Under the pieces are notes generated by a model. It had not been told where the DNA came from. It made no database searches and saw only the letters and a list, made by a program, of their open reading frames with translations. A program made the position numbers and the translations under genes. From Cycloclasticus sp. (GTDB lineage: Bacteria > Pseudomonadota > Gammaproteobacteria > Methylococcales > Cycloclasticaceae), in NCBI GenBank assembly GCA_002700385.1, contig PADC01000008.1, positions 412,485 through 476,484 of the forward strand: a stretch of 64,000 nucleotides of DNA, read 5' to 3'. Position 1 is the stretch's first letter. Every line of letters begins with the position of its first letter. This document shows, in pieces, positions 1 through 64,000 of the stretch.

Positions 1-1
1 A

Positions 2-487
2 GAGATTCCAACTAACTTAAGTACAAAAGTTGCTTCTTTCTATGCCATCTCAGGGCTCGTTACCCTGATCGCCAGCTCAAAACTACTCGTGTGGGCAGCC
101 GTTAATATTGCCATTTTCTTCGGCGTTAGTGATTTAGTTATTGGCTTAACCATCATCGCCATTGGCACGAGCTTGCCAGAATTGGCAGCGTCTATAATGA
201 GCGTTATTAAAAAAGAGCCTGATCTGGCCGTTGGTAATATTATCGGTTCAAATGCCTTTAATTTATTAGCGGTCTTATGCTTACCCGGTCTTTTATACCC
301 TAATTCAGTAGACACTCAGCTGGTTACTCGTGATTTTCCCATTATGCTTGGCTTTACCTTGCTTCTATTTTTTTTCTCGTACAGCTTTAATGGCGAACCC
401 AAGATCAACCGTTTTAAAGGTGGGCTTTTTGTGCTATTTTTTGCTGCCTATCTCAGCAAGGTATATTTAGACACCTTAGGAACCTAG
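2..487 (+). CDS. yrbG: Ca2+/Na+ antiporter, C-terminal part (YrbG/CaCA family), cut by window edge
   Basis: An inner-membrane cation/Ca2+ exchanger of the CaCA family. The reading frame is open from base 2 and runs to TAG at 485-487, so only the C-terminal half is present; the GTG at 89 is internal and is not the start. The second alpha-repeat signature is visible (GTSLPELAAS, then GNIIGSNAFN about 25 residues later), inside alternating hydrophobic segments. In many gammaproteobacteria this gene sits just before kdsD, as here with a 22-nt gap, so co-transcription with the KDO/LPS genes is likely. The transported ion is inferred from the family only. Confidence 0.93.
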   Translation, partial: EIPTNLSTKVASFYAISGLVTLIASSKLLVWAAVNIAIFFGVSDLVIGLTIIAIGTSLPELAASIMSVIKKEPDLAVGNIIGSNAFNLLAVLCLPGLLYPNSVDTQLVTRDFPIMLGFTLLLFFFSYSFNGEPKINRFKGGLFVLFFAAYLSKVYLDTLGT

Positions 488-509
488 CTCAACCAGACAC
501 CGACCCTAT

Positions 510-1493
510 ATGTCCGACAAAAAAAACCATCGCGCACAGCTTAAACGATTAGGTTTAGCTGTTATAAAAACGGAAACTGAAGCTATAGCGAACCTGACCG
601 ACCAAGTTGATGAAAATTTCATCAATGGATGCGAGCTTATGCTTCAATGTACGGGCAAAATTGTTGTTATTGGCATGGGCAAATCCGGGCACATTGGAAA
701 TAAAATTGCAGCCACACTCGCTAGCACGGGCACACCCGCTTTCTTTATCCATCCCGGCGAAGCCAGTCACGGCGATCTCGGTATGATTACCCGTAACGAT
801 GTTGCGTTAGCACTTTCAAACTCGGGTGAGACAGCGGAAGTGTTAACCATTTTACCTATACTCAAGCGCCTGGGTATTCCGCTCATTTCGATCACTGGCA
901 ACCCTCATTCAACGTTAGCCAATATGTCTGACGCACCAATTAACGCCAGCATTACTCAAGAAGCCTGTCCGTTAGGACTCGCCCCAACATCAAGCACCAC
1001 TGCGGCTCTTGTGATGGGGGATGCCTTGGCCATTGCGTTACTTGAAGCGCGCGGTTTCACTGAAGCGGATTTTGCGCTATCACACCCCGGCGGCAGTCTA
1101 GGCAGACGATTACTGCTTCATGTTCGCGACATCATGCACACTGGCGATAACATCCCACTGGTTGAAGAGACTGCGCTTGTGAGTACCGCTTTACTTGAAA
1201 TGACTGAAAAAAAACTCGGCATGACGGCCATCGTTAATCAACAAGGTCATTTAACAGGTATTTTTACCGATGGAGATTTACGGCGTATGCTTAAAAATAT
1301 CACCGACATACACACAACCCCAATAAAACAAGTCATGACTCAAGGCGGCACCACAATTAGTTCAGAAAAGTTAGCCGTTGAAGCCCTACAATTAATGCAA
1401 GATAAAAAAATCAACTCTCTCCTCGTCACCGATGATAATAAACTGGTAGGCGCACTTAATATGCACGATATGCTTAAAGCAGGGCTGTCATGA
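510..1493 (+). CDS. kdsD: D-arabinose 5-phosphate isomerase KdsD
   Basis: Interconverts D-ribulose 5-phosphate and D-arabinose 5-phosphate, the first committed step of KDO synthesis for lipopolysaccharide, in the cytoplasm. The 327-residue protein has an N-terminal SIS sugar isomerase domain (about 40-180, with GMGKSGHIGNK and a GEASHGDLG loop) followed by two CBS domains (about 205-325). This is the full length and layout of the KdsD/KpsF family. No clear Shine-Dalgarno precedes the ATG, which fits translation coupled to the upstream exchanger gene. It overlaps kdsC by 4 nt (ATGA), so both are read from one message. Confidence 0.97.
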   Translation: MSDKKNHRAQLKRLGLAVIKTETEAIANLTDQVDENFINGCELMLQCTGKIVVIGMGKSGHIGNKIAATLASTGTPAFFIHPGEASHGDLGMITRNDVALALSNSGETAEVLTILPILKRLGIPLISITGNPHSTLANMSDAPINASITQEACPLGLAPTSSTTAALVMGDALAIALLEARGFTEADFALSHPGGSLGRRLLLHVRDIMHTGDNIPLVEETALVSTALLEMTEKKLGMTAIVNQQGHLTGIFTDGDLRRMLKNITDIHTTPIKQVMTQGGTTISSEKLAVEALQLMQDKKINSLLVTDDNKLVGALNMHDMLKAGLS

Positions 1494-2029
1494 TAGAACT
1501 GAGCAAGGATTTTCAGCAACGTGCAAAAGATATCCTGTGCGTTATCTTTGATGTCGATGGTGTTTTGACGGATGGAAAATTATTCTTTGACCTGAAAGGC
1601 AAAGAATATAAATCCTTTCATGCTCAAGATGGTCAAGGACTCAAGCTATTACAACAAAATGGAATTGAGGTGGCCGTTATTTCTGGTCGTTCTTCGCCAA
1701 TTGTTGACCGCCGAATGAAAGGTCTTGGCATCGCCCATGTATACCAAGGCCAAGAAAACAAAACGGCCGCCTTTAATGATCTACTCAACAAACTCAACTT
1801 AACACCCGATCAAGTCACGCATGTTGGTGATGACCTGCCCGATTTAGCACTGATGTCACAGGCTCGTCTTGCCATTGCCGTACAGGATGCCAACCCATCT
1901 ATACTGCCCTACTGCCATGCTCAAACAAGCCGCTGCGGTGGCCAGGGTGCGGCAAGAGAAGTTTGCGACACTATCCTCGCTGCTCAGGGTAAGCTGGACA
2001 CTGCAGTTCAGCTCTTTACTGACATTTAG
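1490..2029 (+). CDS. kdsC: 3-deoxy-D-manno-octulosonate 8-phosphate phosphatase KdsC
   Basis: Removes phosphate from KDO 8-phosphate to give free KDO, two steps after KdsD. The 179-residue HAD-superfamily phosphatase carries motif I DVDGVLTDG near residue 21 with both catalytic aspartates, and the acidic motif GDDLPDL in the C-terminal half. It lacks a large cap, as expected for the tetrameric C0-type KdsC. The start overlaps the kdsD stop (ATGA). The stop lies 8 nt before the lptC ATG. Confidence 0.97.
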   Translation: MIELSKDFQQRAKDILCVIFDVDGVLTDGKLFFDLKGKEYKSFHAQDGQGLKLLQQNGIEVAVISGRSSPIVDRRMKGLGIAHVYQGQENKTAAFNDLLNKLNLTPDQVTHVGDDLPDLALMSQARLAIAVQDANPSILPYCHAQTSRCGGQGAAREVCDTILAAQGKLDTAVQLFTDI

Positions 2030-2037
2030 TCTCATTG

Positions 2038-2595
2038 ATGAAACCACTTAGGATTATTGTATTAACTCTTCTTGCCATTAGTACTTGGTGGCTAGCCTTT
2101 ACGCAAGAACCCAAGCCGGTTGAAAAGGCAGCAAAACCCGGCCATAAAATTGATTATTTTGTTAATCATTTCGAAGCGCTTAATATGACCTTAACAGGCA
2201 AACCAAAACAACGGCTTAAGGCAGAATCGATGCGACATTTCATCGATGATGACAGCACCGAAATGACCCATCCCATCATGACCATGTACGCACCTGATAA
2301 GCCAGATTTACACATTCGTTCAGAAACTGGCTACATTTCATCAGACGGCGAGCTTGTGCTACTCAATGGAGCAGTCAACATTAAGCGCGATGCGTTTAAA
2401 AATACGGCTCCACTTGAAATTGATACACATCATTTACGCGTCCAATTACCCAATGACTTTGCTGAGACCGATGAATTTGTCAAAATAAAATCAGGCAAAA
2501 ACACCATAGAGGGGACAGGATTAAGGGCACACTTTCGCGAGCCCATTAATATTAAAATACTGGAACAAGCACGAGGCCATCATGAAATCAATTAA
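2038..2595 (+). CDS. lptC: LPS export system protein LptC
   Basis: Bitopic inner-membrane protein that receives LPS from the LptBFG transporter and passes it to periplasmic LptA. One N-terminal membrane helix (about 6-22) is followed by a periplasmic beta-jellyroll of the LptC family; total length is 185 residues. A TTG one codon earlier (2035) is possible, but ATG at 2038 is the usual choice. The end overlaps lptA by 14 nt. Sequence conservation in this family is low, so the name rests on size, topology and position between kdsC and lptA. Confidence 0.93.
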   Translation: MKPLRIIVLTLLAISTWWLAFTQEPKPVEKAAKPGHKIDYFVNHFEALNMTLTGKPKQRLKAESMRHFIDDDSTEMTHPIMTMYAPDKPDLHIRSETGYISSDGELVLLNGAVNIKRDAFKNTAPLEIDTHHLRVQLPNDFAETDEFVKIKSGKNTIEGTGLRAHFREPINIKILEQARGHHEIN

Positions 2596-3085
2596 GTTAA
2601 TATTCGCCTTTATCACCTTGATAACATTCTTTTTATCAACGAGTGCCTGGGCGCTCAGTTCAGACAAGAACAAGCCTGTAGAAGTTGAGGCCGATAGCTT
2701 CAATTTGGATGATGCAAAAAAAGTGACGATCTACTCGGGGAATGTCATCATAACGCAGGGGAGTATGGAAATTATGGCTGATAAAGTCACCATTTATGGC
2801 GCCCAAGGCAACACAGAGAAAGTCATCGCCATTGGTAAGCCTGTTAAGTTCAAACAGCAGCCAGATGGAAAGCAAGGGCTGATACGTGGCGAGGCCAATC
2901 AATTTAATTACCTGGTTACTAAAGATACCCTGGTGTTATTGGATAAGGCCACCTTATGGCAGAATGGCAACACTTTCAGTAGTGACCGAATTGAATATGA
3001 CAGCAAACGTTCGGTTGTTAAGGCGGGCGACAAAAAAACAAACTCCACCCGTGTGAAAGTAACCTTGGAGCCCGCAAAAAAATAA
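2582..3085 (+). CDS. lptA: Periplasmic LPS-bridge protein LptA
   Basis: Forms the oligomeric periplasmic bridge carrying LPS from LptC to LptD/LptE at the outer membrane. A Sec signal peptide (about 1-24, ending SAWA) precedes an OstA-like beta-jellyroll (VEADSF near 35, GNVIITQGS near 55). The 167 residues match the family. The gene starts inside the 3' end of lptC, and its TAA shares one base with the ATG of lptB (TAATG). The partner lptE is in the same window at 22608-23135; lptD, lptF and lptG are not here. Confidence 0.95.
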
Positions 3086-3810
3086 TGAGCACGCTACGCA
3101 CGCAAAATATTTGCAAACAGTTCAACAATAGAAAAGTCGTCGACAACGTCAGCATTGATGTAAAAAGCGGTGAAGTCGTTGGCTTGTTAGGCCCAAATGG
3201 CGCAGGCAAAACAACCAGTTTTTACATGACCGTTGGTTTAATAAAACCCGACAGCGGTGACATCTTTCTCGATGACAGCAACATAACCCATAGTCCCATG
3301 CATGATCGAGCGCGGCAAGGACTGGGTTATTTACCACAAGAAGCCTCCATCTTTAGAAAATTAAGTGTCGAAGATAATATCCGTGCCGTCTTACAAACCC
3401 GGAAAGCATTATCACCCGGGCAACAAGAATTAGTGCTTGATGAATTATTGCAAGAATTTGCGATGACTCACCTGCGATCACAAAGTGCCTTAGCCCTTTC
3501 AGGCGGTGAAAGAAGGCGACTAGAAATAGCGCGTGCACTGGCTACAGAACCGCGATTTATACTTCTCGACGAACCTTTCGCGGGTGTGGACCCGATCTCT
3601 GTCATTGATATTCAAAAAATTATTCACCACTTAACCGAACGGGATATTGGCGTTCTTATCACAGATCATAATGTCAGAGAAACACTTGGCACGTGCGATC
3701 GAGCTTATATCCTAAATAACGGTACCGTTATCACTGAAGGGTCAGCCAAAGACATTCTGGAAAACCCTGAAGTTCGCGATGTATACTTAGGGCATGAATT
3801 TCGCATGTAA
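3085..3810 (+). CDS. lptB: LPS export ABC transporter ATP-binding protein LptB
   Basis: Cytoplasmic ATPase of the LptB2FGC complex that extracts LPS from the inner membrane. The 241-residue protein has Walker [10 protein letters not shown] (near 35), the ABC signature [15 protein letters not shown], and Walker [14 protein letters not shown] followed by the H-loop region ITDHN. The ABC core is complete. It is translationally coupled to lptA by a 1-nt overlap and is followed by a 96-nt gap before rpoN. Confidence 0.97.
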
Positions 3811-3906
3811 ATGAAATTAAAATGATTCGTTATTGTGCAAAATGGGCTAAACTTACCGCATGAGATGTAAGAATTTTTTTATCCCTTTACGCAGCAGGCA
3901 ATATCA

Positions 3907-5358
3907 ATGAAGCAGTCTTTACAGCTTCGAATGGGTCAACATCTAACGATGACCCCTCAGCTGCAACAAGCTATTCGCTTATTGCAATTATCCACTTTGG
4001 AACTACAACAAGAAATTCAAACCGTTCTGGATGGTAATATGATGCTTGAGGTTCCAGATGAAGAACCCATTGTTCATCAAGAAAACGAGTCTAAAAGCAC
4101 AGCCGCTTCGTCCGATGAAAAAACCAGCGAAGGCTCACAAGACCTTTTACCTGATGAACTAGCGATTGATACCTCTTGGGATGATATTTATGACCTCACT
4201 CCAACACCGGGGCTTAACTCATCACCAGAAACCAGCTCACCTGACCCAGGCAGCATCAATTCTGCAAAACAGACTTTGCATGATCATTTAATCTGGCAAA
4301 TGGAGTTAACGAATTTCTCAGATACTGACCGGGCTATCGCCACCGCAATAATTGACAGTATCGATGATAATGGTTATCTCAATTCAACACCCGAACACAT
4401 TCATCAACACCTGTGCCAACAACTAGATGATTTAGACCTTGATGAGGTGGTGGCTGTTTTACATAAAATACAATCTTTTGACCCCATCGGTGTCGGTGCG
4501 ATCGACCTGCAAGACTGTCTGCTTGTTCAACTTAAACAATTACCGCAAACCACACCGTTTTTACCCCTTGCTATTGAATTAGTCAGTGATTGTATGGCCG
4601 CGTTGGGTTCCCAAGACAGTGCAAAACTAAAGCGTCATCTTGGCATTGATGACGAAACACTCAAGCAAGTTATCTCCCTCATTCAACAGCTCAATCCACG
4701 ACCAGGGTCTGGCGTTGAGGAAACTCATATTGAATACATCACACCGGATGTGTATGTCAGGAAGATAAAGGGGCAATGGCAAGTCACCATCAACGGCGAC
4801 ATTTCAACCAATATTCGCATTAACCCGTTTTATCAAACCCTTATTAAGCGCGGCGACAAAAGCACAGACACACAAACCATGAAAAACCATTTGCAAGAAG
4901 CACGTTGGTTTTTAAAAAGTCTGCAAAGCCGAAACGAAACATTGATGCTGGTTGCTCAAGAAATTGTAAATCGTCAACATGAATTTCTTGAGCATGGTGC
5001 CATCGCCATGAAACCGATGGTACTTCGTGATATAGCTGAAGCAGTTGACATGCATGAATCAACCATTTCTCGTGTTACGACAAATAAATACATGCATACA
5101 CCAAACGGCATTTTTGAATTGAAACATTTCTTTTCAAGTCATGTTTCAACCGATAGCGGTGGTGAATGCTCAGCCACTGCCATTCGAGCCTTTATTAAAG
5201 AACTGGTTGATAACGAAAATCCAAAAAAACCGCTCAGTGATAACAAAATGGCCGCTATTCTAGGAGAAAGAGGCATTAACGTTGCGAGAAGAACTATCGC
5301 GAAATACCGTGAAGCTATTTCGATCCCCCCTTCCAGTCAAAGGAAACGAATCCTTTGA
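3907..5358 (+). CDS. rpoN: RNA polymerase sigma-54 factor RpoN
   Basis: Alternative sigma factor for -24/-12 promoters that need an AAA+ activator, typically for nitrogen, motility and catabolic genes. The 483-residue protein shows the Gln/Leu-rich activator-interacting region I at the N-terminus (about 1-50), an acidic linker (about 55-120), the core-binding region, and near the C-terminus the RpoN box ARRTIAKYRE that contacts the -24 element. A purine-rich AGG motif lies just before the ATG. Its place after lptB and before hpf is the standard gammaproteobacterial order. Confidence 0.97.
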   Translation: MKQSLQLRMGQHLTMTPQLQQAIRLLQLSTLELQQEIQTVLDGNMMLEVPDEEPIVHQENESKSTAASSDEKTSEGSQDLLPDELAIDTSWDDIYDLTPTPGLNSSPETSSPDPGSINSAKQTLHDHLIWQMELTNFSDTDRAIATAIIDSIDDNGYLNSTPEHIHQHLCQQLDDLDLDEVVAVLHKIQSFDPIGVGAIDLQDCLLVQLKQLPQTTPFLPLAIELVSDCMAALGSQDSAKLKRHLGIDDETLKQVISLIQQLNPRPGSGVEETHIEYITPDVYVRKIKGQWQVTINGDISTNIRINPFYQTLIKRGDKSTDTQTMKNHLQEARWFLKSLQSRNETLMLVAQEIVNRQHEFLEHGAIAMKPMVLRDIAEAVDMHESTISRVTTNKYMHTPNGIFELKHFFSSHVSTDSGGECSATAIRAFIKELVDNENPKKPLSDNKMAAILGERGINVARRTIAKYREAISIPPSSQRKRIL

Positions 5359-5386
5359 TCATTTCCCACCTTAACAGGAGAATAAT

Positions 5387-5677
5387 ATGCAATTAGACCT
5401 ATCAGGCCACCATGTTGAGATTACCGATGCTATTCGAGAATACACAAACACAAAGTTTGGCAAAATTAAACGTCACTTTGATAAAGTCATCGATATTCAT
5501 GTTGTCCTATCTGTTGAAAAACTGGAGCAAAAAGCAGAAGCCACTATTCAACTCAACGGCACAAAAATCTTTGCTGAAGACACTCAAGAAAACATGTATG
5601 CCGCCATTGATACCTTAGTCGACAAACTAGACCGGCAGGTGATTAAACATAAAGAAAAAACCAAAGCTCACCGTTAA
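5387..5677 (+). CDS. hpf: Ribosome hibernation promoting factor Hpf (short form)
   Basis: Binds the 30S subunit decoding region in stationary phase and promotes inactive 100S ribosomes. The 96-residue length is that of the short HPF/YfiA type with a single beta-alpha-beta fold and no long C-terminal extension. N-terminal MQLDLSGHHVEIT and the conserved region around DIHVVL fit the family. A good Shine-Dalgarno (AGGAG) lies upstream. A terminator-like hairpin follows at once, so hpf may be the last gene of the kdsD-rpoN transcript, with some read-through into rapZ. Confidence 0.95.
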   Translation: MQLDLSGHHVEITDAIREYTNTKFGKIKRHFDKVIDIHVVLSVEKLEQKAEATIQLNGTKIFAEDTQENMYAAIDTLVDKLDRQVIKHKEKTKAHR

Positions 5678-5688
5678 TAAAAAAATAG

Positions 5689-5713
5689 GGCCGACCTTGT
5701 CGTCGGCCTTTTT
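5689..5713 (+). terminator. Rho-independent terminator after hpf
   Basis: Arms GGCCGAC (5689-5695) and GTCGGCC (5702-5708) form a perfect 7-bp GC-rich stem with a 6-nt loop, followed by five T (5709-5713). It lies 11 nt after the hpf stop and ends 9 nt before rapZ, so it probably attenuates rapZ-mgtE expression rather than isolating it. Confidence 0.8.
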
Positions 5714-5722
5714 ACTCAGCCT

Positions 5723-6580
5723 ATGAAACTTATCATCGTTAGCGGTTTATCGGGTTCTGGAAAAAGCGTCACGTTAGATACTCTAGAAGATGCGGGATTT
5801 TACTGTATCGATAACCTTCCCATCGCTTTATTATCCAACTTTGTAACTCTGCTAACGGATTCTACAAATACGCTATTTCATAAAACCGCCGTCGGTATCG
5901 ATGCGCGAAGCGACCCCTCGTCATTAAATAACGTGACTGCCTTTATTGAACAATTAAAAAATCACCGCATCGACTACGAGGTTATTTTTCTTAGGGCCAG
6001 TAAAGACAGTCTATTAAAACGATTCAGCGAAACTCGGCGAAAACACCCCCTCTCGAACAAGGACACCTCACTTGATGAAGCGATCGATCTTGAAATAGAT
6101 AAATTAAGCTTAATCGCAAGTCACGCCAGCCTTCAAATTGATACCTCTCATAGCAATGTGCATGAATTACGCGACATTATTAGGCAGCGTGTTAGTTTCA
6201 ATAGAGGACAGGGGCTTTCTCTCCAAATCATGTCCTTTGGTTATAAACACGGGGCACCCAATGATGTTGATTTTGTGTTTGATGCCCGGTGCCTACCCAA
6301 TCCGTATTGGGAACCTAATTTAAGGTCTTATAGCGGCCTGGACACCCCGGTTGTCGACTTTTTAGACGATAAAGAACTTATCCAAGAATACCTGAAAGAT
6401 ACCCTTCAATTCCTAACCCGTTGGATACCTGAATTCATTAATACAAATCGTAACTATTTATCCATTGCCATTGGATGCACGGGCGGGCAACATCGATCCG
6501 TTTACTTGGCTGAAAAATTAGCACACCACCTTACATCGCAACAACTCAATGTGATGACTCGGCATCGTGAACTCAGGTAA
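5723..6580 (+). CDS. rapZ: RNase adapter protein RapZ (YvcJ-type P-loop protein)
   Basis: In enteric bacteria RapZ binds glucosamine-6-phosphate and guides RNase E to the GlmZ sRNA, tuning glmS. The 285-residue protein has a Walker A GLSGSGKS at residues 8-15 and, near the C-terminus, the conserved GCTGGQHRSVY segment of the RNA- and sugar-binding domain. Length is normal. It follows hpf directly, whereas in E. coli ptsN lies between them and npr follows; neither is present here. Whether this species has a GlmZ-like RNA target cannot be seen from this window. Confidence 0.95.
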   Translation: MKLIIVSGLSGSGKSVTLDTLEDAGFYCIDNLPIALLSNFVTLLTDSTNTLFHKTAVGIDARSDPSSLNNVTAFIEQLKNHRIDYEVIFLRASKDSLLKRFSETRRKHPLSNKDTSLDEAIDLEIDKLSLIASHASLQIDTSHSNVHELRDIIRQRVSFNRGQGLSLQIMSFGYKHGAPNDVDFVFDARCLPNPYWEPNLRSYSGLDTPVVDFLDDKELIQEYLKDTLQFLTRWIPEFINTNRNYLSIAIGCTGGQHRSVYLAEKLAHHLTSQQLNVMTRHRELR

Positions 6581-6676
6581 AAAAATCACCCTGCTTTATA
6601 TCTGCTAAATAACAAAGCCCTTCTTGCTGGATTACTGCTAGAATATCCAGCAATCACAACACGTTTTTTTATCGAT

Positions 6677-8035
6677 ATGTCCGCTTCTCCACAACACGAG
6701 AATACCCATGAACACCTACGTTTACTCGCGGGTAATCTCGACAGTGGCGCGCTTTCAAAAATAAAAGCCCAGGTTAATGGGCTGCATCCGGCTGAAATAG
6801 CCAACCTTCTGGAGTCACTCCCGTTACAGAATCGGCGCATTGTCTGGGAACTTATCAACCCTGAATTTGCAGGTGATATTTTAGTTGAGGTTAATGATGA
6901 GGTCCGCTTAGGGCTTATCGAACATACTGATGAGGAAGATCTTGTAACTGCTGCCGGCTCAATGGAAACAGATGATTTAGCCGATATTTTTGAAGACCTT
7001 CCTGAAGCCGTTCTTCACCAAGTCGTCCGCTCCATGTCTAATCAAGACAGGAGACGACTCCAATCCGTCATGTCTTATGATGAAAATAGTGCCGGCGGGT
7101 TAATGAATCCCGATATGGTCACTATTCGCCCGGACGTAGACCTTGATGTGGTTTTAAGGTATTTAAGGCAGCACGGTGAGCTGCCTGCTAACACCGATAA
7201 ATTGTTTGTCGTTGACCGAGACGACCGTTATTTAGGCATCTTAAATATTACTGACCTGCTGACAAACAGTAAAAAAGAATCCGTTCGCGACACGATGATC
7301 ACGGATCAAAAAGCATTGCCACCCAGTTTATCAGCGAACGAAGTGGCCTTGTTTTTTGAGGATTACAACCTCGTCTCAGCCCCTGTTGTGGATGAAAAAA
7401 ATCAACTTTTAGGTCGTATCACCGTCGATGATGTTGTTGACGTTATCCGCGATGAAGCTGACCGCTCTCTTCTAAGTCTTGCTGGTTTGGATGAAGATAA
7501 TGATATGTTTGCTCCCGTTCCCCGAAGCGCCAGACGTCGTTCTGTCTGGTTGGGAATAAACTTATTGACAGCCTTGCTGGCCGCTTGGGTGATTGGCCTT
7601 TTTGCTGAAACCATCGAACAAATTGTCGCGCTTGCCGTTCTTATGCCCATCGTTGCCAGTATGGGCGGCATTGCCGGCAGCCAGACCTTAATGCTTGTTA
7701 TTCGTGGTATTGCACTGAATCAAATTGGTCATACCAACGCACGTTGGTTACTTTGGAAGGAGCTGGCCGTCGGCAGTTTAAATGGTCTTCTTTGGGCCAG
7801 TGTTGTTGCTGCCATTACCGGTTTTTGGTTTCAAAGTACCGCTCTCGGCTTTTTAATTGCCGCGTCTCTGATTATTAACTTAGTGTTTGCCGCACTGGCC
7901 GGTGCGACCATTCCTTTGACCTTAAAGCGCCTGAACATTGACCCGGCCATTGCTGGCGGCGTCATTTTAACCACTGTCACCGATGTGATCGGTTTCTTCT
8001 CTTTTTTAGGCCTCGCGACACTCTTTTTAACTTAA
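6677..8035 (+). CDS. mgtE: Magnesium transporter MgtE
   Basis: Homodimeric Mg2+ channel of the inner membrane, gated by cytoplasmic Mg2+. The 452 residues contain the N-terminal superhelical domain (about 10-130), two CBS domains (about 135-260), a plug region, and a C-terminal membrane domain of about five helices (from about residue 285). The pore-helix region LMPIVASMGGIAGSQTL is clear. It follows rapZ after 96 nt with a small inverted repeat (6625-6652) that lacks a T tract. It ends 17 nt from the convergent pmbA stop. Confidence 0.96.
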   Translation: MSASPQHENTHEHLRLLAGNLDSGALSKIKAQVNGLHPAEIANLLESLPLQNRRIVWELINPEFAGDILVEVNDEVRLGLIEHTDEEDLVTAAGSMETDDLADIFEDLPEAVLHQVVRSMSNQDRRRLQSVMSYDENSAGGLMNPDMVTIRPDVDLDVVLRYLRQHGELPANTDKLFVVDRDDRYLGILNITDLLTNSKKESVRDTMITDQKALPPSLSANEVALFFEDYNLVSAPVVDEKNQLLGRITVDDVVDVIRDEADRSLLSLAGLDEDNDMFAPVPRSARRRSVWLGINLLTALLAAWVIGLFAETIEQIVALAVLMPIVASMGGIAGSQTLMLVIRGIALNQIGHTNARWLLWKELAVGSLNGLLWASVVAAITGFWFQSTALGFLIAASLIINLVFAALAGATIPLTLKRLNIDPAIAGGVILTTVTDVIGFFSFLGLATLFLT

Positions 8036-8052
8036 TATAAACGGCAAGCAAA

Positions 8053-9417
8053 TCACGAACCGGCTATCGTCATTTCGCTGATTAAAATAGACCCAGTACG
8101 CGTGTTCCCTCTTAAATCAACATCATTCCCTACCGCAACAATAGATCGATAAATATCCTTCAAATGACCTGCTATCGTCACCTCTTCAACAGGAAATTGA
8201 ATCTTACCTTGTTCCACCCAAAAACCTGCCGCACCTCGGGAATAATCCCCCGTCATTGTGTTAACGCCTTGACCAATCAATTCGGTTACCAGAAGGCCAG
8301 TTCCCATTTCTTTAAGCATTCCTTCAAAATCTAACGCGCCGGACTTTACCGTTAAATTATGAATGCCGCCGGCATTCGCTGTACTTTTCATGCCTAACTT
8401 ACGTGCAGCGTAACTGTTTAATACGTATCCGTCTAAAACCCCAGCACTGACGATATTTCTTTCAGCCGTTGCCACACCCTCAGCATCATAGGAAGCACTG
8501 CCTAATGCTTTTGATAATAAAGGCTGTTCGTATATATCAATGAAAGAAGGAAAAATCTGCTGCCCTAAACTATCCAATAAAAACGAGGATTTTCGATATA
8601 AATTCCCACCCTTAATGGCTGAAATAAAATGACCTATCAAACCACCGCCAACTTCAGCAGCGAACATGACAGGGCTTTTTCTGGTGCTGATCGGTTGTGA
8701 GCCCAACCGTTTGATCGTTCTTTCTGATGCCCTTTTACCCACCTTTTCAGGTGAGTCTAGATCACTCGCACATCGGGCAACGGTATACCAATAATCACGT
8801 TGCATAGCGCCTTCTTGTTCACCGATAACAGAGCAGCTCATGCTGTGACGGCTTGACGCATAACCGTGATTAAACCCAAGACTATTCGCAAGCACACGTA
8901 TCCCTTCAAAGGTATGGATACTTGCCCCTTCAGAATTCGTTATTTTTTTATCATAAAATCGCGCGGCATTTTCGCATTCTATTGCCATCTCAATGGCTTT
9001 TTCTGCCTCAATATCCCAGGGGTGATATAACGATAGTTCTGGAAACTCCGTTGCCAATTGCGCTTTTTCTGGCAAGCCTGCAAAGGGATCTTCTTCTGCA
9101 TATTGAGCGATGGCACATGCAGCAGACACCATTTCTTTTATGGATGCTGAGTCAAGCTTTGTTGAACTGGCTGTCCCTTTCCTTTTACCTTTATAAACGG
9201 TAATGCCAACCCCTTGATCTCGATGATGTTCAATCGTTTCAATATCGCCCATGCGTGCGTTAACAGACAGCCCTTGCCCAACACTGAGTGCCGTTTCAAC
9301 TTCGTCAGCCCCTTGCTTTTTTGCCTCTGATAAAATATCTGAAGCGACATCCTTTAACCGGTTCAGCTGATCATTTTCTTGCTCACTTGCCGTTGATGTT
9401 TTCACTGAATTAGGCAT
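8053..9417 (-). CDS. pmbA: Metalloprotease-complex subunit PmbA (TldE)
   Basis: Partner of TldD in the TldD/TldE heterodimeric protease that degrades unfolded peptides and matures some modified peptides such as microcin B17 and degrades the CcdA antitoxin in E. coli. The frame is open upstream to 9531, but the start is set at ATG 9417 because GGAGG lies 5 nt before it and the resulting 454 residues match the family. The gene begins inside the last codons of tldD (8-nt overlap), giving coupled 1:1 translation. PmbA itself lacks the HExxxH motif, as is usual. Confidence 0.95.
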
Positions 9418-10852
9418 GTGTACCTCCAACGGTGAGACCATCCACTTTGAGTGTTGGTTGACCAACGCCAACGGGGACACTCTGCCCGTCTTTTCCACAC
9501 GTTCCGACACCCTGATCCAACTGCAAATCATTACCCACCATGCTCACTTTGGTTAATACATCGGGGCCGTTACCGATTAACGTTGCGCCCTTGACAGGCG
9601 ACGTTACTTTTCCATTTTTTATTAAGTACGCTTCACTGGCTGAAAAAACAAACTTCCCAGAGGTGATATCAACCTGTCCACCGGCGAAATTAACCGCATA
9701 TAACCCATTTTGCACCGATGATAAAATATCAGCCGGTTCGCTGTCTCCTGCTAACATATAGGTATTCGTCATTCTCGGCATTGGTAAATGCGCATATGAC
9801 TCGCGACGCCCATTTCCCGTTGTATCATGCCCCATCAAACGCGCATTCATCCTATCGTGCATATAACCCTTCAAAACCCCATTTTCTATTAATGTTGTAC
9901 ACTGTGTTTTTGTGCCTTCATCGTCAACTGACAACGAACCTCGCCTGTTCTCTAATGTGCCATCATCAACCACTGTGCATAACGGCGATGCAACTTTTTC
10001 TCCCAGCCGATTGCTAAAAGCCGAACTGCCTTTACGGTTAAAATCACCCTCTAGCCCATGACCAATAGCCTCGTGCAAAAGAATACCCGGCCAACCCGAT
10101 CCCAGAACAACCGTCATTGTTCCTGCAGGCGCTTCCACAGCTTCTAAATTCACTAAAGCAAGACGTACCGCCTCCTGTGCATAACTCATGGCTCGATCAT
10201 TTTCTATAAAATATTCATACCCCTGACGAGCACCACCACCTGAACTCCCTTGTTCACGACGACCATTTTCTTCCACTATAACCGTCACATTCATACGAAC
10301 CAACGGACGAATATCGCTACTAATATGGCCATCTTCTGTGAGCACCAGCATCACCTCATGTACACCTACTAGGCTAATCACCACCTGTTCAATGCGTGAA
10401 TCCATTTGACGGGTTTGTTGATCTAAACGCTTTAAGAAAGAAACTTTCTCTTCTCGACCCATCGTACTCAAAGGATCAATGGGGTCATACAAGGCGGGCA
10501 CCTGATTAAAAGAAGCAGGCTTTAAAATAGCCGACTGGCCAACACTCGCAATGGACTTTACTTGTTTCGCCGCCTCTAGCATATTGGGCAAGGCCAACTC
10601 TTCACTGTAAGCAAAACCGGTTTTTTCGCCACTGACCGCACGTAAACCAACACCTTGCTCTATGTTGAAATAGCCCTCTTTAACAATACCATCTTCTAGC
10701 ACCCAAGACTCACTGCGAGAGTTTTGAAAGTAAATATCGGCTTGGTCGATACGGTTGGATAATAAATGACCCATCACTTGATCTAAATCGCTAATAGATA
10801 AGCCCACGGGTTGAAGAATGATGCTTTCTGCTTGTTGAATTGAATCGTTCAT
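9410..10852 (-). CDS. tldD: Metalloprotease TldD
   Basis: Catalytic subunit of the TldD/TldE zinc protease. The 480 residues match the E. coli length. The metal motif [12 protein letters not shown] is present near residue 260, and the glycine-rich C-terminal half is typical of the PmbA/TldD family. The gene lies 12 nt downstream of nit and overlaps pmbA by 8 nt, so nit-tldD-pmbA form one transcriptional unit with yhdP and rng upstream. Substrates in this organism are unknown; no ribosomal-peptide modification cluster is seen in the window. Confidence 0.96.
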
Positions 10853-10864
10853 TGACTTCTCTTT

Positions 10865-11683
10865 TTAAAGCCGTCTATGCTGAATAGCCGGCAAACTTGT
10901 TCTAATGTTGATGAGTGTTGATTTTTTTAGTGTTCCTGTGGCGATACCTTCCTTTACGGACAATTCAGACAAGACCTTTCCCCAAGGATCGACAATCATA
11001 CTATGCCCATATGTTGCGCGGCCATTGTTATGAACCCCACCTTGATTTGCTGCAATCAAATAACACGCGTTTTCAACCGCTCTTGTTCGACATAATAACG
11101 CCCAATGCGCCTGACCCGTTGTTTCGGTAAAGGCTGAAGGCGCTACGATAAATTCAGCCCCTTGTTGTATTAATTCACGGTACAGTTCTGGAAAACGTAA
11201 GTCATAACAAATAGACAAACCCATGACACCAAAAGGGGTCTTAACCACAACGGGTTGGTCACCGGCTAAAAAAGTATCTGATTCACGATAACGCCCTTTA
11301 TCATCTGAAATATCTGCATCGAATAGATGTATTTTATGATAGTGTGCCACCTGTTCACCAACAGGGTTGTACACCAAACAAGTCGCATAAACCTTATCAT
11401 CCCGCGTTGATTTGATTGGCATAGAACCCGCTACTATCCAACAATCATTTTCGTTCGCTACCTTACTTAAGAACGATTGAATGTCTCCCTCTCCCAATGT
11501 TTCTGAAATGGAAAAAAGCTGCCCAGCGTGCTTAGGCATCAAGCCAAAATTTTCTGGCAAAACAACCAATTGTGCTCCGTTAGAAACCGCCTGATTAATG
11601 AGACCGTTGGCTGTTTTTAAATTGTCCTTCAGTTGATCAGATGAGACCATCTGAATTGCTGAAACTTTCAACTCTTCCATCAT
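10865..11683 (-). CDS. Carbon-nitrogen hydrolase (Nit1/omega-amidase type)
   Basis: A nitrilase-superfamily amidase, 272 residues. The Glu-Lys-Cys triad is visible: LPENFG (Glu near 43), HKIHLFD (Lys), and SICYDLRFPELYR (Cys near 150). Closest families are Nit1/NitA deaminated-glutathione amidases, which repair by-products of transaminases. Genes of this group are commonly found between yhdP and tldD. The start could be the first or the second of two adjacent Met codons. Substrate assignment is by family and is the least certain part. Confidence 0.9.
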   Translation of the reverse strand: MMEELKVSAIQMVSSDQLKDNLKTANGLINQAVSNGAQLVVLPENFGLMPKHAGQLFSISETLGEGDIQSFLSKVANENDCWIVAGSMPIKSTRDDKVYATCLVYNPVGEQVAHYHKIHLFDADISDDKGRYRESDTFLAGDQPVVVKTPFGVMGLSICYDLRFPELYRELIQQGAEFIVAPSAFTETTGQAHWALLCRTRAVENACYLIAANQGGVHNNGRATYGHSMIVDPWGKVLSELSVKEGIATGTLKKSTLINIRTSLPAIQHRRL

Positions 11684-11692
11684 GTTTATTTT

Positions 11693-14600
11693 TTATTCAA
11701 GTAATGATTGAGACGGGGCTTTTGATGCAGATGATTGACCCACTGTCGCATCAAGAACAGGTGTTAAGGCATCACCCACCATGCCAAATATTTTACCACC
11801 CGGTTGGCTAATTTGTTTTACCTTTGGGTCTCGCCATGGACCACTCACTTGATATTGATAACCCGTCAGTTGGTTCACCGTTTTACCCGCAATTTTTTGA
11901 ACAATATACACCGCCGCTCCCACTAAAGGGCCACCAGCAATCGCCCCCGCCAGTGGTAAACTTTCTGTTGTCTTAGGCGTCACGGTGATCAGCTGGTTGA
12001 GTTCTTCTTTCGCCAAGTTAATTTGCCCTTGAAAATCCAGACGGGACGAGGGACTTTCTAAATAGAAACGATCCGTATTTGCCACACCGCTCAGTAAGTT
12101 AAAACGGCCTTTTATTTTGTCGAAACTTAGCCCTTTTTGCACCAAATCACTGAAATCAAGCTGCAGGCGTCTTTGTAGGGTATTTAAACTCAGCAAACCA
12201 AAAACCCGCCCGATACCCGGTTCGATGTCTAACAAACGGCCTTGTTCAGACTTTAATTCTACGTACCCATTCAAGAAGTCCTTTGAAAAATCCTGAGGAT
12301 CGCCTGGCCAGTTTAGATCAAAGTAGATATCGGCGGGCGCATCTTTTAACTTAGATGTCATGCCTGTCTCTTTTAACAAAGAACCCAAAGATTGACTATT
12401 AAGACGGCCTTTCAAACCGGTCACGCTTTTTTCTATATTGACTTCCCATGCTCCATTAGCCTTAAAATTATCGCGTGCTGATGTGAGGGAAAGCTGCTCG
12501 ATGACCATGCCATTCGTTTTTCTACGTAAAGCCAACGCTAACTCACCTAACTGCGATGTGCCGATAAAAAACTCTTTACTGCTAAGGTCAATATTAGGCA
12601 CCTCTGCGGGGTTTAAAGGCGGTTTTTTATTGCGATAAGCCCCCCCCTCGATGGATGGCAGCTTCAACACATCTAAATCCAGGCTGATTTTATTCTCGCC
12701 ACTCAGATCATCAGGCACCTGATATCTACCCGAAAAATTACGGCCACTCAATGTTCCTGACCAGATTGATTTTTTATGATGCCCGGTCACATGAACTTGC
12801 TCAACTAGTGTGTCAAGCCAATGTAACTCATGGACGTTTAGATTGACCTGATTCACTATTGAATAACTCACTGCCTGATGTTTTTCAAAACCCAGCGCTT
12901 TTTGCCAGTCACTGATATTTAGCTGCTTCAGTGTTCCCGATAACTGAATACCTGATCTCTCTGGTAAGGCCGCCTTAGTTGTACCAAAATGAATATCCGC
13001 TCTTCCAAGTTCAAATTTGTTGGGCGTCTTCTCATTAAATAAGAAATGCGTTTTCAACTCATCACCATAGTTTGCTGTAACAGGCAGTGAATTACCGCCT
13101 ATTTTCAGCACTGCTTCAAAGGATTTTTTTGTATTTTTTGGCTTACCCACAGGCGCTGGCAAGTCAACACTGACTCCTTCGAGGTGACTGCTAAGCGTAA
13201 TGGTCGATTCCCCTTTACCCGCCGTATGCGGAAAATCAACGTGTATTTTGGCCAAGCTACGTCCATCTACATATGCCCATAAATCAGAAGGCACTTCTTT
13301 TGATATTTGAGTGATATTGAGATGACTTTGGCCCAATATAACCGTCTTTTTCCCATCAGACCGAATAGTCGCATCGAGCTGTTCACCCATAAAACGTCCC
13401 TTAATAGAGGCCCCACTTAACCCCTGCTCATCGTAATTAATTTGGCCTTGAATATCATTTATCGCCAAATCAATAGTTGGAAAAACCAGGGTGTTATTTT
13501 GTAAACGCAATGTAGCGGCGACTGTTTCTTCGAGTTTTTTCCTCAGTGGAATACCCAAGTCCAACTCTATAACAGAAGGGCCAGAAATTTTACTGTGTTT
13601 CAACAAGGTACTGAGCCGCTCTTTTAAAGGAGACTGTTTAAAAAAAGCATACAAACCGCTGATATCATCGTTAAGTTGCCCTTTAACTCGCAAATAAGGG
13701 TCTGTTTTGAAGTCCTTAATCTCAACGAAAGCCTGTTCAATGTTATTTCCAGAAATAGAACCGGTCTGCCCGAAAACCTTCATTCCTTGATTTTTAAATT
13801 CCACCTCTGCTGTAAGATCTATAACATCAGGCCACCGGTCACCATAATGTAAATGAACATTTTCTGTCTCAAATAACACTTGGAAAACACCGTTATTTTG
13901 GCGATAGGGGAAATCTGATAAAGGACCTTTGAACAATAGCCCTCCGCCTTCTTTAATATCACCGGCTATAAATGCCTTATCCAGCCAATGAACAACCTCT
14001 TTATCCATAATCCCGACGGGTAAATATTGAGAAGTGAAACGACTATCCGCCTGGCTAAAATTTGTTTGCAAATCAATGGATGCGTTGTCAGCGGTCGTTG
14101 GCAGATGCAGCATCATTCGGGACTGCGTCTTTACATGGGGTGAATTCAAACGAATGAAATCTGTCTTTATCAGCCAACCCGTCTCATCCTGCGCCCATGT
14201 CAGCTGACCATCTAAACTATCCACAAGAATAGGATCTCTAAAAAGACCTTGAAAATAGATCGAGCCTTCCTTAACGGCCAAGTTCAACCAACCCTTATCT
14301 TGCGTTGAGCATCCGGTGCCTGAAAAGTGGCTCATCTTAGGGAGTAATCCATAAGCTAGAGTCGACACCTTTTCAAGTTCTCCACAAGCAGCCCATGCCA
14401 CTGAATTTTCACCTTGGTGCACTGAAAAACTGGCCTTATTTAATAAACCGCTGACCTTCGTTTCTTTAAGAACTGAAAGAAATGACTGATCTAACACTTT
14501 TGAATATTGTAAAAGATGTGACATGGCTTCTAAATTAATGCCATCCACGGCTGCACTAATAGAGTAACCTTCTTTTTGTTCAGCGCTATAGCGCACATTA

Positions 14601-15583
14601 AATTGGCTCTGCTCTTGTTCCGTCATCTCTGTTTTAAAAGCCAAATTCTTAGCATATAGAGACCAGCCATTTAATAGCTTGTTCCAAGCAAATTGACCAC
14701 TAAAATTAGAGACGTTCAAGGTTTCAGCCTCTTGCTGCAAACGAGCCTCTTTGACTGCAAGGTTTCCTTTTACCTGTGACAAAGCTGCTGCCTCCCAGTG
14801 ACTCCACAGCTCGATATCACCCTCTCCTTGTTGGATAGAGAGCTTATCCAGATTTAGCCGCGATAGATACTTATCCAGTTTAATTTTCTTGGCTTTAAAG
14901 TAGGCCTTGGCATTCCAATCTGCAGTCGATAAAACATCCCCGATCACCTCAATGGCTAAGACAAACGAGCCACCCGTCTCTTTTGGCATATTGGCTATCA
15001 CTTTAAGCGTATGCTCTTGCCCATTGTTCTGAAAAACAACCTGAGCTTGATCAAGCGTTACGTCCGGCAAATCCCGCAAATCATCCTGCCAAATAATTTG
15101 GCTATCGATAATTTCAAAGCGACGACCTTCTAATAACCAGGAAAAATCACCCGAGGAGTCACCACTCTCTTGATCGCTCGATAAACCAATTATAGAAAAA
15201 CGCCCATCATCAAGTCGCTTTATCTTTATAGCACTATCAACAAGGGTTATTTGACTTGGTTTGAGATCGCCTGAAAAAAAATTCAGCGGATTAAAAGAGA
15301 GGCGTATTTCGCCAATGCTTAACGTATTTGTTTGATGGTTTAATTCATCCAAACGAACTTTCTTTAAGCTTAATTGAGGTTTAAATCCTTCCATCCTGGC
15401 CGATAAACCAGAAATTTGAACATCGCCCGCCATTTCTTCTGATAAATAAACTTCCAAATCATTTTTGTAGGCAGGGATATCTTCTAAAATAAAACGCGCG
15501 GTAGCGATGAAAACCGCTAACAAGATAAGGCTTACAGTAAAAACCCAAAGCAAGGAATGCCCAAAAAGTCGCACTTTACTCAT
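11693..15583 (-). CDS. yhdP: AsmA-like envelope protein YhdP (lipid transport between membranes)
   Basis: A very large (1296-residue) inner-membrane-anchored protein with one N-terminal helix (about 10-28) and a long periplasmic beta-rich body of the DUF3971/AsmA-2 type. In E. coli YhdP, with TamB and YdbH, carries phospholipids to the outer membrane. The C-terminal AsmA-like segment contains the conserved GRLNSQSLG and GRLLDIEPGIGRVFGLLS stretches. It starts 20 nt after the rng stop and ends 9 nt before nit, the normal rng-yhdP order. Confidence 0.93.
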   Translation of the reverse strand: MSKVRLFGHSLLWVFTVSLILLAVFIATARFILEDIPAYKNDLEVYLSEEMAGDVQISGLSARMEGFKPQLSLKKVRLDELNHQTNTLSIGEIRLSFNPLNFFSGDLKPSQITLVDSAIKIKRLDDGRFSIIGLSSDQESGDSSGDFSWLLEGRRFEIIDSQIIWQDDLRDLPDVTLDQAQVVFQNNGQEHTLKVIANMPKETGGSFVLAIEVIGDVLSTADWNAKAYFKAKKIKLDKYLSRLNLDKLSIQQGEGDIELWSHWEAAALSQVKGNLAVKEARLQQEAETLNVSNFSGQFAWNKLLNGWSLYAKNLAFKTEMTEQEQSQFNVRYSAEQKEGYSISAAVDGINLEAMSHLLQYSKVLDQSFLSVLKETKVSGLLNKASFSVHQGENSVAWAACGELEKVSTLAYGLLPKMSHFSGTGCSTQDKGWLNLAVKEGSIYFQGLFRDPILVDSLDGQLTWAQDETGWLIKTDFIRLNSPHVKTQSRMMLHLPTTADNASIDLQTNFSQADSRFTSQYLPVGIMDKEVVHWLDKAFIAGDIKEGGGLLFKGPLSDFPYRQNNGVFQVLFETENVHLHYGDRWPDVIDLTAEVEFKNQGMKVFGQTGSISGNNIEQAFVEIKDFKTDPYLRVKGQLNDDISGLYAFFKQSPLKERLSTLLKHSKISGPSVIELDLGIPLRKKLEETVAATLRLQNNTLVFPTIDLAINDIQGQINYDEQGLSGASIKGRFMGEQLDATIRSDGKKTVILGQSHLNITQISKEVPSDLWAYVDGRSLAKIHVDFPHTAGKGESTITLSSHLEGVSVDLPAPVGKPKNTKKSFEAVLKIGGNSLPVTANYGDELKTHFLFNEKTPNKFELGRADIHFGTTKAALPERSGIQLSGTLKQLNISDWQKALGFEKHQAVSYSIVNQVNLNVHELHWLDTLVEQVHVTGHHKKSIWSGTLSGRNFSGRYQVPDDLSGENKISLDLDVLKLPSIEGGAYRNKKPPLNPAEVPNIDLSSKEFFIGTSQLGELALALRRKTNGMVIEQLSLTSARDNFKANGAWEVNIEKSVTGLKGRLNSQSLGSLLKETGMTSKLKDAPADIYFDLNWPGDPQDFSKDFLNGYVELKSEQGRLLDIEPGIGRVFGLLSLNTLQRRLQLDFSDLVQKGLSFDKIKGRFNLLSGVANTDRFYLESPSSRLDFQGQINLAKEELNQLITVTPKTTESLPLAGAIAGGPLVGAAVYIVQKIAGKTVNQLTGYQYQVSGPWRDPKVKQISQPGGKIFGMVGDALTPVLDATVGQSSASKAPSQSLLE

Positions 15584-15603
15584 TTTAAAAAAACGACTCG
15601 ACC

Positions 15604-17055
15604 TTAAACCAGAACGACATCATATTGCTCTTGCGTATATTCATTTTCTGCCCTAAATCGAATTCGTATACCAACAAAAGATTCCAGGTCAGCCAAGGTT
15701 GTGGACTCTTCATCAAGCAACATCTCAACCACCGCATTTGAGGCTAATACCAACAACTCTTTTGCTTCATATTGGCGGGCATCTCTGATAATTTCACGAA
15801 AAATTTCATAGCAGGTTGTTTCCGGTGTTCGGACCATACCTGAGCCGGAGCAAATCGGACAGGGTTCACACATCACCCTTTCCAAGCTCTCCCGGGTCCG
15901 CATGCGAGTCATCTCAACCAAGCCCAATTCGGACACACTGCTGATGGTATATTTTGCATGGTCATTACTCATCGCTTTTTCTAACGCGTTCAACACGGCC
16001 ACTTTGTGGCCATCATCTTGCATATCAATAAAGTCAATAATAATAATGCCGCCCAGGTTTCTAAGCCGTAGTTGACGAGCGGTCACCTGTGCCGCCTCCA
16101 TATTCGTTTTGAAAACAGTTTGCTCTTGATTACCTCGGCCTAAATAACTGCCGGTATTCACATCAACCGTTGTCATGGCTTCTGTTTGATCAAACACCAA
16201 ATGCCCGCCTGATTTTAAAGGCACTTTTCTTTCCAAGGCAGCCTTAATCTCAGACTCAATACTGTACATATCAAATAAGGGGCGATGCCCTCTATACAAT
16301 TCCAGCAAACCTTCTACTTCAGGCATGAACTTCTGCGAGAAATCGACCATGCGCTCAAAATTAGTCCTCGAATCGATAACAATTTTAGTCACCGATGTTT
16401 GATACCAATCCCTTAAGATTCTTAATGCAAGTGGCAGGTCTTCGTAAATTAACCCAAGTGACACCTCACCAATTTGAAGGCTTATCTCCTCCCAAAGTTT
16501 ATTGAGAAACAACATATCTGCACGAATACTCGCCTCTTCAACCCCTTCAGACGCCGTTCTAGCAATATACCCACCTGAATAGCCCTGCTCCTTAAATACT
16601 TCCATGCAGGCCAACAACCTTTCTCGCTCAATCTCACCTTCTAATTGTTGAGATAAGGCCAGTTTTTCTGAATAAGGCAAAAACACTTGATAACGCGAAG
16701 GAATCGAAAGGCTCATCGTTAAACGAGGTCCTTTTGTTCCTATGGGTGCCTTTAACACTTGAACAACAACCTTCTGGCCCTGTTGTAAAAAACGTTCTAT
16801 CCCTTTTTCATCTGACGGTGTTTCACCCGAAACCAACACATCAGATGCATGCAAAAAACCCGCTCGACCTATGCCTATATCGACAAATGCCGCCTGAATA
16901 CCCGGCATAATACGGCACACTTCTCCACGATATACATTCCCTACAATATCTCGCTTACGTTGACGCTCAATGATCAATTCCTGCAAAACCCCGTTTTCGA
17001 GGACCGCAACGCGTGTTTCAGGTGGCGTTATATTGATCAGGATTTCATCGCTCAT
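15604..17055 (-). CDS. rng: Ribonuclease G
   Basis: Endoribonuclease of the RNase E/G family that matures the 5' end of 16S rRNA and takes part in mRNA decay. The 483 residues have an N-terminal S1 domain (about 35-125), the DNase-I-like catalytic core with Mg-binding aspartates in TTVDVNTGSYLG and GGIIIIDFIDM, and the CPxC zinc link in CEPCPICSGSG (near 405). It lacks the long RNase E C-terminal scaffold, so it is RNase G. It is the first gene of the rng-yhdP-nit-tldD-pmbA train, after a 227-nt gap. Confidence 0.96.
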   Translation of the reverse strand: MSDEILINITPPETRVAVLENGVLQELIIERQRKRDIVGNVYRGEVCRIMPGIQAAFVDIGIGRAGFLHASDVLVSGETPSDEKGIERFLQQGQKVVVQVLKAPIGTKGPRLTMSLSIPSRYQVFLPYSEKLALSQQLEGEIERERLLACMEVFKEQGYSGGYIARTASEGVEEASIRADMLFLNKLWEEISLQIGEVSLGLIYEDLPLALRILRDWYQTSVTKIVIDSRTNFERMVDFSQKFMPEVEGLLELYRGHRPLFDMYSIESEIKAALERKVPLKSGGHLVFDQTEAMTTVDVNTGSYLGRGNQEQTVFKTNMEAAQVTARQLRLRNLGGIIIIDFIDMQDDGHKVAVLNALEKAMSNDHAKYTISSVSELGLVEMTRMRTRESLERVMCEPCPICSGSGMVRTPETTCYEIFREIIRDARQYEAKELLVLASNAVVEMLLDEESTTLADLESFVGIRIRFRAENEYTQEQYDVVLV

Positions 17056-17282
17056 GGTATTTCAATCGAATATTTAAGGTGACTAACTGTTAAATCGGTA
17101 GATTATTTTAATTATGCATCATTTTTTTATTAATGCGATTCTACTCCTATTAACCGCTCGAATTGATCAATACTTTCATTAAAATCAGACCTTAAACTTA
17201 TTAACCCATTAAGTAATAGCAATCAAAGCAGCCTGCGCCATACCCAACCTGCCTCTCTAACGTCAATCAATGCGATTCAGTT
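17056..17282 (-). promoter_or_regulatory. Intergenic leader upstream of rng
   Basis: No gene is seen between rng and maf. Read leftward there is a possible sigma-70 promoter TTGATT-N17-TAATAA within about 17195-17224, and a 10-nt direct repeat, AATGCGATTC on the plus strand, at 17132-17141 and 17269-17278. Neither is strong. The gap suggests rng has its own start of transcription, possibly with an autoregulated 5' leader as in RNase E genes, but this is inference. Confidence 0.3.
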
Positions 17283-17855
17283 TTAGCTGATAACGAATCC
17301 ATGTTCTTTAAGCAGTTGAGCGGTTTCGTAGAGTGGAAGCCCCATCACCCCTGAATAACTCCCTTCTAATCGACTGATAAACATGGCCGCTTTACCTTGT
17401 ATCGCATAAGCGCCTGCCTTACCCAAGGACTCACCGGTGGCCCAATACCATTCAAGCTCATGCTCTGTTATTTCTGCAAACGTCAATTTACTTTGACTCA
17501 CAACACAAACTTGATGCTGCCCGACTAATGCAACCGACGTTAATACAGTATGGGTGGTACCAGACAGTTTCCTCAACATCGCTAGAGCATGCGCTTTATT
17601 ATTGGGCTTCCCCAAAATTTCTCCATTGATGATAACGGCGGTATCAGAACCCAAGGCATACGTCTCTCTTGCAGGGTAAAAAGCTTTTGCTGCCTTCGCC
17701 TTTGCAATGGCTAACCGTATGACATAATCATTCGGTGCTTCACCAAAATGAGGCGTTTCATCAATATCGACCGCCTTCGTTTCAAACCCGATCCCGATCT
17801 GCTTTAACAGTTCAGCTCGGCGCGGTGAAGCTGAAGCTAATATTAGCGATTTCAT
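17283..17855 (-). CDS. maf: Maf-like nucleotide pyrophosphatase (YhdE type)
   Basis: House-cleaning enzyme that hydrolyses dTTP/UTP and modified pyrimidine nucleotides. The 190-residue protein begins with the diagnostic SASPRRAELL motif and has the conserved YALGSDTAV with the catalytic Asp, then QGKAAMFI and GSYSGVMGLPLYET. The ATG directly abuts the rlmH stop (TAA then ATG). The YhdE subgroup rather than YceF is inferred from its place just before rng, as in E. coli. Confidence 0.95.
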   Translation of the reverse strand: MKSLILASASPRRAELLKQIGIGFETKAVDIDETPHFGEAPNDYVIRLAIAKAKAAKAFYPARETYALGSDTAVIINGEILGKPNNKAHALAMLRKLSGTTHTVLTSVALVGQHQVCVVSQSKLTFAEITEHELEWYWATGESLGKAGAYAIQGKAAMFISRLEGSYSGVMGLPLYETAQLLKEHGFVIS

Positions 17856-18326
17856 TTATTCTCTATGGTATGGGTGGTTATTCATCAAACTCCAACCCCT
17901 GTACAACTGCTCAGCTAATATGACTCGAACCAAGGGATGAGGGAATGTTAATGGCGACAAACACCATTGTTCATTAGCTCTGTTTAAACAGTCAGCTGAC
18001 AAACCGTCTGGACCACCTATCAGGAAAATAATAGACGGATTAATGCCCTGCCATGCAGATAATTTTTTTGCCAGATCCGCTGTAGACCATGCTTTTCCCT
18101 TCACCTCGAGTGCCACTACGTAGTCATTCTCTTTAATCAAAGACAGAATCTTTTTTCCTTCCGTTTCCTTAATTTTATTCAATTGACTTTGTTTAGTTCT
18201 TTTAGCGGGAGGGATTTCTATGGTTTCAATTGAGCATTCACGAGGCATCCGCTTTGCGTATTCCTGATAACCAGCCGCTACCCAACCAGGCATTTTTTGA
18301 CCGACGGCTAAAATCTTCAACTTCAT
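17856..18326 (-). CDS. rlmH: 23S rRNA (pseudouridine-1915-N3)-methyltransferase RlmH
   Basis: SPOUT-class methyltransferase acting on pseudouridine 1915 in helix 69 of assembled 70S ribosomes. The 156-residue protein shows the SAM-binding loop FLIGGPDGLS and the invariant C-terminus HPYHRE. ATG 18326 is chosen over an in-frame GTG at 18332 because it matches family N-termini (MKLKILAVG) and has AAGGG upstream. In E. coli rsfS-rlmH are contiguous; here a lipoprotein gene and a terminator separate them, and maf follows instead of mrdA. Confidence 0.96.
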   Translation of the reverse strand: MKLKILAVGQKMPGWVAAGYQEYAKRMPRECSIETIEIPPAKRTKQSQLNKIKETEGKKILSLIKENDYVVALEVKGKAWSTADLAKKLSAWQGINPSIIFLIGGPDGLSADCLNRANEQWCLSPLTFPHPLVRVILAEQLYRGWSLMNNHPYHRE

Positions 18327-18346
18327 CAGCACCCTTCGCTTTTACG

Positions 18347-18377
18347 AAAAAAAGCGGCTCAACTGAAGCCGCTTTTT
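18347..18377 (-). terminator. Rho-independent terminator after the OmpA-type lipoprotein gene
   Basis: Arms AGCGGCT (18353-18359) and AGCCGCT (18367-18373) are perfect, with A-run and T-run flanks on both sides, giving an extended stem. Read leftward, seven T follow the stem. It isolates the 18420-19082 gene from rlmH-maf and could act in both directions. Confidence 0.85.
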
Positions 18378-18419
18378 ATTACCTTTGCCAACCTTGGTAC
18401 CTGCAAATTAGAAACGCCT

Positions 18420-19082
18420 TTATCTAACATTTAATGGCGTCAAGGTTATTTCTACACGCCTGTTTTGAGCGCGACCTTCTTTAGTTGAATTACTGGCAAT
18501 GGGGCTTTGTTCGCCATAGCCCATCACATTAAAACGTTGACTTTCAACACCTTGTGAACGTAGATAACTCGCCACACTTTGTGCACGCTGCTCAGATAAA
18601 CTCTGGTTATATGCGGCATCACCGACACTATCTGTATGCCCAACAACGGTTACCATGGTATCTGAATATTCTTTAAGAACAATTGCAACAGAATCAAGCA
18701 CTTGATAAAAACCTGCATTGATATTTGAGCTATCGGTATTAAAGGTGACGTTACCTGGCATATTCAAAATAAGGTTATTACCAACACGACTCACACTCAC
18801 TCCAGTACCGCTGAGGCGCTGACGCAATTTAGCCTCTTGAACATCCATATAATAACCAACGCCACCGCCAGCCGCCGCTCCCAGTGCTGCACCTTTCAGT
18901 GCCGTACGCCTATCACCTTTCATCGCACCCACAATAGCGCCTGTTACTGCACCAACCCCAGCACCAATGGCTGCTTTACTGGTTTGCTGCTCTTGGGTAT
19001 ATGGGTTAACGGTTGTACAACCTGCCATCGCGAAAGTTAAACTGGCTGCTAACCCTATGGCTAATTTTCTATTTTTCATCAT
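18420..19082 (-). CDS. OmpA-family outer-membrane lipoprotein with glycine-zipper (YiaD-like)
   Basis: A 220-residue lipoprotein: signal peptide with lipobox FAMAGC (Cys near 21), a glycine-zipper segment rich in Gly/Ala (about 38-78), and a C-terminal OmpA-like peptidoglycan-binding domain (about 100-218, with GHTDSVGDAAYN and RAQNRRVEI). The layout equals YiaD-type proteins that tether the outer membrane to peptidoglycan. GGGAG precedes two adjacent ATG codons. Its own 5' gap (about 117 nt) and terminator make it a probable monocistron inserted between rsfS and rlmH. Confidence 0.93.
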   Translation of the reverse strand: MMKNRKLAIGLAASLTFAMAGCTTVNPYTQEQQTSKAAIGAGVGAVTGAIVGAMKGDRRTALKGAALGAAAGGGVGYYMDVQEAKLRQRLSGTGVSVSRVGNNLILNMPGNVTFNTDSSNINAGFYQVLDSVAIVLKEYSDTMVTVVGHTDSVGDAAYNQSLSEQRAQSVASYLRSQGVESQRFNVMGYGEQSPIASNSTKEGRAQNRRVEITLTPLNVR

Positions 19083-19199
19083 TTTCTCCCTGTTTTACGT
19101 ACGGCTAACGTCCATCATTTATTGACCTGACATCTAACCACTGTCACTGCTATCTATCTTAAACCACTTAAATGAACAAACCATGAACTTCATCACTCT

Positions 19200-19529
19200 T
19201 TATACTTCTGCGTCAACGGCCCATAATTTTTCAAGCTGATAGAACTCTCGAATTTTAGGTTGCATAACATGAACAATAATATTGCCTAAATCGATTAACA
19301 CCCATTCACCCGAATCCATTCCTTCAACACCTAACGGAATTAAGCCCTGTTTTTTTGACGCCATAGACACGTCCATTGCCAGCGACTTTACGTGGCGATT
19401 TGATGAACCTGTCACAATCACTATGTGATCCGCAAACGAGCATTTATCGCGCACATCAATCACATCAATTTGCTGACCTTTTTTCTCATCAAGAGCATCT
19501 ATCACTATTGATAACAAGGGCTCTGCCAT
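19200..19529 (-). CDS. rsfS: Ribosomal silencing factor RsfS
   Basis: Binds L14 (uL14) and blocks 50S-30S joining when nutrients are low. The 109 residues match the RsfS/YbeB/iojap family, with DHIVIVTGSSNRHV, then GVEGMDSGEWVLIDLG, then IVHVM. It follows nadD by 29 nt, a pairing found widely. Its target L14 is encoded in this window at 62250-62618. Confidence 0.96.
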   Translation of the reverse strand: MAEPLLSIVIDALDEKKGQQIDVIDVRDKCSFADHIVIVTGSSNRHVKSLAMDVSMASKKQGLIPLGVEGMDSGEWVLIDLGNIIVHVMQPKIREFYQLEKLWAVDAEV

Positions 19530-19558
19530 ATTTTATCTATCCTATCTTCTAATGATTT

Positions 19559-20197
19559 TCATGACTGGTAAAAATGCCGGTTATTAATAACCTCTAGGCA
19601 TTCTGCTGTTAACATGTTTTTTACCGTTTTGTTTTCTTTAAGTCGTTGCCTGATCTGCGTTGCGGAAATATTCGCCGCTGTGACAGGCTGTACAAAGATT
19701 TTACCATGTGTTCGTTGCCTTAGTTGTGACTTATCTACCGTTAAAAAAGGGGCAACATAGTGTTCAATTTTCGAGTTGAATTGATTGTCAAAACCCGCAC
19801 GATCTGTAACAACTATATGCGCTAAATTGATCATCTCTTCCCACCGATCCCAGGACATTAAACCATTGAATGCCTCCATGCCCAATATTAATACAAGTGA
19901 ACTCGTTGGGCTTTGTTGTCGAAAACCAAACAGGGTATCGACCATGTAACTGGGACCACTCCTTTCCATTTCGCTACGATCCGCTACTAGATTTGGATAA
20001 CCTTGGACAGCCAACGTTAACAAAGAAAACCGCTCTTCTGCCGCAAGGGTGGGGCTGATTCGATGAGGTGGTTTTGCTGACAGCACCATTCTCACTTCAT
20101 CCAATCCCAGACATTTTTGCACCTCGCTTGCCGCGGTCAAGTGCCCAAGATGAATGGGATCAAAGGTCCCGCCATAAATACCCAAAAATTTGGCCAT
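19559..20197 (-). CDS. nadD: Nicotinate-nucleotide adenylyltransferase NadD
   Basis: Converts nicotinate mononucleotide and ATP to deamido-NAD in NAD synthesis. The 212-residue protein carries the nucleotidyltransferase motif GGTFDPIHLGHL at residues 9-20 and ISATQIRQRL near the C-terminus, both involved in ATP binding. It lies 42 nt downstream of proA and upstream of rsfS; the proA-nadD-rsfS order is common in pseudomonads and relatives. Confidence 0.96.
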   Translation of the reverse strand: MAKFLGIYGGTFDPIHLGHLTAASEVQKCLGLDEVRMVLSAKPPHRISPTLAAEERFSLLTLAVQGYPNLVADRSEMERSGPSYMVDTLFGFRQQSPTSSLVLILGMEAFNGLMSWDRWEEMINLAHIVVTDRAGFDNQFNSKIEHYVAPFLTVDKSQLRQRTHGKIFVQPVTAANISATQIRQRLKENKTVKNMLTAECLEVINNRHFYQS

Positions 20198-20239
20198 GAG
20201 TCAGCGTCTCTCAACATCCATTTTATGAAGAATACCCTT

Positions 20240-21499
20240 CTACTGGCGGATATGTCCTTCACCCAGCACGATATACTTTTGTGTTGTCAAGCCGACCAAA
20301 CCAACCGGCCCTCTTGCATGTAATTTATTGGTGCTGATACCAATTTCACCGCCCAAGCCATATTCAAACCCATCAGCAAACCGTGTTGACGCATTAACCA
20401 TCACAGAACTTGAATCAACTTCACGTAAAAAACGCATCGCTTTTGAGTAATCAGTTGTTACGATTGATTCCGTATGGCCAGAGCCATGGTGGTGAATATG
20501 ATCCATGGCCGCGTCCATATCATCGACAACTCGAATAGATAAAATGGGGGCCAGGTATTCTTCATCCCAGTCGGCTTCCTTGGCTTGAACACAGTCCGAT
20601 AGGATATTGCAGGTTCTTTCACACCCTCGTAATTCAACATTCTCGGCAGCATACAAACCCGCTAATTCGGGTAAAATATCATTGGCAATCGGCTCAGCTA
20701 CCAGCAAAGTTTCCATGGTATTGCAGGTCCCATACCGTTGTGTTTTTGCATTAAACGCAATAGATTTTGCCATCTCCTTATCGGCTAAATCATCGATGTA
20801 CACATGGCAAACCCCATGCAAATGTTTAATAACAGGAACACGTGCATCTTTAGTCACCCGTTCTATTAGACCTTTTCCACCTCGCGGGATAATCACATCG
20901 ACAAAGCCTTCCATCGTAATCAACTCACCCACCGCATGGCGATCTGTTGTCTCTACAACCTGAACTACCTCTGCTGGCAAACCCACGGCTTCTAACCCAT
21001 TTGCAATACAATTTGCAACGGCCTTATTTGAGTGCTTAGCCTCAGAACCGCCGCGTAAAATACTCGCATTCCCCGACTTAAGGCATAATGCTGCTGCATC
21101 GGCAGTAACATTAGGTCGTGATTCGTAAATGATACCAATGACCCCTAAAGGCACTCGCATCTGCCCTACTTTGATGCCCGAAGGACGAGAATTAATCTGG
21201 CTTATTTCGCCAACAGGATCAGGCAAAGACGCGATTTGGTGCAACCCTTCTGCCATGGCAAGTACGCGTTCTTCATTAAGTTCTAAACGGTCTAACAACG
21301 CTGCATCCAGCCCGCGCTCTTTACCCGCCACCCTGTCCAAATGATTAGCCTGCAATATAGCCGCTTGTTGGTTCTTAATTTCTTCGGCTATCGCTTCCAG
21401 CGCTTTATTTTTGATGCCGGTGTCTGCATTTGCTATTACACGAGCCGCACGTTTAGCACGCTCACCTAAGCCCTGCATGTATTCAATTAACTCACTCAT
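20240..21499 (-). CDS. proA: Gamma-glutamyl phosphate reductase ProA
   Basis: NADPH-dependent reduction of glutamyl 5-phosphate to glutamate semialdehyde in proline synthesis. The 419-residue aldehyde-dehydrogenase-fold protein has the catalytic cysteine in [10 protein letters not shown] and the conserved [10 protein letters not shown] region. The gene is complete and follows holA by 34 nt. The glutamate kinase gene proB is not next to it, which is normal when proA sits with nadD. Confidence 0.97.
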
Positions 21500-21533
21500 T
21501 TTTTACCTTGGTAGTCTATATTTTTAGTCGTGA

Positions 21534-22574
21534 TTATACCGCGACTAACGCGTACTGTTGTAATCGCCTTGGTTCACAAAAAGCCAGGCAAATTTGTTCA
21601 ATAACAAGCCATTCATCCCCGTCTTCCACCCCTTTGGTGATGCGCTCAGCTTTTGCACACGCCCGTATCAAGCTTTGCCACTCGGTTAAACTGCCACGAG
21701 AAAGCGCGTTTAAATAACTTCTTTTCTTGTTATTCCAAACTTTATATTTTTTTAGTGTCGACTCAATTCGACCGCTGGTTTTTTTTTCGAAACTTAAACT
21801 GGCCAATATGCGAAGTTCTCGCATCAACGCCCATAAAACAACAGGCGCCGCCAGCTTTTCACCTAACAAGCCTTTTAAAATTTGCAGTGTTCTCGTTGTA
21901 TCTCCGGCCAATAAACTGTCGGTCAATTTAAAAACATCATAGCGAGCATTATCTGCCACTGCATCAGTAATATCGTCCATTGATAGCTCAACCGAGCCAA
22001 AAAGGATATGCAACTTTTCTATTTCCTGATCGGCCGCCAGCAAATTTCCTTCAACACTATCAGCTAACAATTTAAGACCTTGTTGATTAGTCGCCATTCC
22101 TTTGCGATCTAATCGATGCTTTAACCACTGAAGCAGTTTATGGTCATTAAGTGGCCATACTTGAGCGATGACGCCATGCTGATCTATCGATTTAAACCAC
22201 TTCGACGATTTAGAAGCGCCATCAAGTTTACCGCTCACAATGATCAAGACATTGTCTGCAGATAATTCAGAAACAACCTCACTAATAACCTTAGCACCCT
22301 CTCGCCCTGGTTTCCCTGATGGAAGATTTAATTCAATTAAATTTTTATCTGCGAAGAGTGATTGACTTAAGCAAGCAGTGATTAATTGATTCCAATCAAA
22401 TACGCCTTCAACGTGGAACACTTCACGATTAAGAAACCCGGCCTCTCGAGCTTTTTTCCGAATAAGATCAACTGCCTCACCTTGTTGCAAAGGCTCATCA
22501 CCAGAGACCAAATACACCGGCATCAACTGCTTATCAAGGACATGAGAGAGTTGCTTAACGTCGTCTAATTGCAT
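21534..22574 (-). CDS. holA: DNA polymerase III delta subunit HolA
   Basis: Clamp-loader subunit that opens the beta sliding clamp. At 346 residues it has the length of the family, with the N-terminal clamp-binding region (PVYLVSGDEPLQQGEA near 18-33) and the later AAA-like and collar domains. It sits between lptE and proA, in the conserved leuS-lptE-holA order. Sequence conservation of HolA is modest, but context removes doubt. Confidence 0.95.
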   Translation of the reverse strand: MQLDDVKQLSHVLDKQLMPVYLVSGDEPLQQGEAVDLIRKKAREAGFLNREVFHVEGVFDWNQLITACLSQSLFADKNLIELNLPSGKPGREGAKVISEVVSELSADNVLIIVSGKLDGASKSSKWFKSIDQHGVIAQVWPLNDHKLLQWLKHRLDRKGMATNQQGLKLLADSVEGNLLAADQEIEKLHILFGSVELSMDDITDAVADNARYDVFKLTDSLLAGDTTRTLQILKGLLGEKLAAPVVLWALMRELRILASLSFEKKTSGRIESTLKKYKVWNNKKRSYLNALSRGSLTEWQSLIRACAKAERITKGVEDGDEWLVIEQICLAFCEPRRLQQYALVAV

Positions 22575-22607
22575 AGAAAGCCGCTTTGTACCAGCCCGTT
22601 GATTAGG

Positions 22608-23135
22608 CTAATTGACCGCAGAACCCGGTTTTAACGCCTGTATTCGTCTTAAGATTTGTTGCGCGGCATCTCGCTTTAAATCTCGTGAAATAACGACCGA
22701 CTCATTTGTACGACCAATCACATCATTTTCATCATCAATGAAATCACGAACTAACAATAAGGTCTCATTATCTAAAAGTACGTCGCCATTAGATTTTACC
22801 AAGCTGTAAACAACCGCGTACTGCATTTCAGACTCACGGACTTTACCCCTTGAATCAACACTCAATGTTCTATTGTCAGACTCTTCTTTTTTAATGACCA
22901 ATACAGCATCAGCGTCCGTACGGTTTTGAACAACCTCGGCAGAATACCCAAGCATTTCACTCAAATCCCTCACTAAATGACTGTGTTGAGAGCCTGCAAT
23001 ATAAATTTTTTGAAGCTCTTCGGGCAAATCAACCGCACCACGCAGTTTAAAGCCACAGGCCATGAGACTGACCGATAAAAGGCAAAGCATTGTCATTGAA
23101 CGTAACATCACAAAAGAGCCTGTTTGAGTATTCAT
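22608..23135 (-). CDS. lptE: LPS-assembly lipoprotein LptE
   Basis: Outer-membrane lipoprotein that plugs and folds the LptD barrel for LPS insertion. A lipobox LMAC follows a short hydrophobic segment; the mature protein starts CGFKLRGA, which is typical of LptE. The start is ambiguous: Met at 23135 gives 175 residues, whereas Met codons at 23108 or 23099 give more usual signal peptides. The gene follows leuS by 13 nt (or about 40 with the later start). Confidence 0.94.
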   Translation of the reverse strand: MNTQTGSFVMLRSMTMLCLLSVSLMACGFKLRGAVDLPEELQKIYIAGSQHSHLVRDLSEMLGYSAEVVQNRTDADAVLVIKKEESDNRTLSVDSRGKVRESEMQYAVVYSLVKSNGDVLLDNETLLLVRDFIDDENDVIGRTNESVVISRDLKRDAAQQILRRIQALKPGSAVN

Positions 23136-23148
23136 ATGTTTGAATCCG

Positions 23149-25644
<2,496 letters not shown>

Positions 25645-25806
25645 TTAGCCACCCCTAAATCTAAAGTTGAATTAGGGAAAACAGGGCTTTATTGACTTAC
25701 ACTGAATGAAACATTGAACTTTATAACAAAAATAACCCGGTCAATCGCCCTGTCTACGCGGTTTGAGAATAGAATTTAAACGTTAAAAGCAAAAGGTCAA
25801 TCAGCT

Positions 25807-26574
25807 ATGAATCGAGTTATTTTCAATAAGAAAGGAGGGGTTGGAAAGTCCACCATTACGTGTAACTTAGCGGCTATTAGCGCTTCCAAGGGCAAACGAA
25901 CTTTAGTGATAGACCTTGATACACAGGGCAACTCAACCCACTATTTACTTGGCTACCGAACGGATGAGCTCGAATCGACACTGGCTGATTTTTATAGCAG
26001 CACCCTCAATGTTAGTTTGTTCCCTAAAGACTTCAGCGAGTTTATTTATGAGACAGACACACCCAATTTATATGTCATGCCTTCCCACCCAGACATGGAC
26101 AACTTACACGCTAAACTAGAGTCTCGCTACAAAATATACAAATTGAAAGAAGCGCTCTCTACCATGGACGCGTTTGATAATGTTTTCATTGATACGCCGC
26201 CTGCACTCAACTTTTATACTCGGTCGGCCCTCATCGCCGCTAATCACTGCATTATTCCTTTTGACTGCGATGTTTTTTCAAAACAAGCCCTGTACTCCTT
26301 ACTGGACACGGTCGCTGAAGTTAAAGCAGACCATAATCCCGAACTTAACATTGAGGGCATTGTGGTCAACCAATTTCAATCAAGAGCAAACTTACCTGCT
26401 CAGTTGGTCGATGAACTGATCGCTGATAAGCTAAAATTATTTAAAACAAAAATATCGCCCTCAGTAAAAATTCGTGAATCGCACAGTGCCTGCCAGCCAA
26501 TGATTGCCTATGCGCCAACACATAAAGTCACAGAGGAATTTAAGCGTTTATATCAAGAGTTACAGAAAAAATAA
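25807..26574 (+). CDS. Orphan ParA/MinD-family ATPase
   Basis: A 255-residue deviant-Walker ATPase. The Walker A' motif KKGGVGKST lies at residues 8-16 with the signature lysine, followed by DLDTQGNST (near 37) and the switch motif FIDTPPAL. Such proteins dimerise on DNA or membrane with ATP and position DNA or protein complexes. There is no ParB, parS-like repeat, MinC/E or chemotaxis gene beside it, so the cargo is unknown. It stands alone between divergent leuS and the reductase gene 131 nt downstream. AAGG lies about 10 nt before the ATG. Confidence 0.88.
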   Translation: MNRVIFNKKGGVGKSTITCNLAAISASKGKRTLVIDLDTQGNSTHYLLGYRTDELESTLADFYSSTLNVSLFPKDFSEFIYETDTPNLYVMPSHPDMDNLHAKLESRYKIYKLKEALSTMDAFDNVFIDTPPALNFYTRSALIAANHCIIPFDCDVFSKQALYSLLDTVAEVKADHNPELNIEGIVVNQFQSRANLPAQLVDELIADKLKLFKTKISPSVKIRESHSACQPMIAYAPTHKVTEEFKRLYQELQKK

Positions 26575-26705
26575 TTGCATTAGCATGCAAAGTTAAGTTA
26601 AAACAATGGATTGATTCATCCGATTGATAGAGCAAAGACGGGGTCGCCTCTGACCAATGAATCTTCATCCTAAAATATAATAAAAACTCATCCACTCAGG
26701 TCATC

Positions 26706-27776
26706 ATGAAAAAAATATTTGGATTATTTGGCGGGTCAAAAAAAGGACCTCTAACAGCAACGATTCAACCTTCTGGGCAAACGTTTGAAGTCCCCAAGAA
26801 CAACACCTTATTACAAACAGCGCTGAATGCAGGTGTTAATTTTCCGTTTCATTGTACCGTTGGCACATGCGGAAATTGCCGCTGCAAATTAGTTGAGGGC
26901 GATGTTAAAGCCATCATGGATTTCTCATATACTTTGTCCGAAGCTGAACTAGACGAGGGTTATATCCTTGCCTGTCAAAGTTTATTGAAGTCCGATGTTG
27001 TTATTGAACTTGAAACCGATGAGCATCAACCTGCGCATCCTTTAGAAACCTTTAAGGGCACCATTAGCAACACCCGGATGTTAACGCACGACATCATGGA
27101 AGTCGTCGTAGAACTTGATCGCACCATTCAATTTAGTGCTGGACAATTTGCCGATATTGGCCTCGAGGGATTTTCTCGCCACCGCAGCTATTCATTTGCC
27201 AATGCACCTGAGCAAAATGGCCAAAAAACACTGAGTTTTCACGTTAGAAATGTACCGGGTGGAGATTATACTCAATGGCTTTTTGAAAAGGATCGCAAAG
27301 GAGAAAGTTTCGAGCTGCATGGCCCCAGTGGCGCATTCTGGCTAAGAACCTCTGAAGCCCCCATCCTCGGCATTGCGGGTGGTAGTGGCATGGCACCCTT
27401 AAAGTCCATTTTAGATGATGCTTTTAATAACAACATCAAACGCCCCGTCACCTACCTATTTGGTGCCAGAACCCAACGCGATTTATATTGCCTGGATGAA
27501 ATGAAAACATTAGAGGAAAAATGGCCTGCTACTTTTAAATTCATCCCCGTCTTATCTGAAGAACCGGATGATTCAGATTGGGCAGGCAAACGCGGGTTAG
27601 TCACTGATTTTATTAACGATGAAACGGCGGGCTTCTCTGTTTCCGAAAGCCACGCCTATTTATGCGGCCCGCCGGGCATGATCGACGCAACGCTCGTAAA
27701 ACTGGAGCAAGCCAATGTCAGCTTAAACCACATTCACTACGATAAATTTTTAGATTCCAGGCAATTGGAGAATTAA
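26706..27776 (+). CDS. 2Fe-2S / FAD / NAD(P)H oxidoreductase (oxygenase reductase type)
   Basis: A 356-residue electron-transfer protein. The N-terminal plant-type 2Fe-2S domain has Cys50, Cys55, Cys58 and Cys90. An FAD-binding barrel follows (RHRSYSFAN near 158), then a nucleotide-binding domain (GIAGGSGMAPLKSIL and YLCGPPGMID). This is the layout of reductase components of aromatic-ring dioxygenases and phenol/methane-type monooxygenases (BenC/DmpP/XylA-like). A lysine/glycine-rich stretch of about 15 residues precedes the ferredoxin domain. No oxygenase component lies nearby, so its partner is unknown. Its stop is 2 bp from the stop of the convergent DUF1329 gene. Confidence 0.9.
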   Translation: MKKIFGLFGGSKKGPLTATIQPSGQTFEVPKNNTLLQTALNAGVNFPFHCTVGTCGNCRCKLVEGDVKAIMDFSYTLSEAELDEGYILACQSLLKSDVVIELETDEHQPAHPLETFKGTISNTRMLTHDIMEVVVELDRTIQFSAGQFADIGLEGFSRHRSYSFANAPEQNGQKTLSFHVRNVPGGDYTQWLFEKDRKGESFELHGPSGAFWLRTSEAPILGIAGGSGMAPLKSILDDAFNNNIKRPVTYLFGARTQRDLYCLDEMKTLEEKWPATFKFIPVLSEEPDDSDWAGKRGLVTDFINDETAGFSVSESHAYLCGPPGMIDATLVKLEQANVSLNHIHYDKFLDSRQLEN

Positions 27777-27778
27777 CG

Positions 27779-29188
27779 CTACATATCCCTGAGCTGGTCA
27801 ACGTCAAAGTATTCTTCGGTGACCTTTCCCCCACGATTTTCCCAGTCGGGTGTTATTGTGATGAGGTTTAATCGCTTATTAAACTCATTGTACACGGTGA
27901 TGTGGTCCCATTGCGCATCACCATCAAAGGGCCGCCAAGATCGACTATCATCCCATGTTCGATAGGGTTCTCCGCGTTTATCTGACATTTCTTGATATTG
28001 CGCATAATACAATTCTTGATCAATATAGATCGTTCTTTTTTTGTATTGATACCGGCCTTTTTTATCTTCAATCTCTAACACCCAAACCGGCCTTAATTCC
28101 ATTTCCATATCAAGCCAGGCGCACTGACCTTCATCCATTGTCGCAGACCGGTATACATACCCTGTTTCGGGCGAAGCTAAAATGAGCTTTTCACCCAACA
28201 AGCGATATTCACAGGTTTCTCTATCTGTTTTTCCCCAATACGCACGCCAATCATCCCACGTGACCTCTAACCCATAATACATTGGGTCTTGCGCATCATT
28301 TCCCGACAAAGTTCGAGTGCGTCGCATACTTGGAATGAAGATCCTAAAACTATCCTTATCATGACCTCTTGCAGTACGTTGCCTAACCGCAGCAATACCG
28401 GAAACATCGTTTGGGGAAACAACAAGCAAGGCGCCTCCCTCAATAAACTTTTCTTTATCATCTACGCTGCCCAAAGGCTCTATTCGTTGACGGCCATGAA
28501 ATTTTTGCCACCAAATAAACCCCGTGTATTGAACATCTAAATGACCTTCTGCATCGCAGGAATTTGAAACCATCGGGTCAAATATTAACGTCTCCGAGCC
28601 CACACCATGCGCGATAAAAGACCAATTCAATTCCAGGCCATTTTTAGGGTGAAGATAGGGTATCGCACTGGCCGTTTGATCATTTAGCAACGTCGCGCTA
28701 CCATCAGGGTTTACCAGCGTACTGTTATCATCCGTCAATGGAGTGAGTCCTTTGCCCTGAATCGCCAAAGTGGCTTTTAGCACTCCCTCATTCATGTAGT
28801 ACGTATTAGTCGGCACAATGCTTATTTGTCGAACAAATCCCTGATCAGCCCGCAGGCTATTTAAATAAGCTCGTGGCAAATACTCCGATAACCAGGGGTA
28901 TTCCTCAACATTCTGTTTATTAATCGTTAATCCAGGTTGAAGCTCTTTTGGTAAAGAATAGTTAGCCAAAATATCATAGGCATCGTAACCTCGTAGTTGC
29001 TTCCAACGTTTTGCTAATGCGACAGCTCGCTCGTCACTAATCGCATCCAACCATTTAGCGTGCCGCTCATGCCCCATGCTCTGTACAAAATTCGTCCAAT
29101 GCGCTATGGCTCGGTTTGTTTCAGCCTGAGTCATTGAAACAACAGCAAACAGCATCACAGCGAATAATGCTTTAATAATCATCTGCAT
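27779..29188 (-). CDS. DUF1329 family periplasmic protein
   Basis: A 469-residue exported protein. The Sec signal peptide (about 1-22, ending MTQA) lacks a lipobox cysteine, so the mature protein should be soluble periplasmic or peripheral to the outer membrane. The body is rich in Trp and Tyr and fits the DUF1329 family, whose fold resembles LolA/LolB lipoprotein carriers and which is often encoded near RND exporters or hydrocarbon/steroid genes. Function is unknown. Its ATG abuts the lnt stop (TAA then ATG), so it is translated with the lipoprotein acyltransferase gene. Confidence 0.82.
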   Translation of the reverse strand: MQMIIKALFAVMLFAVVSMTQAETNRAIAHWTNFVQSMGHERHAKWLDAISDERAVALAKRWKQLRGYDAYDILANYSLPKELQPGLTINKQNVEEYPWLSEYLPRAYLNSLRADQGFVRQISIVPTNTYYMNEGVLKATLAIQGKGLTPLTDDNSTLVNPDGSATLLNDQTASAIPYLHPKNGLELNWSFIAHGVGSETLIFDPMVSNSCDAEGHLDVQYTGFIWWQKFHGRQRIEPLGSVDDKEKFIEGGALLVVSPNDVSGIAAVRQRTARGHDKDSFRIFIPSMRRTRTLSGNDAQDPMYYGLEVTWDDWRAYWGKTDRETCEYRLLGEKLILASPETGYVYRSATMDEGQCAWLDMEMELRPVWVLEIEDKKGRYQYKKRTIYIDQELYYAQYQEMSDKRGEPYRTWDDSRSWRPFDGDAQWDHITVYNEFNKRLNLITITPDWENRGGKVTEEYFDVDQLRDM

Positions 29189-30685
29189 TTACGTTTTGCC
29201 ATCACGCTTAAAAAAACCAAACGCGATCATACTGAAGGCAATTGCCAAAATAAGCCACCATCCACCTTTTACAAAAGGTGTCGCGCCTTGGAGTGGAACA
29301 ATCTCTCCGTTTAAGGTTACGCGCTTAAACATCGGCGCCTGACCAATTATTTGACCAGCAGGGTCCACAATAGCCGTCAACCCTGTGTTTGTTGAACGAA
29401 GCAGGTAACGGCCACTTTCAAGCGCCCGCATTCGGGCCATTTGAAGATGCTGGTACGGTGCTATTGTCTCGCCAAACCACGTGTCATTACTGACATTCAC
29501 CAAATAAGCTGCTTGTGGTAGACCCTCTAGGGAGGTTTGTTGAAACACATCTTCATAGCAGATGGAGGAGGCAAATGGATAACCTGCTCCTTGCAACAAA
29601 ACTTGTTCTTTTTCCCCCGCTGAAAAATCAGACATTGGGATTTGTAAAAAGTTAAGAATAACCGTTGAGAAGGGTTTCAAGGGCATATATTCACCCAATG
29701 GCACCAAATGGCGCTTAAAGTAAAAACGCTCAGGATACCGAACACTGTACAATCCGTTGAAGTAAAGACTATCCCCTTCGGGCATAACCGGCAAGCCTAA
29801 AACAATATCACTGTTTTGACGCTCCGCTTCACTTTTAACTTTAGGTATAAAGCTGTCCTTTACATGGTGAAAAAAAGCTGGGATGGCTGTTTCAGGCCAA
29901 ACAATCAAATCAACATCCTGCTGCTGCCTTGTCATTTGAAAATAAATATCCAGATTTTTTTGGTAAAAGGATCGTTGCCATTTAATTTCCTGTGGAATAT
30001 TCCCCTGCACTAAGGCCACTTTAATTGGCGAACCCATCGGGCGAGTCCATTCCACCTTGTCCAGCATGAAACCACTCAACCAACTGATCGATAAAATCGA
30101 AACCGCCATCACCTTATGTTTTTTTACGGTTGCCGTCAAAAAAAGTAAAACAGCCCCAACCGATAACACAACAAACCAGGAAACACCTAAAACACCGAAG
30201 ATGGGAGCCCAACCTGATAGCGCTGTATCGATCTGACTAAATCCTAAAGAAATCCAAGGAAAACCGGTGAACAAGACCCCTCTTAGTACTTCTAGCCCCA
30301 CCCACAAACTCGGCATGACTAATACATATCGAATCACTGCGTTTTGCTTAAAAAACCGATTCATGAGATATGCAAATAGCGCCGTATAAAGCGCAAGAAT
30401 CGCCACCATGCCCAACATGATAATAACGGCCAACCATAAAGGGGCGTGAGCAAAATGGTGAATACTAAAATACACCCAATACACGCCGTGGCCAAAATAA
30501 CCCCAACCAAACGCATAACCGGCAAGGGCGCTTTTTGAAGGTGCTAAAGGACGAAGAATCTGTAAAAACAGAATGAGAGAGAGCATTGCCATAAACGGCA
30601 GATCATAGGGCGAAAATGCTAACGGAAGCAGCGCACCTGCCAACAACGCCGCAGTTATGCATACAAACTGCCTGGAGCTATTCAA
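29189..30685 (-). CDS. lnt: Apolipoprotein N-acyltransferase Lnt
   Basis: Final enzyme of lipoprotein maturation, adding the third acyl chain to the N-terminal cysteine in the inner membrane. The 498-residue protein has about six N-terminal helices followed by a nitrilase-like periplasmic domain with the Glu-Lys-Cys triad in VWPETAIPAF, KRHLVPLGEY and SSICYEDVF, and a C-terminal helix. It follows corC by 12 nt, the usual corC-lnt pair. Confidence 0.96.
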   Translation of the reverse strand: MNSSRQFVCITAALLAGALLPLAFSPYDLPFMAMLSLILFLQILRPLAPSKSALAGYAFGWGYFGHGVYWVYFSIHHFAHAPLWLAVIIMLGMVAILALYTALFAYLMNRFFKQNAVIRYVLVMPSLWVGLEVLRGVLFTGFPWISLGFSQIDTALSGWAPIFGVLGVSWFVVLSVGAVLLFLTATVKKHKVMAVSILSISWLSGFMLDKVEWTRPMGSPIKVALVQGNIPQEIKWQRSFYQKNLDIYFQMTRQQQDVDLIVWPETAIPAFFHHVKDSFIPKVKSEAERQNSDIVLGLPVMPEGDSLYFNGLYSVRYPERFYFKRHLVPLGEYMPLKPFSTVILNFLQIPMSDFSAGEKEQVLLQGAGYPFASSICYEDVFQQTSLEGLPQAAYLVNVSNDTWFGETIAPYQHLQMARMRALESGRYLLRSTNTGLTAIVDPAGQIIGQAPMFKRVTLNGEIVPLQGATPFVKGGWWLILAIAFSMIAFGFFKRDGKT

Positions 30686-30697
30686 CGCTTCATCCCA

Positions 30698-31564
30698 TTA
30701 TTGTTCAGGCGTCTCGTCTTCTGACGGTTCCAGAATTGTCATGCGAAGCAGGTGAACACGACGGTTATCCGCCCTCAGTACTTCAAAAAGGAATTGATCA
30801 ATTTGAGTTTTCTCGCCATGTTCAGGAACATGACCGAAACTTTTAACGACCAGACCGCCCACAGTACCAATATCATCTTCTGAATAATTGGTTTCAAAGC
30901 GTTCATCAAAGTCAGCAATTTCGGTTATTGCTTTGATATTAAACTCGTGCTCATCTCGTTGAAGAATAAAGGCTTCTTCATCAAAATCATGCTCATCCTC
31001 AATTTCACCAACAATCTGTTCCAACACGTCTTCAATTGTAATGAGGCCTGCCACAGAGCCATATTCATCAATCACTATAGCCATATGGTTTCTGTTTGCA
31101 CGAAATTCGTGCAACATCACATTTAAACGCTTGCTCTCTGGAACAAAAATTGCCGGGTGCATCACATCTTTAACATCAAACTTTTGTTCTTCAGTGGTTA
31201 GTGCGTAACTTAGTAGATCTTTGGCCAATAATATACCGACCACTTGTGATGATTCCTCATCTTGGACAGGAAAACGAGAGTGAGCCGAGTCGGTCACGCG
31301 TGGGAAAATGTCTTTTAACTCGGCCTCGCGAGGGATAAAAACGATCTGTGACCGGGGAATCATAATGTCTCGAACTTGTAATTCGGAAACTTGCATGACG
31401 CCCTCAATCATCGCCAAGGCATCTTGCCCAAGCAGGTCTCTTTTTTCGGCGTCACGCATTAATTGCACCAAGTCCTCGCGATCTTTAGGCTCTCCCATCA
31501 GAGCCTGTCCTAATCGTTCTATCCAAGAACGACTTTCAATTTTTTCGTTTTGTGGTTGATTCAT
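30698..31564 (-). CDS. corC: CorC/HlyC-type CBS-domain protein
   Basis: Cytoplasmic 288-residue protein with two CBS domains (about 65-190; VRDIMIPRSQI at the start) and a C-terminal CorC_HlyC FAD-like domain (about 205-285). It has been linked to Mg2+/Co2+ handling, although direct transport by the short soluble form is unproven. It lies 8 nt after ybeY and 12 nt before lnt, in the miaB-phoH-ybeY-corC-lnt operon. Confidence 0.95.
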   Translation of the reverse strand: MNQPQNEKIESRSWIERLGQALMGEPKDREDLVQLMRDAEKRDLLGQDALAMIEGVMQVSELQVRDIMIPRSQIVFIPREAELKDIFPRVTDSAHSRFPVQDEESSQVVGILLAKDLLSYALTTEEQKFDVKDVMHPAIFVPESKRLNVMLHEFRANRNHMAIVIDEYGSVAGLITIEDVLEQIVGEIEDEHDFDEEAFILQRDEHEFNIKAITEIADFDERFETNYSEDDIGTVGGLVVKSFGHVPEHGEKTQIDQFLFEVLRADNRRVHLLRMTILEPSEDETPEQ

Positions 31565-31572
31565 TTTATTGC

Positions 31573-32031
31573 TCAGCTTTCGTAGGGGTTACTGATGCCG
31601 ATACTCTTTAACAGTTCTATTTCTAACGCTTCCATGACTTCTGCATCGTCTTGATTGATATGGTCGTACCCTTGGAGATGCAAGCAACCATGAATAACCA
31701 TATGCGCCCAATGCGCTAGCAATTTTTTGCCTTGCTGAGAGGCTTCCTCCAAGACAACTGGCGCACAAATAACTAAATCTCCCAATACATTATTAGATAA
31801 CGCTTCTTCAGGCAAATCCAACGGGCGTTCAAAAGGAAAACTCAATACATTGGTCGGCCCTTTTTTCTGACGATAGGTTTGATTTAATTCAGTAGACTCA
31901 GCCTCATCCACCAGCCTTAGCAAAACTTCGGCGTCTTTGTTTTGCTGTGTTGCCAATGCTACCCACTGAGTTAAGGAGGAGTGATCGGGCAATTCAGCAC
32001 ATTCGGTCGCTGTTTGCACCACAATACTCAT
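31573..32031 (-). CDS. ybeY: Endoribonuclease/rRNA maturation factor YbeY
   Basis: Zinc-dependent single-strand RNase needed for 16S rRNA 3' processing and 70S quality control. The metal motif with three histidines, HGCLHLQGYDH, is intact. At 152 residues it matches the family. It overlaps phoH by 4 nt (ATGA) and precedes corC by 8 nt. Confidence 0.96.
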   Translation of the reverse strand: MSIVVQTATECAELPDHSSLTQWVALATQQNKDAEVLLRLVDEAESTELNQTYRQKKGPTNVLSFPFERPLDLPEEALSNNVLGDLVICAPVVLEEASQQGKKLLAHWAHMVIHGCLHLQGYDHINQDDAEVMEALEIELLKSIGISNPYES

Positions 32032-33014
32032 GATTCGGTATGCTTCTCATAGGCCAAAACAATTTTTTGCACAATGGGGTGCCTCACCACGTCTTTACTA
32101 TTAAATTGTGTAAAACTAATACCTTTAATATCACCCAATATTTTCATCACTAATTTCAACCCCGACTCGGTCTGTCTGGGCAAATCTATTTGAGTAATAT
32201 CACCGGTTACAACGACGGTGGAACCATAACCAATCCGTGTTAAAAACATCTTGATTTGCTCGGCTGTTGTGTTTTGAGCTTCATCTAAAATAATAAAGGC
32301 TTCGCTGAGCGTTCTACCTCGCATAAAAGCTAGAGGGGCCACTTCTATGACTTTCCGTTCGATAAGTTTTTCTACACGTTCAACACCGAGCATTTCATAT
32401 AAAGCATCATACAAAGGCCTTAAATATGGGTTAATTTTTTCACTTAAATCGCCCGGTAAAAAACCTAAACGTTCTCCTGCTTCAACGGCTGGACGCGCTA
32501 AAATAATTCGCGACACTTTTTCTGATTCTAACGCCTCAACCGCACTCGCAACGGCCAAATATGTTTTGCCTGTACCGCCTGGCCCAATTCCGAAAACCAC
32601 ATCATTATGGGCAATACTTTTAACGTAAGCCTGTTGATTTTTACCTCGCGGCTTGATGATTTTTTTTCTCGTATGGATAACAACAGAGTCATCCAAAGGT
32701 GCTGATTCTTCAACATCCATTTGCGTTTCCTGCATAAGTAAATGTACCTTTTCGGGAGTTAACTGGTCGGTTTCTGTCGTTTGGTAGAGTCCCTTGATGG
32801 CTGTCACTGCCTGTTTAACATGTGACTCAACACCGGCCACATTAAATTGATGGCCTCGGTGCTTGATATCAACATTTAAATACTTTTCCAATTGAATGAT
32901 ATGCTCATTAAATTGGCCACAAAGGCTTGCTAAACGCTTGTTATTAACAGGCTTTAAAGTGACCTCAACGGTTTTAATTTCTTTGTTCAATTTATAACGC
33001 TGAGCGCCTTTCAT
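32028..33014 (-). CDS. phoL: PhoH-like ATPase (YbeZ/PhoL)
   Basis: P-loop ATPase of the PhoH family, a probable RNA helicase-like partner of YbeY in rRNA processing. The 328-residue protein has an N-terminal KH-like region, Walker [12 protein letters not shown] and Walker [12 protein letters not shown]. The ATG at 33014 lies inside miaB (23-nt overlap); a TTG at 32990 just after the miaB stop would remove eight residues and match shorter homologues. The overlap supports coupled translation. Confidence 0.95.
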
Positions 33015-34365
33015 CCATTTGATTAACGTTTTTTATATCCGCTTTTATCATTCGCCCTCTCAACGAATTGGGTAAGGCTTCGGTAATAAGCACATCAACA
33101 AATTGCCCTGCTAACCGTGTATGGCCGGCAAAATTCACCACGCGGTTGTTTTCAGTACGCCCTGTCATTTGCAACGAGTTTTTCTTTGACTCACCTTCTA
33201 CTAAAATTCGTTGAGTTGTTCCGACCATGCGATGAGAAATCTCTGTCGACTGTTGATTGATCAGCTCCTGTAATCGCTCAAGCCGTTGTTTTTTTACCGC
33301 CATATCAATATCATCTGGCATATCGGATGCTGGCGTTCCAGGACGGGCACTAAAAATAAAGCTGAAGGACACATCAAACCCTATTTCTTCTATCAATTTC
33401 ATGGTCTCTTCAAATTCCTCATCTGTCTCTTGAGGAAAACCGACAATAAAATCTGATGAAAAACTCATATTAGGGCGAATGCTTTTAAGCCTCTTAAGCT
33501 TTTCAATATACAACTCTATTTCGTGACCTCGCTTCATTCTTGCAAGCACGCTATTACTGCCACTTTGGACAGGTAAATGAAGGTGGTCAACCAATTCTGG
33601 AATCTCTTCGTAGGCTTGAATCAGGCTTTCTGAAAATTCTTTAGGATGGGAAGTGGTGTAGCGTATTCGATCAATGCCCTCAATCGCAGCGACATAATGG
33701 AGTAATAAAGCAAAATCAGCCATTTCACCATCGGCCATTTCACCGTAATAGGCATTCACATTTTGCCCCAGCAGGTTCACTTCACGAACGCCTTGTGAAG
33801 CCAATATGGACACCTCGGCAATCACATCGTCTAAAGGCCGACTCACTTCCTCACCCCGCGTATACGGCACCACGCAAAATGTGCAATATTTACTACAGCC
33901 TTCCATAATGGATACAAAAGCTTTCGGCCCCTCTGCTCGTGGCTCGGGTAAGTTATCAAATTTTTCTATTTCCGGAAAAGAAATGTCTATTACCAATTGC
34001 TTTTTAGTTTGCGCTTCTTTCAGCATCATTGGCAAACGGTGCAAGGTTTGAGGGCCAAACACCACGTCCACATAGGGTGCTCTACGACGAATAACTTTAC
34101 CTTCCTGACTGGCAACACAGCCCCCGACACCAATCAGCATATCAGGTTTTTTTTCTTTTAATAAACGCCAACGCCCCAGTTGGTGAAAAACTCGCTCTTG
34201 GGCTTTTTCACGAATTGAACAGGTATTAAGCAGCAACACATCTGCGTCACTCTCATTTTCGGTTAATTCCAGGTCGTGCGAAACGGCCAGCACATCCGCC
34301 ATTTTTTCAGAATCATATTCATTCATCTGGCAGCCGTGGGTTCGTATAAATAATTTCTTAGTCAT
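32992..34365 (-). CDS. miaB: tRNA-2-methylthio-N6-dimethylallyladenosine synthase MiaB
   Basis: Radical-SAM methylthiotransferase that modifies A37 of tRNAs reading UNN codons. The N-terminal UPF0004 domain has its cluster cysteines ([19 protein letters not shown] and VGGCVA), the radical-SAM motif CSKYCTFC is present, and a TRAM domain closes the protein. The start is set at 34365 because [15 protein letters not shown] matches the family; an in-frame ATG at 34383 is less likely. It is the first gene of the miaB-lnt train. Confidence 0.96.
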
Positions 34366-34401
34366 AGGGGCACATTTTAACATGCAATGTATAGCAATCG
34401 T

Positions 34402-35211
34402 TCAACTCGGACCGCCTCCTTTTTTCACCATCATGCCTTTTGAGGGGTTATACCCCCAAACGGCCAAAGCCATGAACACAATAAAGGCCATAAAGGTATA
34501 GGAAAAGGCATATAAATTGAACTGCCCATATAAGGCAAAGCGCAAGAGTTCAACTGCTTGTGAAAATGGATTATAACTCGCCAAGGTGAACAATAACTCA
34601 CTCGATTCTTTAATTTTCCACAAAGGATATAACGCTGTCGACATGAAGAACATTGGAAAAATCACAAAATTCATAACCCCTGCAAAATTTTCTAGCTGGT
34701 TGATAAATGATGATAATAACATCCCAAGAGCACCCAACATCAGTCCTGCTAAAACCAGAGCAGGAAATAACGTTATATAACCGTGCCACGGTGCATGAAT
34801 ATCATAAAACCAGGCAATCAGGAGAAACACATAAGCTTGAAGAATAGAAACAAAGGTCCCCGCCATCAGTTTTCCCATTAGAAGAAACCACCGCGGCAGC
34901 GGAGTCACCAACAGTGTTTTCATGCTCCCCATTTCACGGTCGTAAACCATCGATAACGAGCTTTGCATGCCATTAAAAAACAAAATCATGCCAATTAACC
35001 CAACCGTGATGTACACCTCATACAAAATATAGGTTTCATAAGGCGGGATAATGGCAATACCCAGTGTTGAGCGAAAACCAGCCGCAAAAACAAATAACCA
35101 AACCAAGGGCCTAACTAGGGCAGCGACAAAACGTTCACGTTGAAGTAAAAAACGCCATAGTTCACGTTTAATAATGCCTTTTAGTGCCAATATTGCATGT
35201 AGCCCATTCAT
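34402..35211 (-). CDS. ABC-2 type permease of the PQQ-dependent alcohol dehydrogenase-associated transporter
   Basis: A 269-residue integral membrane protein with six predicted helices and an N-terminal amphipathic cytosolic segment (about 1-27), of the ABC-2 export type. An ABC-2 permease paired with an importer-like binding protein and a YVTN propeller matches the set described in the TIGR03861/03863/03864/03866 families, which occurs beside PQQ-dependent alcohol dehydrogenases. The gene overlaps the ATPase by 4 nt. Its cargo is unknown; export is suggested by the ABC-2 fold. Confidence 0.85.
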   Translation of the reverse strand: MNGLHAILALKGIIKRELWRFLLQRERFVAALVRPLVWLFVFAAGFRSTLGIAIIPPYETYILYEVYITVGLIGMILFFNGMQSSLSMVYDREMGSMKTLLVTPLPRWFLLMGKLMAGTFVSILQAYVFLLIAWFYDIHAPWHGYITLFPALVLAGLMLGALGMLLSSFINQLENFAGVMNFVIFPMFFMSTALYPLWKIKESSELLFTLASYNPFSQAVELLRFALYGQFNLYAFSYTFMAFIVFMALAVWGYNPSKGMMVKKGGGPS

Positions 35212-35954
35212 ACAGACCCAACTCGCGTTAAACGCCGAAATGTTTGCGATATGCTTTCTGTCGAGTCCCCATCACACACACGACTGACGCTCCCTTGTGC
35301 TTTAATTTCACCCTCATGGAGCACAATGAGCTGATCGGTCGGTTTAATTTCATCAATTAAATGAGTCGCCCAAAGAACGGATAAATCATGATGCTCGCAC
35401 AAACTGTGCACATGATCCACAATCCCTTTACGACTGGCCACATCTAAGCCCACCGTGGGTTCGTCAAGTAATAGTAATTTAGGTTTATGCAACAAGGCTC
35501 TTGCGATTTCTACTCGCCGACGATGCCCACCATTGAGTTGGCGAACCTTCTCATCTTGGCGATCCAACATACCCAGTCTGTCAAGTTCTTCTTCAATACG
35601 AGCACTTGCCTGTTTACGCTTCATACCGTGCAGTGAAGCGTGATAAAACAAATTCTGTGCAACACTTAAATCCATGTCGAGCGTTGTTTGCTGAAACACC
35701 ACACCCAAGTCAGCCAAGGCTCGACAAGGCTGTTTTCTCACATTAATGCCATTAATGAGTATGTCACCCTCTCGACTGCTGTATAAGTGAGTAATTAATG
35801 AAAATAAAGTCGTTTTACCTGCACCGTTAGGGCCCAACAATATCGTACAGTCGCCCTTCCTAACTGAAAAATTAACGTCCCTTAGCGCCACTTTCAGGCC
35901 ATAAGCATAACTCAGCCCTTGTACCACCAATGAATGATCCGAAGAAGATCGCAT
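35208..35954 (-). CDS. ABC transporter ATP-binding protein of the PQQ-associated set
   Basis: A 248-residue ATPase with Walker [10 protein letters not shown] (near 37), a Q-loop, a signature region reading LNGGHRRRVEIARAL rather than the canonical LSGGQ, and Walker B LLLLDEPTVGLD. The LNGGH variant signature is intact in position. It overlaps the propeller gene by one base and the permease by 4 nt, so the three genes are translationally linked. It most likely powers the ABC-2 permease next to it. Confidence 0.88.
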   Translation of the reverse strand: MRSSSDHSLVVQGLSYAYGLKVALRDVNFSVRKGDCTILLGPNGAGKTTLFSLITHLYSSREGDILINGINVRKQPCRALADLGVVFQQTTLDMDLSVAQNLFYHASLHGMKRKQASARIEEELDRLGMLDRQDEKVRQLNGGHRRRVEIARALLHKPKLLLLDEPTVGLDVASRKGIVDHVHSLCEHHDLSVLWATHLIDEIKPTDQLIVLHEGEIKAQGSVSRVCDGDSTESISQTFRRLTRVGSV

Positions 35955-36910
35955 TATTTAACAGCAAGACCCCAAGGGTAAGGACCCACGCGAACAGATT
36001 TTGTAACCTTTAGATCCGCCAGTTCTATTATTGAAATATCATTACTTACGCCATTGGTTGTATACAGGCGCTGCATATCAGGAGAAAAAGCCAAGTTCCA
36101 CACACGTTGTCCAACCAACAGATACTTGATAACCGACATTGTTTTAATATCCACCACCGCCACCCGATTAGCCGGACCTAATGCAACAAAAAGCATTTCA
36201 TTATTTGGATGAGCCAACACCCCTACCGGTTGAACCAACGCTTTATCAACACCTGCTATTTCAAAAAACATTGTGTCGACAACCTGTTTGCTCGCCACAT
36301 CTAGACGAGACAATGAGCCTGCAATTTCAGAACTCACGAACAGTGACTCACCATCAATAGAAAACTCAGCGGCTCTCGGTCTCGGATCAACCAACGTATT
36401 TGCTTTTACCTTTTGCTCAGCAGGGTCAATCCAATGCACCATATTGGTGGTTTCAGAGGTATTGGCAACCCATTTTCCGTCCCCAGATATCGCTATACCT
36501 TCTGGTTCCACGCCAACCGCTATTTCAGCAATCGCTTTTTGATTACTCAAATCGATGACCGTTACCCGATTACCATCTTCATTAGACACATACAGCCATT
36601 GGCCATTTGGGTGAATCTTAAACAATTCGGGGTCATCACCTGAAGGCAAGGCACCCACTACCTTCAAGGTCTGAGTATCTAAAATCTGAATCGTATCATC
36701 ATCACTTGTTGCGATATATAACAAGGTTTTATCCTTGCCAAACGCGACTCCTCTAGGGCGTTGTCCTACGGGCACAGTATTCAACAACTGACCTGTTTCT
36801 CCATCAACAATCGCAACGGCATTATCCTTTTCCAAGGTAACAAACAACGTGTCGGCACTACCTGTGGTTGATGAAAGAAGCAACGCGATAACTATAAAAT
36901 AATGTTTCAT
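35954..36910 (-). CDS. Periplasmic YVTN beta-propeller protein of the PQQ-associated set
   Basis: A 318-residue protein with a Sec signal peptide (about 1-19, ending GSA) and about seven repeats of the YVTN type (for example LFVTLEKDNAVAIVD, LYIATSDDDTIQILD, LYVSNEDGNRVTVID). This matches the PQQ-dependent-catabolism beta-propeller family (TIGR03866-like). The propeller itself is not a PQQ enzyme: it lacks tryptophan docking motifs. It begins 17 nt after the binding-protein gene. Confidence 0.87.
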   Translation of the reverse strand: MKHYFIVIALLLSSTTGSADTLFVTLEKDNAVAIVDGETGQLLNTVPVGQRPRGVAFGKDKTLLYIATSDDDTIQILDTQTLKVVGALPSGDDPELFKIHPNGQWLYVSNEDGNRVTVIDLSNQKAIAEIAVGVEPEGIAISGDGKWVANTSETTNMVHWIDPAEQKVKANTLVDPRPRAAEFSIDGESLFVSSEIAGSLSRLDVASKQVVDTMFFEIAGVDKALVQPVGVLAHPNNEMLFVALGPANRVAVVDIKTMSVIKYLLVGQRVWNLAFSPDMQRLYTTNGVSNDISIIELADLKVTKSVRVGPYPWGLAVK

Positions 36911-36926
36911 AATTTAGTGAATTTAT

Positions 36927-38108
36927 CTAAAACGTACAGTTCGATTCAGGTTTATCATACCCCAACGTATCCAAATAAGTACGGGGATGTAAAAATTCTT
37001 TATGCGGCAATACCGACACCATTGATCGTGGCGTGGCTAATAAAATCGGCTGACGAAGTTGATGATTCCATTTTCTAAAGGTCAGTTTAACGCCCTTAAA
37101 ACCCGCCAAGCTAAATTGCTCACTCAACAAATAGTCTTTTATCTCGTGTAAGTTTATGCTATTGGTACGTGTGACCGCCTCACCAATCGCTCGTACCGCC
37201 AGCCACGAAGCATAATCCACATCATTCATCCAACGGCCAGCCTGTTTATAGAACCGATTCTGCATTTGAACTGCACCCCATCGCTCATGCGTTCTATGCC
37301 ACGCCCTTGGCACCAGGCCTTGTGTCCCAATAACCGGGCGAGGCAACCAGGTGTTCATCGTCAAATACTCACCAAATAAACCTTTTACATCAGCCACTGC
37401 CAAAACATCGTATTCCATGCCTTGGGTAAAAACAGGAATGTCTTTTTGAGCAGTTCGCCGAGCATCGTGATCAAAATTCCAGGTTTTTTCTTCAACAATT
37501 TTAATGCCGAAACGCTTTGCAGAACGTTTCAACGCTTTAGTGGCCTCATTATCCTCAGCATCCCTTCCTTTAATGAGCAACCAGTCTGTCCACCTTTTTT
37601 TAAGCATCCACTGCGCAAGCGCATCCGCCTTCATTGCTTCACTTGGAATCAGGTGAAATAAGTGACTACTACAACCAGAATTTCTCAGCTCACTGGCCGT
37701 TGAAGAAACGTTAAACAACAAAACATCCTTTTTTTCTGCTTTTGCCGACAAGTTTTTAATCATCGACGTTTGCACATCAACAATCACATATTGATACCCT
37801 TCATTTAAAAGTGCGTCAAACATTCGTTGAACATCACCACCAACCGGTACTTCTACAGTCTTTAATTGATAAGAATGACCGGTAAAAAGCCCTGTTGTGT
37901 TGTTATCCTTCACCCCCAGAACAGCTCCTTGGATACCCTCATCTGTTAAAGCGGGATCAAGGTTTGACAAGGCCGGTTGAACTGGCATGTTTTCTACTAA
38001 AAAGGCTATTTTTATATCCACGTTATTAGCAAAACTCTGGGTCAGAAAAAAGCTCAGAAAAAAGCTCAGCCATAGCTCTTTTTTTCTTTTCATTATTTTT
38101 CTTTTCAT
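36927..38108 (-). CDS. Periplasmic substrate-binding protein of the PQQ-associated ABC set
   Basis: A protein of about 393 residues with a Sec signal peptide and a Leu/Ile/Val-binding-protein-like (type I periplasmic binding) fold; it matches the TIGR03863-like binding-protein family by context. The frame is open to GTG 38132. ATG 38108 is preceded by AGGAG at very short spacing, and ATG 38093 is a second candidate. The leader carries two short in-frame tandem duplications (38043-38066 and 38081-38108). This is the first gene of the four-gene unit, downstream of the candidate RNA at 38251-38341. Confidence 0.85.
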   Translation of the reverse strand: MKRKIMKRKKELWLSFFLSFFLTQSFANNVDIKIAFLVENMPVQPALSNLDPALTDEGIQGAVLGVKDNNTTGLFTGHSYQLKTVEVPVGGDVQRMFDALLNEGYQYVIVDVQTSMIKNLSAKAEKKDVLLFNVSSTASELRNSGCSSHLFHLIPSEAMKADALAQWMLKKRWTDWLLIKGRDAEDNEATKALKRSAKRFGIKIVEEKTWNFDHDARRTAQKDIPVFTQGMEYDVLAVADVKGLFGEYLTMNTWLPRPVIGTQGLVPRAWHRTHERWGAVQMQNRFYKQAGRWMNDVDYASWLAVRAIGEAVTRTNSINLHEIKDYLLSEQFSLAGFKGVKLTFRKWNHQLRQPILLATPRSMVSVLPHKEFLHPRTYLDTLGYDKPESNCTF

Positions 38109-38181
38109 TTCTCCTAGACACCCTCTAATCACTTACGCTTTAACGGCTTTTCACAGCATCACCCGCTGACAAGCAAATATC

Positions 38182-38211
38182 TTAAATCATTTTAGCTTTA
38201 AAATGATTTAA
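38182..38211. promoter_or_regulatory. Perfect 13-bp inverted repeat upstream of the PQQ-associated ABC operon
   Basis: TTAAATCATTTTA (38182-38194) is exactly complementary to 38199-38211, with a 4-nt centre. It lies 74 nt upstream of the binding-protein ATG and 40 nt beyond the terminator of the candidate RNA. It is AT-rich with no T tract, which favours an operator or an mRNA 5'-end hairpin over a terminator. Confidence 0.5.
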
Positions 38212-38250
38212 ACACTGCTTCAAATGTTTTTAGCGTTTAGAATACGAATC

Positions 38251-38276
38251 AAAAAAAAGCGACCCATAAGGGTCGC
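38251..38276 (-). terminator. Rho-independent terminator of the candidate RNA
   Basis: Perfect 7-bp stem GCGACCC/GGGTCGC (plus-strand 38259-38265 and 38270-38276) with a 4-nt loop. Read leftward it is followed by eight T (38258-38251). No protein gene lies on that strand between it and the GDH gene start region, so it has no coding gene to terminate. Confidence 0.88.
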
Positions 38277-38341
38277 CAAGAGGAGGAGAACATTATTACA
38301 TTGAGCAACAAACTGAGAACAGAGCTGCAGTAACAATGTAG
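38251..38341 (-). ncRNA. Candidate small RNA or attenuated leader upstream of the PQQ-associated ABC operon
   Basis: Read leftward, a transcript starting near 38340 would be about 90 nt. It folds as a long stem: 38340-38334 pairs with 38303-38297 (7 bp) and 38328-38324 with 38309-38305 (5 bp including one G-U). An unpaired pyrimidine-rich stretch CUCCUCCUCUUG (38288-38277) complementary to a Shine-Dalgarno sequence follows, and then a terminator. This stem / single-strand / terminator layout is that of trans-acting sRNAs. It could instead be a leader that attenuates the downstream ABC operon. I do not recognise it as a known RNA family. Confidence 0.6.
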
Positions 38342-38346
38342 GTGCC

Positions 38347-38375
38347 ATATTATACTGCTCTGCAACATTTGTCAA
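38347..38375 (-). promoter_or_regulatory. Strong sigma-70 promoter reading leftward into the candidate RNA
   Basis: Perfect -35 TTGACA (38375-38370) and -10 TAATAT (38352-38347) with a 17-nt spacer; an overlapping TATAAT (38354-38349) gives 15 nt. Start of transcription is expected near 38340. It lies back to back with the alpha/beta hydrolase gene (ATG 38461). Confidence 0.78.
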
Positions 38376-38460
38376 CGCTAATTTAACAAAATAATAATAT
38401 AAAATTTAACTCTTTGTAATTTAAAGGGTTTTATAACCTTAAACGCAATAATAAAACATA

Positions 38461-39282
38461 ATGAATATTAAATATTCGGCTGAACACCCTGCCTTAGACG
38501 TCATTGAGCGCCACCCCAAAAAAATCACGCGTAAACCTCTCTTGTTTATTCATGGCGCCAATATGTCAGCTTGGTGCTGGGACGAATACTTCATGCCTTT
38601 TTTCACAAACCTTGGCCACCCTACTTATGCCATCAACCTTCGTGGACATGGGAAAAGCGGTGGGAGTGCTATGCTAGCGACAAACAGCATAGCCGATTAT
38701 GTCCATGACCTTCAGCGAGTGATCGAACGCATTGGCGAACCCCCTATCCTTATTGGCCACTCTTTAGGCGGCTTGATCATTCAAAAATATATTGAAAAAG
38801 AAACCGTTCCCGCCTGTGTGTTGATGGCCACGGTACCTGTTGATGGGCTTATCCCTTCCATCATAGATTTGGCGTTCAACCCCACTTTTTATATGCAAAT
38901 GAATCTGACTGAATTAATGGGCAGCTGGTTTTCACCCATTGACGTTACCCGAAAATCTGTTTTTTCTGGACACGTAGATGACGACGTTGTTATTCGTTAC
39001 TGTGCTGAAATGCAGCAAGGTTCGCCTAAAGCCTTGCTCGATACATTGTGGTTGGGTTTACCCACTCACAAAAACCCTTTTCGTATACCTATGTTAGCGC
39101 TTAGCGCTGATGAGGACACGTTCTTCAGGCCTGCACATATCAGAAAAACAGCCAAGGCTTATAGCGCTGATTACCTCAACATGAAGAAAACGGGGCACAC
39201 AATGATGATCGATGCCCATTGGCGTGAAAGTGCAGAAGCCATCAATAGTTGGTTCGAAAAAAACTCGCCATTTATGAATTGA
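38461..39282 (+). CDS. Alpha/beta-hydrolase
   Basis: A 273-residue cytoplasmic alpha/beta-hydrolase. The catalytic triad is visible: Ser101 in GHSLGG, Asp near 219 (ADEDTFF) and His246 (KTGHTMM). The oxyanion region HGAN lies at 31-34. The family covers esterases, lactonases and C-C bond hydrolases, and no substrate can be named. No clear Shine-Dalgarno precedes the ATG. It is divergent from the candidate RNA and convergent with the GDH gene. Confidence 0.88.
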   Translation: MNIKYSAEHPALDVIERHPKKITRKPLLFIHGANMSAWCWDEYFMPFFTNLGHPTYAINLRGHGKSGGSAMLATNSIADYVHDLQRVIERIGEPPILIGHSLGGLIIQKYIEKETVPACVLMATVPVDGLIPSIIDLAFNPTFYMQMNLTELMGSWFSPIDVTRKSVFSGHVDDDVVIRYCAEMQQGSPKALLDTLWLGLPTHKNPFRIPMLALSADEDTFFRPAHIRKTAKAYSADYLNMKKTGHTMMIDAHWRESAEAINSWFEKNSPFMN

Positions 39283-39293
39283 GGTTGCACAGC

Positions 39294-39322
39294 AAAAGGG
39301 CGTCCACCGTTTGCACCCTTTT
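39294..39322. terminator. Weak bidirectional terminator between hydrolase and GDH genes
   Basis: Arms AAAAGGG (39294-39300) and CCCTTTT (39316-39322) flank a 15-nt loop. T runs of four on either strand are short. It sits between two convergent stop codons and may serve both transcripts. Confidence 0.5.
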
Positions 39323-39348
39323 ATTGCGACCAAAGCTTTCAGTCTGCA

Positions 39349-42300
39349 TTACACTGGCTTCATTTTGCTCTTTTCAACGATCATATGAAGCTCCTTCAAA
39401 ATCACCGATAACTGTTCTATTTCAATTTCATTTTCAGCTTGAATGGTTGAAATTAAATGTAAATAACGGTCAATTTCAGCTCGGTTAGTTGAGCACCAAT
39501 CACTGACCCATTTTGCAGTTGTATCGTGTTTATTAGAATGCAGGAAGATTGCCCTCAATAAAGCCCGATTTTCAGCGTGCAAATCATCGCGTAACGCTGA
39601 CCTTGCGAGTGACTGCCAATAATTTCTACGAGGCAAACGACTGATACAACCATGTAACCAATTAAGCTTCAGCTCTTCACTGACTGCCGAATAGACTGCT
39701 AACACATCTTCTTTACCTCGCTTAACAACACTATTAACCGCAATAATATCAAGCGATAAAAATTCTAGCTCTAGACCCGCCACTTTTTTTGCTAAGTTTT
39801 CGGCAACGCCCGCTTCTTGATAACGAAATGCACGCTGATCCACAGCGTCTTTTACAGTCTGTGACGCATAATCAAGCATTTTTTTCCCTATCAAGCCGAC
39901 ACTATCAGAAAATTCGCTAACAACGGCTTCAATGGACATCATCTGCGATCGATTTCTTTGCAACCAATACATGGTTCGCTCGATGAGTTTTCGTACATCC
40001 ATCAACATATCGACTTGGACATTTGGCGAGACCTGGTTATCCAGCATTTCAATATCGTTCCACAATCCTGCCGTATTGAAAATATCACATGCGATTTTGT
40101 AATTTTTAATCACCTCATCAATAGTTGCACCCGCCTCATCTCGCATTCTAAAAGCAAACGAAGGGCCTAAGCGATTCACCAAGCTATTCACCACTTGATT
40201 AATAACAATTTCATCTCGCAAACGGTGTTCTTCAATGGAAGAAATAAAGGGCTGACTTAAATTTGATGGAAAGTAATCCAATAAGTCTTGTTTAAAAGCC
40301 TTGTCTTGAATAATCAACGAACCATTCAGTAATTCTTTTAACAATAACTTGCTATAAGCAAAAACAACGGCTAATTCAGGGCGATACAACCCCTCTCCTT
40401 TAGCTTTTCGCTCTTCTAATAGTTCCTGATCGGGTAAAAACTCAACAGCGCGATCTAATCGGCCTTCATTTCCCAATTGATTAATCAAACGAGCATGCAC
40501 TTCCAACATATCAGCAGCTTGACTTTCAACCATCGTAATGGCCTGTGTTTGCAAATAATTATTTTTCAGCACCAACTGAGCCACTTTCTCTGTCATTTTT
40601 TCTAACAGAACATTACGTTGCTTAACCGTCATATCTCCCTGCTCAACTAGCTTGTTAAGCAATATTTTGATATTGACTTCGTGATCCGAACAATCTACGC
40701 CTGCTGCATTATCAATGGCATCTGTATTAATACGCCCTTTAACCGCGTATTCAATGCGGCCCAATTGTGTAAAGCCCAGGTTACCGCCTTCCCCTATAAC
40801 TTTGCAGCGCAGTTCATCTGCATTAATCCTTAATGAATCATTAGCGCGATCACCCACATCAGCCTGACTTTCATGCCTTGATTTAACGTACGTTCCTATC
40901 CCACCATTCCACAGCAAATCTACCGGGGCTTTTAACATGGCTTGAATCAGCTCATTGGGTGTTAACATTTGCGCCTTTACATCCAGCACTTTTCTAATTT
41001 GCGGGCTTAGCGTAATAGACTTTTCGGTTCGTGAAAAAACGCCCCCTCCTTTTGAAATTAACGTTTTGTCGTAATCAAGCCAACTTGAACGAGGCAAATT
41101 AAATAAACGCTCACGCTCTTTAAATGATTGCTCTGTCTCAGGGTTAGGGTCTAGAAAAATATGCATATGATTAAAGGCCCCCACAAGGCGAATTTTTTCA
41201 GATAACAACATCCCATTGCCGAAAACATCTCCCCCCATATCTCCGATCCCGATGACATCAAAGGGCGTTTTTTGGGTATCAAGACCTAGCTCTCTAAAGT
41301 GACGCTTCACCGACTCCCAAGCGCCTTTAGCAGTAATGCCCATTTTTTTGTGGTCATAGCCTACCGACCCCCCTGAAGCAAAGGCATCACCCAACCAAAA
41401 ACCATGTTTAACCGCTATGTCATTGGCAATATCAGAAAATGTAGCCGTGCCCTTATCTGCCGCCACAACCAAATAAGGGTCATCAGAGTCATAACGAACC
41501 ACATTTTCTGGCGGCAATACTTTTTCGTCTTTCAGGTTGTCGGTAATCTCAATTAAAGCACCAATAAAAATTCGATAACACGCAACCACTTCGTCCATCA
41601 TCTGCTCACGTGATATACCCTCTAAAGAGCGCTTTACAATAAAACCTCCTTTCGCACCACTCGGGACAATCACGGCATTTTTAGACATTTGCGCTTTCAT
41701 CAGCCCCAAAATTTCTGTTCTAAAGTCCTCCTTTCGATCTGACCAACGTAACCCGCCACGGGCAACTGAGCCACCTCGAAGGTGGACGCCTTCTACACGT
41801 GGCGAATAGACATAAATTTCAAATTTTGGTCTCGGTGAAGGAAGGTCAGTGATGACTTCAGGATTCAGTTTAAATGCAAGGTAAGGCACGCCTTCTTCAT
41901 CAACACTAGATTGATAGTAATTTGTGCGTAATGTTGATTGAATTAAGTTTAAATATCGCCGAAGAATTCTATCTTCATCTAGCGACTCTACTTTTTCAAT
42001 TTCAGCAATAATGTCGGCTTCTAATTGACCGATTTTTGTCGCTTTAGATTTCACCGAGGGATCAAATTTGGTTTCAAATAAGCGCACTAATTGAGCCGCT
42101 ATTTTTGAATTATTTTGTAGCGTCTTTTGAATGTAGTCCTGACTAAACGTTATGCCTGCTTGACGTAAATACAAGTAATAAGCCCGAAGCAGTGTAATTT
42201 GCTTCCAGTCGAGATTCGCTCTGATAACGAGCTGATTAAACCCGTCATTTTCAACTTGCCCTACCCAGACTCGTTCAAAAACTGATTGAAAATTTTCTTT

Positions 42301-44193
42301 AATGCTTTTTATTGCGGGCAATTCCGCGTTATACACTAAACCGAAATCATGTATCCAGCAACTGGCCCCTTTTTTGATATCCGTTATTTCAAAAGGACGC
42401 TCATCAAATACGGTGACCCCCATATTTTCCAGAATCGGTAACGTTTGAGACAAGGGCGCAGGAGTTGCCTTATTTATCAATTTGAATTGCAGCCCTTTGC
42501 CATGTGACTCGAGTGGTTGATACAACGATAATTGAATATTTTGTTCGGGGTGAGTATTTAAAAACTCCGCCTTTTCAATATCGGCTACGGCAAATCTTGC
42601 TGGATAATTATCTTTATACGCTGGGGTAAAACCTTCAGCGTATCGATTCCAAAAACTGGTGCCGATAGTCTCGCCATGTTGATGGACCAAAAAAGACAAT
42701 AATTCGTCTTTCCAGTCTCTTAAAACGTCGACAATTTGATTTTCGATTTCATTCACATCAAATTGCCCATCCCAATCCGTCCTGGTGTGCACCATAAAAT
42801 GGACACGAGCAAAAATGGATTCGCTGAATTGAACGTTAAAATCCACGCTATCGGCTTGTAATTGATTCTGAATAATCAATTCCATTTTCTTTCTAGCCGA
42901 GGTGTTATATCGATCCCTCGGAACATACACCATCATGGAAACAAACCGTCCGTATCGGTCACTTCTTGCGAAAACCCGAATCCGTTGCCGTTCTTTCAAT
43001 TTCAAAACACCCAACGCCAAACTCAATAGCTGTTCGTCATTGGAATGAAACAGCTCATCTCTGGGTAAATCTTCTAATACATTCATCAAAGATTTGCCAC
43101 TGTGGCTTTTTTCTTTGAACTTTGAATGGGCAAATACTTTCGCTATTTTTTTTCGAATCAGCGGTAATTCACCGACTCTTACTAAATATGCCGACGATGT
43201 ATACAGCCCCAAGAAACGATATTCACCCACCATCTCACCGTCAGCATTAAACTTTTTCACGCCCACATAATCCATGTAAGCAGGGCGATGAACTATTGAT
43301 TTAGTGGTGGCTTTCGTCACCACAAGCGGACAGGGTTCACTCATGAAATCGCACGCTGTCTCCGTCATCGGTATGACATCTATGTCGGGTATTGACGCTA
43401 AATCATCCCGTAAAATGCCACGACCTGAGCCCTCGATAATTTTAAACCCTCCTGGCTCTTGATCCTTCGCCAGCTCATATTCTCGACAACCAAGAAACAA
43501 AAAGTTATCGTCTTCTAACCAATTTAAAAAAGCTAATGCCTCATCAATATCCTGGTTTTTATCCTTTGGCGAACACGTTTTTAATGCCGTTGCAGATTGC
43601 TTTAACTTTTCAACGCAGGCCATCCAATCTTCATTTACAACTGTATTGTAGGTAATGACTTTTTTTACTTGCTCAGCAAGTTTTTTAAGGCCATGGCCAG
43701 CAGAATTTTGCCGATCAACTTCCAAACGAATCAGCGACTCACTCACGACTTTACTGTTGCTTTTTGATTGTTTAAGAACACCTGCTTTATCACGCACCAC
43801 ATCAATGATGGGGTGAACAATCAAATGGCAGGTTAAGCCACTTTCGTTTAAATTCATGGTTAATGAATTCAGTAAAAAAGGACGATCTACAGTGACTACT
43901 TCAATAATACTGTGGGCAGATTGCCAGCCATGTGTCTCAAGGTCGGGGTTGTAAACATTAATTTTAGACTCCCTGTCTTGCCGGCATTGCGCCAAATTCC
44001 AATGAGCAATGGCTGCACCATACAAATCTTCTAGCTCTCTTTCGGCCAAGTCTTCCCAAGCGACATCTTGATAATATTCTTCTACAAACGATTTAATACT
44101 TGGCGCTTCTTTTTTATCAAACCGCTGATAAATAATTTTTTCTAGTTGTGAAAAAAATTTTTCTTTTTCTTTTGACTCGGTCACCGGTGTCAT
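39349..44193 (-). CDS. gdhB: NAD-specific glutamate dehydrogenase, large (180-kDa class)
   Basis: Deaminates glutamate to 2-oxoglutarate with NAD, a catabolic enzyme. At 1614 residues it belongs to the large L-GDH180 class known from Pseudomonas, with a long N-terminal regulatory part containing ACT-like segments, then the catalytic core (GGLRWSDRKEDFRTEILG, then SKNAVIVPSGAKGGFIVK with the catalytic lysine region, then DMGGDVFGNGML), and a long C-terminal domain. Start caveat: AGGAG touches ATG 44193 directly, whereas GTG at 44184 lies 9 nt after it and may be the real start. Confidence 0.96.
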   Translation of the reverse strand: MTPVTESKEKEKFFSQLEKIIYQRFDKKEAPSIKSFVEEYYQDVAWEDLAERELEDLYGAAIAHWNLAQCRQDRESKINVYNPDLETHGWQSAHSIIEVVTVDRPFLLNSLTMNLNESGLTCHLIVHPIIDVVRDKAGVLKQSKSNSKVVSESLIRLEVDRQNSAGHGLKKLAEQVKKVITYNTVVNEDWMACVEKLKQSATALKTCSPKDKNQDIDEALAFLNWLEDDNFLFLGCREYELAKDQEPGGFKIIEGSGRGILRDDLASIPDIDVIPMTETACDFMSEPCPLVVTKATTKSIVHRPAYMDYVGVKKFNADGEMVGEYRFLGLYTSSAYLVRVGELPLIRKKIAKVFAHSKFKEKSHSGKSLMNVLEDLPRDELFHSNDEQLLSLALGVLKLKERQRIRVFARSDRYGRFVSMMVYVPRDRYNTSARKKMELIIQNQLQADSVDFNVQFSESIFARVHFMVHTRTDWDGQFDVNEIENQIVDVLRDWKDELLSFLVHQHGETIGTSFWNRYAEGFTPAYKDNYPARFAVADIEKAEFLNTHPEQNIQLSLYQPLESHGKGLQFKLINKATPAPLSQTLPILENMGVTVFDERPFEITDIKKGASCWIHDFGLVYNAELPAIKSIKENFQSVFERVWVGQVENDGFNQLVIRANLDWKQITLLRAYYLYLRQAGITFSQDYIQKTLQNNSKIAAQLVRLFETKFDPSVKSKATKIGQLEADIIAEIEKVESLDEDRILRRYLNLIQSTLRTNYYQSSVDEEGVPYLAFKLNPEVITDLPSPRPKFEIYVYSPRVEGVHLRGGSVARGGLRWSDRKEDFRTEILGLMKAQMSKNAVIVPSGAKGGFIVKRSLEGISREQMMDEVVACYRIFIGALIEITDNLKDEKVLPPENVVRYDSDDPYLVVAADKGTATFSDIANDIAVKHGFWLGDAFASGGSVGYDHKKMGITAKGAWESVKRHFRELGLDTQKTPFDVIGIGDMGGDVFGNGMLLSEKIRLVGAFNHMHIFLDPNPETEQSFKERERLFNLPRSSWLDYDKTLISKGGGVFSRTEKSITLSPQIRKVLDVKAQMLTPNELIQAMLKAPVDLLWNGGIGTYVKSRHESQADVGDRANDSLRINADELRCKVIGEGGNLGFTQLGRIEYAVKGRINTDAIDNAAGVDCSDHEVNIKILLNKLVEQGDMTVKQRNVLLEKMTEKVAQLVLKNNYLQTQAITMVESQAADMLEVHARLINQLGNEGRLDRAVEFLPDQELLEERKAKGEGLYRPELAVVFAYSKLLLKELLNGSLIIQDKAFKQDLLDYFPSNLSQPFISSIEEHRLRDEIVINQVVNSLVNRLGPSFAFRMRDEAGATIDEVIKNYKIACDIFNTAGLWNDIEMLDNQVSPNVQVDMLMDVRKLIERTMYWLQRNRSQMMSIEAVVSEFSDSVGLIGKKMLDYASQTVKDAVDQRAFRYQEAGVAENLAKKVAGLELEFLSLDIIAVNSVVKRGKEDVLAVYSAVSEELKLNWLHGCISRLPRRNYWQSLARSALRDDLHAENRALLRAIFLHSNKHDTTAKWVSDWCSTNRAEIDRYLHLISTIQAENEIEIEQLSVILKELHMIVEKSKMKPV

Positions 44194-44359
44194 CTCCTCA
44201 TTTATCTTAAAAATGAGTATAGGAGATATTCAAAGATTTGCTTGCCTCTTCAGCCAGCGTTACAAGGGCTTTTCAAGCAACATCAAAGGTCGTCTAAACA
44301 GAGTGAACAGATTGCTCTTTAAAAAATTTCACGCCAAAAGTCAGGCTTTCAGAAATAGA

Positions 44360-44728
44360 TCACTGACTCGTGCTTTGCTGCTTCAAAAACGTTTCGAGCT
44401 TTTCTTGTCCATTACCTTCAAACGATATAAATTTTAAATTGAAGTTAAATTTATCTTGAGATAAACGATAACTGTTTTGAACACTACACGTCGCCCGAAA
44501 TTCAGCACCCGCCAAGTCAAGCTCAACAGATAATAGAAGCGGTTTCTCAGGACTTAACTGATACCCCGACGGCATGATCACTTGCGCCGTTATCTGATCA
44601 CAATAAAGGCCTAATCCACCAGCAGAAATATTTTCACAACGCGCCAACAAATTCGAATATTCATCCGTTTTTAACCGAATATCTCTTCGGTATACCACCC
44701 TGACATATTGTCGTTCATATACTCTCAT
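44360..44728 (-). CDS. PilZ domain protein
   Basis: A 122-residue protein made of one PilZ domain, the c-di-GMP receptor fold. The first binding motif RxxxR is present as RRDIR (near 14) and the second as NISAGGLGL (near 34), so binding looks competent. ATG 44728 with AGGT about 6 nt upstream is preferred over GTG 44734. It is upstream of and in the same direction as the GDH gene (166-nt gap); a role in regulating it is speculation. Confidence 0.88.
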   Translation of the reverse strand: MRVYERQYVRVVYRRDIRLKTDEYSNLLARCENISAGGLGLYCDQITAQVIMPSGYQLSPEKPLLLSVELDLAGAEFRATCSVQNSYRLSQDKFNFNLKFISFEGNGQEKLETFLKQQSTSQ

Positions 44729-44734
44729 AAGCAC

Positions 44735-45076
44735 CTAAGGTTGCCCCACGTTCATACTCGATGACAATAGCGCTTTTAATCTAGCAATTTCACCTATTGT
44801 GACTGAAATTAATACAGCATCAATTGAGTTGATACTCAGCTTGCCAATAGCGATTAAACATTAATTTTTAGACAACGATTTACCGCTAGATTTATTCATT
44901 CGTCACTGCGCCGTTATCAGCCAAGTTTTTTATTTTTACTGGTCTAAACACCCTTCAATATCAATAAAATAAAGCATTTTCCTCATTTACTTTACTACAA
45001 ATCGAGGCTTTTTTCTTGCTCACTTTGCATCCCAACGGTACCATTAATTTTTAAACAACCGCCATGCTTCATCTAA
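44735..45076. other. Intergenic region between divergent pilZ and tupA genes
   Basis: 342 nt, AT-rich, with no convincing ORF, tRNA or terminator. I looked for a ModE/TupR-type palindrome or a molybdenum-cofactor riboswitch before tupA and saw none that is convincing. A weak 5-bp inverted repeat (TGAGT/ACTCA, 44825-44838) is the only symmetry noted. Promoters for both flanking genes should lie here, but none stands out. Confidence 0.6.
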
Positions 45077-45898
45077 GTGAAAAAAATTCTTTTAATTGCC
45101 ACTGTCTCTTTTATTTTTCTCAACAACGTCGCCTACGCCAGAGAAGCCTTGCGACTGGCCACAACGACCAGTACCGAAAATTCCGGTCTGTTATCCGAAC
45201 TCTTACCTGCTTTTACTAAACAAACTCAAATCCATGTAGATGTAATTGCCGTCGGAACCGGCAAAGCGCTGCAAATGGCAAGAAATGGAGATGCTGATGT
45301 CGTGATGGTTCATGCTAGACAAGCTGAAAATGTTTTCATCGCTGAAGGTTTTGGTGTAAACAGGCGCGACGTCATGGAGAATGACTTTATAATTGTTGGC
45401 CCTGTCAAAGACCCTGCCAACATCCGCGGAATAAAAAGCACCCTTAAAGCACTAGAAAAAATTGCCGATAAGCGTGTTACCTTTATTTCTCGTGGCGATC
45501 AATCTGGCACCCATAAAAAAGAACGTGCCATCTGGAAGCATGCTCAAATTAACCCCCAAGGGCCATGGTACAAAGAAGCTGGGCAAGGCATGGGAAAAAT
45601 TTTGTTAATGGCCAATGAAATGGGGGCCTATACCCTAACTGATCGAGGCACGTGGTTAGCTTACAAAGACAAGTTATCGCTCACTGTCCTCAACGAGGGC
45701 GGTATCTTACTAAAAAACCCTTATGGCATTATTGCTGTTAACCCTGCGTTGCATAAAGACATTCAATATTTAAAGGCAATGTCGCTGATAGCCTGGATTA
45801 CATCGCCGACGGGTCAAACACTCATCGATAATTTTCAAAAAAATGGTCAGCGCTTATTTTACCCAACGGCCATAAAGACCGTCATCGCCGGTGAATGA
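45077..45898 (+). CDS. tupA: Tungstate ABC transporter substrate-binding protein TupA
   Basis: Periplasmic oxyanion-binding protein, 273 residues with a signal peptide (about 1-21). The TTTST motif (residues 29-33) that contacts tungstate in TupA proteins follows the cleavage site, and ADVVMVHA and SRGDQSGTH are conserved in TupA rather than ModA. The start codon is GTG with a poor ribosome site. The tupA-tupB-tupC order with short overlaps confirms an ABC importer. Selectivity for tungstate over molybdate is from family knowledge. Confidence 0.93.
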   Translation: MKKILLIATVSFIFLNNVAYAREALRLATTTSTENSGLLSELLPAFTKQTQIHVDVIAVGTGKALQMARNGDADVVMVHARQAENVFIAEGFGVNRRDVMENDFIIVGPVKDPANIRGIKSTLKALEKIADKRVTFISRGDQSGTHKKERAIWKHAQINPQGPWYKEAGQGMGKILLMANEMGAYTLTDRGTWLAYKDKLSLTVLNEGGILLKNPYGIIAVNPALHKDIQYLKAMSLIAWITSPTGQTLIDNFQKNGQRLFYPTAIKTVIAGE

Positions 45899-46592
45899 TC
45901 TCAGCCAAGCCAGTGCATCTGCCTTTCACTTGCTTCTGAGCGGTAATAGTGAGATATGGGAAATTATCTCACTCTCTTTTGGTGTTTCTTTTTCCGCTAT
46001 TTTAATCGCTACGCCGTTTGCTCTCCTCATTGCATTCGTTCTTGCTTTTTTTAAATTCCCATTTCGTCGGGCGCTTATTTCCCTTTTTAATACATTTATG
46101 TCTGTTCCGGCTGTGATTATTGGCCTTTCGTTGTACCTCATTTTATCGCGTAGCGGCCCTCTGGGTGATTTGCGACTCCTGTTCACGAGTAAAGCCATGA
46201 TTATCGGCCAAATTATGCTCAGCTTTCCTCTTTTGGTTGCCATGGCTCATGCCTCATTTCAAGCAGCTGATCGACGAGCCTGGGAAACCGCGATTACGTT
46301 GGGAGCAAGACCGTTCAGAGCACTTTTCACACTAATGTATGAGGTGCGTTTTGGTTTAATAGCAGCCGTTGTTGCCGGTTTTGGTCGCGTAGTCGCGGAA
46401 ATTGGCTGCTCTATGATGGTTGGCGGTAATATCTTGCATTCAACGCGCAATATTCCAACCGCCATCGCCTTAGAAACCAGCAAAGGGGAATTTGCCCAAG
46501 GAATTGCCTTAGGCATGGTTCTACTTGTTCTCTCTTTAGGTTTGAATGCAGGCGTTTCTATTTTTCAAGGGAAAGGTGATTTACACACATGA
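45891..46592 (+). CDS. tupB: Tungstate ABC transporter permease TupB
   Basis: Inner-membrane channel of the Tup importer, 233 residues with about five to six helices and the cytoplasmic EAA-type loop (WETAITLGARPFRALFTL) that contacts the ATPase. It starts with GTG inside the tupA 3' end (8-nt overlap) and overlaps tupC by 4 nt, so the three subunits are translationally coupled. Confidence 0.92.
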   Translation: MNDLSQASASAFHLLLSGNSEIWEIISLSFGVSFSAILIATPFALLIAFVLAFFKFPFRRALISLFNTFMSVPAVIIGLSLYLILSRSGPLGDLRLLFTSKAMIIGQIMLSFPLLVAMAHASFQAADRRAWETAITLGARPFRALFTLMYEVRFGLIAAVVAGFGRVVAEIGCSMMVGGNILHSTRNIPTAIALETSKGEFAQGIALGMVLLVLSLGLNAGVSIFQGKGDLHT

Positions 46593-47293
46593 ATCATTTA
46601 ATTGAATATAGAAACATCGTGATAAGTTTATCCGGAAAATTAATTTTAAACGTAAACCAACTTGCAGTACCCAGCCATCGCTGCACGCTCCTAACGGGTA
46701 AAAACGGTTCTGGTAAAACCACTTTATTTAAAATAATGAGCGGCTTACTCAAGCCTCATTCTTGCTCCATCCACTATCAAGGCCTAGATTTATCATGGAA
46801 ACAGGCCAAACACTTTATTCAGAAAGATATTATTTATTTACATCAACAACCTTATTTATTTGATGCCAGCGTCGTTGACAACATTGCCTATGGGCTTTAC
46901 AGAGCGGGGGAAAACAAAACCAATGCCCATAAAAAGGTTATTCAAGCCTTAGAATGGGCTGATTTATCACATCTAGCGCATCGTTCTGCCAAGCAGCTAT
47001 CCGGCGGGGAAAAGCAACGCGTTGCCCTCACTCGTGCACGCATTTTATCACCACGTTTATTGCTACTGGATGAACCAACTGCCAGCATGGATACTGATGC
47101 AAAAAAACAAACCAGTTTGTTATTACAACGTCTCAAAGCCGAGGGTATCAGCATTATAGTCAGTAGCCACGAAGCCCAAACCATTGAAGAAATAGCCGAC
47201 CATCACTTCCATCTTGAACAGGGAGATATTATTAAAGCCCCCGCCAAATCCAACAAAATAACAAAGTTAAACTTAGCAAAGAAGATGCAATAA
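46589..47293 (+). CDS. tupC: Tungstate ABC transporter ATP-binding protein TupC
   Basis: A 234-residue ATPase with Walker A GKNGSGKTT (near 35), signature LSGGEKQRVALTRA, Walker B LLLLDEPTASMD and an H-loop in SSHEAQT. It lacks the C-terminal TOBE domain of ModC, as is usual for the short TupC/WtpC-like proteins. It overlaps tupB by 4 nt, and moeA follows after 1 nt, so the operon couples oxyanion uptake with cofactor synthesis. Confidence 0.92.
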   Translation: MNHLIEYRNIVISLSGKLILNVNQLAVPSHRCTLLTGKNGSGKTTLFKIMSGLLKPHSCSIHYQGLDLSWKQAKHFIQKDIIYLHQQPYLFDASVVDNIAYGLYRAGENKTNAHKKVIQALEWADLSHLAHRSAKQLSGGEKQRVALTRARILSPRLLLLDEPTASMDTDAKKQTSLLLQRLKAEGISIIVSSHEAQTIEEIADHHFHLEQGDIIKAPAKSNKITKLNLAKKMQ

Positions 47294-47294
47294 A

Positions 47295-48563
47295 ATGAGT
47301 ATGCTAGATACACAAAGCAGTTGCGACGATGAAAAGGAATTCGGCACCCTGAGCGTCGACGACGCACGACAAAAAATGTTAAGTGCGGTTACTGAAAAGG
47401 CGGTTTGCGAACAAGTCCATCTAACCGATGCCATTGACAGAACGCTTGCCAAGCCAATCATCTCACCCATCAATGTCCCTTCGCACCGCAACTCCGCCGT
47501 TGATGGCTACGCTATTGCGCACATTGATTTACCTAAAAAAGGCGACATAAAAACGCTTAACGTCGTTGCTCGTGTCGTTGCAGGCCACCCTTATCAAGGC
47601 AGCTTAAAAAAAGGCGAATGCATTCAAATAATGACCGGCGCTCAAATGCCAAGTTCCGCTGACACCGTGATCATGCAAGAGCATGTTGAAGTACATGGTG
47701 ACATTATCCATATTGATGCACGGCATCAAGCAGGACAAAATGTTCGTCAAGCTGGCGAAGACATTAAAAAAGGTGCCGTGGTCTTAGAAGCAGGGATAAA
47801 ACTAACACCGCCTCAAATCGGCCTGATCGCTTCATTAGGCATTGCAGACGTGCATGTAAAAACGCCACTTGTCGCGGCTGTATTTTCGACAGGCGATGAG
47901 GTACTTAACCTAGGTGAGGCACCCGCCGAAGCTTGCATTTACGACAGCAATCGATACAGCCTTATGGCCGCCCTAAAAAAAGTGGGTTGCAACGTATTAG
48001 ACATGGGCATCATTCCTGATGAGCCTGAACAATTAAAAACCGCTTTCGAAATGGCCTCACAAAATGCCGATGTGATTTTTACTTCTGGAGGTGTCTCCGT
48101 CGGTGCTGCTGATTACACCAAACAAGTCCTCGCGAAAGCCGGCTCTATAAACTTCTGGAAAGTTGCCATGAAGCCAGGCCGGCCTGTTGCTTTTGGACAC
48201 ATTAACAAGACAACTTTTTTTGGCTTACCCGGAAACCCTGTAGCCGTGATGGTAACTTTTTATCAATTTGCCTTACCTTGCTTGCAAAAAATGCTAGGCC
48301 TTAACCATCCATTAGTAAATCCAATCATAAAGGCAAAAAGCACGCATAGCATTCGAAAGATTGCCGGTCGTACAGAATTTCAACGTGGCTTTTTATCAAA
48401 AGGAGAAGATGGCGCATGGGAAGTGAGCACGACGGGACAACAAGGTTCTGGCATATTACGTTCGATGAGTGAGGCTAATGCATTTATTCTTCTTGAACAT
48501 CATCAATCAACCGTCCATGAAGGCGAGTCAGTGCTCGTCCAGCCCTTTTCCGGCCTCTTTTAA
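47295..48563 (+). CDS. moeA: Molybdopterin molybdenumtransferase MoeA
   Basis: Inserts molybdate (or tungstate) into adenylated molybdopterin. At 422 residues it carries the domain III motif FSTGDEV, FTSGGVSVGAADYTK, and the GLPGNPVAVMVTF stretch typical of MoeA, with the domain IV beta-barrel at the C-terminus. An N-terminal run of about 15 residues (acidic, Asp/Glu rich) precedes the usual start. Being the fourth gene of the tup operon suggests it serves the imported metal. Confidence 0.95.
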   Translation: MSMLDTQSSCDDEKEFGTLSVDDARQKMLSAVTEKAVCEQVHLTDAIDRTLAKPIISPINVPSHRNSAVDGYAIAHIDLPKKGDIKTLNVVARVVAGHPYQGSLKKGECIQIMTGAQMPSSADTVIMQEHVEVHGDIIHIDARHQAGQNVRQAGEDIKKGAVVLEAGIKLTPPQIGLIASLGIADVHVKTPLVAAVFSTGDEVLNLGEAPAEACIYDSNRYSLMAALKKVGCNVLDMGIIPDEPEQLKTAFEMASQNADVIFTSGGVSVGAADYTKQVLAKAGSINFWKVAMKPGRPVAFGHINKTTFFGLPGNPVAVMVTFYQFALPCLQKMLGLNHPLVNPIIKAKSTHSIRKIAGRTEFQRGFLSKGEDGAWEVSTTGQQGSGILRSMSEANAFILLEHHQSTVHEGESVLVQPFSGLF

Positions 48564-48586
48564 CCGCTCACTTACAAAGCGAAACC

Positions 48587-49381
48587 TTATGGTTGGTCTA
48601 ATATTTGACTTGGATGGATCACATTAATTGACCAATATCGACCTCTTTTTTTTGGCCATCCCCTCACTTCAATGTCTCGGCCCCTATAGTTTTCTATCGA
48701 CTGAAAGTACGGGAAGTTCTTTCTGCTAATCCAGACATAAAAATCATCATCCAGCCAAAGCTTTGCTCCCTTTTGTAACCGTGTTAAGCCCCCTACTTTG
48801 CCACTAATACGCCCCCATTGCCCTGATTGTCTCGCTTTTATCAGCGCCACGTTTCTTACTTCGTACGCATCTAAAGACCATATACCCAGCCCACGCTCCT
48901 CAGCGACAGATTGAGCCCTTATGAAATTATCTACATACTTAAGATTAGGTGGGTGAATTGCCACCGTAGCATATCCTTGTCGTAATATTTCTAAATTAAT
49001 ATGTAAGCCATTTTCCAAGAAAAGGTGAGCCAACCTGCGACCGTATCGATCTTCGAGTTCCACGTCCCGTTCAATTTGTACTCGCTTGTTAAGTATCAAA
49101 TTTTTCAAAAAGGTTTTTGCCTTTACCCCTCCCTCATCAGAAACGCTACCGTTATAGCCAACTTCCGGCGCATTAATCCCTAATAAACGTACTTTATCTC
49201 CATTACTCAATATAACGGTATCACCGTCAATCACCTTAACAATTGATTCAAGCGGCTCCGCGTAAACGGGCCAAAAAGCGTTTAAAAACACCAAAGAGAA
49301 AATTATTGCCAACAGATAATTCACATACCGTGGCTTTACCGCTACTTTTCTAATTTTTTTATTAATATAATCAATTCCCAT
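48587..49381 (-). CDS. Thermonuclease (SNase)-family nuclease with C-terminal extension
   Basis: A 264-residue protein. The N-terminus has a basic stretch and a hydrophobic helix (about 22-38, followed by AYA/YAE) that is either a signal peptide or anchor. Then comes an SNase domain (about 45-170) with VRLLGINAPEVG and ELEDRYGRRLAHLFL, which holds the catalytic Arg-Glu-Arg. The last 90 residues look like an OB-type strand-rich domain. It converges on moeA with a 23-nt gap that holds no terminator. Confidence 0.87.
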   Translation of the reverse strand: MGIDYINKKIRKVAVKPRYVNYLLAIIFSLVFLNAFWPVYAEPLESIVKVIDGDTVILSNGDKVRLLGINAPEVGYNGSVSDEGGVKAKTFLKNLILNKRVQIERDVELEDRYGRRLAHLFLENGLHINLEILRQGYATVAIHPPNLKYVDNFIRAQSVAEERGLGIWSLDAYEVRNVALIKARQSGQWGRISGKVGGLTRLQKGAKLWLDDDFYVWISRKNFPYFQSIENYRGRDIEVRGWPKKRGRYWSINVIHPSQILDQP

Positions 49382-49461
49382 ATTTAATAACCCATTAGCC
49401 TATAATTAGCGCCAGCATTTAAATTATTTATTGACAGCCCATAATAACAGGTAGATTTACG

Positions 49462-51036
49462 TTGTACTCTCGCATTCAAAACCGGCTTAAAAAACTCACC
49501 GATAAACACCAAGGCAATGCCATTTGTGGCGGATTAAAAGGTATCGAAAAAGAAAGTTTACGTGTGACCGCTGAAGGGAAAATAGCACAAACCATTCACC
49601 CTGAAGGTTTGGGTTCAGCTTTAACTAACCCCTATATCACGACGGATTACTCCGAAGCCTTGTTGGAGTTCATTACCCCACCTTTCAGTAAAACAACCGA
49701 AGCGTTGAATTTTATGGAAGCCGTGCATTCCTACACTTATCAGCACATCGGCCATGAAATGCTATGGGGCACGAGTATGCCGTGCATCGTTGATGGCGAC
49801 CTAAGCATCCCTATTGCTCAGTATGGCAAATCAAACATCGGACAGATGAAACACATTTACCGCGTTGGTTTGTGGCACCGCTATGGTCGAAGCATGCAAG
49901 CTATTGCAGGCATCCATTTTAATTATTCATTACCGGAAAAGTTTTGGCCTATTTATCAATCCATTGAGCAGGATTCTCAGTGTATGCAGGATTTTATTTC
50001 TCAATCCTATATGGACATGGCTCGTAATCTGCATCGTTATGGCTGGTTAATTTTATACTTATTTGGTGCTTCACCTGCTATTTGCAAATCATTCGTTAAA
50101 GGTTCACCTCACCTTTTTGACGAATTTGATGCTGGCACCTTGTATAAGCCTTACAGCACTTCTTTACGAATGAGTGATATTGGCTACAAAAATGACAGTC
50201 AATCTGAAATCAATATTTCTTATAACAACCTTAATGATTACGTTAATCGCCTGACAAAGGCAACTCAGACCCCTTTTTCTGACTATGAGGCCATTGGCGT
50301 AAAAGATAACGAAGGGCACTACAAGCAACTTAACGCAAATACCTTACAAATTGAAAATGAATACTACAGTAATGTAAGACCTAAACAAATTACCGAGTCT
50401 GGTGAACGGCCGAGTGAAGCCTTAAAAAAGCGTGGGGTTCGTTATATTGAGTTACGTTCCGTTGACTTAAACCCTTTTGATCCCACCGGTATTAATGAAC
50501 AACAATTATATTTCTTGGAAGCCTTCATGGTTTTTTGCCTGCTAGCCGATAGCCCCGCTCTTTCATCCGATGATAAAGCTTGCGTCGATCGAAACTTAAC
50601 GCTGGTTGCTTCCGAAGGAAGAAAACCTAACTTGCAGTTAAGTCGAAACAACCACTTGATCAGCTTAAAGAACTGGGGCTTAGAACTGTGCGAACAGATG
50701 ATTGAATTATGCAAAATTCTTGATTCTGGTGACAAAAACCAACCCTATACCACTTCCCTAAACATGCAAATAGCCAAGCTAAATGATGTTGACCTCACGC
50801 CGTCCGCCTTGGTATTACATTCCATGAAAAAACAGGGTTTGCCATTTTTTAAATTTGCTATGGAGAAGGCAAAAGAGCATCACACTTACTTCAATGATCA
50901 CCAACTAACACAAGAGCAACAAACTTTTTTTGATCAAGCAAGTCAAGCTTCAATAATGAAGCAACAGCAAATTGAACTAAGTGATACAACTGGGCTCGAG
51001 GAATTCTTGCAACACTACTTTTCCCAAGGCCAGTGA
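49462..51036 (+). CDS. gshA: Glutamate-cysteine ligase GshA (proteobacterial type)
   Basis: First enzyme of glutathione synthesis. At 524 residues it equals the E. coli-type GshA; the N-terminal GLKGIEKESLRV and ITTDYSEALLEFITPP segments carry the Glu and metal-binding positions. The start is TTG at 49462 with AGGT about 9 nt upstream; no better ATG lies in frame near the conserved N-terminus. It neighbours sulfur genes cysH and cysB, which provide the cysteine substrate. Confidence 0.95.
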   Translation: MYSRIQNRLKKLTDKHQGNAICGGLKGIEKESLRVTAEGKIAQTIHPEGLGSALTNPYITTDYSEALLEFITPPFSKTTEALNFMEAVHSYTYQHIGHEMLWGTSMPCIVDGDLSIPIAQYGKSNIGQMKHIYRVGLWHRYGRSMQAIAGIHFNYSLPEKFWPIYQSIEQDSQCMQDFISQSYMDMARNLHRYGWLILYLFGASPAICKSFVKGSPHLFDEFDAGTLYKPYSTSLRMSDIGYKNDSQSEINISYNNLNDYVNRLTKATQTPFSDYEAIGVKDNEGHYKQLNANTLQIENEYYSNVRPKQITESGERPSEALKKRGVRYIELRSVDLNPFDPTGINEQQLYFLEAFMVFCLLADSPALSSDDKACVDRNLTLVASEGRKPNLQLSRNNHLISLKNWGLELCEQMIELCKILDSGDKNQPYTTSLNMQIAKLNDVDLTPSALVLHSMKKQGLPFFKFAMEKAKEHHTYFNDHQLTQEQQTFFDQASQASIMKQQQIELSDTTGLEEFLQHYFSQGQ

Positions 51037-51159
51037 TTCATCATTGATAAAATTCCATTAAAACCTAAAACACCAACACTTCTATTGATATCGCTATTTA
51101 GAATTTTTGAAATTTTCAATATTTGATACACTTCTATATCACCCATCTAAATCAATCAT

Positions 51160-51876
51160 ATGAGCATTCAATCACTGCAAAAAGAACTCAGCGAAAAACA
51201 ACCTCGGGACATCTTGAAAGCCATTTATGCCCGTATGCAAGATTTAGCCATCTCCTTTAGTGGTGCAGAGGATGTTGTTCTAATAGACATGGCTTGTAAA
51301 TTAGGCTTAAAGCCACATGTATTTACTTTAGACACAGGGCGACTTCACCCAGAGACTTACCAATATATTCAAACGGTGATGGATCACTACAAAATTAAAA
51401 TAACCATTTTATCGCCCGATACTGAAGCTTTGCAAAAACTAACATACGAAAAAGGTCTGTACAGTTTTTACCAGGATGGCCACAAAGAATGTTGTGGCAT
51501 TAGAAAGGTCGACCCTTTAAAGCAACATTTAGCCGGTTTATCTGGCTGGATAACCGGGCAAAGACGAGATCAAAGCAAAGCCACCCGTGACAGCTTATCA
51601 GTTGCAGAGGTTGACACGACTTTTAGCGGAAAAAATGCCGAATTATTAAAATTTAACCCACTATGTCATTGGACCTCCGAAGAGGTCTGGGCTTATATCC
51701 TCGCCTTGGAGGTTCCCTTTAATCCGCTGCACAATAGAGGGTTTATCAGCATTGGATGTGAGCCTTGCACAAGGCCTACACTCCCACACCAAGACCCGAG
51801 AGAAGGTCGTTGGTGGTGGGAAGAAGCTGAAAGTAAAGAATGTGGCTTACATTCAAGCTTAACTCAGCCGACCTAA
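51160..51876 (+). CDS. cysH: Adenylyl-sulfate (APS/PAPS) reductase, Fe-S type
   Basis: Reduces activated sulfate to sulfite for cysteine synthesis. The 238-residue protein has two cysteine pairs, Cys111-Cys112 ([11 protein letters not shown]) and Cys200-Cys203 (GCEPCTRP), which bind a 4Fe-4S cluster, and a catalytic Cys228 in KECGLH. The cluster pairs mark the APS-using type rather than the cluster-free E. coli PAPS reductase. It stands next to cysB and gshA. Confidence 0.94.
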
Positions 51877-51895
51877 TCTGTACTAAACCGAACCG

Positions 51896-53735
<1,840 letters not shown>

Positions 53736-53774
53736 AAGACACAGATAATTTTTAAGCTGAAATGAGAAATTGCA

Positions 53775-53780
53775 TATAAT
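53775..53780 (+). promoter_or_regulatory. Probable -10 element of the fdxA promoter
   Basis: A consensus TATAAT lies 33 nt before the fdxA ATG. No good -35 hexamer is found at 17 nt (TTAAGC is the closest). Confidence 0.35.
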
Positions 53781-53813
53781 ATCAAAAGTATTTAAATCAA
53801 TAAGGAATAAAAA

Positions 53814-54137
53814 ATGACATTCGTAGTAACCGAATCATGTATCAAGTGTAAATACACCGATTGTGTAGATGTTTGCCCGGTAGATTGCTTTCATGAAGGC
53901 CCGAACTTCTTAGTAATTGACCCTGATGAGTGTATTGACTGCACGTTATGTGAACCAGAATGCCCCGTCGAAGCCATTTATTCTGAGGATGAACTACCTG
54001 AAGGGCAAGAACAGTTTATCAAGCTAAATGCTGAATTATCTCTAGAATGGCCTGTAATAACAGACGTTAAAGACCCTCTCGATGATGCAGATGAATGGGC
54101 AAAAAAAGAAAATAAAGTAGATTACCTTGAAAGATAG
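53814..54137 (+). CDS. fdxA: Ferredoxin FdxA (7Fe type)
   Basis: Small (107-residue) cytoplasmic ferredoxin of the Azotobacter FdI type. Eight cysteines near Cys9, 12, 17, 21, 25, 40, 43, 46 and 50 include CxxC and the [11 protein letters not shown] motif, which hold one 3Fe-4S and one 4Fe-4S cluster, followed by the acidic C-terminal extension of FdxA. It has its own -10 element and a strong terminator. It may donate electrons to enzymes such as the Fe-S APS reductase nearby; this is not shown. Confidence 0.95.
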
Positions 54138-54155
54138 ATAATTTATCTTAAATAT

Positions 54156-54185
54156 AAAAAAACCGGGTTTAACCCGGTTTTTTTA
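54156..54185. terminator. Strong bidirectional terminator between fdxA and rplQ
   Basis: AAAAAACCGGG pairs with CCCGGTTTTTT around a 5-nt centre (54167-54171), with A and T runs on each side giving a U tract on either strand. It ends fdxA rightward and the alpha operon (rplQ) leftward. Confidence 0.9.
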
Positions 54186-54188
54186 TAT

Positions 54189-54578
54189 TTAAGACTCTTC
54201 AGAATCCTCTAACTGATCAGTCACCCGATCAACCAATTCTATATAAGCCATTGGAGCAGCATCACCTGAACGATAACCGCATTTTAGTATGCGTAAGTAT
54301 CCACCAGGACGCTCTTTATACCTCGGTGCCAGTTCATTAAAAAGTTTAGTGACACTCTCTCTGTCACGTAGACGTGAGAAAACCAAACGACGCTTAGCAA
54401 CAGAATCAATCTTAGAAGCAGTGATTAACGGCTCAACAAAACGACGCAACTCTTTCGCTTTAGGTACTGTTGTTTTAATAACTTCATGATCAATTAATGA
54501 ATTTGCCATGTTTTTAAACATAGCTTTTCGGTGACTGCTATTACGATTAAGCTGTCTACCTGATTTACGATGACGCAT
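54189..54578 (-). CDS. rplQ: 50S ribosomal protein L17
   Basis: Large-subunit protein at the end of the alpha operon, 129 residues. The N-terminus [20 protein letters not shown] is diagnostic. An in-frame upstream extension to 54620 overlaps rpoA and is not used; ATG 54578 fits the family and sits 22 nt after the rpoA stop. The acidic C-terminus (QLEDSEES) follows the globular part. Confidence 0.97.
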
Positions 54579-54600
54579 AGTTAAATCCTTAAAATTAAAT

Positions 54601-55599
54601 TTAAGAGGCTGCTCTATCACTAGTAATTAAACTAGAGGGAGGCCAATTTTCAAGACGAATACCTAAAGACATACCTTTCGAAGCAAGCACATCTTTAATT
54701 TCTGTTAGTGATTTCTTTCCTAAATTAGGTGCTTTCAACAACTCAACTTCAGTACGCTGAATCAAGTCACCAATATAGAAAATTTGTTCTGCTTTAAGGC
54801 AATTGGCAGAGCGAACAGTCAACTCTAGATCATCCACTGGTCTTAAAAGAATTGGGTCAAACTCTGGTTCTTTAGGTTCTTCAGGAATATCAACAATATC
54901 TTTTAAATCAACAAAAACAGCGATATGGTGGTGCAAAATGGTTGCAGCCGCTCTGATGGCTTCTTCAGGATCGACAGTGCCATTCGTTTCGAGTTCAATG
55001 ATCAGCTTATCTAAGTTAGTACGTTGCTCAACACGAGCGGTGTCAACATTATAAGAAATTCTTTTAATCGGACTAAAAGAAGCATCCAATAATAAAGTAC
55101 CTATGGGTAAATCTTCATCATCCTGTTGACGAGAAGCCGCTGTTTGATAGCCAGAACCGCTTTCTACTTTAATAGACATAGAAAGGCTTCCATTGGTCGT
55201 CAGATTGGCAATAACAAGCTCTGGATTAATAATTTCAACGTCATGATCCGTTTGTATATCTGCCGCCGTTACTTGCCCTTCTCCTTTTTTTTCAATCGTA
55301 AGAAAAGCTTCATTTTTGGAATTTAGAGTGACCGCTAAATTTTTAAGGTTTAGCATAATATCGATGACGTCTTCCTGTACTCCATCAATAGTGGTGTACT
55401 CGTGTAAAACGCCTTCAATTTTTATTTCAGTAACAGCACAACCGGGTATAGACGACAATAAAACGCGCCTTAATGCATTACCCAAAGTATGTCCGTATCC
55501 ACGCTCCATTGGTTCGATAGTAACTTTTGAACATGTAGGAGAAATTGACTGAACTCCTGTCACTTTAGGTTGTAAAAAACCAGAAAGTAAATTTTGCAT
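54601..55599 (-). CDS. rpoA: RNA polymerase alpha subunit
   Basis: Scaffold for RNA polymerase assembly; the C-terminal domain contacts UP elements and activators. At 332 residues it has the N-terminal dimer domain ([22 protein letters not shown] near 32-52) and the C-terminal helix-hairpin-helix domain ([19 protein letters not shown]). The gene is between rpsD (20-nt gap) and rplQ, the alpha operon order. Confidence 0.98.
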
Positions 55600-55619
55600 T
55601 ATATTTCCTCTTTCAAAGA

Positions 55620-56246
55620 TTACTTAGAATACAGCTCAACAACTAAATGTTCATTGATCTCAGCTGGTAAGTCAGATCTTTCTGGCTTAGTCTTGAATGT
55701 ACCTTGCATTTTTTTAATATCAAGCTCAATCCACTCGGGAATACCACGCTGCTCAACAAATTCAAGTGCAGATTTAATTCGGTTCTGGTTTTTAGCACTC
55801 TCCTTAACTTCAACGACATCATCTGAACTAACTTGAAATGAAGGAATGTTGACACGGACACCATTAACGACAATTCCATTATGTCTGACGAGTTGTCTTG
55901 CTTCAGAACGAGAAGAAGCAAAGCCCATCCGATAAACCACATTATCTAGGCGACACTCAAGTAATTGTAAAAGGTTCTCACCAGTTGATCCTTTTATTCT
56001 AGCAGCCTCAGTATAATAACCACGGAATTGCTTCTCTAAAACACCGTATGTACGACGAAGTTTCTGCTTTTCTCGCAATTGCAACGCATAATCAGATAAG
56101 CGAGTACGTCTTTGGCCATGTTGGCCAGGTGGGTATGCTCTTTTTTCAATAGCACATTTTGCTGTATAGCATTTTTCGCCTTTTAAAAAAAGTTTTTCGC
56201 CTTCACGACGACATAAACGACATTTTGAATCAGTATATTTAGCCAT
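55620..56246 (-). CDS. rpsD: 30S ribosomal protein S4 (zinc-binding C+ form)
   Basis: Primary 16S rRNA-binding protein and translational regulator of the alpha operon in E. coli, 208 residues. The S4 RNA-binding domain is at about 95-160. Cys9, Cys12, Cys26 and Cys31 form a zinc knuckle that the E. coli protein has lost, so this is the C+ form. It lies 13 nt after rpsK. Confidence 0.98.
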
Positions 56247-56259
56247 AGTTATTTCCTAG

Positions 56260-56646
56260 TTACACACGTCGTTTCTTAGGTGGACGACAACCGTTATGTG
56301 GAATAGGCGTCACATCCTCAATATAAGTAATGTTGAAACCAATATTGTTAAGCGCACGTACAGCAGATTCTCGACCAGGACCAGGACCTTTGATTCTAAC
56401 TTCAAGATTTTTCATTCCAAATTCTTTAACAACTTCACCCGCACGCTCAGCAGCAACTTGTGCAGCAAAAGGCGTACTTTTACGTGACCCTCTAAATCCA
56501 GAACCGCCAGCAGTCGCCCAAGATAACGCATTACCTTTTCTATCAGTAATCGTTACAATCGTATTGTTAAATGTAGCGTGGACATGAACAATTCCATCCA
56601 CGACATTTTTTTTAACTTTCTTTTTACTACGACTTGTTTTAGCCAT
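56260..56646 (-). CDS. rpsK: 30S ribosomal protein S11
   Basis: Platform protein of the small subunit, 128 residues. The basic N-terminus, [18 protein letters not shown] and the C-terminal [16 protein letters not shown] are the family marks. It lies 25 nt after rpsM in the rpsM-rpsK-rpsD-rpoA-rplQ alpha operon. Confidence 0.98.
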
Positions 56647-56671
56647 ACGTCAAATATCCTTTAATTAAATC

Positions 56672-57028
56672 TTATTTTCTAATTGGTTTACGAGGACCTT
56701 TACGGGTTCGTGCATTTGTTTTTGTACGCTGACCACGGACAGGTAAGCTTCTACGATGGCGAATCCCTCTGAAACAGCCTAAGTCTAGTAGGCGTTTAAT
56801 GTTCATTGAGACTTCACGACGCAAATCGCCTTCTATCAAATATTTCCCAACTTCAGTACGAACAAGCTCCAACTGATCTTCTGAAAGATCGCGCACTTTA
56901 GTAGTCGTAACAATTCCAGCGGCATCACATATGGCTTTAGATCTTGTCAGACCGATGCCATAAATTGAAGTCAATGAAATAACAATGTGCTTATTATCAG
57001 GTATATTAATACCGGCAATACGTGCCAT
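56672..57028 (-). CDS. rpsM: 30S ribosomal protein S13
   Basis: Head protein that contacts the 50S and P-site tRNA, 118 residues, with [14 protein letters not shown] at the start and the helix-hairpin-helix [11 protein letters not shown] near 23; C-terminal [17 protein letters not shown]. First gene of the alpha operon, after rpmJ with a 76-nt gap that could hold the alpha-operon pseudoknot leader, though I cannot verify one. Confidence 0.98.
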
Positions 57029-57104
57029 TAATTCTCTCCGTTAATTTGGCCAGTAGAAAACCGGCAATTTTAATCTTTATTTTGAATAACTACAAGTTAT
57101 AAAA

Positions 57105-57218
57105 CTAGCCTTGGCGCTGTTTATGTCGTCCATCTTTGCAAATAATGCGGACGACCCTGTTTCTGCGTACAACTTTACAATTACGACAAATCTTTTTTAC
57201 TGATGCTCTTACTTTCAT
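57105..57218 (-). CDS. rpmJ: 50S ribosomal protein L36 (zinc-binding C+ form)
   Basis: A 37-residue protein, read as [15 protein letters not shown]... to GRHKQRQG. Cys11, Cys14, Cys27 and His32 form the zinc ribbon. AGGAG lies before the ATG. The gene is between secY and rpsM, the standard place. It is too short for a usual ORF size cutoff. Confidence 0.96.
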
Positions 57219-57241
57219 TATTTACTCCTGCTAACCTCAGT

Positions 57242-58576
57242 TTAAGTTTTTTTAAGGTTTGCTTTTTTCATTAAACCTTCATATTGCTGAGACATTAAGT
57301 GCGATTGCATCTGAGCAATAAAATCCATGACAACAACAACAATGATCAATAAAGATGTTCCACCAAAATAAAAAGGAACATTCCAATAGACAATTAAAAA
57401 CTCTGGGAGCAAACAGACTGCAGTGATATACATTGCTCCCAACAACGTTAACTTTGTCACGACTGCATCAATGTACTTTGTCGTTTGCTCACCAGGGCGG
57501 ATACCCGGGATAAATGCACCTGACTTTTTTAAATTATCTGACGTATCCCTCGAATTAAAAACTAACGCCGTATAAAAAAAACAAAAGAAGATTATCGCTG
57601 TTGCATACAGCAACACATAAATCGGTTGACCAGGCGATAACATTGATGAAATATCTTGCAACCAATTCATTCCTGCATTATTTCCAAACCATCCAGCAAT
57701 GGTGGATGGAAACAGAATAATACTAGAGGCAAATATTGGAGGAATCACACCAGCCATATTCAACTTTAGCGGCAAAAAACTAGATTGGCCAGCGACCATT
57801 TTATTACCTTGTTGACGTTTGGCATAATTAATTTTTATTCTTCTTTGCGCACGCTCAACAAAAATAACAAAGGCAGTAACTGCGACAGCCACCAGAAATA
57901 GCATAATAACCATGAAGGCATTCATTTCGCCTGTTCTTACCAGCTCAAGGGTGCCACCAATCGCGCTTGGTAATCCAGCAACAATACCCGCAAAGATGAG
58001 TATAGAAATACCGTTACCAATCCCTCTTTCTGTTACCTGCTCGCCTAACCACATAAGGAACAAAGTACCGCTCACTAACGTTACAACAGCAGTAAACATG
58101 AACGCAAAACCTGGGTTAAAAACAACAGGCAAGCCGCCTGCCGATTGACCCTGAATAGCCGATGCCACACCAATGGCCTGAAAAGTAGCTAATACGACAG
58201 TAAAATAACGCGTATATTGAGTTATTTTTCTTTTACCCGATTCACCTTCTTTCTTTAATTGCTCAAATTTAGGCACAACAGAGGTCATCAACTGAATAAT
58301 AATTGACGCTGATATATAAGGCATGATACCTAAGGCAAATATACTCAATCGTTTAAGTGCACCACCAGAAAACATATTAAACATGTCTAAAATCGTTCCG
58401 GCTTGTTGTTCAAACATGATTGATAATGCTTTAGGGTCTATCCCAGGCACAGGAACATGTGCACCTATTCTAAAAACGAATAAAGCGCCTAATACGAAAA
58501 AAATTCTATTTCGTAACTCACCTATATTATTTATGCCACCACCAGAAGTTGCAGCTGACGAACCGAGGGAACTCAT
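57242..58576 (-). CDS. secY: Protein translocase subunit SecY
   Basis: Channel-forming inner-membrane subunit of SecYEG. At 444 residues it has ten helices and the conserved [36 protein letters not shown] and PGIRPG elements. It begins 3 nt after the rplO stop and is followed by rpmJ after 23 nt, in the spc operon. Confidence 0.98.
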
Positions 58577-58579
58577 TAT

Positions 58580-59011
58580 TTAAGCTATTGAGCCGCCAGC
58601 AGCTTCTATTGATTTAGCAGCACCCGATGTAACAGAAATTCCTTCTAGCTTTACTGCAGATTTAATTTCACCAGATAAAATGACTTTAACTTTTTTTGTA
58701 CATGCTGGAACAATATTGCTAGCAATCAACGCCTCAACTGTAATGACTTCAACGTCGATATTTTCCAGTTCGTTTAGTCTTACTTGAGCGGTGAGTCGTT
58801 TTTTTGATGACGTGAAGCCAATTTTAGGCAAACGACGCTGAATTGGCATTTGACCCCCTTCGAAGCCAATCTTTGGCATACCTCCTGAACGTGACTTTTG
58901 TCCTTTATGACCTCTACCACAAGTTTTACCTAAACCTGAACCTATACCTCGTCCGACACGTTTAGCATTTTTTTTACTTCCTGTAGCAGGCTTAATTGTA
59001 TTTAATAACAT
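58580..59011 (-). CDS. rplO: 50S ribosomal protein L15
   Basis: Late-assembly large-subunit protein, 143 residues, with the glycine-rich N-terminal extension ([20 protein letters not shown] near 18-37). It follows rpmD by 2 nt and precedes secY, the standard spc order. Confidence 0.98.
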
Positions 59012-59013
59012 AT

Positions 59014-59202
59014 TTAAATCTCTTCAACGTTGAGCATGTAGTTAATCTTGTTAACCATGCCTCTATTTTCTGGTGTGTCGATGACTTCGACAGTCTGATG
59101 CATTTTACGTAGACCAAGCCCGGCAACACACGCTTTATGAGACGCAAGACGACCGTTTTTGCTACGAATCAACGTTACTTTTAATTTTTTATCACTCATC
59201 AT
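59014..59202 (-). CDS. rpmD: 50S ribosomal protein L30
   Basis: Small 62-residue large-subunit protein ([21 protein letters not shown]). Two adjacent ATG codons (59202, 59199) could start it; the GGG of the rpsE end serves as part of its ribosome site. It lies between rpsE and rplO. Confidence 0.97.
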
Positions 59203-59204
59203 AT

Positions 59205-59714
59205 CTACCCAATAATATCAGCAACTGCTTTGCCACGTTTCATGGCCACAGATTCAGCATTCGTCATATCAGACAAGCCTTTAATGGTTGCTCTAACGAC
59301 GTTTGCAGGATTGTTGCTTCCAACACATTTTGCCAGCACATCATGTACGCCTACCACTTCAAAAACAGCACGCATAGCACCACCCGCAATAATCCCTGTA
59401 CCTTCAGAAGCGGGTTTCATAAAAATTTCAGCAGAACCATACTTCGAGGTAATAGGGTACTGAAGAGTATGCCCACTCAAATTAACGGTGACCATATTTT
59501 TACGTGCTTGCTCCATCGCCTTTTGTATTGCCACAGGCACTTCGCGAGCTTTACTTATTCCAAAACCAATTCGTCCTTTTCCATCACCAACCACGGTAAG
59601 CGCAGAAAATCTAAATTGACGACCACCTTTTACCACTTTCGAAATCCTTCGAACAGTTATTAATTTTTCTTGTAGTTCGTCTTGTTGGTTATTTTGTATT
59701 GGTGCTGTAGCCAT
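59205..59714 (-). CDS. rpsE: 30S ribosomal protein S5
   Basis: Small-subunit protein at the mRNA entry, important for decoding accuracy, 169 residues with the S5 double-stranded RNA-binding domain (about 15-80) and the C-terminal domain. The [14 protein letters not shown] loop, where spectinomycin-resistance changes occur in E. coli, is intact (Gly-Gly retained). It overlaps none of its neighbours and begins 8 nt after rplR. Confidence 0.97.
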
Positions 59715-59722
59715 AATTGCCT

Positions 59723-60076
59723 CTAAAATTCTAATCCATTTTCACGAGCTGCATCTGCAAGTGCTTTGACTCGGCCATGAAATTTGTAGCCTGAACGATC
59801 AAAAGCCACTTGTTTAATGCCCGCTTCGATTGCACGCTCAGCAATCGCTTTACCTACTACACTTGCTGCATCGATATTGCCACAATTTTTTAATGATGAC
59901 TGGATATCGCTTACAAGTGTGGAGGCAGATACTAATACCTTCGAGCCATCACATGTTAAAATTTGAGCATAAATATGACGCGGTGATCTATGCACACTTA
60001 AACGTGCTTTACCGCTTTCTTTAATACGAGATCTTGTTTTCGTTGCTCTTCGCAAACGTGATGTTTTCTTATCCAT
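59723..60076 (-). CDS. rplR: 50S ribosomal protein L18
   Basis: Binds 5S rRNA with L5 and L25, 117 residues, with basic N-terminus ([18 protein letters not shown]) and the C-terminal [21 protein letters not shown] motif of the family. It lies 8 nt after rplF. Confidence 0.98.
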
Positions 60077-60084
60077 TATCCTGC

Positions 60085-60618
60085 CTATTTCTTCTTAGCT
60101 TCTTTCATAACAACATGCTCACCAACATATCTAATGCCTTTACCTTTGTAAGGCTCAGGTGAACGGTAAGCACGAATATCAGCAGCGACTTGTCCTACTA
60201 ATTGCTTATCACACCCTTTAACAACTATTTCTGTCTGTGAAGGTGTTTCAATCGTAACGCCATCGGGTATCGGGTGCTCTACTGGATGCGAGAACCCCAA
60301 TGTTAAATTGAGTACTTTACCTTTTACTTGAGTACGATATCCTACGCCGCGCAATTCTAATTTTTTTTCAAAACCTGTCGTAACGCCAACAACCATATTA
60401 TTAACAAGAGACCTTTGTGTTCCAGTTAACGCATTGGAGGATTTGGCATTATTGTTTGGTTTGAATGAAAGAACATTTTCATCAATTTCAATATTAACAC
60501 AGTCGAAAAGATCACAACTTAATTCGCCATTCTTACCTTTAACAGTCAACTTCCCGTTAGTATTTTTAAACTCTACACCAGCAGGCAATTCGACAGGGCT
60601 ATTTGCTATTCTTGACAT
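60085..60618 (-). CDS. rplF: 50S ribosomal protein L6
   Basis: Large-subunit protein near the factor-binding site, 177 residues of two alpha/beta repeats; the C-terminal [14 protein letters not shown] signature is present. It lies 13 nt after rpsH. Confidence 0.98.
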
Positions 60619-60631
60619 AATTAAACCTAAT

Positions 60632-61030
60632 TTAACTTACATAACATAGAACTTCACCGCCAAGGCCTTCTGCTCTTGCCGCTCTATCGGCCAAAAGCCC
60701 TTTAGATGTGGAAATAATAGCCACGCCTAAACCACCTTTAACCCTGGGAAGTTCATCTTTTGATTTATAAATCCGCAAACCAGGCTTACTTACACGGTCA
60801 ATTGACTCAATAACTGGCTTACCTTGAAAATATTTTAAACTTATTTCTAGTTCAGGCTTATTTGGAGACTCTTCAATTTTGGTTGAACCTAAAACAAACC
60901 CCTCTTCCTCTAAAATATTAGCCAACGCCAATTTTTTTGTAGAAAACGGCATTCTGACAGAAACTTTAGTAGCAGATTGCGCATTACGAATGCGCGTTAG
61001 CATATCTGCTATTGGATCACTCATGCTCAT
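60632..61030 (-). CDS. rpsH: 30S ribosomal protein S8
   Basis: Binds 16S rRNA and regulates the spc operon in E. coli by binding the rplE start region. At 132 residues it starts [16 protein letters not shown] with GGAG 7 nt upstream and ends with the GGEVLCYV motif. It follows rpsN by 15 nt. Confidence 0.98.
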
Positions 61031-61045
61031 ATTAATACTCCTCTT

Positions 61046-61351
61046 TTACCAGCTGGCCTTGGATAAACCTGGCACATCACCACGCATTGTTGATTCACGT
61101 AATTTATTACGCCCCAGTCCAAATTTGCGGTAGTAACCATGCGGTCTTCCAGTAATATTACAGCGATTCCGCAAACGAGAAGCGCTTGAATCTCTTGGTA
61201 ACGAGGCCAGTTTTGCTTGTGCCTTATCCACTTCTTCAATTGAGGACTTAGGATTTCTAATTACTTCCTTTAATTCCGCTCTTTTTGCGGCATACTTTGC
61301 GACTAAACGTATCCTTTTATTTTCTCTTGCTATCATTGATTTTTTAGCCAT
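61046..61351 (-). CDS. rpsN: 30S ribosomal protein S14 (long, zinc-free C- form)
   Basis: Head protein of the 30S, 101 residues. It is the long form without the two CxxC pairs; the C-terminal [19 protein letters not shown] stretch is conserved. It begins 3 nt after rplE. Unlike S4 and L36 in this cluster, it is not a zinc form. Confidence 0.98.
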
Positions 61352-61354
61352 GAC

Positions 61355-61900
61355 TTAACCCTGTTGTTTAATAGGAAAATTAAAAGCTTTTAATAATGCA
61401 CGGCCTTGCTCATCATTTTTAGCTGTCGTAGTAATTGCAATGTCCAGTCCACGCAACGTATCAATCTTATCGTAATCAATTTCAGGAAAAATAATCTGCT
61501 CAGTTATACCTAACGAGTAATTCCCTCTTCCATCAAACGATTTATCACTTAAGCCACGAAAGTCTCTAATTCTTGGAATAGCAATTGAAATCAAGCGTTG
61601 AAGAAAATCGTACATGCGATCGTTTCTCAGTGTTACTTTGCAACCAATTGGCATTTCATCACGAATTTTAAAACCAGCAATTGATTTTTTTGCATAGGTA
61701 ACAATAGGCTTTTGACTCGATATTTTTTCGAGATCCGACACTGCATTTTGTATCACTTTTTTATCAGCAACAGCCTCGCCAACACCCATATTTAATGTTA
61801 TTTTGGTAATCTTTGGTACTTCCATAACAGTTTTAAGATTTAGCTCTTGAAGCAGTGCAGGAGCAATTTCTTTTTTATAACGATCTTCTAAAATTGACAT
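61355..61900 (-). CDS. rplE: 50S ribosomal protein L5
   Basis: Binds 5S rRNA and contacts P-site tRNA, 181 residues. [16 protein letters not shown] and [21 protein letters not shown] are family marks. It begins 17 nt after rplX; the spacer could hold an S8-binding stem for feedback, which was not confirmed. Confidence 0.98.
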
Positions 61901-61917
61901 ATCTTTTCTCTGTTAAC

Positions 61918-62235
61918 TTAGGCGTCTAGCATTTCATTGTTAGATTTATAAAAACGAACTTTCTTGCCATCTTCAAGAAACTTAAAGCCCACTCTGTCTG
62001 CTTTTTGAGTTTGCTTATTGTAGATAGCAACATTTGAAATATCGATAGGCATTTGCTTATCAACGATACCGCCTTCTACCCCTTTGTTAGGATTTGGTTT
62101 TTGGTGTTTCTTTACTGTATTAATTCCTTCAACAAGCAATTTTGTAGAAGAAACCATAGACAGTACCTGGCCCTTTTTACCTTTATCTTTTCCGGCTATA
62201 ACAATAACCTCATCACCTTTCTTAATTTTATTCAT
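61918..62235 (-). CDS. rplX: 50S ribosomal protein L24
   Basis: Initiator of 50S assembly, 105 residues with the N-terminal KOW motif ([20 protein letters not shown] near 3-22). It lies 14 nt after rplN, the first gene of spc in E. coli. Confidence 0.98.
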
Positions 62236-62249
62236 AATTATTGAACTCG

Positions 62250-62618
62250 TTAAATGACTTCAGGAGCTAAGGAAATAATTTTCATAAACTTCTCATTTCT
62301 TAGCTCACGAGTAACAGGACCAAAAATGCGCGTCCCAATGGGTTGTAAATTTGCGTTTAAAAGAACGGCGGCATTGCCATCAAAACGAATTGCAGACCCA
62401 TCAGAACGACGTATCGCTTTTTTTGTTCTTACTACCACAGCATTATGGACATCGCCTTTTTTTACTTTCCCACGCGGAATAGCATCTTTGATACTTACCT
62501 TAATGATGTCACCAATTTTTGCATAACGCTTATGCGAACCGCCAAGCACCTTAATGCACATAACATTTCGCGCACCGCTATTATCGGCAACATCAAGTCT
62601 TGTCTGCATTTGAATCAT
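62250..62618 (-). CDS. rplN: 50S ribosomal protein L14
   Basis: Large-subunit interface protein, 122 residues, starting [17 protein letters not shown], with [11 protein letters not shown] near the end. It is the docking partner of RsfS, encoded at 19200-19529 of this window. It follows rpsQ by 18 nt. Confidence 0.98.
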
Positions 62619-62636
62619 TACTTACTCCAACTAACT

Positions 62637-62897
62637 CTATTTTGATTTTTCAATAATTTCGTGAAGCTTCCATGTTTTCGATTTAGAAATCGGCCGACAT
62701 GCCACTAATGAAACAACATCACCTTCAGCGCATTCATTCGCTTCATCATGAGCGCTATACTTTGTACTTCTTTTAATCACTTTGCCATACAAAGGGTGCT
62801 TAACTTGACGAGTAACGTTAACCGTGATTGTTTTATTACCCTTATTACTTGTCACAACACCAGAGATAGTTCTAAGAGTTTGTTCTTTTTCGCTCAT
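62637..62897 (-). CDS. rpsQ: 30S ribosomal protein S17
   Basis: Early-binding small-subunit protein, 86 residues with an OB fold; [18 protein letters not shown] and [20 protein letters not shown] are typical. It overlaps rpmC by 4 nt. It is the last gene of the S10-type segment. Confidence 0.98.
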
Positions 62898-63091
62898 TTC
62901 GATTCACCTGATTGTTCATTCAAAATGGTTTTAATACGTGCGATATCACCACGAACCAAGCCAAATTGATGTACTTGATTTAATTGACCAGTCCCTTCTT
63001 GCATCCGTAAGTTAAACTGTTCTTTTCTAAGTTCTAGAAGCAACTCATTCAATTCCTGAACTGTTTTTTCTCTTAATTCTGATGCTTTCAT
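62894..63091 (-). CDS. rpmC: 50S ribosomal protein L29
   Basis: Helical 65-residue protein at the peptide exit, where SRP and trigger factor dock. [19 protein letters not shown] is the family mark. It overlaps rplP by one base (TAATG) and rpsQ by 4 nt. Confidence 0.97.
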
Positions 63092-63504
63092 TACATTATC
63101 GTCCGTTCAGCAAATTTAGTTTTAAAAGGTAGCTTTGCAGCAGCAAGTTGAAAAGCTTCTTGCGCCAGTTCTTTAGAAACACCTTGTAATTCAAATAACA
63201 TGGTACCAGGCTTTATTTGAGCCACCCAAAACTCTACACTGCCTTTCCCTTTACCCATCCGAACTTCTAATGGTTTTTTAGTAATCGGCTTATCAGGAAA
63301 GACTCTAATCCAAACCTTACCACCCCGTTTAATATGCCGAGTAATAGTTCTACGTCCAGCCTCAATCTGACGAGCCGTCATTCTCCCGCGTTCAACAGAT
63401 TTAAGGCCAAATTCACCAAAACTCACACTACTGCCACGATGAGCTAAACCCGTATTTCTATTTTTGTGCGACTTTCTAAATTTCGTTCTTTTTGGTTGTA
63501 ACAT
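63091..63504 (-). CDS. rplP: 50S ribosomal protein L16
   Basis: Late-assembly protein close to the peptidyl-transferase centre and A-site, 137 residues. [17 protein letters not shown] at the start and [20 protein letters not shown] are diagnostic. It lies 9 nt after rpsC. Confidence 0.98.
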
Positions 63505-63513
63505 CTTAGATAC

Positions 63514-64000
63514 CTACTCTCCTACTGCTTCCTTAGAACCTAAGTTTGGCAGTGCGGATTTTTCATCAAAAACTTCGCCCTTAAAAATCCAAACCTTAAT
63601 ACCCAAAATCCCATAAGTTGTAAGCGCTTCAGTAAAGCCATAATCAATATCTGCGCGGAGAGTGTGGAGCGGAACTCGCCCTTCACGGTACCATTCATTT
63701 CGAGCAATATCAGCACCATTCAAACGACCACTGACTTTAATTTTAATGCCCTCAGCACCCAGGCGCATGGTGTTTGTGACCGCACGCTTCATTGCACGTC
63801 TAAACATAATCCGGCGTTCCAATTGCTGGGCAACACTTTCAGCAACTAACAATGCATCTAACTCTGGCTTACGTATCTCTTCAACATTAATTTGAACAGG
63901 CACACCCATAATTTTGCTAACTTCAGCACGAAGCGAGTCAACATCACCGCCTTTTTTACCAATAACAATACCAGGACGAGCCGTATGAATTGTTACCTGA
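63514..64000 (-). CDS. rpsC: 30S ribosomal protein S3, C-terminal part cut by window edge
   Basis: Binds at the mRNA entry of the 30S. The frame continues upstream of the internal Met at 63909 and stays open to base 64000, showing the KH-domain loop [13 protein letters not shown], so the N-terminus lies outside the window. The C-terminal domain has [19 protein letters not shown]. It is the first gene visible in the leftward S10/spc/alpha cluster. Confidence 0.97.

Follow-up and report, generated by a model that had tools for sequence, protein, structure and literature searches.

A small-RNA gene of Cycloclasticus with a conserved anti-Shine–Dalgarno seed and a PhaR-type operator match in its promoter

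The stretch of Cycloclasticus sp. DNA analyzed here (the window, 64 000 nucleotides) carries a small-RNA gene on its minus strand, at 38340–38251, as decided by comparison of this locus with its relatives. We consider it probable that this gene encodes an independent, likely Hfq-dependent, trans-acting RNA of ∼90 nt with an anti-Shine–Dalgarno (anti-SD) sequence, controlled by PhaR. Sequence evidence establishes the gene and its conservation, and it provides the predicted structure, the operator match and the genes for PhaR, PHA synthase, phasins and Hfq. We infer that the RNA is transcribed, that PhaR binds its promoter and in which direction it acts, that Hfq is required and that translation is repressed. 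According to PMC12542648, PhaR acts as a repressor in the absence of PHB synthesis and becomes sequestered on granules as PHB accumulates. The sigma-70 promoter of the RNA gene would be covered by the operator of a PHB-sensing repressor; in cells without stored PHB the gene would be silenced by free PhaR bound between −35 and −10, and upon formation of PHB granules PhaR would be drawn away, with the RNA being made together with the phasins. Under this established model, the level of the RNA should increase with PHB. The 5′ hairpin and the terminator of the transcript would then present the sequence UUCUCCUCCUCUU in single-stranded form, which may pair with Shine–Dalgarno regions of selected mRNAs and block their translation.

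All elements named in the initial annotation (promoter, start, hairpin, SD-complementary stretch, terminator and eight T) were found on the minus strand, some of them in modified form. A promoter scan gave the −35 hexamer TTGACA (38375–38370) and the −10 hexamer TAATAT (38352–38347), separated by a 17-nt spacer and with an expected start at ∼38340; this promoter had been called perfect, but it matches at 10 of 12 positions. The first five bases of the −35 hexamer, TTGAC, are kept in 15 of 16 sequences of the genus, with TGGAC in the remaining one (L015). At the other end, a terminator scan found the intrinsic terminator hairpin GGCGACCC-UUAU-GGGUCGCU (38277–38258), with a tract of eight U read from the sequence at 38258–38251; the terminator and its eight T were as previously described, but the scan scored eight pairs, one of them G–U, in place of a perfect stem of 7 bp. 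Between the 5′ hairpin and the terminator lies CUCCUCCUCUUGG on the minus strand. An own promoter and an intrinsic terminator with a long U tract, taken as sequence features, are those of a trans-acting Hfq-type small RNA. Within 36000–41000, promoter-like matches numbered 9 against 10.3 ± 3.6 in shuffled sequence and terminator-like matches 3 against 4.6 ± 1.8, neither being above chance, and we therefore dropped the two scans as stand-alone evidence, so that the reality of the RNA gene rests on its conservation. These shuffle-level counts are what would speak for a fortuitous, functionless pairing of promoter and terminator, a notion that is scarcely credible against the conservation across families, with compensatory changes, described below.

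Using a 161-base query, matches were found in 31 of 61 genomes, namely the own genome, 15 of the 17 other Cycloclasticus and 15 of the 43 others of the order; beyond the genus, the alignable part consisted of the seed and the terminator only. Across the 30 sequences aligned, which leave out one genome matched without a locus (G028, the 31st), the core of UUCUCCUCCUCUU plus terminator has 19 invariant columns. From these 30 sequences we built a covariance model of the seed and terminator module (R1), which at E ≤ 1e-3 matched 113 of 301 genomes of the order. Scores of at least 42 bits were found in 47 genomes, 30 of them being the model's own source sequences, and all belonged to f1, f4, f6 or f7. 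An exact pattern scan gave 19 stretches and named carriers of these families, i.e. Cycloclasticus (f1, with one f1 record labelled Methylococcaceae bacterium UBA975), Methylocaldum (f4), Methylothermaceae and Methylohalobius (f6) and Methylococcaceae bacterium UBA2780 (f7). At E ≤ 1e-3, R1 matched one place per genome in 12 of the 17 matching Cycloclasticus, the second places in the others reaching only 25–28 bits. Genomes of f8 gave 25–39 bits, the copies read there carry another seed, and f8 matches were not counted as members of the RNA family. In the class, 33 of 369 genomes matched at E ≤ 1e-3, and outside the order only G501 exceeded 32 bits; weak matches in the order (f8) and in the class were counted as members only where read by eye. 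The Rfam scan of the window and of 20 relatives' loci gave no family at gathering score, the window copy having sub-threshold matches only, in agreement with the earlier statement that no Rfam family could be recognised. No publication on the Cycloclasticus RNA was found in the literature searched, where full text was limited to open-licence articles. The proposal of an undescribed small RNA is thus borne out by a seed and terminator conserved across several families, a 5′ hairpin that is usually kept and the lack of any Rfam match at gathering score.

Two further observations were made in the course of these searches. A MAG labelled Methyloversatilis universalis (L217) has a copy of the RNA that, together with its promoter, closely resembles the Methylocaldum one (L207), possibly as a result of a misbinned contig or of transfer. 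A 15-base pattern gave 65 stretches in viral contigs, which were set aside since so short a query cannot mean homology.

The predicted fold of the 89-nt RNA has an energy of −30.8 kcal/mol (z = −6.6), and none of 200 shuffles was equally stable. Its 5′ hairpin (38339–38290) comprises a conserved outer stem, in which ACAUUGUUAC (38339–38330) pairs with GUAAUAAUGU (38299–38290) through 10 pairs including G–U, and inner stems of 38328–38324 with 38309–38305 and of 38322–38320 with 38315–38313. Of the two-part stem first described, the inner part (38328–38324 with 38309–38305) was confirmed as such, but the outer part (38340–38334 with 38303–38297) is in another register than the conserved stem and constitutes a competing local match, whose 38303–38297 side is not conserved in the alignment (A2). 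The conserved outer stem ends at the start of the C/U-rich stretch, i.e. at the seed UUCUCCUCCUCUU (38290–38278), which is complementary to Shine–Dalgarno sequences, is invariant at 8 of 13 columns across the 30 aligned sequences and, in the predicted fold, is single-stranded beyond the first base, with which the outer stem closes. Among the first 12 seed bases, at least eight were unpaired in the predicted folds of 29 of the 30 members, and six in L022. The SD-complementary stretch previously noted as unpaired thus holds as a seed conserved across several families, and a conserved seed that is single-stranded, as predicted here, is a further trait of trans-acting Hfq-type small RNAs.

With regards to covariation, 98.3% of 288 cells were paired in the outer 5′ stem and terminator of the 16-sequence genus alignment, with both partners changed in three pairs; none of 500 shuffles reached the covariation score, a result that for 16 related sequences is supportive but not proof. 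In the terminator stem, both partners vary among the genus sequences at two of the eight pairs. When a fixed 59-nt 5′ segment was folded for each member, which is a crude test, z was below −1.5 for 15 of the 16 members within the genus and 7 of the 14 from outside it, or 22 of 30 in total, and this value was not reached in the other eight. The 5′ hairpin fails the folding test in those eight members; its retention despite sequence change, as modelled by these folds, appears to be usual and not universal.

The gene neighborhood bears upon whether the RNA could instead be a 5′ leader or attenuator of a PQQ-associated ABC operon, as had been considered. Downstream on the same strand, outside the RNA gene, lies a gene for a PQQ-associated ABC substrate-binding protein (TIGR03863; 36927–38132, minus strand), the start of which is more likely at 38108 than at 38132, while a divergent alpha/beta hydrolase gene (38461–39282, plus strand), likewise outside the RNA gene, lies upstream. 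In a survey covering 1.5 kb on each side of the RNA, the substrate-binding gene, which is the first of the operon, followed the RNA in 14 of 16 Cycloclasticus loci and in both f7 loci, as a leader would have it, but in only 1 of 12 loci of f4 and f6. The other 11 of these loci keep the RNA without it, and so does Cycloclasticus L016, with other genes in its place (L015 ends at a contig edge). Upstream, the divergent hydrolase gene is found in 14 of 16 genus loci, while in 9 of 12 f4/f6 loci the RNA instead follows a gene of one cluster, the two tested members of which are TonB-dependent receptors. A leader would always stand before its operon. Since the neighbors of the RNA differ between families, we regard it as a separate gene, independent of its neighbors as trans-acting Hfq-type small RNAs are, and a role as attenuator or leader of the PQQ-associated ABC operon as very unlikely. 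Two details of the locus may be added, these being that the best NCBIfam match of the divergent hydrolase (38461–39282) is a model for intracellular PHA depolymerase, far below its cut-off (46.6 against 300 bits), and that a long inverted repeat (TTAAATCATTTTAAAGCTAAAATGATTTAA, 38183–38212) was seen by eye in the gap that separates the terminator of the RNA from the ABC gene.

The initial annotation missed a PhaR-type operator inside the promoter, a sequence match that points to the likely controller of the RNA. This PhaR/PhbF-type operator, TGTTGCAGAGCAGTAT, spans 38367–38352 on the minus strand, with TGC at 38364–38362 and GCA at 38358–38356; its center is at about −20 from the predicted start, and it lies between −35 and −10, touching the latter. 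In the consulted part of PMC3206438, a footprint-protected site of PhbF of Herbaspirillum has TG[N]TGC[N]3GCAA, and PhaR of Rhodobacter is described as binding CTGC[N]3GCAG. When compared with these patterns, TGTTGCAGAGCAG keeps both triplets, with the last A changed to G in this species, and several congeners have the exact published PhaR/PhbF consensus (e.g. L002, L004 and L006). The spacer between −35 and −10 usually reads ATG-N-TGC-N3-GCA(A/G)-TAT, and TGC-N3-GCA, with a variable middle triplet, is present in 14 of 16 genus promoters (not in L007 and L014) and in both promoters of f7. It was absent from all 12 of the f4/f6 promoters read, including three from PhaR-bearing genomes (L017, L018 and L020).

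Genomes with PhaR (PF07879) were 18 of 18 in f1, 2 of 2 in f7, 3 of 13 in f4, none of 10 in f6 and none of 12 in f8, and, in smaller families, 1 of 3 in f2, none of 2 in f3 and the only one in f5. The own genome encodes a PhaR protein passing TIGR01848 and also has an hfq gene, as a trans-acting Hfq-type RNA would need, and every one of the 18 f1 genomes has the PHA synthase domain PF07167, the match being of full strength in 17. The motif TGNTGCNNNGCANNAT occurs at 13 sites in the own genome against two for the reversed pattern; three promoters account for four of the 13, i.e. those of the RNA gene and of two phasin genes (Phasin_2, PF09361; L187/L188 and L191), one of which has two sites flanking its −10, and eight overlap open frames. 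The remaining one of the 13 (L182, at C3:280923–280938 of the own genome) lies between an AmoC-like gene (PF04896, particulate monooxygenase subunit C) and a gene read as an antiporter.

It could be argued that the RNA is a trans-acting anti-SD RNA without any control by PhaR, the dyad being a site of some other regulator or an incidental feature of the spacer. The f4/f6 members keep seed and terminator without the dyad, and the three such f4 genomes that possess PhaR argue against a strict link between PhaR and the RNA, so that control by PhaR cannot be a property of the whole RNA family. We nevertheless hold this explanation to be unlikely for Cycloclasticus, since the published consensus is matched, exactly so in several congeners, the operator is placed similarly to that of mmgR (about −20 from the predicted start compared with a calculated −23), the same motif is found at two phasin promoters of the same genome and the dyad recurs in promoters of f7, f173 and f76.

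The nearest precedent for an RNA controlled by PhaR as proposed here is MmgR of Sinorhizobium, which is PhaR-repressed. As described in PMC8401924, PMC7143759 and PMC12542648, MmgR of Sinorhizobium meliloti (alpha-r8, RF00519) is 77 nt long, depends on Hfq and contains an anti-SD motif; its repression by AniA/PhaR is tied to a dyad located between −35 and −10, and MmgR in turn limits both PHB and phasins. Its operator center would be at about −23, as calculated from coordinates in the available parts of PMC12542648 and PMC7143759 if these are numbered alike. The RNA studied here is likewise short, with an anti-SD motif and a PhaR-type dyad between −35 and −10, the dyad being a sequence match only. 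It differs in that its anti-SD stretch lies between the 5′ hairpin and the terminator, whereas that of the alphaproteobacterial MmgR, according to the same partial sources, is in the first loop. The window RNA gave no match to RF00519 at E ≤ 10 and so does not reach its gathering score. In f173, RF00519 was the best match of L334/L340 (28.2 bits, cut-off 41), but an f8 RNA (L160, genome G107) scored alike, also below the cut-off (27.5 bits), and PhaR was found in none of the 12 f8 genomes surveyed, to which G107 does not belong. Homology of these relatives to RF00519 was therefore rejected, and the resemblance in f173 and f8 may be architectural only. In its control, as judged from the operator, the Cycloclasticus RNA would work like MmgR while falling outside that family at gathering score.

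Other small RNAs share single features with it. As described in PMC7143759, AbcR1/AbcR2 (alpha-r15) and NfeR1 (alpha-r14) of rhizobia share C/U-rich anti-SD motifs in unpaired regions and the occurrence of several genomic copies, but they are longer, with three hairpins. Other regulators (LsrB and NtrBC) are named for them in published abstracts, and the Cycloclasticus RNA has no Rfam match at gathering score. NgncR_162/163 of Neisseria gonorrhoeae are, in what was available of PMC9973317, adjacent siblings that obstruct the ribosome-binding sites of metabolic mRNAs. Tandem copies of this kind occur in genomes G501 and G601 and in four f8 genomes, unlike the single place in 12 of 17 matching Cycloclasticus genomes. 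We know of no link of NgncR_162/163 to PhaR. The Betaproteobacteria toxic small RNA (RF02278), which has anti-SD content, is about the same size (64-position model), but the window RNA scored 13.8 bits against its cut-off of 50 and does not belong to that family by score.

Copies of the RNA were also found outside the order. At E ≤ 1e-4, R1 matched 19 of 54 genomes of the order to which genome G501 belongs, these being 17 of 23 in f173 and two others, and 14 of the 17 f173 genomes had matches at two places; 35 of the 36 places were read, with the duplicates L340 and L341 counted once. Sixteen f173 genomes have one copy in which TGC-N3-GCAACA directly follows the −10, then a short leader and CTCTCCTCCTCTTGGCC; the 12 f173 loci that have one common gene neighborhood all hold the dyad. 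A PhaR-type dyad after the −10 was absent from the 15 other f173 copies compared. In G501, one copy has the dyad upstream of the −10 instead, and in G601 (f76) TGATGCAAYGCAAC is found at the −10 of both tandem copies, which read TGATGCAATGCAAC and TGATGCAACGCAAC. In the other f173 copy (L310–L313, L317, L318, L321, L322 and L327–L329) a shared upstream element around GGTCATCCG…GGCTATTCC was seen by eye in place of the dyad, which suggests that the sibling f173 RNA could be under a different regulator.

We tentatively raise the possibility, somewhat less likely than not, that a wiring of PhaR to an anti-SD small RNA is recurrent across Proteobacteria, seen in the alphaproteobacterial MmgR and, in the class of this genome, in an unrecorded family in Cycloclasticus, f7, f173 (with the operator at −10/+1) and f76. 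The f4/f6 members keep the RNA without the operator, and the wiring would thus be gained or lost more easily than the RNA itself; if so, the carbon-storage state may, with the same reserve, have been connected to, or disconnected from, a pre-existing translational repressor on more than one occasion. The findings add a small-RNA family, absent from Rfam 15 at gathering score, in Cycloclasticus and methane oxidisers, together with a direct hypothesis for its control. If true, carbon-storage state would reach translation by a circuit logic of the MmgR type, through an RNA not recognised by the MmgR model, and feedback of the PHB store on catabolism through RNA would become a testable question.

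Potential mRNA targets were approached through complementarity to the seed. In the own genome, AGGAGGAG-N2-9-ATG had one site compared with four for the reversed control, and that single site lies inside a gene. The complement of the 13-mer seed, with up to two mismatches, had 59 sites including the RNA gene, 11 of which are at plausible starts by reading; since the 13-mer reads the same backwards, a reversed pattern is no control here. For 8 of these 11 candidate starts the predicted pairing was −16.3 to −23.5 kcal/mol, stronger in each case than at 60 of the 61 background starts, and for the other three −13.2 to −16.0 kcal/mol, with background start regions at a mean of −8.4 kcal/mol (sd 3.5, n = 61); low energies are expected, because the candidates were picked for seed complementarity. 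The lowest background energy (−23.6 kcal/mol, of the 61) belongs to a site inside a gene read as PHA synthase, and this in-gene position shows that the picking of starts is imperfect. Predicted pairing with the two phasin starts of L191 was moderate (−13.4 and −12.8 kcal/mol), with −14.4 kcal/mol for the start of the ABC gene.

Cycloclasticus is known for degradation of PAH (oil) in marine environments. The seed-matching starts include those of a CoA-transferase (PF01144), a ring-hydroxylating dioxygenase beta subunit (PF00866), a phenol-hydroxylase-like protein (PF02332), a short-chain dehydrogenase and an alpha/beta hydrolase. Together with the energies of 8 of the 11 candidates and the recurrence of the hydrolase site in one other species, this would accord with a catabolite-repression RNA that signals PHB state and represses aromatic catabolism and acetoacetate use, an idea that is not exclusive of the main proposal. 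We think it improbable, as the candidates were selected by complementarity, the same 11 also include a TrpB-like (by reading), a CcoP-like and a cytochrome b561 start, and the site at the CoA-transferase is not conserved. The gene for the latter, the best candidate, is present in 10 of 31 genomes, and among the eight starts read, own included, those of the seven relatives have only a shorter SD-like sequence; it was consequently rejected as a target. Six relatives had 16 sites with at most one mismatch to the seed complement, six of which were the RNA gene itself, the only site present in all six relatives. Three further sites lie before a possible start, one of them (hydrolase) common to the own genome, and a complement site without a nearby start (L224/L297) is also common to it. 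The only start recurring in a second species was thus that of the alpha/beta hydrolase, read as a meta-cleavage hydrolase. We regard repression through the anti-SD seed as likely on the basis of predicted pairing, and name no target as established, since the candidates were chosen by complementarity, the best of them is not conserved and one start recurs in a second species.

Finally, the f8 genomes (L157, L158, L159, L160 and L163–L168) have small-RNA-like genes of another kind, e.g. with CAACTCTTGAGATGC…hairpin…TATATCCTTCTCTTTAGCGGC terminator, which are in tandem in four of the nine genomes read and are preceded by repeated GCGACAATNTGNCAC-like elements. No Rfam family reached its cut-off in the five f8 loci scanned, and judging by sequence these genes look like a second undescribed small-RNA family with its own regulator. 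Elsewhere in the window, at 56996–57079 on the minus strand, a match to the Alpha operon ribosome binding site (RF00140) scored 38.1 bits against a cut-off of 38.
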